Assembly (NCBI GenBank): GCA_019114885.1
Contig: DXEQ01000065.1
Coordinates: 1-33,850, forward strand
Direction of reading: 5' to 3'
Length of the DNA: 33,850 nt
Source: Candidatus Anaerobutyricum stercoripullorum
GTDB taxonomy: Bacteria; Bacillota; Clostridia; Lachnospirales; Lachnospiraceae
Shown here: piece by piece, positions 1-33,850 of the stretch
How the letters are laid out: each line of letters begins with the position of its first letter
Position numbering within the stretch: the stretch's first letter is position 1
The notes under the pieces: model-generated
Told to the model about the DNA's origin: nothing
Database searches by the model: none
The model's input: only the letters and a program-made list of their open reading frames with translations
Made by a program: the position numbers and the translations under genes

Positions 1-3000
1 CTTGTGTGGATTCTGCTGTGCGCGATGCTGGTGACGGACATCCCGGCACGGGCAGCGGTGGAAAATAATAATGATGTATATTATATCAGCACAGCGGAAG
101 AACTGGTGAAGATACTGGAGGCAACGAGAGGGAAAGGGTACTTTGAGCTGACGGAGGATATCGATCTGAGCGGATATGATTGGGAACCCATCGGTCTGGT
201 TGGAACCTTCAACGGGAACGGATATGCGCTTCGCAATGTCACTATAACAGGAGCTGCGAAGGGGAATTTAGATTCGTATGTGGGTCTGTTCTATAATTGG
301 GGTCTTACGCCGGGTGCGGAAGGATATGTGACAAACCTCACTCTGACCAATATAAAGATTGATGTGAATGTTCTGGAAGGGGAACAATATGAAACGGCGT
401 ACGTCGGTCCTTTCGCCGGGAATGTCGGAAGTATCAATAATTGTACGGTTTCCGGCAGTGTAACAGTGACTGGCGGGGAGAATATGCCGGTAGATGGCCG
501 TATCGAGATGACCGGTCTTAAAAATGCCAGTAACTGTCGGGTCGATCTGGACATGAGATATGAAGGCGGGGAGACCGGACTCTCTACCGTGTATGTGACG
601 GCGATGTCTGCCTGCACCAACTGTCAGTATGAGGGAGATGTAAAAGCGATTGACGATACAGATTCTGTCAGTATATATGCGAAAGCAGCGGAAGCCTCCA
701 GGGGATGTTCTTTTATCGGAAATGTGGAGACGGATGGATATGCCTATGGCATGGAAGGTGTCGACTGTTATATGAAAGGAGATATCTCGTCAATTTCTTC
801 CGGTGGTGCGTATGCCTGGGGAACCGGCGGAATAGGTAATCTTCTGGAAGGAGACGTCACGGCCCGGGGAGTGAATAGTGCAAAGGCCTATGGTGTGTAT
901 GAAGCGGCGACAGAAACCGGAGGGGCAAATTATCCGGTTCATGAGGCGAAAGATTGCCAGGTGAGGGGAAATATCACGGCTTCTGAAACCGGAGATTCTT
1001 TTGTAGATGAGTATGACATTATTACGGTCGCCTACGGAGTATACAGTACCAGTGCGGATAATAACGTGACGGGCTGCTATGTCTGGGGCGACGTCAGCGC
1101 CAGCAGTGAAAACCATCACGCGCAGGCGGCGGGGCTTTATCTGTGCTCGGAAAGCTATTTTCAGGGAAATGTGACGGCAAAAGGAAATAGGGAAGGGGAC
1201 CCGCACAGTACACGTACATTGGCTTCCGGAAATTATGGAGGAAAGGATAATTATGCAGCAGGAGATATAGCCGCGTGGAACCCTTCCGGCGCGGCAGAAG
1301 CGAACGGAAGCACAGGAGGAGAGAACTGTTTTGTGGAGGGCGATGTTTCCGCTTCCGGAATGAACGTCTATGCTTACGGGCTGGAGGTTATTTTCCGTGA
1401 TTCTTTCTATTATGGAGATGTGAGAGCAGAAGGAGAGGAAGAAAGCGTGGCCTCCCTGATACAAAGTGCGCAGGATTCCTATGCCGCAGGAGACGTCTAT
1501 GCGAAGAGTAACGAGGTGGCAAGAGCAGATGGAATCTGCCCGGTTAATACTTCCGGTAATAACGCCGTCGGCAATATTACGGCGGAAGGCGGAAAACCGT
1601 CGACTTCCTATGGTTCTAACGGCGACGGGGGCAGTTTCTCAGGGACGGTAACCAGTATCTACGACGGCAGGACGATTTCTGCCGGTGAGCCGGGGGCGGC
1701 GCAGTATTTTATCGAGGACAGATATGATAAAATATACATATCCGATACGATACCGGAGAATATGTATTATGATAAAGTTGTCGGCAGAGCCGTCTACGGT
1801 CAGGGCGGAAGTGTGACAGAGCCGGAAGAGTGGGGGCCGGAAGGAGGAGAGGACGATCGGAAAGACATCTATTCTCTCCGGATTATGGATGCGCGGACCG
1901 ATAAGCCGGTGACTGACGCCACGGTGGACGTGGATGGAACAGAGTATCAGACCGATAAAAATGGAATGATCACGGTGACGGGCAGCCGCTATATCAAAGG
2001 GCTGGAAGTAGTACAGGGCGGTTCCATTGTACATACCCAGAGCAGGATTTACGCAAAAGAGGGAAGAACAAAAAATATTTATGTCAACGGGCTGAAACTG
2101 GATCTTCAGGATCTTGATCTGGGAGGAACCGGAGAAACCAAGGTGACAGGCCCGGAGATCAATATAAAGGGGGAGACTTTTCCGCTGTTTGAGCTGCCGT
2201 TTTCCTTTGAGATGGATCTGGTGGAGTCCATGCGGATTGCCTATGATGACGAGAACAGAGTGTATCAGGTGATTCTGGACAGTGAGCCGGACGACGAGGA
2301 GGAAGATGGGATCGCGGACGCCGCGGATTCTTTCTGGCTGGGAGATTATCAGCGGATAAAACGGCAGTGTGAAAATGCATACCGGGATTTCCGTGAAAAG
2401 TCCTTCTCGGGACTGAACAGAAGTTTTGGCATCGACAGCAGCGTGGACGCCAACGGTTATCTGGAATTTGCTGTGACAAAAGACGGTCTGGAGCTGCAAG
2501 ACGGGAAGCTGGTTTTTGTGGTGGCCGGTTCTTTTGCCGCCAGCCGTCCGATACCGCCCGCGCCGTACATTTTTCTGACATTCGGTATAGAAACCGGTTT
2601 TCAGGCAGAGAGTACGCTGACGCTGGAGGAGGCGGTGTACATTGATCCTCAGATATCAGCGGAAGCGGATATCTCCTTTGATCTGACGCCTTCGGTGGGC
2701 GTCGGAGCCGGTCTGGATAAGATTTTATCGGCGGAAGTGGGGATAGAAGGCCCATTAAACGCCAATCTGAATCTGCCGTTCAGAAGCATGAAAGAAAATG
2801 CGAAGCTTACCCTGGCGTCGAGAATTTACTTGCAGCTGACAGCTTTGTCTTTCCGTATGCGATTCAGCAAAACCTTTGCCGACGTACAGCTTTATCCAAC
2901 AGAGGAAGAAGACGATTCCGGTCTGCAGACCTTTGCATCCATACCGGACGACGGAGCGATGGAACTGATTGATAGAAGTTATCTTCACAAAGCTTCCGCC

Positions 3001-6000
3001 CGTTCTTCCGGACGGAATACCGCCGGCGGCGATACGGTAAAAGATCTGGTCTATCCATATGGGAATGCGCAGACCATCACTCTGTCAGGGTCTACAAAGC
3101 TGATGGTTTGGCTGGACGACGACCAGAGCAGAAATCTGACCAATAAGACAACATTGTATTACAGTATCCTCAGAGATGGAGAGTGGAGTGAACCGCAGCA
3201 GATTGAAAACGACGGAACTCCGGACTTTGATTTTAGTCTTTGCCGGGCAGGTTCCGGCGCAGCCCTTGTATGGCAGGACGCCAATGAGCAGGTGGCTGAG
3301 AATGTCACGGAAGAAGAACTGGCGAAGAAGATAGAACTTTCTTATATAGAATACGATGGCGGCGAGTTTCAGGAGGTCATCAGCCTTACCGAAGGAGAGA
3401 GCTATGAATACAGCCCGAAGCTGTACAGCACCTATTCCGATCGTTATGTCATATGGACACAGAACGACTCTGACAGCATACTTCCGGGCACCGACGATAC
3501 GGCGGAAAGTATTTATTTCGCACATATTGATTATGATGGCAGAAGCTATCAGAAACAGGAGACGAAAGTCGTGGCGGAAGGCATTTCTTCCCTGTATGAG
3601 ACTGCTGTGGGAGAGAGCGGCCTGGTGGCATGGCTCACGGGCAGTGACATGAATCCTGACAATGAAGGGGCGAGAAAGCTGTCTGTGAAGGAAATGTCCG
3701 GTCAGGAAAGGACAGAGGAATATGAACAGAATACCTGTCTGTCCAGTCTGCAGTTGAACGGGAGCCAGGTATTCTTTTCCGAGGAAGGAAGCATCAAATA
3801 CCTGTCGATGGAAGAGGATCCGACCCTGATCGTGGAGGATCAGGGCATGGGAGACGCGCCAGTCAGATTATTGTTCCGGGAAAACACCGATAATTATTTG
3901 CCGCTGGCTGTCGTATATGAGGTGCAGGACGGTTTCACATCGAATCTTTATGCTTCTTATCCTGGCAGCGGCGGAACTTACACCAATCCGGTGCCGGTGA
4001 CAGACTGGGATGAGAAGATCCGGGCGTGGAGCATTCTGGAAGGAATGGACGATACGATGGAGATTGGCGCTTTGCTGGCCGATATTCAGGTTGGCGAGAC
4101 AGAAAATGATATGTCTGAAACCGCGCGGCTTGTCTGGACTACCGCCAATCCGCAGGAAGATATCATCCTGACGGAAGTATTTACCGAAGACGACCATATT
4201 TCCAGAGGCAGCACAGCGACCTTTTTGTTAAATGTGGAGAATCATACGAAAGAGAATCTGAAAAACCTCACGATAAAGATAGCCGGAGCGGACGGCAGCA
4301 GTTTTTATGAAGGGGAAACAGCCGCATTTGTTAAGGCCGGAGGCATCAACACGATTGCGATGAACGTCCCGGTCCCTGCTGATTTCCAGCAGCAGGAGCT
4401 GACATTTACCGTGACCGGCGGTGCGGAAGAAGCGGACATGGAAAATAACAGCCGCACATTTCTGGCGGGCGCGGCCAACCTGAGCCTGGAACTTACAGAC
4501 CGCCATCTCCATGACGACGGATATCTGGAAGCGGTTATCACCAATAACGGAAGTGCGGACGCCTCCGGAGTGGACTTGAAGATAACCGAGGAGGATGGAG
4601 CAATCATCTATGAAGGTACGGCAGGAGATGTACCGGCTGGCGGTGAAAAAAGGGTGACAATCCCGATTGCGGATGGTAAACGTACATTTGATGATGATAC
4701 GGACAGTTACGGTATTGTCGCCGAAGTATCCCACGACGGGGAGGAGAGCACGAAGATTGACAATGAAATCATGTTCCGGATTCGACCGCCGCGAGTGTCG
4801 CAGATAGCGATTTCCGAAAGAACGCTTACCATGACTCCGGGAGAATCTTATCAGCCGTCGGTGCAGGTTTATCCTTCCGATACGTTGAACAAAGAGTACG
4901 TTGTCCGGTCCGGCGATGAAAATGTGGTTTCAGTAGATGCAGATGGAACAATCACCGCAAAGGCGGAAGGAACAGCAGATATTATCTACATGGCGGTCAA
5001 TTCCAGTGCGGCAGCCAGAGTGAGCGTCACTGTGAGCAGCGTAAGTGATACGGGAACAATCCACAAGATCTTATTGGATGCCGGTGGCGGCACAGTTTCG
5101 CCGCAGCGCCTGGAAGTACAGGACGGGCAGACAGCCGTGTTGCCATGCCCGATGCGGAAAGGGTACTATTTCGTCGGTTGGTATAACGCTCTAGAAGGTG
5201 GCAACGAGATTACCAGCGAGACAGCCATCACACAGGATATGACCCTGTACGCCCGGTGGACAGATACCAGATCTCCAAATCCGGAGCTGCCGGAGATTGA
5301 TAACCCAGACCCGGACGATCCGAATCCAGACGACCCGGACAACCCGAATCCGGACAGTCCGAATCCAGATGACCCGGGGGGAACAGATCCTGATAATCCG
5401 AACCCAAACCCGGGAGAAACAGATCCCGATGATCCAAATCCGGATACCCCGTCGCCAGATCCAACGCCAGGCGGCGATCCTGGAAGTGGAACCACATCAC
5501 AGCCGGGTACGCCGACGCAGCCGGGAGGAAGCGGAACAACGCCACAGCCAGGTGGCAGCGGAGCGGGAACCGGTCAGACCGGCAATAAGACGTCGCAGGC
5601 AGCGGCACAGTATCGTGTCGGCGATATAGTGACGGCCAGCGGACTTCGTTACCGAGTAACCGACGCCCGGTCCGCACTGGGACAGGTACAGATGATCGGT
5701 GCGGCAGGAGTCGCGAAGAAGACGGTGAATATCCCGGCAGAGATTTTTTCTCCTTCCACCGGACAGCGTTTTAAAGTAACAGCTATCGGAAATAATGCGT
5801 TTAAAAATCAAAAGAAGCTGCGTAAGCTGACGATAGGAAAGAACGTAAGAGTCATAGGAAAGAAGGCGTTCTTCAACTGTAAGAAGCTGAAAAATATTAC
5901 CATGAAGACGAAAACTCTGACGAAAAAGACGGTTGGAGCGAAAGCGTTCCGTGGCATTTATGCCCGGGCGGTCATTAAGACGCCGAAACAAAAGCGAATG

Positions 6001-6057
6001 CTGTACAGAAAGATTCTGCGGGCTAGGGGCGTCGGTGTTCAGGTTAGAATCCGTTAG
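1..6057 (+). CDS. Giant secreted multidomain surface protein (5' partial)
   Basis: The frame is open from base 1. The first residues (WILLCAMLVTDIPARA) look like the hydrophobic core and Ala-x-Ala end of a signal peptide whose charged start lies outside the window, so the gene is probably 5' truncated; GTG at position 4 is the first start available. About 2,017 residues are visible. Residues 20-560 hold a GLUG-like opening followed by irregular repeats of a G-[DN]-[VI]-x-A strand motif, suggesting a right-handed beta-helix. Residues 1020-1380 contain propeller-like strands such as ALVWQDA and YVIWTQND. CARDB-like Ig domains follow at about 1385-1590, a BIG2 domain at 1598-1680, an InlB B-repeat/Listeria-Bacteroides repeat at 1687-1755, a Pro/Asp/Asn-rich linker at 1758-1866, and a BspA-type leucine-rich repeat at 1870-2017. 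No LPXTG motif is seen. The likely role is adhesion or binding at the cell surface; this is inferred from domain types and the ligand is unknown. Confidence 0.9.
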   Translation, partial: LVWILLCAMLVTDIPARAAVENNNDVYYISTAEELVKILEATRGKGYFELTEDIDLSGYDWEPIGLVGTFNGNGYALRNVTITGAAKGNLDSYVGLFYNWGLTPGAEGYVTNLTLTNIKIDVNVLEGEQYETAYVGPFAGNVGSINNCTVSGSVTVTGGENMPVDGRIEMTGLKNASNCRVDLDMRYEGGETGLSTVYVTAMSACTNCQYEGDVKAIDDTDSVSIYAKAAEASRGCSFIGNVETDGYAYGMEGVDCYMKGDISSISSGGAYAWGTGGIGNLLEGDVTARGVNSAKAYGVYEAATETGGANYPVHEAKDCQVRGNITASETGDSFVDEYDIITVAYGVYSTSADNNVTGCYVWGDVSASSENHHAQAAGLYLCSESYFQGNVTAKGNREGDPHSTRTLASGNYGGKDNYAAGDIAAWNPSGAAEANGSTGGENCFVEGDVSASGMNVYAYGLEVIFRDSFYYGDVRAEGEEESVASLIQSAQDSYAAGDVYAKSNEVARADGICPVNTSGNNAVGNITAEGGKPSTSYGSNGDGGSFSGTVTSIYDGRTISAGEPGAAQYFIEDRYDKIYISDTIPENMYYDKVVGRAVYGQGGSVTEPEEWGPEGGEDDRKDIYSLRIMDARTDKPVTDATVDVDGTEYQTDKNGMITVTGSRYIKGLEVVQGGSIVHTQSRIYAKEGRTKNIYVNGLKLDLQDLDLGGTGETKVTGPEINIKGETFPLFELPFSFEMDLVESMRIAYDDENRVYQVILDSEPDDEEEDGIADAADSFWLGDYQRIKRQCENAYRDFREKSFSGLNRSFGIDSSVDANGYLEFAVTKDGLELQDGKLVFVVAGSFAASRPIPPAPYIFLTFGIETGFQAESTLTLEEAVYIDPQISAEADISFDLTPSVGVGAGLDKILSAEVGIEGPLNANLNLPFRSMKENAKLTLASRIYLQLTALSFRMRFSKTFADVQLYPTEEEDDSGLQTFASIPDDGAMELIDRSYLHKASARSSGRNTAGGDTVKDLVYPYGNAQTITLSGSTKLMVWLDDDQSRNLTNKTTLYYSILRDGEWSEPQQIENDGTPDFDFSLCRAGSGAALVWQDANEQVAENVTEEELAKKIELSYIEYDGGEFQEVISLTEGESYEYSPKLYSTYSDRYVIWTQNDSDSILPGTDDTAESIYFAHIDYDGRSYQKQETKVVAEGISSLYETAVGESGLVAWLTGSDMNPDNEGARKLSVKEMSGQERTEEYEQNTCLSSLQLNGSQVFFSEEGSIKYLSMEEDPTLIVEDQGMGDAPVRLLFRENTDNYLPLAVVYEVQDGFTSNLYASYPGSGGTYTNPVPVTDWDEKIRAWSILEGMDDTMEIGALLADIQVGETENDMSETARLVWTTANPQEDIILTEVFTEDDHISRGSTATFLLNVENHTKENLKNLTIKIAGADGSSFYEGETAAFVKAGGINTIAMNVPVPADFQQQELTFTVTGGAEEADMENNSRTFLAGAANLSLELTDRHLHDDGYLEAVITNNGSADASGVDLKITEEDGAIIYEGTAGDVPAGGEKRVTIPIADGKRTFDDDTDSYGIVAEVSHDGEESTKIDNEIMFRIRPPRVSQIAISERTLTMTPGESYQPSVQVYPSDTLNKEYVVRSGDENVVSVDADGTITAKAEGTADIIYMAVNSSAAARVSVTVSSVSDTGTIHKILLDAGGGTVSPQRLEVQDGQTAVLPCPMRKGYYFVGWYNALEGGNEITSETAITQDMTLYARWTDTRSPNPELPEIDNPDPDDPNPDDPDNPNPDSPNPDDPGGTDPDNPNPNPGETDPDDPNPDTPSPDPTPGGDPGSGTTSQPGTPTQPGGSGTTPQPGGSGAGTGQTGNKTSQAAAQYRVGDIVTASGLRYRVTDARSALGQVQMIGAAGVAKKTVNIPAEIFSPSTGQRFKVTAIGNNAFKNQKKLRKLTIGKNVRVIGKKAFFNCKKLKNITMKTKTLTKKTVGAKAFRGIYARAVIKTPKQKRMLYRKILRARGVGVQVRIR

Positions 6058-6072
6058 CTATGCCATAAAAAG

Positions 6073-6118
6073 GGGAGCAGATGACCACTGCGGGTCGTTT
6101 GCTCCCTCTTGCTTTTCT
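6073..6118. terminator. Bidirectional factor-independent terminator
   Basis: Arms 6073-6086 and 6093-6106 form a 14-bp stem with two G-T wobbles around a 6-nt loop. A T-rich stretch follows on the plus strand, and the A-run at 6067-6071 gives a T-run on the minus strand. It can therefore end both the surface protein gene and the convergent 88-aa gene. Confidence 0.8.
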
Positions 6119-6384
6119 TATTTCCGATACTCTTCCGGAATATCTTCCTCATCCCAGAAGCTTACGCCGAACTTCTTCTGGCTGCCCATCTTGATGCCGT
6201 AGCCGAGAACGTTGTCGGTGGAACGGTCCAGAAGGATGTTGATGTAGTCCATCGCCTCTTTATGTTTTTCGCCTACGACGTAGACGTTGAAGTTCTTGGT
6301 GGCTTCACTGTTGATCACAGTGTAGTTGCCAGCCTTTAAATCTTCATCTCTCTGTGGAACTAATTTCTGCTGTTCTGCTGTCAT
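6118..6384 (-). CDS. Unrecognised 88-residue cytoplasmic protein
   Basis: I do not recognise the family. The start ATG at 6384 is preceded by a very good ribosome binding site (GGGAGGAG, 7 nt spacing), and the gene ends at the bidirectional terminator, so it looks like a real monocistronic gene. The protein is charged (about one third D/E/K/R) with no signal peptide or membrane segment. The middle (residues about 30-60, FNVYVVGEKHKEAMDYINILLDRS) reads as a beta-strand followed by an amphipathic helix. The C-terminus is acidic (DEEDIPEEYRK). No cysteine or obvious catalytic motif is present. It is convergent with the surface protein gene, which gives no functional clue. Confidence 0.7.
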   Translation of the reverse strand: MTAEQQKLVPQRDEDLKAGNYTVINSEATKNFNVYVVGEKHKEAMDYINILLDRSTDNVLGYGIKMGSQKKFGVSFWDEEDIPEEYRK

Positions 6385-6631
6385 GGTATTTCTCCTCCCT
6401 GTAAATGTATTTTAGTAAATATGCTCTATATATTGTCCATGCCGGTCAGCCTGCCGGACGGGACGTAAAGAAGGGCAGATCATCTGCCGCCAAATGGCAC
6501 GAAGCCCTGTTTGTCATTATAACACAAATGAGAGTGAAAGCAAATTTTTTATTTTTACTGTGGAAGAGTTTGCGGCTGTGAAAGAGGATACAGGGAAAAT
6601 CCATCCGTCAGAAAAACACGGAGGAAGAACA
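6385..6631. other. Intergenic region with a short perfect palindrome
   Basis: There is no convincing gene here; a 65-codon frame from 6494 lacks a ribosome binding site. The region is AT-rich except for a GC-rich patch with a perfect palindrome (GGCAGAT-C-ATCTGCC, 6474-6488). It has no T-tract on either strand, so it could be an operator or simply a chance hairpin. Confidence 0.4.
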
Positions 6632-6660
6632 TTGATTTCCTTTCAGAAAGTCAGTATAAT
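6632..6660 (+). promoter_or_regulatory. Sigma-A promoter for the Cys4 protein / CcdA operon
   Basis: TTGATT at 6632-6637 and TATAAT at 6655-6660 are separated by 17 nt. Transcription would begin near 6667, about 100 nt before the small Cys4 gene. A short CTATG/CATAG hairpin near 6706-6720 lies in the leader. Confidence 0.6.
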
Positions 6661-6763
6661 AAGGCGTAAATCTTTCAGGCAGCACATTTGAGTCTTAGTG
6701 ACATGCTATGTGCAGCATAGAGGCAGATGTGACATAGAAGCATACGAGCTGGGAGGTGATTGT

Positions 6764-6934
6764 ATGCAATGCGATTACTGCGCATTTTATTATATTGACG
6801 AGGAAGACGGTCAGGGAGAATGTACAGTGAATCTGGATGAGGACGATCTGGCAAGACTGCTGGCCAGTCCGCAGGACGGATGCCCGTATTTTCAGATGGA
6901 TGATGAATATAAGATCGTGCGTAAGCAGATGTAG
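6764..6934 (+). CDS. DUF6472-type small four-cysteine protein
   Basis: This is a 56-residue acidic protein with cysteines at 3, 6, 20 and 40 (CDYC..C..CPYF), an arrangement suited to binding one metal ion such as zinc. The N-L-D-E-D-D stretch and the C-terminal DEYKIVRKQM match what I recall of the DUF6472 family of Clostridia. The ATG at 6764 was chosen over an in-frame ATG at 6698 because GGGAGGTGAT lies directly before it and the upstream codons look non-coding. It lies 124 nt before the ccdA-like gene on the same strand and presumably shares its promoter, which suggests a link to thiol redox work. Its molecular function is unknown. Confidence 0.8.
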   Translation: MQCDYCAFYYIDEEDGQGECTVNLDEDDLARLLASPQDGCPYFQMDDEYKIVRKQM

Positions 6935-7058
6935 AGGATTTTGTCAGTGCAGAGGTTACCGGTGGACGTATCCGGTAATAGCTTTATCGAGTATCCGAAA
7001 GGAATCTGCCAACAGCATGACGAACGACCGGGAATATGAGAAAAGAAGGAGATGAATT

Positions 7059-8459
7059 ATGGGATTTTCATGGGAGATAAGCGTACCGGCCATTACGGTC
7101 TTTGTGCAGGGACTGCTCAGTTTCTTCTCGCCCTGTGTCCTGCCGCTGCTGCCTTTATATATCAGTTATCTGTCCGGCGGGACGGCGGTAAAAAGAGAAG
7201 ACGGGCGTATGCAGTACAAACGAAGCAAGGTGATGCTTCACACGTTATTTTTTGTGATCGGCATCAGTTTTGCCTTTTTTGTGCTGGGCCTTGGCGTGTC
7301 GGCGGTCGGCACGTTTTTCAAATCTAATCAGGCGATGTTTGCCCGGGTTGGCGGCATCGTTGTGATCTTGTTTGGACTGTATCAGTTGCGGGTGTTCGGG
7401 TTCTCGCAGACGCTGGAACGGGAGAGAAGGCTGCCGTTTCGGCTGGACCGGTTTGCCATGTCTCCGTTTACGGCGCTGCTCCTCGGATTTACGTTCAGCT
7501 TCGCCTGGACGCCCTGCGTGGGACCGGCGCTGACCAGCGTGCTGCTCATGGCGGCTTCCGCCTCCACCCGGATGGCAGGATTTGCGCTGATTGGCGTATA
7601 CACTTTGGGATTTGTACTGCCGTTTCTGGCGGTGGGATTATTTACGACCACTCTTCTGGAACTGTTCAGGAAGCATCAGCAGGTGGTGCGCTACACGGTG
7701 AAAGTCGGCGGCGTCCTCATGGTGCTGATGGGTGTTCTGATGTTTACCGGGAAAATGAACAGCGTGACAGGCTATCTCTCCAGAATCTCAGACATTCCCG
7801 GCGTGGAGCAGGATGAGACTTCGGGTAAACAGACGGCTACGGAGAAGCAAGAGTCGGATGCAGAGGCCGGTACCGGGGCAGAAACAGACAATACAATTTC
7901 CGGGGATGAAACCGATGCGGAAGGCGGCACCGGAGAGGAGCCGGACGGACAGGAGAACAATGTAGCCGGAGCTGACAGCTCCACAGAAGAGAACGAGGCA
8001 GGAGATGCAGCCAGTGAAGTAATCCCGGCGGTGGACTTCGAGCTGACTGACCAGTACGGGGTGGCGCACCGGCTGGAAGATTATAAAGGAAAGACGATAT
8101 TCTTAAATTTCTGGGCGACCTGGTGCCCGCCGTGCAAGGCGGAGATGCCGGACATTCAGGAGATTTATGAAACGTATGATACGGAGGGAGAAGACGCTCT
8201 GGTCGTTCTTGGAGTGGCAACGCCGTCCATGGGACAGGAAGGCACGGAAGAAGAGATCAAAGCGTTTTTAGAGGAAAACGGGTATACCTATCCGGTACTT
8301 ATGGATACGGAAGGCGAGCTGTTTGGCGCTTACGGCGTGTATTCCCTGCCGACGACATTTATGATCGACCGGGAAGGAAATGTGTTCGGCTATGTGAGCG
8401 GTATGCTCACAAAAGACATGATGGAGAGCATCATTCAGCAGACAATGGAGGGGAAATAA
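7059..8459 (+). CDS. CcdA/DsbD-type membrane protein fused to a TlpA-like thioredoxin domain
   Basis: The 466-residue protein has two parts. Residues 1-240 are a six-helix CcdA/DsbD-beta domain with the paired membrane cysteines in their family motifs: C26 in SPCVLPLLPLY and C153 in WTPCVGPA. A very acidic, Gly/Glu-rich linker (about 248-320) leads to a redoxin domain with the active site WCPPC (C356, C359), preceded by FLNFWAT and followed by the conserved cis-proline region SLPTTFMID. The family moves electrons from cytoplasmic thioredoxin across the membrane to reduce disulfides outside; here the outer acceptor is tethered to the membrane pump. The start at 7059 follows GAAGGAGATGAATT; the ATG at 7052 is in another frame. 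The partner substrate is not evident; no cytochrome c genes are nearby. Confidence 0.92.
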   Translation: MGFSWEISVPAITVFVQGLLSFFSPCVLPLLPLYISYLSGGTAVKREDGRMQYKRSKVMLHTLFFVIGISFAFFVLGLGVSAVGTFFKSNQAMFARVGGIVVILFGLYQLRVFGFSQTLERERRLPFRLDRFAMSPFTALLLGFTFSFAWTPCVGPALTSVLLMAASASTRMAGFALIGVYTLGFVLPFLAVGLFTTTLLELFRKHQQVVRYTVKVGGVLMVLMGVLMFTGKMNSVTGYLSRISDIPGVEQDETSGKQTATEKQESDAEAGTGAETDNTISGDETDAEGGTGEEPDGQENNVAGADSSTEENEAGDAASEVIPAVDFELTDQYGVAHRLEDYKGKTIFLNFWATWCPPCKAEMPDIQEIYETYDTEGEDALVVLGVATPSMGQEGTEEEIKAFLEENGYTYPVLMDTEGELFGAYGVYSLPTTFMIDREGNVFGYVSGMLTKDMMESIIQQTMEGK

Positions 8460-8477
8460 CCCCTCCTCTGTTTTTTT
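8447..8477 (+). terminator. Factor-independent terminator overlapping the stop codon
   Basis: GGAGGGG (8447-8453) pairs perfectly with CCCCTCC (8460-8466) around a 6-nt loop that contains the TAA stop codon, and seven T residues follow at 8471-8477. On the minus strand no T-run follows, so it serves only the CcdA-redoxin gene. Confidence 0.75.
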
Positions 8478-8482
8478 CTGGC

Positions 8483-9136
8483 TCAGAACTCCTTTTTCTG
8501 CATGATGCCGATGCTGATCAGGCAGGACAGCCCGAGAAGAAGGAGTGCGACGATCAGCAGGATAGCTGCCAGGATGCCCGCATGGACGGTCGGCATCGTG
8601 TCGAGGATGGTCGCAAGATCAATACCAATCAGTTGAAGCCCTTTGACTGCCAGTGTGCCCAGCACGGACACAAGAACAAGACAAACGATCAGGGCAATCC
8701 GTCCCCGTTCACCGCCAAATTTAAGCTGGAACGGCAGCATCAGGGCGAGGATCATAAATATTATGGCCAGGATGAAAGCTGCGCTTAACCACATTTCCGT
8801 ATCGGGATAAATCCCTTTGAAGAAGCCCACCAATGTGGTGAGGATTACCGCCAGCATCCAGGCACAGCAGCCGAGGATCGCGCCGAAGATATATTTCTCC
8901 ACGGCGTAAGTACGGCGGGAAATCGGCAGGGAGAACAGGAATGAGTTGCCGTTATCAAATTCATCGTAACGGATGGAGCTTATGGAAAACAGGGAAGACA
9001 CAAAGGCCATGAAACCTGTGGTGAAAGCGACATCGTAGGATGAAAATGTAATGACGACGCCTACCAGTAATATAAGAAGAAAAAATCGTTTCTGCATTTT
9101 CATTAATTTAAAATCTTTGATCAGTAAACCTTTCAT
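8483..9136 (-). CDS. ABC-2 type transporter permease
   Basis: The 217-residue protein has about six hydrophobic segments (roughly residues 18-34, 38-54, 84-108, 117-135, 145-165, 184-210) and the cytoplasmic N-terminus MKGLLIKDFKLMK typical of the ABC2_membrane_5 group. The motif SSIRYDEFDNGNSFLFSLPISRRTYAVEKY in the first cytoplasmic loop is a hallmark of these permeases. The ATG at 9136 overlaps the stop of the upstream ATPase gene by 4 nt (ATGA), so the two are translationally coupled and should form one transporter. With a YtrA-type GntR regulator at the operon head, this resembles the small exporters induced by cell-envelope stress. The substrate cannot be read from sequence. Confidence 0.88.
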   Translation of the reverse strand: MKGLLIKDFKLMKMQKRFFLLILLVGVVITFSSYDVAFTTGFMAFVSSLFSISSIRYDEFDNGNSFLFSLPISRRTYAVEKYIFGAILGCCAWMLAVILTTLVGFFKGIYPDTEMWLSAAFILAIIFMILALMLPFQLKFGGERGRIALIVCLVLVSVLGTLAVKGLQLIGIDLATILDTMPTVHAGILAAILLIVALLLLGLSCLISIGIMQKKEF

Positions 9137-9999
9137 AATCTTTCCACCTCTCTGGTCTGACCCCGTACCATCATGGAGATCACTTCGTCGATACTTCCAT
9201 TTTCGATGGTGACGTCCGGGTAATTTTCCATATAAAATGTCTTCTGGTTCGTCAGGCAGCTGTAGCCGTAAGTCTCTTTTTTTACCTTGAAAATGTACTG
9301 CTTATCCAGATGTTCATATTGTTCATCGGTTACTTTTAAGAGCGCGTAATCACTCAGGAGAACGTCGGTTTCCTCGTGGAGGACGATGCGGCCCTCGTGG
9401 ATCATGTAAATATCATCGCAGAGGCTCTCCAGATCGCTGGAAATGTGCGAACTGATGAGGATGGAGCGATTCGGATCCGCTTCCATGTATTCCCGAAGGA
9501 GGGTGAGAAGTTCATCCCTTGCCACCACATCAAGTCCGGCGGTAGGTTCGTCAAGGAGCAAAAACCGGGCATTGTGGGAGATGGCGACAAGAACCTTGAG
9601 CTTCGCCTTCATGCCGGTGGAAAACTCCCGGATCTGTTTGCGAAGGGGCAGCCCGGCTTTTTGTACCTGTTCCATAAAAAATGTTTTGTCAAATTGTTGA
9701 TAGAGGCTGCCCAGCACCGGAAGAATATCGCCGATGGTCAGATAGCCGGAAAAACCGGAATCGGAGAGCACAACGCCCAGATTCTCCTTGTCCGCGGCAG
9801 TAAACGTCCGGATATCCTTGCCTAAAAGGGTGATATCGCCGCCGTCTGTGGCGATCAGGCCAAGCACCGCCTTAAATGTGGTGCTCTTTCCGGCGCCGTT
9901 CTGGCCAATCAGGCCGGTGATGCAGCCGGGCATCACCGAGAGCGAGCAGTCCAGTGAAAAATTCGCATAATGTTTTCTCAAATGTTCGATTTTCAGCAT
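9133..9999 (-). CDS. ABC transporter ATP-binding protein (YtrB-like)
   Basis: The 288-residue ATPase starts at ATG 9999, which follows TAGGAGGATTTCTT. A longer frame reaching 10068 would run through the 17-bp repeat array and lacks a ribosome binding site, so I rejected it. Walker A is GQNGAGKST (residues 32-40). The signature motif is degenerate (EFSTGMKAKL). Walker B is LLLDEPTAGLD, and the switch histidine is in ISSHISSDLE. The C-terminal ~80 residues are a divergent domain ending in QTREVERL. It pairs with the membrane protein downstream (4-nt overlap) and is governed by the upstream GntR gene. It should power export or a membrane-protective function; the substrate is unknown. Confidence 0.9.
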   Translation of the reverse strand: MLKIEHLRKHYANFSLDCSLSVMPGCITGLIGQNGAGKSTTFKAVLGLIATDGGDITLLGKDIRTFTAADKENLGVVLSDSGFSGYLTIGDILPVLGSLYQQFDKTFFMEQVQKAGLPLRKQIREFSTGMKAKLKVLVAISHNARFLLLDEPTAGLDVVARDELLTLLREYMEADPNRSILISSHISSDLESLCDDIYMIHEGRIVLHEETDVLLSDYALLKVTDEQYEHLDKQYIFKVKKETYGYSCLTNQKTFYMENYPDVTIENGSIDEVISMMVRGQTREVERL

Positions 10000-10023
10000 A
10001 AGAAATCCTCCTAAAATATTTGT

Positions 10024-10170
10024 TCCGGAATCATCCGGTCTCCGGAATCCTTCTGTCTCCGGAATCATCCAGTCTCCGGAATCCTTCTGTCTCCGGAATC
10101 ATCCGGTCTCCGGAACCATCCTGCTTTCGGAATCGTCCTGTCCCCGGAGTCATCTTTCTTCCAGAATCAT
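10024..10170. repeat. 17-bp tandem repeat array between gntR and the ABC ATPase gene
   Basis: Eight full units and a ninth partial unit follow in register, starting at 10024, 10041, 10058, 10075, 10092, 10109, 10126, 10143 and 10160. The consensus is TCCGGAATCATCCGGTC; two unit types (ending ATCCGGTC or CTTCTGTC) alternate in the first five, and units 6-9 degrade toward gntR. Units 8 and 9 run into the last codons of gntR (stop at 10150-10152). Seventeen is not a multiple of three, so the array is not coding. Palindromic TCCGGA/CCGG cores allow neighbouring units to pair in the mRNA. Confidence 0.9.
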
Positions 10171-10524
10171 TTCAAAAAGCGTACGGATATCTTCATCACT
10201 GATTCCGCATCGTCTGCCTTTTTGTATGGCCATCTCCAAATCGGCTTCCACTTCTTTTTTCTGCTCCTCCAGCAAAAGTTCCGCGTTGGCTGCCGACACA
10301 TAGGTGCCTTTTCCGTGAACCGTCACGGTGAAGCCTTCGGCTTCCAGGTTGTCGTAAGCTTTTTTTACAGTCAGAGCGCTGATTTTTAATTCTTTTGATA
10401 AGGAGCGGACAGAAGGAAGGTTGTCATTTTCCTTTAGTTCCCCGTTGCGGATGAGCGTCTTGATCTGGTCGACGATCTGCTCGTAAATGGGAACCATGGA
10501 AGAGTGATTGATGATTATTTTCAT
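10150..10524 (-). CDS. GntR-family transcriptional regulator, YtrA subfamily
   Basis: The 124-residue protein has the short YtrA layout. It begins with an N-terminal winged helix-turn-helix (residues 9-75: PIYEQIVDQIKTLI, the recognition region LPSVRSLSKELKISALTVKKAYDNLE, the wing GFTVTVHGKGTYV). A two-helix C-terminal dimerisation tail of about 45 residues follows, with no ligand-binding domain. The start ATG at 10524 follows CAGAGGAGGTAGAACC. It heads an operon with the ABC ATPase and permease. The palindromes over its promoter (10549-10593) point to autorepression. The last codons fall within the degenerate end of the 17-bp array, so the C-terminus could vary between strains if the array slips. 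Confidence 0.92.
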   Translation of the reverse strand: MKIIINHSSMVPIYEQIVDQIKTLIRNGELKENDNLPSVRSLSKELKISALTVKKAYDNLEAEGFTVTVHGKGTYVSAANAELLLEEQKKEVEADLEMAIQKGRRCGISDEDIRTLFEMILEER

Positions 10525-10548
10525 TGGTTCTACCTCCTCTGTTTGTAA

Positions 10549-10593
10549 ACAGTATATAACAGTTTAGAACTGTTGTCAAGTGTTATACACTGT
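10549..10593 (-). promoter_or_regulatory. gntR operon promoter with overlapping operators
   Basis: On the minus strand TTGACA (10579-10574) and TATACT (10556-10551) are 17 nt apart, a near-perfect sigma-A promoter. Two palindromes cover it: outer arms 10549-10560 and 10582-10593 (11 of 12 matching), and an inner AACAGTT-TAG-AACTGTT at 10558-10574 lying between the -10 and -35. YtrA-type GntR proteins bind such sites and the regulator gene lies directly downstream, so autoregulation is the likely meaning. Confidence 0.8.
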
Positions 10594-10643
10594 TTATTCA
10601 AAAGTTTTTTGGAATTATAAAATAGGGAGATGTTTGTGAGTTA

Positions 10644-10663
10644 GTGTATAATTATCATTGGCA
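10644..10663 (+). repeat. IS left inverted repeat
   Basis: It matches the reverse complement of 12301-12320 at 16 of 20 positions, with the inner ATCATTGGCA block perfect. Confidence 0.6.
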
Positions 10664-10680
10664 AAGATAGAAATTATTTT

Positions 10681-10715
10681 TAAATAAAAAGAGAAGCAGA
10701 GAAAATCCCTGCTTC
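10681..10715 (-). terminator. Leftward terminator inside the IS left end
   Basis: GAAGCAG (10693-10699) pairs with CTGCTTC (10709-10715). Read on the minus strand the stem is followed by TCTTTTTATTT, a good T-tract; on the plus strand the T-run is distant. It would stop transcripts leaving the IS leftward toward the gntR promoter, and as a stem it may also dampen transcription entering the transposase. Confidence 0.5.
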
Positions 10716-10776
10716 CCAATCATACAGTTTTTCTTTATGATGTTAGTTGCGAAACAAAACACGTAAAGGAGACTGC

Positions 10777-12213
10777 ATGATGAAATCTATTGTAGAAGAA
10801 AAGCTGGTATCTTTCAAGACCCTGGAGCAAAAAGTTTTTGCTTATGTTTGCGAGCTGGGCAGGCTGATCACCCAGACGATACTGGAAAACTATGATGATG
10901 AGCTGGCAAGGGATCGGGATAAAAAAGCATACAGAGACAAGGGAAAGCGGGATACTTCCATCAAGACCGTATATGGGGAGGTTGAATACTCCCGGAGGGT
11001 CTATCGGACAGAGTCTGAGGATGGCAAAGCGGCACATGTTTACCTGTTGGATCAGGCAATGCAGATGGAAAAGATCGGGCTGATCTCCACAAACCTTGCA
11101 GAAAAGATCGCCCTGACCGTAACGGAGGCCCCTTATCGCGTCAGCGCGGATGTGATAAGCGATACCTGCGGCCAGACGATCAGCCATGGAGGTGTCTGGA
11201 ACCTGATGCAGCGGCTGGGAGAACGGATCAGCAAAGAAGAAGAATACGCGGTACAGCAGATGGAAACAGGCCGGGCGGAAGGGACAAAGGCAATCGGGAT
11301 CCTTTTTGAAGAAATGGATGGCGTATGGCTGCGGATGCAGGATCCCAGCCATAAGAAGGCTCCGAAACAGGAAATGAAGGTTTTTACGATGTATGAAGGA
11401 TGGGACGCGGACAACACCCAAAGGAGCCGCCTGGTAAACAAGAAGATGCTGGCCGGGATGGAGAAAAGCGGCCTGTTCCACCAAAAACGGGAAGCGTTGA
11501 TTGAAAAGGTCTATGATGCGGATGAGATCCAGCAGCGTATCCTGAACGGAGATGGAGGAAGCTGGATCAAAGAGGCATATGATCCAGAAGTGATCTTCCA
11601 GCTGGACCGGTTTCATATCTATAAGGAGATCAAAGGGAAGATCCGGGATGCAGAAGCCCAGGAACGGATCAAAGAGCTTCTGGAGAAGAAGGAAGTAGAT
11701 AAGATGCTGGAATATATCCGGATCTACGCGGACAGTATAGAAAGCGATGATGCAGCAGAGAAAGGAAGCGAAAAGGCGAGAGAATTGTACCAGTATCTCT
11801 GGAATAACCGGGAAGGACTCCTGCCGTATCAGGAGAGAGGGATAGAACTTCCGGAAGCCGGGGAAGGGATCGTCTATAAAAATATGGGGGTACAGGAAAA
11901 TCAGAACTGTACGGCAATCACGTTGCGGATGAAGCACCGGAGGATGAGATGGTCTGTCAATGGCGCGAATAACATGGCGAAGGCACTATACCGGAAAGAA
12001 AACCGGGAACTGATCGATACGATAGAACGATATACGGATGGCGTGGTATTTACCATGGGTATGGAAGAGATCGTCAAGACGCTGAGCGCGGCAAAAGCAC
12101 CAAAGAAAGACGGGAAAGGGGATCCGTATGTGGATATCATCACGCACCATATGCCGCTCCTGGACGCGATGCGGACAGCATCGAGAAAAGCCTTTGAAAG
12201 AGCGTTCTGCTAA
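10777..12213 (+). CDS. ISLre2-family (UPF0236) transposase
   Basis: The 478-residue protein matches the UPF0236/ISLre2 pattern. The N-terminal region has YDDELARDRDKKAYRDKGKRDTSIKTVYGEVEYSRRVY. Next comes a middle block with TISHGGVW. The RNase-H-like core carries acidic residues in EEMDGVWLRMQ, NGDGGSWIKEAYDPE and FQLDRFHIYKEI. The C-terminal block contains ITLRMKHRRMRWSVNGANNMAKAL. The start was set at ATG 10777 (MMKSIVEEK), directly after AAAGGAGACTGC; an earlier in-frame TTG at 10747 has no ribosome binding site. The frame is uninterrupted and of full family length, so the protein may be active. Another ATG immediately follows at 10780. Confidence 0.93.
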   Translation: MMKSIVEEKLVSFKTLEQKVFAYVCELGRLITQTILENYDDELARDRDKKAYRDKGKRDTSIKTVYGEVEYSRRVYRTESEDGKAAHVYLLDQAMQMEKIGLISTNLAEKIALTVTEAPYRVSADVISDTCGQTISHGGVWNLMQRLGERISKEEEYAVQQMETGRAEGTKAIGILFEEMDGVWLRMQDPSHKKAPKQEMKVFTMYEGWDADNTQRSRLVNKKMLAGMEKSGLFHQKREALIEKVYDADEIQQRILNGDGGSWIKEAYDPEVIFQLDRFHIYKEIKGKIRDAEAQERIKELLEKKEVDKMLEYIRIYADSIESDDAAEKGSEKARELYQYLWNNREGLLPYQERGIELPEAGEGIVYKNMGVQENQNCTAITLRMKHRRMRWSVNGANNMAKALYRKENRELIDTIERYTDGVVFTMGMEEIVKTLSAAKAPKKDGKGDPYVDIITHHMPLLDAMRTASRKAFERAFC

Positions 12214-12300
12214 AAAAGGATAAAAAAGAAGGTGGAAGAAGTTCCTGAATAATTATCTGAAAATAGAGAAAGTAAACTGACATCAATAAATAAGAAAAAG

Positions 12301-12320
12301 TGCCAATGATTACTTGACAC
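12301..12320 (-). repeat. IS right inverted repeat
   Basis: It mirrors 10644-10663 at 16 of 20 positions and contains an outward-facing TTGACA at 12314-12319. Confidence 0.6.
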
Positions 12321-12341
12321 ATACAATTCTTAGATTGGAAT
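12314..12341 (+). promoter_or_regulatory. Possible IS-derived hybrid promoter for the foldase gene
   Basis: TTGACA at the outer edge of the right inverted repeat is followed after 16 nt by TGGAAT (12336-12341), a 4-of-6 match to TATAAT that lies in the flanking DNA. If used, the insertion sequence would be driving the foldase gene at 12437. The weak -10 makes this tentative; a TAGAAT near 12364 is another possible -10. Confidence 0.3.
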
Positions 12342-12436
12342 GTAAAAATAGTGGCAATTATGGTAGAATAGAAACCAGCAGATTCAGCCGTGCACAAAAT
12401 ACAGCGGCAAGAAAGTAATATATCAGGAGGTACACA

Positions 12437-13729
12437 ATGAGACACAATACAAAACGTCTGGCGGCGGCAGCGCTCACGGCAGTTCTGGCTGTCGGTATGA
12501 TGACCGGCTGCGGCAATTCCGGCGGCAAGGGAGAAGTAACACAGAATGGTAACGAGACGCTGTTTACCTATGACGGCGTGGACGTTCCGTTGAAGAAAGC
12601 ATGGATTTATGGCAAGATGACGGCCGCTCAGTATGAGGCGTCCTACGCCAACTATTTTGGCGATAATTTCTGGACCATGGATATGGGAACGGATGACGAA
12701 GGAAATGCAACGACTTTCGAGGATTACGCGAAAGAACAGATCATTGCCCGCATCAAGCAGATCATCGTTCTCAACAACCATGCCGAGGAGGCAGGAGCTT
12801 CCTTAAGTGAGGAGGAAGAGGAGCAGTGCGCTGAGTATGCGGCTGCCTTCGCGGAGGATGCTTCCGGTGCGGAGATTCTTGCCGAGTGCGGCGCCAGTGA
12901 AGACGATATGACAGAGATTTATGAAGAAAATGCACTGGCTGCCAAGGTGCAGGAATACATGGTCAAAGATACGGATACCAACGTCAGTGACGATGAGGCC
13001 AGAGAGACGACCATCTCCCGGGTAGTATTTGCGACGACGACCACAGATGACGAGGGTAAGACGGTAGAGATGAGCGAGGAGGAGAAGGCGCAGGTTCTCT
13101 CCAGGGCGCAGGCAGCTCTGGATAAGCTGAAAGCCGGTACAGATATCGCCGATATCGCCGAAGAACAGGAGTATACCAACACCTCCGAGACCTTTGCGGC
13201 CGGCGAATCCGAAGAAGGCGAAGCCTTTGAGAAACTGCTGGCAACGATGAAAGACGGCGACATCACACAGGAAGTACAGGAATGTGACAACGGATATGTG
13301 ATTGCCAGACTGGATGCCTACACGGATGCGGAAGCGACGGAAAGCAACCGGGAATCCATCATCTCCGAAAGACAGCAGACAAAGTTCTCCGAAGTATACG
13401 ATGGATGGACCGAAGAGCTGGAAGCGGACTGGAATTACGAGGAGGACGTGAATCAGGAACTCTGGGCGGAACTGATTCTCCACGAAGAGGAGAGCACGGC
13501 AGAGGAAGGAACCACGGCCACAGCGCCGGCAGCAGATACGACCGCGGCGTCCACGGAGGCCGGAGCAGCGGACACGACCGCAGCGTCCACGGAAGCCGGA
13601 GCGGCGGACACTACAGCAGCGTCCACGGAAGCCGGAGCAGCGGACACGACAGCAGCATCCACGGAAGCCGGAGCGGCGGATACCACAGCGGCATCTACGG
13701 AAGCAGCGACAGACGCGGCTGCCCAGTAA
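12437..13729 (+). CDS. PrsA/SurA-like foldase lipoprotein (peptidylprolyl isomerase family)
   Basis: The 430-residue precursor has a lipoprotein signal peptide (MRHNTKR, an Ala/Leu-rich core, then MMTGC with the lipid-carrying cysteine at 25). Residues 30-180 form an acidic helical SurA-N-like chaperone region. Residues about 190-300 (ETTISRVVFATTTTDDEGK..., KLKAGTDIADIAEEQ, FEKLLATMKDGDITQEVQECDNGYVIARLD) match the rotamase (PpiC) fold layout. Several consensus residues are missing, so isomerase activity is uncertain. The end (residues 365-424) is five 12-residue repeats AADTTAASTEAG, a probable wall-spanning spacer. The start follows TCAGGAGGTACACA. It is anchored on the outer face of the membrane and should help secreted proteins fold. 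It lies just downstream of the insertion sequence. Confidence 0.8.
   Translation: MRHNTKRLAAAALTAVLAVGMMTGCGNSGGKGEVTQNGNETLFTYDGVDVPLKKAWIYGKMTAAQYEASYANYFGDNFWTMDMGTDDEGNATTFEDYAKEQIIARIKQIIVLNNHAEEAGASLSEEEEEQCAEYAAAFAEDASGAEILAECGASEDDMTEIYEENALAAKVQEYMVKDTDTNVSDDEARETTISRVVFATTTTDDEGKTVEMSEEEKAQVLSRAQAALDKLKAGTDIADIAEEQEYTNTSETFAAGESEEGEAFEKLLATMKDGDITQEVQECDNGYVIARLDAYTDAEATESNRESIISERQQTKFSEVYDGWTEELEADWNYEEDVNQELWAELILHEEESTAEEGTTATAPAADTTAASTEAGAADTTAASTEAGAADTTAASTEAGAADTTAASTEAGAADTTAASTEAATDAAAQ
13529..13708 (+). repeat. In-frame 36-bp coding minisatellite, five units
   Basis: Units start at 13529, 13565, 13601, 13637 and 13673, each encoding AADTTAASTEAG; the last unit ends in AA. 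Differences between units are mostly third-base changes, so the peptide is conserved while the DNA has drifted a little. Confidence 0.92.
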
Positions 13730-13740
13730 ATTTGCCCATT

Positions 13741-13787
13741 ACAAAAATATGACGATTTCATGAAGGTTCTGTATTTTTGTCCCTTTT
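13741..13787 (+). terminator. Weak terminator-like hairpin after the foldase gene
   Basis: ACAAAAATA (13741-13749) pairs perfectly with TATTTTTGT (13772-13780) around a 22-nt loop and is followed by CCCTTTT. The stem has almost no GC, so termination would be inefficient. Confidence 0.35.
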
Positions 13788-13827
13788 ATGCGGATAGTAT
13801 GATATGATAGGAAAAGAGTTTTGAAAC

Positions 13828-13940
13828 GCCGCGCGCTCTGGCGGGAAGGGAGCGAACCACCCGGTATGGAGATTCGCGCGGCATCAATATGAAGTAGAAT
13901 TTGTCTGTGCTCTGCCGGTCCGCATTCTGCGGCGGCGGAG
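13828..13940 (+). promoter_or_regulatory. Structured 5' leader of the CBS-domain gene
   Basis: Two GC-rich stem-loops stand before the ribosome binding site. The first is closed by GCCGCGCG (13828-13835) and CGCGCGGC (13875-13882), with inner helices CTC/GAG and CGGG/CCCG. The second is CTCTGCCG (13910-13917) with CGGCGGAG (13933-13940), capped by CCGCA-TTC-TGCGG. No T-run follows either, so they are not terminators. A possible -10 (TATGAT, 13798-13803) lies upstream without a good -35. No known riboswitch class is recognised. Confidence 0.5.
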
Positions 13941-13961
13941 GGCAAAAACAGGGAGAGTTAC

Positions 13962-14381
13962 ATGAACATATCATTTTTCCTGCTTCCAAAAAGTGAAGTG
14001 ACTTATATCGAACAGGAGGATATCGTCGGCAGGGCGCTTCGAGTCATACATAAGAACGGATTTCAGGCCGTGCCGGTCATCGATGAGGAAGGACATTACG
14101 TGGGAACCATCACGGAGGGCGACTTCCTCTGGAATCTTATCGAAGACTATCATATGGACATGGAGGTCATGCGCAAGGTCCGCATCGCCGCCCTGCGGAA
14201 GCGGTGGGATTACAAGCCGGTGAGCATTGAGGCCACCATGGCGGAGCTGGAACAGTATATCATGAATCAGAATTTCGTTCCCGTGGTGGACGGAAGAAAT
14301 GTATTCATCGGCATTGTCACAAGAAAACAGATCATCACAGAGATGATACGTAAGAAAAATAAAAATGGAGAACACCAATGA
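13962..14381 (+). CDS. CBS-domain pair protein
   Basis: The 139-residue protein consists of little more than two CBS motifs. The first is at about residues 14-66 (IVGRALRVIHKNGFQAVPVIDEEGHYVGTITEGDFLW) and the second at about 85-132 (ATMAELEQYIMNQNFVPVVDGRNVFIGIVTRKQIITEM). Such pairs bind adenine nucleotides or similar ligands and act as sensors; the TEGD and TRKQ turns match the usual ligand-contact positions. There is no fused effector domain. The ATG follows GGGAGAG and lies behind two strong leader hairpins. The stop overlaps the start of the RNA methyltransferase gene by 4 nt (ATGA), so the two are co-translated. The biological link between them is not evident. Confidence 0.88.
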   Translation: MNISFFLLPKSEVTYIEQEDIVGRALRVIHKNGFQAVPVIDEEGHYVGTITEGDFLWNLIEDYHMDMEVMRKVRIAALRKRWDYKPVSIEATMAELEQYIMNQNFVPVVDGRNVFIGIVTRKQIITEMIRKKNKNGEHQ

Positions 14382-16132
14382 CACAAATGCAGCTGCCGGA
14401 GAAGTTTCTCAAGACGATGAAGCAGATTCTCGGAGAAGAATACGGAGCATTTCTTGAGAGCTTTGACGGAAAAAGACAATTTGGTCTGCGGGTGAATACA
14501 GCAAAGATGAAATTGGAGGAATTCGAAAGGATTGCTCCTTTTCATTTGAGCAAAATCCCGTGGATTGCAGACGGATATTTTTATGAGGAAGAAGACGCCC
14601 CGGCAAAGCATCCGTTTTACGCGGCGGGACTTTATTACCTCCAGGAACCCAGCGCCATGACCCCGGCTTCCCGGCTTTCGGTGACGCCCGGCGAGCGGGT
14701 GCTCGACCTCTGCGCGGCTCCCGGCGGCAAAGCGACGGCGCTTGGCGCGAAGCTGCAGGGCGAGGGGCTGCTGGTGGCCAACGACATCAATAACGCCCGG
14801 GCAAAGGCACTCCTTCGCAATCTGGAGCTGTTCGGCATTTCCAACGCCTTTGTCACCAACGAACCGCCCCACATCCTGGCGGAGCATTACCCGGAATACT
14901 TTGATAAGATCATGGTGGACGCTCCCTGCTCCGGCGAGGGAATGTTCCGAAAGAACCCGGCGGTCGTGGAAGCGTGGCAGGAGAAAGGGCCGGAATATTT
15001 TTCCCGCCTGCAGCGGGACATCATCCTCTATGCCGCGGATATGCTGCGGCCCGGCGGCCGGATGCTCTATTCCACCTGTACATTTTCCCCTCTGGAAAAT
15101 GAATCGGTCATCACCCATCTTCTCCGGGAACGGCCGGAGATGGAAGTGATTCCGATGGAAGACTACGAAGGTTTCGCAGAAGGACTTACGGCCTTTGGCG
15201 GCGAACAATTTCACGAAAGCTGCCGCCTCTGCCGCCGGATCTTCCCGCACAGGATGGCTGGCGAAGGACATTTTCTGGCGCTTCTTTATAAACACGCGCC
15301 GGACGAGAAGTCCAATCTGACGGCAAATGTATCGGCTCCTGCCGGCCTTTCCGTTCAGCCGGAAAATGTATCGGCCCCTGCCGGCCTTTCCGTTCAGCCG
15401 GAAAACGTATCGGCTCCAGCCGGCCTTTCCGATTTGCCGGAAAATGTACAGACGGCAGCCGGGATATCTTCCGGTAAAGATGCGGAGAAAAAATCCGGGA
15501 AAAGAAAAAAAGAAAAAAAGAAGAAAAAGCAATCTGCCGGCACAGACGGCAGCCGGAATTGGTGGGACACCTGTCCGGGGCTGGACCGGGAACAGCGGCA
15601 GGCGCTGGCAGATTTCTTTATCCATGTACATATGCCGCTTCAAAAAGAGCGGATCGACATCCGCGGGGACAAGGTCTATTATGTGCCGGCAGAGACATTG
15701 TTTAGTGATTCGCAGCTCAGGTCTGCCGCCTTTTCGGCCGGGGAAGAGCGGGCAGCCCGCACCCGATGGTCTGGCGCCGGGGGACGTTCGTCCGGAGGAA
15801 AAAGAAAGCAGCCGGGCACAATGCCGACTGCGAAGATACATTTTTTAAGAAACGGGTTGTATATGGGCGACCTGAAAAAGAAACGGTTTGAGCCATCGCA
15901 GCCGTTTGCGCTGGCCCTGTCAAAGGACGCCTTTGATCAGTGCCTGAACTTTGCCGACGGGGACGAGCGCCTCCAGCGCTATCTCCGGGGCGAGAGCATC
16001 CCTCTGGAAGGGGGAAACACCGCTTCGGGCGGCTGGTACCTCGTCCTGGCTGACGGCTGCCCGCTGGGCTTTGGCAAGCTTGCCGGACACATTTTAAAAA
16101 ATAAGTATCCGGCAGGCTGGCGCAGAAATTAG
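14378..16132 (+). CDS. RNA (cytosine-C5)-methyltransferase, RsmF/NOL1-NOP2-Sun family
   Basis: The 584-residue enzyme carries the SAM-binding motif DLCAAPGGK (residues 110-118), the catalytic DAPCSGEG (181-188; C184) and STCTFSPLENE (232 on; C234, the probable nucleophile). It thus has both cysteines of the m5C methyltransferase mechanism. The N-terminus (1-100) is the usual PUA-like/RRM-like extension, and the C-terminal ~180 residues match the RNA-binding extension of the RsmF group (WWDTCPGL..., FLRNGLYMGDLKKKRFEPSQPFALAL). The expected target is a 16S rRNA or tRNA cytosine. Unusual is a linker at residues 310-390 made of 13-residue repeats NVSAPAGLSVQPE followed by a very Lys-rich stretch (KRKKEKKKKK). 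It starts in a 4-nt overlap with the CBS gene. Confidence 0.92.
   Translation: MTQMQLPEKFLKTMKQILGEEYGAFLESFDGKRQFGLRVNTAKMKLEEFERIAPFHLSKIPWIADGYFYEEEDAPAKHPFYAAGLYYLQEPSAMTPASRLSVTPGERVLDLCAAPGGKATALGAKLQGEGLLVANDINNARAKALLRNLELFGISNAFVTNEPPHILAEHYPEYFDKIMVDAPCSGEGMFRKNPAVVEAWQEKGPEYFSRLQRDIILYAADMLRPGGRMLYSTCTFSPLENESVITHLLRERPEMEVIPMEDYEGFAEGLTAFGGEQFHESCRLCRRIFPHRMAGEGHFLALLYKHAPDEKSNLTANVSAPAGLSVQPENVSAPAGLSVQPENVSAPAGLSDLPENVQTAAGISSGKDAEKKSGKRKKEKKKKKQSAGTDGSRNWWDTCPGLDREQRQALADFFIHVHMPLQKERIDIRGDKVYYVPAETLFSDSQLRSAAFSAGEERAARTRWSGAGGRSSGGKRKQPGTMPTAKIHFLRNGLYMGDLKKKRFEPSQPFALALSKDAFDQCLNFADGDERLQRYLRGESIPLEGGNTASGGWYLVLADGCPLGFGKLAGHILKNKYPAGWRRN
15326..15475 (+). repeat. In-frame 39-bp coding minisatellite in the methyltransferase gene
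   Basis: Three units start at 15326, 15365 and 15404, each encoding NVSAPAGLSVQPE (the third ends SDLPE), and a degenerate fourth starts at 15443 (NVQTAAGISS). The repeats sit exactly between the catalytic domain and the C-terminal domain, so unit gain or loss would only change linker length. Confidence 0.9.
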
Positions 16133-16179
16133 CAGAATCAGTTGTCTGTAGTTTTGGCTGCTGTGTTGGTGTCAGGCTT

Positions 16180-18621
16180 TTATTTGATATCCATATCTTT
16201 CATCATCCGCTGTACCGTATCGCGAATCTGTTTTTTCAGGAAGATCTCCTGGAAGGATTCTTCATACGGCGGATAAGCGATGCCGAATTCGGTGACGATA
16301 CCGGTGATCAGATCGTGGCCCGTCACGTCAAAGGCAGGATTATATACTTTTACGCCGGGAGCGGTCATTGGCTTTTCATACCACATGTCAGTGACCTCTT
16401 CCGGTTTTCTCTGTTCAATGACAATGTCGTCTCCGGTGGCGGTGGACATGTCGATGGTGGACGTCGGCGCACACACATAGAACGGCACGCCGTAACGTTT
16501 CGCCGCCAGGGCGGCCATGGAAGTGCCAATCTTATTGGCGGTATCGCCGTTTTTTGCCACACGGTCACAACCCACAAACACAGCCTGAATCTTTCCTTCC
16601 CGCATGAGGGAGGCTGACATGTTGTCGCACAGAAGAGTCACGTCCAGACCGGCGCTGAATAGTTCAAAGCTGGTAAGTCTCGCACCCTGCAAAAGGGGTC
16701 TTGTCTCGTCACAATATACTTTAAAATGATAGCCCTTTTCCTGTCCCAGATACATCGGGGCGGTGGCGGTGCCGTATTTTACGGTGGCCAGCTGACCGGC
16801 GTTACAGTGGGTCAGGAGACCGTCGCCCGGTTTTACGAGAGAAAGACCGTACTTTCCGATGGACTGGCAGACCAGAATATCTTCCTCCCGGATGGCCAGA
16901 GCCTCGTCATGAAGGGCGGCCACGATCTGCGCCACGGAATCGCCCTTGTGGGCGAGCACCACATTTTCCATGCGCTGAAGCGCCCAGGAGAGATTAACTG
17001 CCGTCGGCCGGGACGAATTGAGGTAGGCGGAAGCCTCCCGGAAGCGGCGCAGGAATTCCTCGTAGTCGGTCACAGGCCGTCCTGCAGAAGCAGTCTGCCC
17101 GGTGGCCGTCTGTCCCGCCGAAGCTGCCTGCCCGGAAGCGTCGGCTGTACCCTCCGCGATCTCTCTGGCGGCCAGATAGATGCCGATGGCCGCCGCCACG
17201 CCGATGGCCGGGGCGCCCCGCACTTTCAGCAGATAGATGGCGTCCCAGATGTCCTCCTGCGCGGTGAGAGAAAGAATCTCAATGCGGGAAGGGAGCTTTG
17301 TCTGATCGATGATGACCAGCGCGTGCTGTTCATCGTCAAGAGCTACGGTATCATAATCAAGGATCGTCTTTTTCGGGCCGATGAGAGGATTGTCCGGTTC
17401 GATGGCGCGGATGGCGTCCTCCATGGCACGGTAATAATCGTTGGCTGTCTGGAACTGCCGCTGATGCAGAATCAGGTCTTTGGCGAAAGTGAGAAGAATC
17501 TTCTCCGCGGAGGCCCGCTTCGCCATATCTTCAATGACGGTGATGTCCTTGTTGTGGGCCATACCTACAATCCGGCGGATACATTCCGTGCCGGCGTACC
17601 CGGCGGTATCCGCCATAATGTCCGCCAGATAGGACTGTTTAAATTCTTCGGATCTGGCCAGAGGTTCCGTCACCTGCTCGTCGTAAAGACGGCAGAACTT
17701 CTCCTTAAACAGATCGACGATCTCCAGGATGGCGCACATACACCAGCCGCAGAAGCGGGCGCGCTCTGCCGGAGCGTCGATAGTGGCATTGCCGTTTGCC
17801 CATGCAAAGAAGAGGTTGGCGATCACATTTCCTATGTCATAACCCATAGGGCCGAAGAACGCGAACTCCGGATCGAACACAAAGGTGTGGTCTTTGTTGA
17901 TAAAGACGGAACCGGTGTGCAGATCTCCGTGAATCAGCGACTGGGCGTGGTTCATAAAACGGAACTTGAGCCGTGCCACCTCTGCCCGCAGTTCTTCATC
18001 GCCGTAGATCTCCCGCTCCACAAAATCTCTGACCGGCGGAAACACATCGTTCCTCCCGTTATAATCAAGAAGCGGCTCGCCGAAGACCAGATTCTCCGTG
18101 ATGTCGCAAAGCTCCGGATTGGTGAACTCCCGCACCAGCGCCTTCCTCTTCTGATGGTCCATGACGATATCGGTGGTCATCAGCAGACTGTTCACAAGAA
18201 ATGTACTGATCTGCTCAGGAAATTTCGGATAGATCTCATGGTGAATCAGCCCGGTGCGCATCATGGTGTGCCCGATCATATCTTCCATGATCATGGCGCA
18301 CATCACACCGTCGTACAGGTACACTTCCGGCACCAGGCCCGGACACAGCGCGCCCTGCAGCTTCAAAATACTGGCCTCGATCCGTCCCCGGTCTGTGGTC
18401 AGCGTCATTTTATCGGAAATCCGCAGATGCTCCCCCGCCTGCTTGACGATGATGGAGCGGCCGCTTCGTTCATCCCATACCCGGAAAACATAATTCAGAT
18501 TCCCATCGCCGATCTCCTTGCAGGCAAGCGGCGCGTCCGCGTCAAAATACGAAAGCTTCGCCTGCACGTAATCGATGACGTCCGGTTCTTTCATCAGAAA
18601 ATAAGTATTAAAATCAGACAA
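16180..18621 (-). CDS. MtnK-MtnA fusion: methylthioribose kinase plus methylthioribose-1-phosphate isomerase
   Basis: A single 813-residue frame holds two methionine-salvage enzymes. Residues 1-420 match 5-methylthioribose kinase: EIGDGNLNYVF near 35, the catalytic loop LIHGDLHTGS (D233), and the metal site FDPEFAFFGPMGYDIGN. Residues 440-813 match S-methyl-5-thioribose-1-phosphate isomerase: KVRGAPAIGVAAA, LTHCNAGQLAT (C606), GCDRVAKNGDTANKIGT (D686). The protein should phosphorylate methylthioribose with ATP and then convert the product to methylthioribulose-1-phosphate. The start is TTG at 18621, 7 nt after GGGGGAG; the frame is open to 18759 but runs into repeat DNA, and ATG 18591 lacks a ribosome site. 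In Bacillus these are separate adjacent genes. The MtnA part carries a low-complexity insert (Ala/Gly/Thr/Gln, about 17068-17150). No SAM riboswitch was seen upstream. Confidence 0.9.
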   Translation of the reverse strand: MSDFNTYFLMKEPDVIDYVQAKLSYFDADAPLACKEIGDGNLNYVFRVWDERSGRSIIVKQAGEHLRISDKMTLTTDRGRIEASILKLQGALCPGLVPEVYLYDGVMCAMIMEDMIGHTMMRTGLIHHEIYPKFPEQISTFLVNSLLMTTDIVMDHQKRKALVREFTNPELCDITENLVFGEPLLDYNGRNDVFPPVRDFVEREIYGDEELRAEVARLKFRFMNHAQSLIHGDLHTGSVFINKDHTFVFDPEFAFFGPMGYDIGNVIANLFFAWANGNATIDAPAERARFCGWCMCAILEIVDLFKEKFCRLYDEQVTEPLARSEEFKQSYLADIMADTAGYAGTECIRRIVGMAHNKDITVIEDMAKRASAEKILLTFAKDLILHQRQFQTANDYYRAMEDAIRAIEPDNPLIGPKKTILDYDTVALDDEQHALVIIDQTKLPSRIEILSLTAQEDIWDAIYLLKVRGAPAIGVAAAIGIYLAAREIAEGTADASGQAASAGQTATGQTASAGRPVTDYEEFLRRFREASAYLNSSRPTAVNLSWALQRMENVVLAHKGDSVAQIVAALHDEALAIREEDILVCQSIGKYGLSLVKPGDGLLTHCNAGQLATVKYGTATAPMYLGQEKGYHFKVYCDETRPLLQGARLTSFELFSAGLDVTLLCDNMSASLMREGKIQAVFVGCDRVAKNGDTANKIGTSMAALAAKRYGVPFYVCAPTSTIDMSTATGDDIVIEQRKPEEVTDMWYEKPMTAPGVKVYNPAFDVTGHDLITGIVTEFGIAYPPYEESFQEIFLKKQIRDTVQRMMKDMDIK

Positions 18622-18729
18622 AATCAATCTCCCCCTTTCCACAGGAAATGTAATTTCTCTCAGATGCCTTCTCCTTATCCCCGGTCCGCCTGCAGCCCGG
18701 AGAAATCTACACAAATAAACACATTTGCC

Positions 18730-18747
18730 GTTACTGTTTACACAGTG
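18730..18747 (-). repeat. Degenerate end fragment of the palindromic element
   Basis: These 18 bases match the reverse complement of the right end of the element at 18768-18905 with one mismatch, then similarity fades. It is probably the remnant of another copy. Confidence 0.45.
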
Positions 18748-18767
18748 CCCGGCAATCATCTGTTATT

Positions 18768-18905
18768 ATGTTACTGTTCACTCGCCGAGCCACGCACTGG
18801 CTGCGTGGCTGCGGACCAATATGATTCAGCCGGCGATTTGGCCTTCGCGAAGCGAATTAGGATGCCAAATCGCATCGTTACTGGTCACTGTGTGAACAGT
18901 AACAT
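18768..18905. mobile_element. MITE-like palindromic repeat element, full copy
   Basis: The 138-bp element begins with ATGTTACTGTTCAC (18768-18781) and ends with its perfect reverse complement (18892-18905). Inside are two strong stem-loops: AGCCACGCA/TGCGTGGCT (18788-18810) and GCGATTTGGC/GCCAAATCGC (18833-18873). It has no coding capacity. A partial second copy lies 146 bp downstream, showing that it is a dispersed repeat. I see no convincing target duplication. It would be transcribed as part of the mtnKA leader. Confidence 0.8.
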
Positions 18906-18909
18906 TATT

Positions 18910-18938
18910 ATTATAAAATAGCTCCCCGCGAAAAACAA
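18910..18938 (-). promoter_or_regulatory. Probable promoter of the mtnKA gene
   Basis: On the minus strand TTGTTT (18938-18933) and TATAAT (18915-18910) are 17 nt apart. The transcript would include the whole palindromic element in a leader of roughly 280 nt. Confidence 0.5.
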
Positions 18939-18966
18939 TGAAAAAACCGGTAGTCTGTAGTATAAT
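18938..18966 (+). promoter_or_regulatory. Probable promoter of the Mrr-like nuclease gene
   Basis: ATGAAA (18938-18943) and TATAAT (18961-18966) are 17 nt apart. It is back to back with the mtnKA promoter. The truncated palindromic repeat lies between it and the gene, so it forms the leader. Confidence 0.55.
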
Positions 18967-18974
18967 TAGTTGAT

Positions 18975-19036
18975 ATGTTACTGTTCACTCCCCGAGCCAC
19001 GCACTGGCTGCGTGGCTGCGGACCAACATGATACAG
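18975..19036 (+). repeat. Truncated second copy of the palindromic element
   Basis: These 62 bases match 18768-18829 at 59 positions, in the same orientation, and keep the AGCCACGCA/TGCGTGGCT stem-loop. The copy ends just before the ribosome binding site of the next gene, and the second stem-loop and right terminal repeat are missing. Confidence 0.85.
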
Positions 19037-19052
19037 AGGAGCGGAGGAACTT

Positions 19053-19589
19053 ATGAGAGGATTTGACATCGTAACGGGAATACTGGCAGCGGCGGTTCTG
19101 ACCGCTTACACAAAAGGATATCTGCTTTACACGGCGGGGAGGGGAGAGGAGTGCGTCTTTTATACGCTGCTCACCGCCATCGGGCTTTTGATTCTGGTCC
19201 GCCGGCTCATCAGCCGCCGGTACCTGCACATGTCCATGCGGAAGGTGGACCGGCTCAACGGCCGGGCTTTTGAGAAATATCTGCGGGCCCAGTTCAGACA
19301 TCTGGGCTACCGGGTCACCCTCACCGATCTCAGCCACGATTACGGCGCGGACCTGATCCTACGCCGCCACGGAGAGAAAATTGTGGTGCAGGCAAAACGA
19401 TACGAGAAAAATGTGGGAATCGCGGCGGTGCAGGAGGCGGTGGGCTCCGTGGCCTACTATGACGCGGACCGGGCCATGGTGGTCACCAACAGCGGCTTTA
19501 CCAAAAGCGCCAGAAACCTCGCCCGGCAGAACGAAGTGGAACTGTGGGGACGCTATGACATCCAGAAAAAGTTCCGGATCCGGGAGTGA
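19053..19589 (+). CDS. Membrane-anchored Mrr-like (restriction endonuclease-fold) protein
   Basis: The 178-residue protein begins with two hydrophobic segments (about residues 5-23 and 36-52) and continues with an Mrr_cat-type nuclease domain (about 62-178). LNGRAFEKYLRAQFRHLGYRV opens the domain. The catalytic set appears as D100 in DYGADLIL followed by Q113-A-K115 (VVQAKRY), the D...QxK form of the PD-(D/E)xK site. GFTKSARNLARQNEVELWGRYDI closes it. The family cuts DNA, in some cases modified DNA; the membrane segments suggest action at the envelope. The start follows GAGCGGAGGAACTT. No methyltransferase or other restriction genes are nearby, so a classical restriction-modification pair is unlikely here. 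Confidence 0.85.
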   Translation: MRGFDIVTGILAAAVLTAYTKGYLLYTAGRGEECVFYTLLTAIGLLILVRRLISRRYLHMSMRKVDRLNGRAFEKYLRAQFRHLGYRVTLTDLSHDYGADLILRRHGEKIVVQAKRYEKNVGIAAVQEAVGSVAYYDADRAMVVTNSGFTKSARNLARQNEVELWGRYDIQKKFRIRE

Positions 19590-19709
19590 CCGGTGAGATG
19601 CCGCCACGGATAAATTATCAGAAAATTATAACTAAACAAAAATAAAAACTAAAATTTATCAGAATATTTAATCATTTTATAAAAACAGAAATTTTTTTGA
19701 AAAATAGTA

Positions 19710-19738
19710 TTGACAAAAAAGAGGTCTGGTATTATAAT
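19710..19738 (+). promoter_or_regulatory. Consensus promoter of the repeat-array transcript
   Basis: TTGACA (19710-19715) and TATAAT (19733-19738) are perfect sigma-A elements with the ideal 17-nt spacer, placed in AT-rich DNA. The expected start of transcription is near 19745. Confidence 0.85.
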
Positions 19739-19821
19739 ACAGATACAAACAAAGAAAGGACGGATTAGTCCATTATATAGATTTTGTAATTATTAATTTT
19801 CAGTTTTTTGTAAAAGAAAAA

Positions 19822-20400
19822 GAGGTGAGACCACCAAGAAGGTTAATTTAATTTCAAGATCTAAATAAGCACAGGAGGTACAGACCACCAGCAAGACTAA
19901 TTTGAACTCAAAACTATACTAAGTAAAGGAGGTACGGTCCACCAAAAACTTTAATCTGACATTCAAACGATACTAACAGAGGAGGTACAGACCACCGGAA
20001 GTAGTAAGAGAGGAATTCAAGAGAACCTGAAGGAAGAGGTACAGGTAATAAGGGGTTAGAGATAGCGAGACCCAAAGAGTTGAGAAGCAGAAGGTGTACA
20101 GGTCACCGCGCAGTTTGTCTTTGAATTCATAGGATTGGCACTTTGACATTGTGATTTATAGGAAAGTTCGCTCGAGATTTTAAGGAAGCTTGATGGAGGA
20201 TTAAGAGATAACCGGTTATAGAATGTGGGATAGATAGAAGATTGGTGTAAGATTCCCGGAGAGTTCTTCTTAAGGTTAAGAGGAAAAGTATTTGAGGTAC
20301 GGTCCGACAAAAACTTTAACTTAACACTCGAAACGATATTATGAACAGGAGGTATTAGACCGTTGGACATAATAGTTGAACAGTAAAAGGGAGCATCTGA
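19822..20400 (+). repeat. Imperfect ~54-nt tandem repeat array
   Basis: GAGGT-type cores occur at 19822, 19875, 19929, 19982, 20036, 20092, about 20196, about 20243, 20294 and 20349. Spacing is 53-56 nt between the well-preserved units, and the decayed central ones sit near multiples of that period. The best conserved cores are those at 19874-19889, 19928-19943 and 19981-19996. The similar units at 19928 and 20293 share nearly the whole period, including CAAAAACTTTAA and AAACGATA. Confidence 0.8.
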
Positions 20401-20429
20401 ATTGGTAGTTAGGTGCTCTCTTTTCTTTT
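20391..20429 (+). terminator. Terminator of the repeat-array transcript
   Basis: GAGCATCT (20391-20398) pairs with AGGTGCTC (20411-20418) through eight pairs, one a wobble, around a 12-nt loop. The tail is TCTTTTCTTTT. Confidence 0.75.
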
Positions 20430-20460
20430 GCCTTTTTTTAAATCAAGAGGCACTGTCCCC

Positions 20461-20491
20461 TGCCGCACCGCAGGCAGCGCACTGCGCGGCA
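20461..20491. repeat. Short GC-rich palindromic patch
   Basis: TGCCGC (20461-20466) pairs with GCGGCA (20486-20491), with an alternative inner CTGC/GCAG fold. It is a GC-rich island in AT-rich DNA between the array terminator and the next promoter, and could be a fragment of a dispersed palindromic repeat. Confidence 0.3.
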
Positions 20492-20512
20492 AACTGGTTA
20501 CAGGATAAATGG

Positions 20513-20541
20513 TTGACGATTCTTCTTTTTTGAGGTAAATT
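20513..20541 (+). promoter_or_regulatory. Probable promoter of the M14 carboxypeptidase gene
   Basis: TTGACG (20513-20518) and TAAATT (20536-20541) are 17 nt apart. It gives a leader of about 85 nt that begins almost at the 12-bp inverted repeat. Confidence 0.5.
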
Positions 20542-20552
20542 AAAAAATAATT

Positions 20553-20589
20553 GTTAAGAAAATGTTTCCCGAACCGGCATTTTCTTAAC
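20553..20589 (+). promoter_or_regulatory. Perfect 12-bp inverted repeat at the 5' end of the carboxypeptidase mRNA
   Basis: GTTAAGAAAATG (20553-20564) and CATTTTCTTAAC (20578-20589) are exact reverse complements around a 13-nt loop. It is a 5'-terminal stem-loop that could stabilise the mRNA, or an operator just downstream of the promoter. No T-run follows. Confidence 0.6.
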
Positions 20590-20631
20590 ATAATATTACG
20601 TACTTATTAAAAGAAGAAGGAGAAGCAGCCA

Positions 20632-21642
20632 ATGAAAAGAATCGTAAGAAGCACGAGGGTTTTCCTGTTCCTGTGTCTGTTTCTGGGAGCAGCCTTCTGG
20701 GCGGGACACAGTGTGGACGCGGATGCGGCCATCGTTTCCACCAGCCACCAGAAATATACCTACACAGAGTATAAGAAAGACTTAAAGCAGTTGAGGAAAA
20801 AATATAAAGAGCACTGTCAGGTCAATACCATCGGTCGGTCGGCGGATGACCGGAATCTCTATGAAGTGGTTCTGGGCAATCCGGAGGCGAAGAAGCATCT
20901 GGTGGTGATCGGCAACCTCCATGCCAGAGAGTACATGACGACACAGCTGTGCATGAGTCAGATTGAATATTATCTTAAGAATTATGATAAAAAGATCAAC
21001 GGAGAAAAGGTATCGAAGGTACTCGACAAGGTGGCCATCCATTATGTGCCGTCCTGTAATCCGGACGGTACGGCCATCAGTCAGTTCGGTTTCAATGCCA
21101 TAAGAGATAAGGAGCTGCGGGCGGATCTCAAGAGGATGCCGGGCAGCAGCACCCACTGGAAGGCCAATGCCCGCGGTGTGGATCTGAACAGAAACTGGGA
21201 TGTGGCTTTCCGCAGAGCGGGAAGACGCGGCTATGCCGGATTCCACGGCAGCAGGGCGGCCAGTGAGCCGGAAGTAAAAGCACTGGTGAAGATGATCAAC
21301 AAGACGGAGAAGAAGGGACGGATCGTGGGTGTGGTCAGCTACCATTCCACCGGTTCCATCCTCTACGGCAGATGTGCCGGTAACGCGACGGCCAAAGTGG
21401 CGCAGACCACAACCCGCATGTACCGGACTGCCCAGAGTCTTACAGGCTATCGGCTGATGCCAGCGGAAAGCCTGAGTTCAGCCGGCGGATGTTCCCGGGA
21501 ATATTTCCTCTATAAGAGAAAGATCCCGTGCATCACCCTGGAAGTGGGAAGAGGAGCCTGTCCTCTGTCCATCCGGGAGTTCCCGTCCATCTGGCAGAAG
21601 AATAAGGACGTGGTTTTCCGCGAGGCGTCGCTGTTCGACTGA
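20632..21642 (+). CDS. Secreted M14-family zinc carboxypeptidase
   Basis: The 336-residue precursor has a signal peptide (MKRIVRSTR, a hydrophobic core, cleavage probably after DADA near residue 33). The M14 site is complete: H97-x-x-E100 in NLHAREYMT, the substrate-binding DLNRNWD motif, H238 in SYHSTG as the third zinc ligand, and E304 in ITLEVGRG as the general base. NPDGTAISQFGFNAI is also typical of the family. Related clostridial and Bacillus enzymes cut gamma-D-glutamyl-diaminopimelate bonds in peptidoglycan peptides. That or a general exopeptidase role is plausible; the sequence does not decide. The start follows AGAAGGAGAAGCAGCCA. It has its own promoter, a 5' stem-loop and a strong terminator. 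Confidence 0.92.
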   Translation: MKRIVRSTRVFLFLCLFLGAAFWAGHSVDADAAIVSTSHQKYTYTEYKKDLKQLRKKYKEHCQVNTIGRSADDRNLYEVVLGNPEAKKHLVVIGNLHAREYMTTQLCMSQIEYYLKNYDKKINGEKVSKVLDKVAIHYVPSCNPDGTAISQFGFNAIRDKELRADLKRMPGSSTHWKANARGVDLNRNWDVAFRRAGRRGYAGFHGSRAASEPEVKALVKMINKTEKKGRIVGVVSYHSTGSILYGRCAGNATAKVAQTTTRMYRTAQSLTGYRLMPAESLSSAGGCSREYFLYKRKIPCITLEVGRGACPLSIREFPSIWQKNKDVVFREASLFD

Positions 21643-21710
21643 TCTTGTGATGCCGGTTCGCGAAGACTGCCGCGGCAGAGCGCACAGAATCTCTGAATGT
21701 TTATGACATA

Positions 21711-21759
21711 ACAAAAAAGGACGCTGTTTTCCATAAACCGGAAACAGCGTCCTTTTTTT
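21711..21759. terminator. Strong bidirectional terminator
   Basis: Arms 21719-21732 and 21740-21752 pair over 13 bp with one bulged T. They are flanked by AAAAAA on the left and TTTTTTT on the right, so the hairpin works in both directions, ending the carboxypeptidase gene and the convergent aminopeptidase gene. A second hairpin (21875-21900, 8 bp) lies nearer to the aminopeptidase stop without a T-run. Confidence 0.88.
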
Positions 21760-21912
21760 GCCTTGGCAAAAAGAAAATAATTCTTTGCAGCCATCATGGA
21801 AACGCAGCAGCTGCGCCCATGGCAGGAGGCATCCTGTGCAGAAAGATATTCAAAATCGATGAGAACCCTTATGTCCGCAGTATAAAAAAATGTACTGCGG
21901 GGGGATTGGTTA

Positions 21913-23388
21913 TCAGTAGCTCTTATAAGGCTTCTCCATCAATTTGACAAACTCATATAATGTCATAACGGCAACGCCGGTACCGCCTTTGGAGTAGATC
22001 TCCACGTCGGCGTCAGAATCAGAGGTGCCGGCAATGTCCATGTGGATCCACGGCTTCCTCTCCACGAACTCATTTAGGAACCGGGCGGCTGCGATGGCGC
22101 CGCACTGGGTGCCGCAGTTGGCGATATCCGCCACGGAAGAAGCGTTGAGATCCTTATACTCATCATCTCCCAGAGGCATCCGCCAGATATTCTCGCCTGC
22201 GAGGATGGAAGCCTGTACCAGTTTGGCTACCAGATCGTCACTGTTGCTGAACACGCCGGTGTAACGGCTGCCCAGAGCAGTCTGGCAGGCGCCGGTCAGT
22301 GTGGCCACGTCGATGAGAGAGGTGGCGCCGCATTCACGGATGGCGTAGGTGATGGCGTCAGCCAGAGCCATACGTCCCTCGGCGTCCGTATTGACAACTT
22401 CGATATATTTACCGTTCATGGACTGTACGATATCCCCTGTCCGCATGGCCTCGCCGGAGATCATGTTCTCGCAGGCCGGGATGACAGCGGTCACGTTGAT
22501 GCCCAGCTTGGACTGGGCGATGGCGCCCATGGCAGCGATGACAGCGGCAGCGCCGCCCATATCACCCTGCATACCTTTCAGACCGGCGGCAGACTTCAGA
22601 TTATATCCGCCGGCATCGAAGCAGATGCCCTTACCGATCAGGGCAATCTTCTCCTCGTCGGTCACACGTCCGTTATATTCCATGACGATACATTTCGGCG
22701 GCTGGGCGGAACCCTGTGCCACCGACAGGAAGGCGTGCATGCCCAGGGCCTCGCAGTCTTCCTTCTCCAGAATCGTACATTTGATATTGTGCTTGTCGCA
22801 GACTTCCGTTGCCGCGTCGGCTAAAGCGGCCGGGGTCATTACATTTGCAGGCTCATTGATCAGATCACGGGCCAGCGCAACGGCGGAAGCCATCATGTGG
22901 GAATACTGCTCCTCCTTCTTGAAGGAAGCGGAATCCACACCGGTGAGAATCCCCAGATTCAGCTCCGGCGCGTCCTTCTTGTCACAGTGATATTTATCAA
23001 AGGAATAGTCCGCAAGGAGAATTCCTCTCATGGCAGAATTCAGCCAATAGGAGACGTCGTCTCCGATGGCAGTCATCAGAAGGTTGCGGCCTTTCAGCCT
23101 TCTGGCCTCTTTTAAAGCGGCCCCGAACTGGAGCTGATATCTTCTCGGTGAAGCATGCTCCGGAATGCCGATAAAAATCAGATTATAATAAGGCTGTCCC
23201 TGATAAGAGAAATCCTTGCCGCGAAGTCCGTACACCTTGCTCCCACCAACCAGGTCGTCATCCTGAAGACCCTTAAAAATCTCGCTGACTTTGCCAAGTT
23301 CAATGCTCAGACGGTTTTTATGGTTATATGTAACGAGCAATGTATCAAATTCGTAATCCTCCAGGTCTACGAGACGTTGTATTTGCAT
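21913..23388 (-). CDS. pepA: M17-family leucyl aminopeptidase
   Basis: The 491-residue protein has the N-terminal macro-like domain (1-160) and the C-terminal catalytic domain of M17 peptidases. The metal and active-site residues are present: K253 and D258 in GKGICFDAGG, the Asp of QGDMGGAAAV, and D335, E337, R339 in NTDAEGRMALADA. Typical members read GITFDSGG where this one has GICFDAGGYNLKS, a mild divergence near the metal site. It is a cytosolic two-metal aminopeptidase that removes N-terminal residues, usually as a hexamer. The ATG at 23388 follows GAAAGGAGTGTATCAAA. It is convergent with the M14 carboxypeptidase gene, so the two peptidases share only a terminator. Confidence 0.94.
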   Translation of the reverse strand: MQIQRLVDLEDYEFDTLLVTYNHKNRLSIELGKVSEIFKGLQDDDLVGGSKVYGLRGKDFSYQGQPYYNLIFIGIPEHASPRRYQLQFGAALKEARRLKGRNLLMTAIGDDVSYWLNSAMRGILLADYSFDKYHCDKKDAPELNLGILTGVDSASFKKEEQYSHMMASAVALARDLINEPANVMTPAALADAATEVCDKHNIKCTILEKEDCEALGMHAFLSVAQGSAQPPKCIVMEYNGRVTDEEKIALIGKGICFDAGGYNLKSAAGLKGMQGDMGGAAAVIAAMGAIAQSKLGINVTAVIPACENMISGEAMRTGDIVQSMNGKYIEVVNTDAEGRMALADAITYAIRECGATSLIDVATLTGACQTALGSRYTGVFSNSDDLVAKLVQASILAGENIWRMPLGDDEYKDLNASSVADIANCGTQCGAIAAARFLNEFVERKPWIHMDIAGTSDSDADVEIYSKGGTGVAVMTLYEFVKLMEKPYKSY

Positions 23389-23441
23389 TTTGATACACTC
23401 CTTTCCTAATATCGTACTTCCCCCTTATAAAAGATAAATTA

Positions 23442-23450
23442 AGTATAGCA
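23442..23450 (-). promoter_or_regulatory. Extended -10 promoter of pepA
   Basis: On the minus strand TGCTATACT (23450-23442) is an extended -10. The region 17 nt upstream has only a weak -35. The leader would be about 45 nt. Confidence 0.45.
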
Positions 23451-23654
23451 CAATTGAATTTTGAAAAACAGAAAAAACTTGTAGATAATACATAAATTTT
23501 TAGTGATAGAAAATGGATTTTTGCATAAACTTTTTAGAAACAGGGTAATTTTTTGGCAGTTTTTGTTTTTGTGAAGACGGCCCAAAAGGGAAGAGTACGC
23601 CGCGCCTGCCGCCCCGGAAAGAAGGGGGAGCCTGTCAGATGTCATGAACAAAGA

Positions 23655-23683
23655 TTGACAAAGGAAAAATCCGGCAGTATAAT
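23655..23683 (+). promoter_or_regulatory. Consensus promoter of the citrate synthase-marR operon
   Basis: TTGACA (23655-23660) and TATAAT (23678-23683) are perfect with a 17-nt spacer. The gap between pepA and the citrate synthase gene (23389-23837) holds this promoter, the pepA promoter, the operator and the leader, and no gene. Confidence 0.85.
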
Positions 23684-23701
23684 AATTAACATAGTTAATT
23701 A
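23683..23701 (+). promoter_or_regulatory. 19-bp palindromic operator over the transcription start
   Basis: TAATTAAC-ATA-GTTAATTA is a perfect palindrome that begins at the last base of the -10 and covers the start site. Its size and AT-rich symmetry fit MarR-family operators, and a marR gene is the second gene of the operon, which suggests autorepression. Confidence 0.65.
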
Positions 23702-23723
23702 ACAACGGTAACTATCTGAGTGA

Positions 23724-23802
23724 GCTGTGCGAAGGCAGCGGGCAGTGAGATTAGCCGGGCTGGTCCGGCTCTGACATGTTACATCCGCACGTTACGCACA
23801 GC
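23724..23802 (+). promoter_or_regulatory. Structured leader before citrate synthase
   Basis: GCTGTGCG (23724-23731) pairs perfectly with CGCACAGC (23795-23802), enclosing an inner hairpin AGCCGG/CCGGCT (23753-23758 with 23765-23770). The leader is about 145 nt and contains no T-run. I do not recognise a known riboswitch. Confidence 0.45.
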
Positions 23803-23837
23803 CTGTATGACGACATAGAGAAAGGGGACTGACAGAC

Positions 23838-25208
23838 ATGAATGAGTATTCTGCAATGACACCGGAGATCCAGGAACTGGCCGCCATCTGCATGGAACAC
23901 GGCAATATACCGGCAGGGTTATATGACACCTACCATGTTCTCCGGGGTTTGAGAGACGTAAACGGAAAAGGTGTTCTGGCGGGATTGACGGACATTTCTA
24001 CTATCACCGCCTCAAAGATTGTGGATGGAAAGAGTGTTCCCTGCGAAGGCGAGCTGCGCTACCGGGGATACGACATCAAGGACCTGGTATCCGGATTCGC
24101 GAAGGAGGAGCGGTTCGGCTTTGAGGAGACGGCATTTTTGATTCTGTTCGGACGTCTGCCGGATAAGAAGGAGCTTGCTGACTTTGAGAAGCTTCTGGGC
24201 AGATACCGGACTCTGCCGACCAACTTTGTGCGGGACGTCATCATGAAGGCACCGAGCAAGGATATGATGAACACTCTGCAGAGAAGTATCCTGACACTCT
24301 ACAGCTACGACGATATGGCGGACAACATCCAGATTGACAACGTACTCCGCCAGTGTCTCCAGCTGATCAGCACCATGCCGATGCTGGCCGTGTACGGCTA
24401 TCAGGCCTACAACCACTATGTGGAGGGCAAGAGCTTCTACGTACATTCGGCCAAGCCGGAATTATCCACAGCGGAGAATATCCTGCGTCTGCTTCGTCCG
24501 GATAAGAAGTATACGAAGCTGGAGGCAAGGATCCTTGATATCGCCCTTGTGCTTCACATGGATCACGGCGGCGGTAATAACTCCACATTTACCGACCATG
24601 TGGTGACTTCCTCCGGAACGGACACCTACTCGGCCATCGCCGCAGCCCTGGCCTCCTTGAAGGGACCGAAGCACGGCGGCGCCAACCTGAAGGTGACCCG
24701 GATGTTTGACGAGATGAAGGCGGAAGTCAAAGACTGGAAGGATGAGGACGAGATCAAGAACTATCTGCTGAAGCTTCTGAACAAGGAGGCATTTGACCAC
24801 AGCGGACTGATCTATGGTATGGGACATGCCGTGTACTCCATCTCCGACCCGCGTGCGCAGATCTTCAAGGGATATCTGGGCAAGCTGGCCGTGGAAGAAG
24901 GCTGCGAAGAAGAGTTCCACTTCTACGAGACCGTGGAGCGTCTGGCGACAGAACTGATCAGCAGCCGCAGAAAGATTTACAAAGGCGTCAGCGCCAATAT
25001 CGACTTTTACAGTGGATTTATGTATCGTATGCTTGGTCTTCCGGATCAGCTCTTCACACCGATGTTCGCCGTGGCCCGTGTGGTCGGCTGGAGCGCGCAC
25101 CGTATCGAGGAACTTATGAACTGCGATAAGATCATCCGTCCGGCATACCAGAGCATCGCAGCAGAGAAAACGTATGTGCCGATGTCCGAGAGGACGGCAG
25201 CAGAGTAA
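23838..25208 (+). CDS. gltA: Citrate synthase
   Basis: The 456-residue enzyme condenses oxaloacetate with acetyl-CoA. The three catalytic residues are in place: H243 in LHMDHGGGNNSTF, H330 in YGMGHAVYSISDPRA and D389 in ANIDFYSGFMY. ELRYRGYDIKDL near residue 75 is the usual N-terminal landmark. The HMDHGGGNNSTF form and the length place it with the clostridial/cyanobacterial-type synthases, not the short type I Gram-positive ones. The ATG follows AAAGGGGACTGACAGAC. It is followed after 24 nt by marR. In fermentative anaerobes this step feeds 2-oxoglutarate and glutamate synthesis; no aconitase or isocitrate dehydrogenase gene is nearby. The symbol reflects the function; citZ would be equally suitable. 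Confidence 0.95.
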   Translation: MNEYSAMTPEIQELAAICMEHGNIPAGLYDTYHVLRGLRDVNGKGVLAGLTDISTITASKIVDGKSVPCEGELRYRGYDIKDLVSGFAKEERFGFEETAFLILFGRLPDKKELADFEKLLGRYRTLPTNFVRDVIMKAPSKDMMNTLQRSILTLYSYDDMADNIQIDNVLRQCLQLISTMPMLAVYGYQAYNHYVEGKSFYVHSAKPELSTAENILRLLRPDKKYTKLEARILDIALVLHMDHGGGNNSTFTDHVVTSSGTDTYSAIAAALASLKGPKHGGANLKVTRMFDEMKAEVKDWKDEDEIKNYLLKLLNKEAFDHSGLIYGMGHAVYSISDPRAQIFKGYLGKLAVEEGCEEEFHFYETVERLATELISSRRKIYKGVSANIDFYSGFMYRMLGLPDQLFTPMFAVARVVGWSAHRIEELMNCDKIIRPAYQSIAAEKTYVPMSERTAAE

Positions 25209-25232
25209 CAGCCGGCACATCTGGGAGGAAAT

Positions 25233-25790
25233 ATGGAATTCGAAGAAGCAGGATCATCGAAACAAAGTGCACAGCAGATCATAAAAGAAAAAGCAGCCGG
25301 AGAGGGACCGGAAGATGCGGAGCAAGACCGCGCCTGTGAGCAGAAAGTCTGCGCCGACGATTATAAGGAGCTGATCGTGCAGATGCGCAAGGCACATATC
25401 CTCTTTCAGCAGATGAGCAGTATCCCGCTGGGAGAGCTGACCATGCTGCTGGCCATCAGCCGCCAGTCAGAGCGACTCGGGGCCGTCCGGGTCTCTGGAC
25501 TCGGGGCCGCCATGCGGCTGTCCCGGCCGGCCGTCTCGCGGATGCTCCACACCCTGGAGAAAAAGGGCTGCATCCAGATGAAGAACGGCGAGGAAGATCA
25601 GCGCTACGTCTACGTCTCCCTCACGGAAAAAGGACGGGAAGTCCTTCACCGGGAGATGCACGGCGGCTACTGCATCCTGGAGCGGGTGCGGGAGCGGATG
25701 GGCGGTCAGTGCCTGCATGAATATCTGGATTATTGCGAGAGGTTTCATGAGATTCTGTCAGAAGAGATTATAAAACTGAATAAGAAATGA
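25233..25790 (+). CDS. MarR-family transcriptional regulator
   Basis: The 185-residue protein has an acidic, probably disordered N-terminal tail (1-45) and a MarR winged helix domain (about 48-180). Within it, VSGLGAAMRLSRPAVSRMLHTLEKKGCIQ is the helix-turn-helix, NGEEDQRYVYVSLTEKGREVL is the wing with the conserved D-x-R, and long terminal helices (CLHEYLDYCERFHEILSEEI) serve for dimerisation. Cysteines are present but no clear OhrR-type redox Cys at the N-terminus can be assigned. The ATG follows GGGAGGAAAT. It is the second gene after citrate synthase, and the palindrome on the operon promoter is a good candidate for its binding site. Confidence 0.9.
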   Translation: MEFEEAGSSKQSAQQIIKEKAAGEGPEDAEQDRACEQKVCADDYKELIVQMRKAHILFQQMSSIPLGELTMLLAISRQSERLGAVRVSGLGAAMRLSRPAVSRMLHTLEKKGCIQMKNGEEDQRYVYVSLTEKGREVLHREMHGGYCILERVRERMGGQCLHEYLDYCERFHEILSEEIIKLNKK

Positions 25791-25862
25791 GGAGATACAT
25801 TTTTTTCCGTGTGAAAGGCTGACGGATCCGTGTCAGAAGATAACGGGAAAATGTAACAAAAT

Positions 25863-25905
25863 AGCCACAGAAACCAGTGAAATACCGGTCTCTGTGGCTT
25901 TTTTT
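25863..25905. terminator. Terminator after marR
   Basis: AGCCACAGA (25863-25871) pairs with TCTGTGGCT (25891-25899), followed by a run of seven T residues. On the minus strand ATTTTG follows, so it may also serve the convergent transaldolase gene. Confidence 0.85.
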
Positions 25906-25949
25906 GTCCGGAAATGTATTGGCCCGGAACGAAAGTTGTCTGCAAACGA

Positions 25950-26603
25950 CTACTCTCCGAAGACAGCGATATAGTCTTTCTTAAACTTCTCGATACCTGC
26001 GTCGGTCAGCGGGTGTTTGGTCATCATCTCGATCACGTTGTAAGGAACGGTCGCAATATCCGCTCCGGCAAGAGCACAGTCTGTCACATGAACCGGATTG
26101 CGGACGCTGGCCGCGATGATCTCGGTGTCGATGCCGGCCACAGCGAAGATCTCCGCGATCTCCCGGATCAGGTCCACGCCGCGCACGCTGATATCGTCCA
26201 GTCTGCCCAGGAACGGGGATACGTAAGTTGCGCCCGCTCTGGCTGCCAGCAGCGCCTGATTGGCGGTAAAGATGAGAGTCACGTTGGTCTTTACGCCCTC
26301 AGCGCTCAGCACCTTGACAGCCTTAAGACCTTCTACCGTCATAGGAATCTTAACAACCATGTTCGGATGGATGGAAGCAATCTCCCGGCCTTCTTCGATC
26401 ATACCCTCGGCGGTCGTGGTGGTCGCCTTGACCTCGCCGCTGATCGGACCGTCCACGATGGTGGTGATCTCTTTGATCACTTCTTCAAAATCCCGGCCTT
26501 CCTTGGCGATCAGGGACGGATTCGTGGTCACGCCGCAGATCACGCCCATGTCGTTGGCCTTGCGGATATCTTCTACCTTAGCTGTGTCAATAAAAAATCT
26601 CAT
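25950..26603 (-). CDS. Small transaldolase / fructose-6-phosphate aldolase-like (TalC/MipB type)
   Basis: The 217-residue length is that of the short transaldolase subfamily. [31 protein letters not shown] is the family opening; K85 in NMVVKIPMT is the Schiff-base lysine; [32 protein letters not shown] and [12 protein letters not shown] follow. The enzyme moves a dihydroxyacetone unit between sugar phosphates in the non-oxidative pentose phosphate pathway; some close relatives act as fructose-6-phosphate aldolases, and sequence alone does not separate the two here. The start at 26603 follows GAGGAGGACTGTATT; an upstream in-frame ATG at 26624 overlaps that ribosome site and is rejected. It lies 119 nt downstream of mazG on the same strand. 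Confidence 0.93.
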
Positions 26604-26634
26604 AATACAGTCCTCCTCATACATGTATTGCCCT

Positions 26635-26669
26635 GATGCCTGCGTCTGATCATGTAACTGGCAGGCATC
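26635..26669 (-). promoter_or_regulatory. Stem-loop in the transaldolase leader
   Basis: GATGCCTGC (26635-26643) and GCAGGCATC (26661-26669) are exact reverse complements around a 17-nt loop, about 30 nt upstream of the start codon. There is no T-run on the minus strand. It could be an operator or an mRNA stem-loop. Confidence 0.45.
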
Positions 26670-26722
26670 GTATGTAAAAGTATCTATTGCAACATTTTCT
26701 TAAAAAGAAAAATGAAGTTGCC

Positions 26723-27472
26723 CTATTGTGGCGGTAATTGCCCCGCAGTCTTAATAAACCGCTCCGTTTCCTCCGTCAGCGCCATCTCGCTGTGCAGGTT
26801 GTAAAGGGCCGCCAGCTTATTTACCGCAAAAAGTGTCTCGCCCAGCCGCCGGGAGAGGGCGTCGTCTTCCTGCCCCGCAGCCTGCTGCAGCCGGACCACC
26901 GACTCCAGAATCTCCTTGAAGATCTCTTCCTCCCGAAGAGCGATAAGGCCCCGCTTCCCGGCCTTCTTTAACACCTTCTGGCTGCGGATGAGCGCCGGAA
27001 AGGCGGCCGGTACATTGGCAAGTTCCGCGGCAATGGCTCCGGCATCTCCCGATTGGGATTGTGCTGCAGCCGCCTGGGCTTCCCGATGCTCCTGTTCCTT
27101 GATGGCCTCCCAGGCCGCCCGCCGCTCCTCGTCGCTTGCATAGGTCTCCCCGCCAAACACATGCGGGTGCCGCCGGATCATCTTCCTCGTGATGCCGTCG
27201 ATCACATCCTCCAGGGTGAATTCCCCGCTCTCCTCGGCAATCTGGCTGTGCAGCATCACCTGCAGCAGCAGATCCCCCAGTTCTTCACACAGATTTGCCG
27301 GGTTGCCGGTGGCGGTCAGGTCGCTCACCGCCTGATTGACCTCATAGGCCTCCTCTATGGTATTCCCCTTCATGCTCTCGTGGGTCTGCGCCTTATCCCA
27401 GGGACAGCCGTTCTCGCCACGCAGGGCGGCCACGACAGCATGCAGTTCCTCAAAAGTAAATTGTCTGTCCAT
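26723..27472 (-). CDS. mazG: MazG nucleoside triphosphate pyrophosphohydrolase
   Basis: The 249-residue protein has the full MazG layout. LRGENGCPWDKAQTHESM (18-34) opens the first domain. The metal-binding acidic residues are in IEEAYEV (E40, E41, E44) and CEELGDLLLQVMLHS (E63, E64, D67). Next comes KMIRRHPHVFGGE, and then a second, more divergent MazG-like half containing VPAAFPALIRSQKVLKKAGKRG. The family hydrolyses (d)NTPs to the monophosphate and pyrophosphate and cleans aberrant nucleotides. An Ala/Gln-rich stretch (EAQAAAAQSQSGDAGAIAAE) joins the halves, another low-complexity linker in this genome. The ATG follows a modest GGAG. Transaldolase lies downstream on the same strand. Confidence 0.93.
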   Translation of the reverse strand: MDRQFTFEELHAVVAALRGENGCPWDKAQTHESMKGNTIEEAYEVNQAVSDLTATGNPANLCEELGDLLLQVMLHSQIAEESGEFTLEDVIDGITRKMIRRHPHVFGGETYASDEERRAAWEAIKEQEHREAQAAAAQSQSGDAGAIAAELANVPAAFPALIRSQKVLKKAGKRGLIALREEEIFKEILESVVRLQQAAGQEDDALSRRLGETLFAVNKLAALYNLHSEMALTEETERFIKTAGQLPPQ

Positions 27473-27615
27473 CTTGTACTCCGTTTCAATGATTCGATAT
27501 CCGGGACAAAAAACATGTCCCCTTTAATATACAGATTGTTATGGCAACGCACGAAAGGTCCGTTCCTCTGGTATTTATTATAGCAATATGACCGGAAAAA
27601 ATCCATGCACTTTTC

Positions 27616-27643
27616 TTGTGTTTTGACAGGAATCTATTATAAT
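27616..27643 (+). promoter_or_regulatory. Probable promoter of the TagF-like gene
   Basis: TATAAT at 27638-27643 is preceded by TTGTGT (27616-27621) with a 16-nt spacer. A TTGACA nearby is only 9 nt from the -10, too close to be the -35. Confidence 0.45.
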
Positions 27644-27753
27644 AGTCAGTAATACAGCATGACGATTCGGCAATCTGCCCCGGACCGGCGCAGACACCGT
27701 GTTCGCACGGGCAGACGCATGACAAAAATCGTTATGGATCTCGGGAGGGACCT

Positions 27754-29562
27754 ATGAAAAAGTTTAACTACAGAACAACCGTCAATATAAACGGCAGCCT
27801 CATGCAGCTGGGATTTCGCTGTCAGCTGCCGGAGGAAATGTGTCATAAAAAAATACGGGTGCAGGCCATCTTCGCCCAGCGCCAGGTGGACCGCCGGTTC
27901 CCTATGGAAGTCTGTATAGAAGAGAGCGAGAACGGAGCGCAGCTTCTGGCAGACGCGCAGATCGAGCTGCCTTACGTCTTTCGCCAGCCGCCGCGCCACA
28001 AGGTCGCCATCACATTTGCTCTCTGGTGCGGGACAAGGGAATGGACCCTGAACGACCAGTCATTTCCGGTGCAGCGGGAACTCTTCGCCCGCCCGGAACA
28101 GACCGGAAGAAGAAATGTGGTCACATTCGCCGGCTGCACCATCGCCCTGCCATTCCTGATCGCCCGGGCGTGGTTTTCCGAAGGAAAAGACCTCAAAAAA
28201 GCCGTCAAAAAGGCCAACGAGACCGTCTACCGCCTGAGCGGCTACAACTACAGCCCACGGCAGCGGCACACCGACTATTTTGCCGCGAAGTACGAGCAAT
28301 TCGTCAGCCGCAGCCGGACTCTCTCCGGCAATCAGGTGCTGTTTCTGTCCGAGCGCCTGCCGGAAGAGGGCGGCAACCTGCAGCGCATCCGCCAGGCCCT
28401 GTCCCAGGACCCGGACGTGGAGATCACAGAATTCATCAACACCCACACGGTGGACGCCCTGAAAAAGAAAGAACTGCGGGAATGTGCCAGAAAATGTGCC
28501 GACGCCCGCGTCATCGTGCTGGAAGACTTCTACCCGCAGCTGCACCGCCTCCACATCCGCCCGGAGACGAAGGTGGTCCAGCTCTGGCACGCCTGCGGCG
28601 CATTTAAGACCTTCGGTCTCACCCGGATGGGCAAGCCCGGCGGCGCGCCGCAAAGCTCCATGAACCACAGAAATTATGACTTTGTAAGCGTCAGCAGCGA
28701 GACCATCCGCGATATCTACGCGGAGGCCTTCGCCATCCCGACCAACAAGGTAAAGGCGCTGGGCGTGCCGCGGACGGACGCCCTCTTTGACTGGGAGCGG
28801 AAGCGAAAGACGAGAGAAGCCCTCTACGAGAAATACCCGCTCCTCAGGGACCAGAAGATCATTCTCTTCGCCCCGACCTTCCGGGGTGACGGCAACAAGG
28901 ACGCTCACTACCCGCAGGACGCCTTTGATCTGGACGCCTTCCTCGAGAAGATGCCGGAAGACACCGCCTGCATCATCAAACACCATCCGTTTGTCCATCA
29001 GCCGGTGGAGATCCCGGCCCGATGGCAGAACCGCGCGCTGGACCTGACCGGAAAAGACCACATCAATGATCTGCTGCTGATCACCGACCTGCTGATCACC
29101 GACTACAGCTCCAGCATCTTCGAGGCCGCCATCCTGGAAGTGCCGATGCTCTTCTACGCCTTCGACGAGGAGGAATACATGGCCAGCCGGGACTTCTACT
29201 TCGCCTACGAAGAGATGGTGCCGGGCCCGGTGACAAAAACCTTCCGGGAACTCTGCCGCAGGGCCTCCCGTATGGTCAGCGGCCAGTGGAACCCGGTGGA
29301 CGAGCCATGGATATTCGGGGAGGACGCAGACGGCGCGCGCCGTCCGGATGCGGACCATCCGGATGACGAGTGTGCGGAGAAGGATCTGCTGACCCGCCGC
29401 ATGGAGCGGTTCCGGGAAGCCTTCTTAAGTGCCCTGGACGGTCACAGCACCGAGCGGGTGGCAGCATATATCAAGGAGAATTATCTGAAAAATGTACCGG
29501 AATCAACCGCGGAGGCAGCGGCAGACGCGGAAAGCGGAAGAAGGTGGAAGAATGAGGAATAA
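27754..29562 (+). CDS. CDP-glycerol glycerophosphotransferase family protein (TagB/TagF-like)
   Basis: The 602-residue protein carries the Glyphos_transf domain in its C-terminal two thirds. Motifs are VVQLWHACGAFKTFG (H279), VPRTDALF, ILFAPTFRG, CIIKHHPFVH (H410, H411) and LLITDYSSSIFEAAIL (D450 with S452-S454). In TagB/TagF enzymes the two histidine sites and the DYSS region handle CDP-glycerol and the growing polymer. The N-terminal ~190 residues are an accessory domain rich in beta-strands. There is no transmembrane helix, as expected for a peripheral membrane enzyme. It probably adds glycerol-phosphate or a similar alditol phosphate to a wall or capsule polymer, which fits the dTDP-rhamnose genes downstream. 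The start follows GGGAGGGACCT. Its 3' end overlaps the next gene by 11 bp. Confidence 0.9.
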   Translation: MKKFNYRTTVNINGSLMQLGFRCQLPEEMCHKKIRVQAIFAQRQVDRRFPMEVCIEESENGAQLLADAQIELPYVFRQPPRHKVAITFALWCGTREWTLNDQSFPVQRELFARPEQTGRRNVVTFAGCTIALPFLIARAWFSEGKDLKKAVKKANETVYRLSGYNYSPRQRHTDYFAAKYEQFVSRSRTLSGNQVLFLSERLPEEGGNLQRIRQALSQDPDVEITEFINTHTVDALKKKELRECARKCADARVIVLEDFYPQLHRLHIRPETKVVQLWHACGAFKTFGLTRMGKPGGAPQSSMNHRNYDFVSVSSETIRDIYAEAFAIPTNKVKALGVPRTDALFDWERKRKTREALYEKYPLLRDQKIILFAPTFRGDGNKDAHYPQDAFDLDAFLEKMPEDTACIIKHHPFVHQPVEIPARWQNRALDLTGKDHINDLLLITDLLITDYSSSIFEAAILEVPMLFYAFDEEEYMASRDFYFAYEEMVPGPVTKTFRELCRRASRMVSGQWNPVDEPWIFGEDADGARRPDADHPDDECAEKDLLTRRMERFREAFLSALDGHSTERVAAYIKENYLKNVPESTAEAAADAESGRRWKNEE

Positions 29563-30634
29563 GCAGAGAAAACGATTACAGTATAAGATACAGGGACGGA
29601 AACGTTCGGGAGTATACGCAGCCCTGCTGACAGCCGCGCTGGCCGTGGCACTCCTGTGGATGCTGCCGGCGCAGCCTGCGCAGGCCGGGGCCATCACCAC
29701 GGTGAAGAAAAAGCAGAATCTCAAGATGAAGACGCTGACGCCGGACCTGCAGAAAAAGATTGCCGCCTCCACCCCGGCGGAAAAACCGAACAGTGACCTC
29801 ATCCTCCGCCATCCGGCGGCCCGGCTCACCACGGCCCGCCTGCCACAGGGGTACACTCATGACGATACCTACTATTATTATCTTTCTCAGATCGCCAACA
29901 CGGGAAAGCACAAAAACGACCTGCGGCTCACCCGCATAAAGTACAGAGGAATCGGGAAATATACCGTAGAATATATGACACTGAAACGATTCGGCCACGG
30001 CACAAACTTAGACTGCGCGCAGGCGGACGGCCTCACCTGGCTGTGGACCGGCAGCAATGCCCGCGGCAGCGGCGGCCCGACCACCGCCATCACCTGCTTC
30101 CGTTTCCGGCCGGGAACCACCCTGCGCAGGCAGGGGCAGTACACCTACCGCATCCCGGTCTCCGGCTCCGCCGGCCGGAAAGCCAGCAACTGTTATCCGG
30201 CCATCAGCGCCGACGGAACAGAACTTGCCGTCCGGTTCACCATCAGCGGCGGCCAGCAGTTCCAGATCTACAATCTGAAAGACGGAAACACCATCCGCCC
30301 GAAGAAAGTTAAGAAAACCGTAAGATTAAAAAGCACTCCCGGGGACTTCCAGGGGTTTGACATCTGCGGGACAACCATATATACTCTGGAAGGAACAAGA
30401 AGCAGAAGCGAAATGCGCGAGCTGGGAAAAGCATCCGAGTTCGCCCCGATTCGCATCCGCACCTACGACTACAGTACCGGCGCCAGCACCGTGCAGAAGA
30501 TCAGAGGCGCCAAGGCCATCAGCCACCGGGAACCGGAGGGCATACAGGTGGCGGGCGACGGAACGGTGGAACTGATGATTGCATCCCATTATAAAGAAAA
30601 ATATACCTGTGTGAATGTGTATGGGGTAAAATAA
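29552..30634 (+). CDS. Secreted protein of unknown function, possibly helveticin J/TagC-like
   Basis: The 360-residue protein starts with a basic stretch (MRNKQRKRLQYKIQGRKRSG) and one hydrophobic segment ending PAQPAQAGA, a signal peptide or anchor. The mature part is basic and built of short beta-strand units (YYYLSQIA, LRLTRIKY, GLTWLWTGSN, TAITCFRFRPG, CYPAISADGTELAVRF, QIYNLKDG, GFDICGTTIYTLEG, HREPEGIQVAGDG), suggesting a beta-propeller. The EPEGIQ motif recalls helveticin J and TagC/DinC-type proteins, but I am not certain. ATG 29552 was chosen over the in-frame 29492 because it gives a proper signal peptide and follows GAAGGTGGAAG. The 11-bp overlap with the TagF-like gene implies translational coupling and a joint role at the envelope. 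Confidence 0.75.
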   Translation: MRNKQRKRLQYKIQGRKRSGVYAALLTAALAVALLWMLPAQPAQAGAITTVKKKQNLKMKTLTPDLQKKIAASTPAEKPNSDLILRHPAARLTTARLPQGYTHDDTYYYYLSQIANTGKHKNDLRLTRIKYRGIGKYTVEYMTLKRFGHGTNLDCAQADGLTWLWTGSNARGSGGPTTAITCFRFRPGTTLRRQGQYTYRIPVSGSAGRKASNCYPAISADGTELAVRFTISGGQQFQIYNLKDGNTIRPKKVKKTVRLKSTPGDFQGFDICGTTIYTLEGTRSRSEMRELGKASEFAPIRIRTYDYSTGASTVQKIRGAKAISHREPEGIQVAGDGTVELMIASHYKEKYTCVNVYGVK

Positions 30635-30653
30635 AGAAAAACAAGTTTTTCCG

Positions 30654-30682
30654 TTGTCTAAAAAGCGGGAATATGCTATATT
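30654..30682 (+). promoter_or_regulatory. Promoter of the rml operon
   Basis: TTGTCT (30654-30659) and TATATT (30677-30682) are 17 nt apart, giving a leader of about 70 nt for rmlA. Confidence 0.6.
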
Positions 30683-30759
30683 GTATAAAATTAATTTGCT
30701 AAAATATTACATCCATATTATAGGATTATATAATAACAGAGTGTACAGGAGGAGAAATT

Positions 30760-31647
30760 ATGAAGGGTATTATCCTGGCCGGCGGTTCAGGAACAAGACT
30801 GTATCCGCTCACAAAGGTAACCAGTAAACAGCTTCTTCCGATTTTCGATAAGCCGATGATCTATTATCCGATGAGCGTCATGATGATGGCGGGCATCCGG
30901 GATATCCTGATCATCTCCACGCCGATGGATACCCCGCGGTTTGAGGACCTGCTGGGAGACGGCCATCAGTTCGGAGTGAACTTAAGCTATGCCGTACAGC
31001 CAAGTCCGGACGGACTGGCCCAGGCATTTATCATTGGCGAGGAATTTATCGGCAATGATTCTGTAGCCATGGTACTGGGCGACAATATCTTCCACGGCCA
31101 CGGACTGAAGAAACGTCTGGTCGCCGCTGTGCAGAGAGCGGAGAAAGAATCCGGCGCCACGGTGTTCGGTTACTATGTGGACGATCCGGAACGTTTCGGT
31201 ATCGTGGAGTTCGATAAGGAAGGCAAAGCTGTCTCCATCGAGGAGAAGCCGAAGCACCCGAAGAGCAATTACTGTGTCACAGGATTATATTTCTATGACA
31301 ATCGTGTGGTAGACTATGCAAAGAACCTGAAACCATCTGCCCGGGGCGAGCTGGAGATCACAGACTTAAATCGCATTTACCTGGACAATCAGGAACTGCA
31401 CGTGGAACTTCTGGGACAGGGATTCACCTGGCTGGATACCGGAACTCATGAGAGTCTGGTGGACGCCACCAACTTCGTAAAGACGGTGGAACAGCACTCC
31501 CACAGAAAGATTGCCTGCTTGGAGGAACTGGGCTACATCAATGGATGGATCGGCGAGAAAGAGATGCTTGAGGCATATGAGATTATGCAGAAGAACCAGT
31601 ACGGTCAGTATCTGATGGACGTGCTGCGGGGTAAATATCTGGATTAA
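30760..31647 (+). CDS. rmlA: Glucose-1-phosphate thymidylyltransferase
   Basis: The 295-residue enzyme makes dTDP-glucose from dTTP and glucose-1-phosphate, the first step to dTDP-L-rhamnose. The nucleotide-binding signature [26 protein letters not shown] spans residues 8-33. [12 protein letters not shown] holds the metal-binding Asp. [35 protein letters not shown] and the C-terminal [20 protein letters not shown] are typical of RmlA of the short, allosterically inhibited type. The start follows ACAGGAGGAGAAATT. Next on the strand, after 88 nt, comes rmlB. Confidence 0.96.
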
Positions 31648-31735
31648 CAGTAATCTCGTGCCTGCCGGGAAGAAGAGGCAAGATACCGGCAGAAATATGA
31701 GACAATACATTTATTAGAATTAAGAGGGAATTATC

Positions 31736-32770
31736 ATGACAATTATTGTGACCGGCGGAGCCGGATTTATCGGAGCTAACTTTGTATATCTTGAGTTAAA
31801 GGAACACCCGGAAGACCGGATTGTCTGCATTGACAAGCTGACTTACGCAGGCAATCTGGAGACATTGAAGGACGCCATGGACAATCCGAACTTCCGTTTT
31901 GTGAAGATGGATATCTGCGACAGAGAGGCTGTATTCAACCTCTTCGAGGAAGAGAAGCCGGATATCGTGGTGAACTTTGCCGCAGAGAGCCATGTGGACC
32001 GTTCCATCGAGGACCCGGGAATCTTCCTGCAGACCAATATCATCGGCACACAGGTGATGATGGACGCCAGCCGCAAATACGGCGTGAAGCGTTATCATCA
32101 GGTGTCCACAGACGAAGTGTACGGCGATCTGCCGCTGGACCGTCCGGACCTCTTCTTCACCGAGGAGACTCCGCTTAAGACCAGCAGCCCGTACAGTTCT
32201 TCCAAGGCGGGAGCTGACCTTCTGGTCAACGCCTACCACCGGACATTCGGTCTGCCGACCACCATCTCCCGGTGCTCTAACAACTACGGCCCGTATCAGT
32301 TCCCGGAGAAGCTGATTCCGCTGATGATCGCCAACGCGCTGGCAGACAAGCCACTTCCGGTCTACGGCGAGGGTCTCAATGTCCGCGACTGGCTGTATGT
32401 GGAAGATCACTGTAAGGCCATCGACCTGATCATCCGTGAAGGCAAGGTCGGAGAAGTCTACAATATCGGCGGCCATAATGAGATGAAGAACATTGATATC
32501 GTAAAGATCATCTGCGAGGCTCTGGGCAAACCGGAATCCCTCATCACCCATGTCACCGACCGGAAAGGTCACGACATGCGCTACGCCATCGACCCGGCCA
32601 AGATCCACAGAGAACTGGGCTGGCTGCCGGAGACCATGTTCAAGGACGGCATCAAGAAGACCATCCAGTGGTATCTGGACAACAAGGAATGGTGGGAGCG
32701 AATCATCTCCGGCGAGTACCAGAACTACTATGCGTCCATGTACGGCGACCGCCTGAAAGACGCAGAATAA
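31736..32770 (+). CDS. rmlB: dTDP-glucose 4,6-dehydratase
   Basis: The 344-residue short-chain dehydrogenase-type enzyme converts dTDP-glucose to dTDP-4-keto-6-deoxyglucose. The NAD site is TGGAGFIGANF (residues 6-16). The catalytic residues include T125-D126-E127 in STDEVYGDL and the pair Y153/K157 in SPYSSSKAGAD. RCSNNYGPYQFPEKLIPLMI and the sugar-binding VRDWLYVEDHCKAI are family hallmarks. The ribosome site is AGAGGGAATTATC. It sits between rmlA and rmlD; rmlC is not in this group. Confidence 0.96.
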   Translation: MTIIVTGGAGFIGANFVYLELKEHPEDRIVCIDKLTYAGNLETLKDAMDNPNFRFVKMDICDREAVFNLFEEEKPDIVVNFAAESHVDRSIEDPGIFLQTNIIGTQVMMDASRKYGVKRYHQVSTDEVYGDLPLDRPDLFFTEETPLKTSSPYSSSKAGADLLVNAYHRTFGLPTTISRCSNNYGPYQFPEKLIPLMIANALADKPLPVYGEGLNVRDWLYVEDHCKAIDLIIREGKVGEVYNIGGHNEMKNIDIVKIICEALGKPESLITHVTDRKGHDMRYAIDPAKIHRELGWLPETMFKDGIKKTIQWYLDNKEWWERIISGEYQNYYASMYGDRLKDAE

Positions 32771-32785
32771 TATAAAAAACATTAC

Positions 32786-32818
32786 GCCCTATTTTGATGA
32801 AAGTTAAGATAGGGCTTT
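32786..32818 (+). terminator. Intercistronic hairpin between rmlB and rmlD
   Basis: GCCCTATTTT (32786-32795) pairs with AAGATAGGGC (32806-32815) over 10 bp with one wobble, followed by only TTT. It may be a partial terminator or an mRNA processing/stability stem that sets rmlD levels. Confidence 0.4.
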
Positions 32819-32850
32819 CCGTGCGTTAAGAGATAGATTTGGAGGACAGA

Positions 32851-33699
32851 ATGAAAGTATTTGTTACGGGAGTCAGAGGACAGCTTGGCTACGATGTGGT
32901 AAATGAACTGGAAAAACGGGGACACACCGCCATCGGCGTGGATATCGAAGAACTGGATATCACAGACGCCGCCGCAGTGGATAAGATGATCACAGAAGTG
33001 GACCCGGACGCAGTCATCCACTGCGCTGCATGGACGGCTGTGGACGCCGCCGAGGACAATGAAGATAAATGTCGTCAGGTCAACGCCGGCGGCACAGAAA
33101 ATATCGCAAAGGTCTGCAAGAAACTGAACTGCAAGATGATGTACATTTCCACCGACTATATCTTTGACGGCAAGGGTACCCGCCCGTGGGAGCCGGATGA
33201 CCCGGTGACCACACCGCTCAACGTCTACGGACAGACAAAGTATGAGGGTGAGTTGGCAGTGCGCGACAATGTAGAGAAGTTCTTCATCGTCCGCATCGCC
33301 TGGGTATTCGGTAAAGGCAAGAACTTTATCAAGACCATGCTGAATCTGGCAAAAACCCACGATCACCTCACGGTGGTCAACGACCAGTACGGCACACCGA
33401 CCTACACCTACGATCTGGCCAGACTGCTGGTTGATATGATTGAGACAGACAAATACGGCAACTACCATGCCACCAACGAGGGCGGCTACATCACCTGGTA
33501 CGACTTCGCCTGCGAGATCTTCCGTCAGGCAGGCGTGGACATCGAGGTGGAACCGGTGAGCAGCGCCCAGTACGCAGCCAAAGCCAAACGACCGGAAAAC
33601 AGCCGGATGAACAAGCAGAAGCTGGTGGATAACGGATTCCAGCCGCTGCCGGACTGGAGAGATGCGCTGGGACGGTATCTGGAGACGTTAGGGGAGTGA
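32851..33699 (+). CDS. rmlD: dTDP-4-dehydrorhamnose reductase
   Basis: The 282-residue reductase catalyses the last step to dTDP-L-rhamnose. The cofactor motif TGVRGQLGYDV spans residues 6-16. VIHCAAWTAVDAAEDN, MMYISTDYIFDG and Y126/K130 in PLNVYGQTKYEGE are the substrate and catalytic sites. RIAWVFGKGKNFIKTML and RPENSRMNKQKL are typical further on. ATG 32851 was chosen, directly after TTGGAGGACAGA; the frame extends to a TTG at 32839 that is part of that ribosome site. It lies 80 nt after rmlB behind a hairpin. Confidence 0.95.
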   Translation: MKVFVTGVRGQLGYDVVNELEKRGHTAIGVDIEELDITDAAAVDKMITEVDPDAVIHCAAWTAVDAAEDNEDKCRQVNAGGTENIAKVCKKLNCKMMYISTDYIFDGKGTRPWEPDDPVTTPLNVYGQTKYEGELAVRDNVEKFFIVRIAWVFGKGKNFIKTMLNLAKTHDHLTVVNDQYGTPTYTYDLARLLVDMIETDKYGNYHATNEGGYITWYDFACEIFRQAGVDIEVEPVSSAQYAAKAKRPENSRMNKQKLVDNGFQPLPDWRDALGRYLETLGE

Positions 33700-33747
33700 T
33701 GCTATTATGATGTTAATATATTTGGATTAGAAAGCGAGGAAAAATAG

Positions 33748-33850
33748 ATGAACAAGGGTAAAACAATTAGTCTGAAAGAAGTTTTATACCATATTCTTCT
33801 AAGAAGGCGTATTTTGTTGATTTGGATGATTGTTTTTGCAATTTTAGCGA
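33748..33850 (+). CDS. Probable Wzz-like chain-length/polysaccharide co-polymerase protein (3' partial)
   Basis: Only 34 codons lie in the window. The start ATG at 33748 follows AAGCGAGGAAAAATAG. MNKGKTISLKEVLYHILLRRRILLIWMIVFAILA has a short N-terminal helix, a basic RRR and then a membrane segment, the usual start of Wzz/CapA-type tyrosine-kinase modulator proteins. The position right after rml genes supports a role in polysaccharide export. The family call is tentative because the rest is missing. Confidence 0.55.
   Translation, partial: MNKGKTISLKEVLYHILLRRRILLIWMIVFAILA

Follow-up and report, generated by a model that had tools for sequence, protein, structure and literature searches.

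The 33,850-bp stretch of DNA analysed here (the window) carries the mtnK-mtnA and Mrr-like genes in divergent orientation. The methionine-salvage proteins MtnK (kinase fold) and MtnA (IF-2B fold) share a single fused frame of about 815 aa on the minus strand (16180-18621), with its start placed at the TTG of TTGTCTGAT, which is conserved in relatives; close homologues form long open frames (790-884 aa) in at least 11 relatives within the genus. The plus-strand gene (19053-19589) encodes an Mrr-like protein with a restriction-endonuclease fold (PF04471, E 2e-30). A promoter of the form ATGAAA-17-TATAAT was predicted for the Mrr-like gene (18938-18966, plus strand) and is conserved in relatives. 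The candidate mtnKA promoter, TTGTTT-17-TATAAT (18910-18938, minus strand), was recognized by eye below the promoter-prediction threshold and is conserved in three related species (G020, G022, and G009).

Three copies of one repeat lie in this region: a full-length element (18770-18903), a second copy without its right half (18977-19036), and a solo palindrome (18730-18756). The initial annotation had read the first two as leaders of mtnKA and of the Mrr-like gene, and their placement agrees with this: with both predicted promoters sitting between them, the copies begin close to the transcription starts predicted for their respective genes. By placement, the full element would start at about +1 of mtnKA and lengthen its leader to roughly 280 nt, and the truncated copy would form the leader of the Mrr-like gene. 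The two copies would then be transcribed as structured leader RNA and may modulate both genes. No terminator-like site was predicted at the window copy. Directly after the truncated copy comes the Mrr-like gene's ribosome-binding site (AGGAGCGGAGG, 19030-19052); since AGGAG also occurs within the family linker TTCAGGAGTG, the element may have supplied that site.

Ends and internal parts of the window copy

The full-length element is 134 bp long, lies on the plus strand, and belongs to structural type I (described below). Its ends were set by a family alignment (A1), by the statistics of target-site duplications (TSDs), and by empty sites in G020, G022, and G009. Read on the plus strand, it consists of the left terminal inverted repeat (TIR) GTTACTGTTCAC (12 bp, 18770-18781), internal hairpin 1 (CCGAGCCACGCACTGGCTGCGTGGCTGCGG, 18785-18814), a linker, internal hairpin 2 (GCGATTTGGC...GCCAAATCGC with nested TTCGCGAAGCGAA, 18833-18873), the trinucleotide ATC, and a 27-bp near-palindrome of no strand, GTTACTGGTCAC-TGT-GTGAACAGTAAC (18877-18903). 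The right TIR (12 bp, 18892-18903, minus strand) reads GTGAACAGTAAC on the plus strand. Both hairpins were identified by folding; hairpin 1 covaries across the family, as does the inner stem of hairpin 2. The right-end near-palindrome has the same form as the stand-alone solos of relatives.

The region 18768-18905 is far more foldable than its shuffles (z = -7.2), and the 12-bp arm occurs nine times in the window with up to two mismatches, against 1.5 expected; none of 100 shuffles reached nine. GC content is 54.5% in the element and 52% in the window. The initial annotation had described a 138-bp element with 14-bp TIRs. Perfect 14-bp inverted ends and internal hairpins are indeed present at 18768-18905, but relatives and family comparison place the true ends at 18770 and 18903, with 134 bp and 12-bp TIRs; the extra length arose because the outer AT/AT is part of an 8-bp target duplication. 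The truncated copy was found where it had been reported and in the same orientation on the plus strand (57 of its first 60 bases identical; 95% identity over 63 bp). What had been taken for an inverted end fragment at 18730 is instead a complete, though degraded, 27-bp solo palindrome of no strand, GTTACTGTTTAC-ACA-GTGCCCGGCAAT, flanked by a weak possible TSD (CATTTGCC / CATCTGTT, 5 of 8 positions).

Target duplication and empty sites

The element is flanked by 8-bp copies of its target, GTTATTAT on the left (18762-18769) and ATTATTAT on the right (18904-18911), which differ at one position. In G020, G022, and G009, both divergent promoters and both genes are kept and the element is absent. 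On the mtnK strand, G022 has ATAATAAC in single copy, where the window has ATAATAAT-element-ATAATAAC; likewise, TTTTATAATAATAACAATAC of G022 corresponds to TTTTATAATAATAAT-element-ATAATAACAGATG of the window. On this comparison of orthologous DNA, the window element is shown to be an insertion, missing from the same promoter region of three related species. A possible remnant of the truncated copy in G022, TGTATCATG...GTGTGAACA, is only suggestive.

Across the family, element ends are sharp. Perfect 8-bp TSDs flanked 17 of 100 solos, where shuffles averaged 0.024 and never exceeded 1, and 14 of 41 full copies also had a perfect one; 28 of the 100 solos had an 8-bp TSD with no more than one mismatch, against 0.06 in shuffles. 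Solo flanks showed no perfect duplication at 9 or 10 bp, and lengths other than 8 bp gave next to nothing. Target duplications, which the initial annotation had envisaged, are thus present at 8 bp, well above shuffles, with the target held in single copy by G022.

Copies in the source genome and distribution of the family

Within the source genome (2.33 Mb in 320 contigs, 89.6% completeness) are one full copy, one truncated copy, and two further partial copies, the latter located in the pyrH/frr gap (L003) and the folD/ftsK gap (L004; gene names read from translated ORFs). Stand-alone palindromes lie on contigs C38, C57, and C172, and an eroded palindrome of 20 bp lies on contig C11. The genome-wide search thus disposed of the possibility, raised initially, that there were no other copies, as partial copies and several solos exist beyond this locus. 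Palindromes were also found at unrelated, mostly intergenic sites in G020, G009, G022, and G007, and a reversed-control palindrome pattern had no matches in these related genomes. G007 showed only solos in the DNA examined, with 13 exact arms.

A pattern scan of 84,980 species (TTACTGKTCACN{2,8}GTGAACAGTAA) matched at least 120 stretches; those among the matches listed belonged to Lachnospiraceae or relatives, plus Clostridia/Eubacteriales metagenome-assembled genomes (MAGs). Carriers among the matches listed were Anaerobium, Murimonas, Eisenbergiella, Acetatifactor, Blautia (including Blautia parvula), and Clostridium fessum. Exact arms per genome numbered 138 in the CAMWUN01 MAG, 118 in C. 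fessum, 105 in C64_1, 93 in Murimonas, 47 in Anaerobium, 42 in B. parvula, and 7 in Eisenbergiella tayi; the reversed-arm control gave 0-2 per genome, against 42-138 arms in the high-copy carriers. Among 242 further Clostridia genomes, sampled evenly at 90% completeness and including nine of the same family, none had a match at one mismatch or fewer; carriage is therefore patchy. There was one match among viral contigs and none among plasmids or phages, and the element is therefore essentially chromosomal.

Conserved architecture and covariation

Two structural types share the ends GTTACTGTTCAC, with full copies of 110-160 bp overall. In type I (132-134 bp; the window, Eisenbergiella, C64_1, and C. 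fessum), a linker with the pattern GTAAGAAAnTGATTCAGGAG joins two hairpins. Type II (mostly 134-160 bp; Murimonas, Anaerobium, and B. parvula) has a CGCGAGGTGTTTT-hairpin-AAAATCCCGAG unit and a second long hairpin. Several B. parvula elements (L205, L210, L212, L217, and L222) are capped by a 47-bp variant of the terminal palindrome (GTTACTATTCACAGCCCTGCAAAAAGCGCAGTTCTGTGAACAGTAAC). A divergent subfamily of C. fessum with ends GTAACTGTTCAG (L245-L363) has the same 133-bp architecture, and this subfamily occurs in Murimonas too, as a 27-bp solo and as 132-bp full copies. In one locus (L091:1150-1423), two copies stand in perfect tandem with the 8-bp AAGCTGAC at each boundary and a period of 141 (133 + 8), an arrangement that unequal exchange, or a new insertion into the duplication, could produce.

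The stems covary strongly in both types. In type I, 94.9% of cells were paired (score 0.406 vs 0.129), and in type II, 96.1% were paired vs 85% when shuffled (score 0.354 vs 0.141); none of 500 shuffles reached the value of either type, and slid controls were exceeded too. These counts omit the outer stem of hairpin 2, a stem that alignment A1 misplaces between subgroups; TIR pairing in the same alignment was 96.7% of cells. At the level of the alignments, covariation shows conserved pairing and not RNA function, because templated correction between arms can also maintain perfect hairpins. The covariance models of Rfam 15 had no match over the window element or in eight loci.

Size series and origin of the solos

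In 1.19 Mb of C. fessum DNA, 33 of 34 full copies were exactly 133 bp; the full copies fall into subfamilies as little as about 35% identical, one of them with the ends given above for the divergent group. Short forms of 30 bp (eight copies), 27 bp (one), and 61 bp (two), plus 63, 50, and 40 bp, all had 8-bp duplications with no more than one mismatch. The junctions of the 40-, 50-, 61-, and 63-bp derivatives carry 4-5 bp of microhomology, except in one 61-bp copy with a substitution. Solos (27-31 bp) match a deletion between 7-bp GTTACTG direct repeats, one forming the left end and the other lying next to the right end. Some arm variants are specific to a genome, such as the GGGCAC arms of B. 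parvula and C. fessum, and there the solos and the full copies have them in common. One palindrome upstream of htpG measures 27 bp in G020 but 20 bp at the orthologous position in G009.

Because the deletion derivatives have microhomology junctions, solos are best read as slippage footprints of full elements. The left-end GTTACTGTTCAC and the right-subterminal GTTACTGGTCAC would form a direct repeat inside the element, and replication slippage or hairpin-aided deletion between these repeats would leave the 27-31-bp palindrome, the commonest short form; the support for both steps is good. No site was found where one strain has the full-length element and a second strain the solo; this reading therefore rests on the junctions and the shared variants.

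Taken together, the 134-bp sequence is very probably one copy of a non-coding, MITE-like mobile family of Lachnospiraceae, with an 8-bp TSD, a length of about 133 or 140-160 bp, conserved hairpins, putative movement in trans by a DDE enzyme, solos probably produced by slippage, and copies that are candidate leaders. Against this stand the single mismatch in the element's own duplication and the compensatory pairing, which could stem from self-correction of DNA hairpins and not from selection on folded RNA or DNA. In addition, the two 61-bp copies of C. fessum have the same junction but sit at different targets, and short forms could therefore also transpose.

A much less probable reading makes the 27-bp palindrome the mobile unit. 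The enzyme would then act either on the hairpin once extruded or on a pair of inverted sites separated by 3 bp, and the longer elements would be palindromes that had gained cargo. It would account for the perfect 8-bp TSDs at solos, for the right-end spacing fixed at 27 bp in most lineages (also in the divergent subfamily), and for genus members with only solos in the DNA examined, such as G007. It fits poorly with the microhomology at derivative junctions and with the 34 long copies to 9 solos in C. fessum. An ordinary DDE synapse would also be cramped, with two 12-bp ends packed into 27 bp.

Search for a mobilizing enzyme

The presence of TIRs and a target duplication points to staggered cutting, and a DDE-type transposase acting in trans would have inserted the window element. 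Against the preferred reading of a trans-mobilized MITE, about 3 Mb of carrier DNA yielded neither an autonomous relative nor a transposase with matching ends; likewise, no stretch of 0.5-7 kb that combined GT[TA]AC ends with a perfect duplication of 8 bp was present in 1.8 Mb plus the 1.19 Mb of C. fessum (partly overlapping).

Carriage was compared with the Y1/RAYT, IS6, IS256, and ISL3 transposase families, and none of the four tracked the element. IS6 was rejected as the source, its transposase (DDE_Tnp_IS240) occurring in 1 of 10 genomes, as were IS256 and ISL3, whose transposases were absent from three and four of six high-copy genomes, respectively. The window itself contains an ISLre2-type transposase gene (10786-12213; UPF0236, PF06782), which has no GTTACTG ends beside it and no obvious terminal repeats and is unrelated to the element. 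A pair of arms at IS-like spacing in Murimonas (1.85 kb) turned out to be a single element interrupted by an unrelated IS: at L265:2100-3980, a transposase-bearing IS with terminal repeats CAATGTCATTTAGATAA lies inside one element copy.

REPINs, too, are short intergenic palindromes that have paired arms, lack an ORF, and occur in many copies (PMC3116915), and mobilization of REP/REPIN-like palindromes by a Y1 (RAYT) transposase was considered. The distribution of the enzyme makes this very improbable, since Y1_Tnp (PF01797) is absent from the palindrome carriers G000 (89.6% complete) and G007 and is most numerous in G005, G017, and G003, genomes without palindromes; enzyme and palindromes are anti-correlated. 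The family has 8-bp TSDs, which are not expected of IS200/IS605-type Y1 transposition.

More speculatively, and with a small chance of being right, a structured family kept vertically could owe its movement to a non-mobile DDE transposase encoded by the host, one recognizing a folded hairpin. If true, this would be a DDE counterpart of the RAYT-REPIN arrangement and would explain why the 133-bp architecture is fixed in unrelated sequences and covaries, why autonomous copies are lacking, and why the 27-bp minimal form is mobile or persists.

Genomic context

Only 11 of 117 elements lay within ORFs, though ORFs of at least 100 aa cover 85% of the DNA. Divergent gaps were mildly enriched, at 31 of 87 vs 83 of 382 gaps (crude gene calls; gap length uncontrolled). 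This mild excess, the palindromic arms near promoters, and a few terminator-like copies (L038 and L041) could suggest a repeated transcription-factor operator or an intrinsic terminator and not a mobile element. Such an explanation is highly unlikely in view of the 8-bp TSDs, the empty sites, and the sharp-ended 133-bp full copies, and the genes adjoining copies are unrelated and the window copy has nothing resembling a terminator. A local duplication peculiar to this locus, suggested by three copies within 310 bp, can practically be dismissed, as copies occur at further sites in this genome and also outside the genus, similarity ends at the element boundaries, and the flanks differ.

Significance and comparison with known repeats

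Lachnospiraceae are among the dominant human gut bacteria. The family described here reaches more than 100 arms per genome, mostly intergenic and often near promoters, and its unrecognized copies will confound the annotation of operators, terminators, and small RNAs. The 8-bp duplications, size series, and empty sites together offer a clean system for promoter-proximal DNA reshaping in gut Firmicutes. The puzzle is an apparently mobile family whose transposase was not found among the families tested.

The MITE-like reading of the initial annotation has held up: the elements are non-coding, 110-160 bp long, dispersed, and multicopy; they end in TIRs, have target duplications of 8 bp, and show empty sites at orthologous positions. 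A literature search by arm sequence and topic, with most subscription journals outside it, found no description of the repeat family, and a 2024 review of MITEs mentions neither Clostridia nor Lachnospiraceae (PMC10969869). Judged by these features, the family appears to be of the MITE kind, with most of its defining features, and previously undescribed within the searchable literature. Like prokaryotic MITEs (PMC10969869), the elements are under 500 bp, non-coding, intergenic, and multicopy, with TIRs and flanking direct repeats; their transcripts would fold, and degenerate short relics occur. Unlike them, the family has no parental IS found, leaves 27-31-bp palindromic collapse products, holds a covarying architecture across genera, and is not AT-rich (54.5% GC).

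The BOX and RUP repeats of Streptococcus pneumoniae are similar as Firmicute intergenic repeats with TIRs, TSDs, hairpins, and about 100 copies per genome (PMC3049150). BOX is modular with repeated boxB units, whereas the architecture here differs, the two being set apart by the published description (PMC3049150). Pneumococcal repeats are over-represented between convergent genes (PMC3049150), whereas the Lachnospiraceae element favours divergent gaps, by crude gene calls. REPINs and RAYTs (PMC3116915) offer another parallel, in that paired inverted palindromes form hairpins and are moved in trans, with single palindromes as relics. The present family differs from them in its 8-bp TSD, its conserved internal hairpins, and its lack of association with Y1.

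Tn10-type nearly precise excision, in which deletion between short direct repeats inside the TIRs leaves a short palindromic footprint, is a parallel to the solos. The likeness lies in that palindromic footprint; here, the process, as deduced from the derivatives, would be a frequent outcome in the evolution of a MITE.
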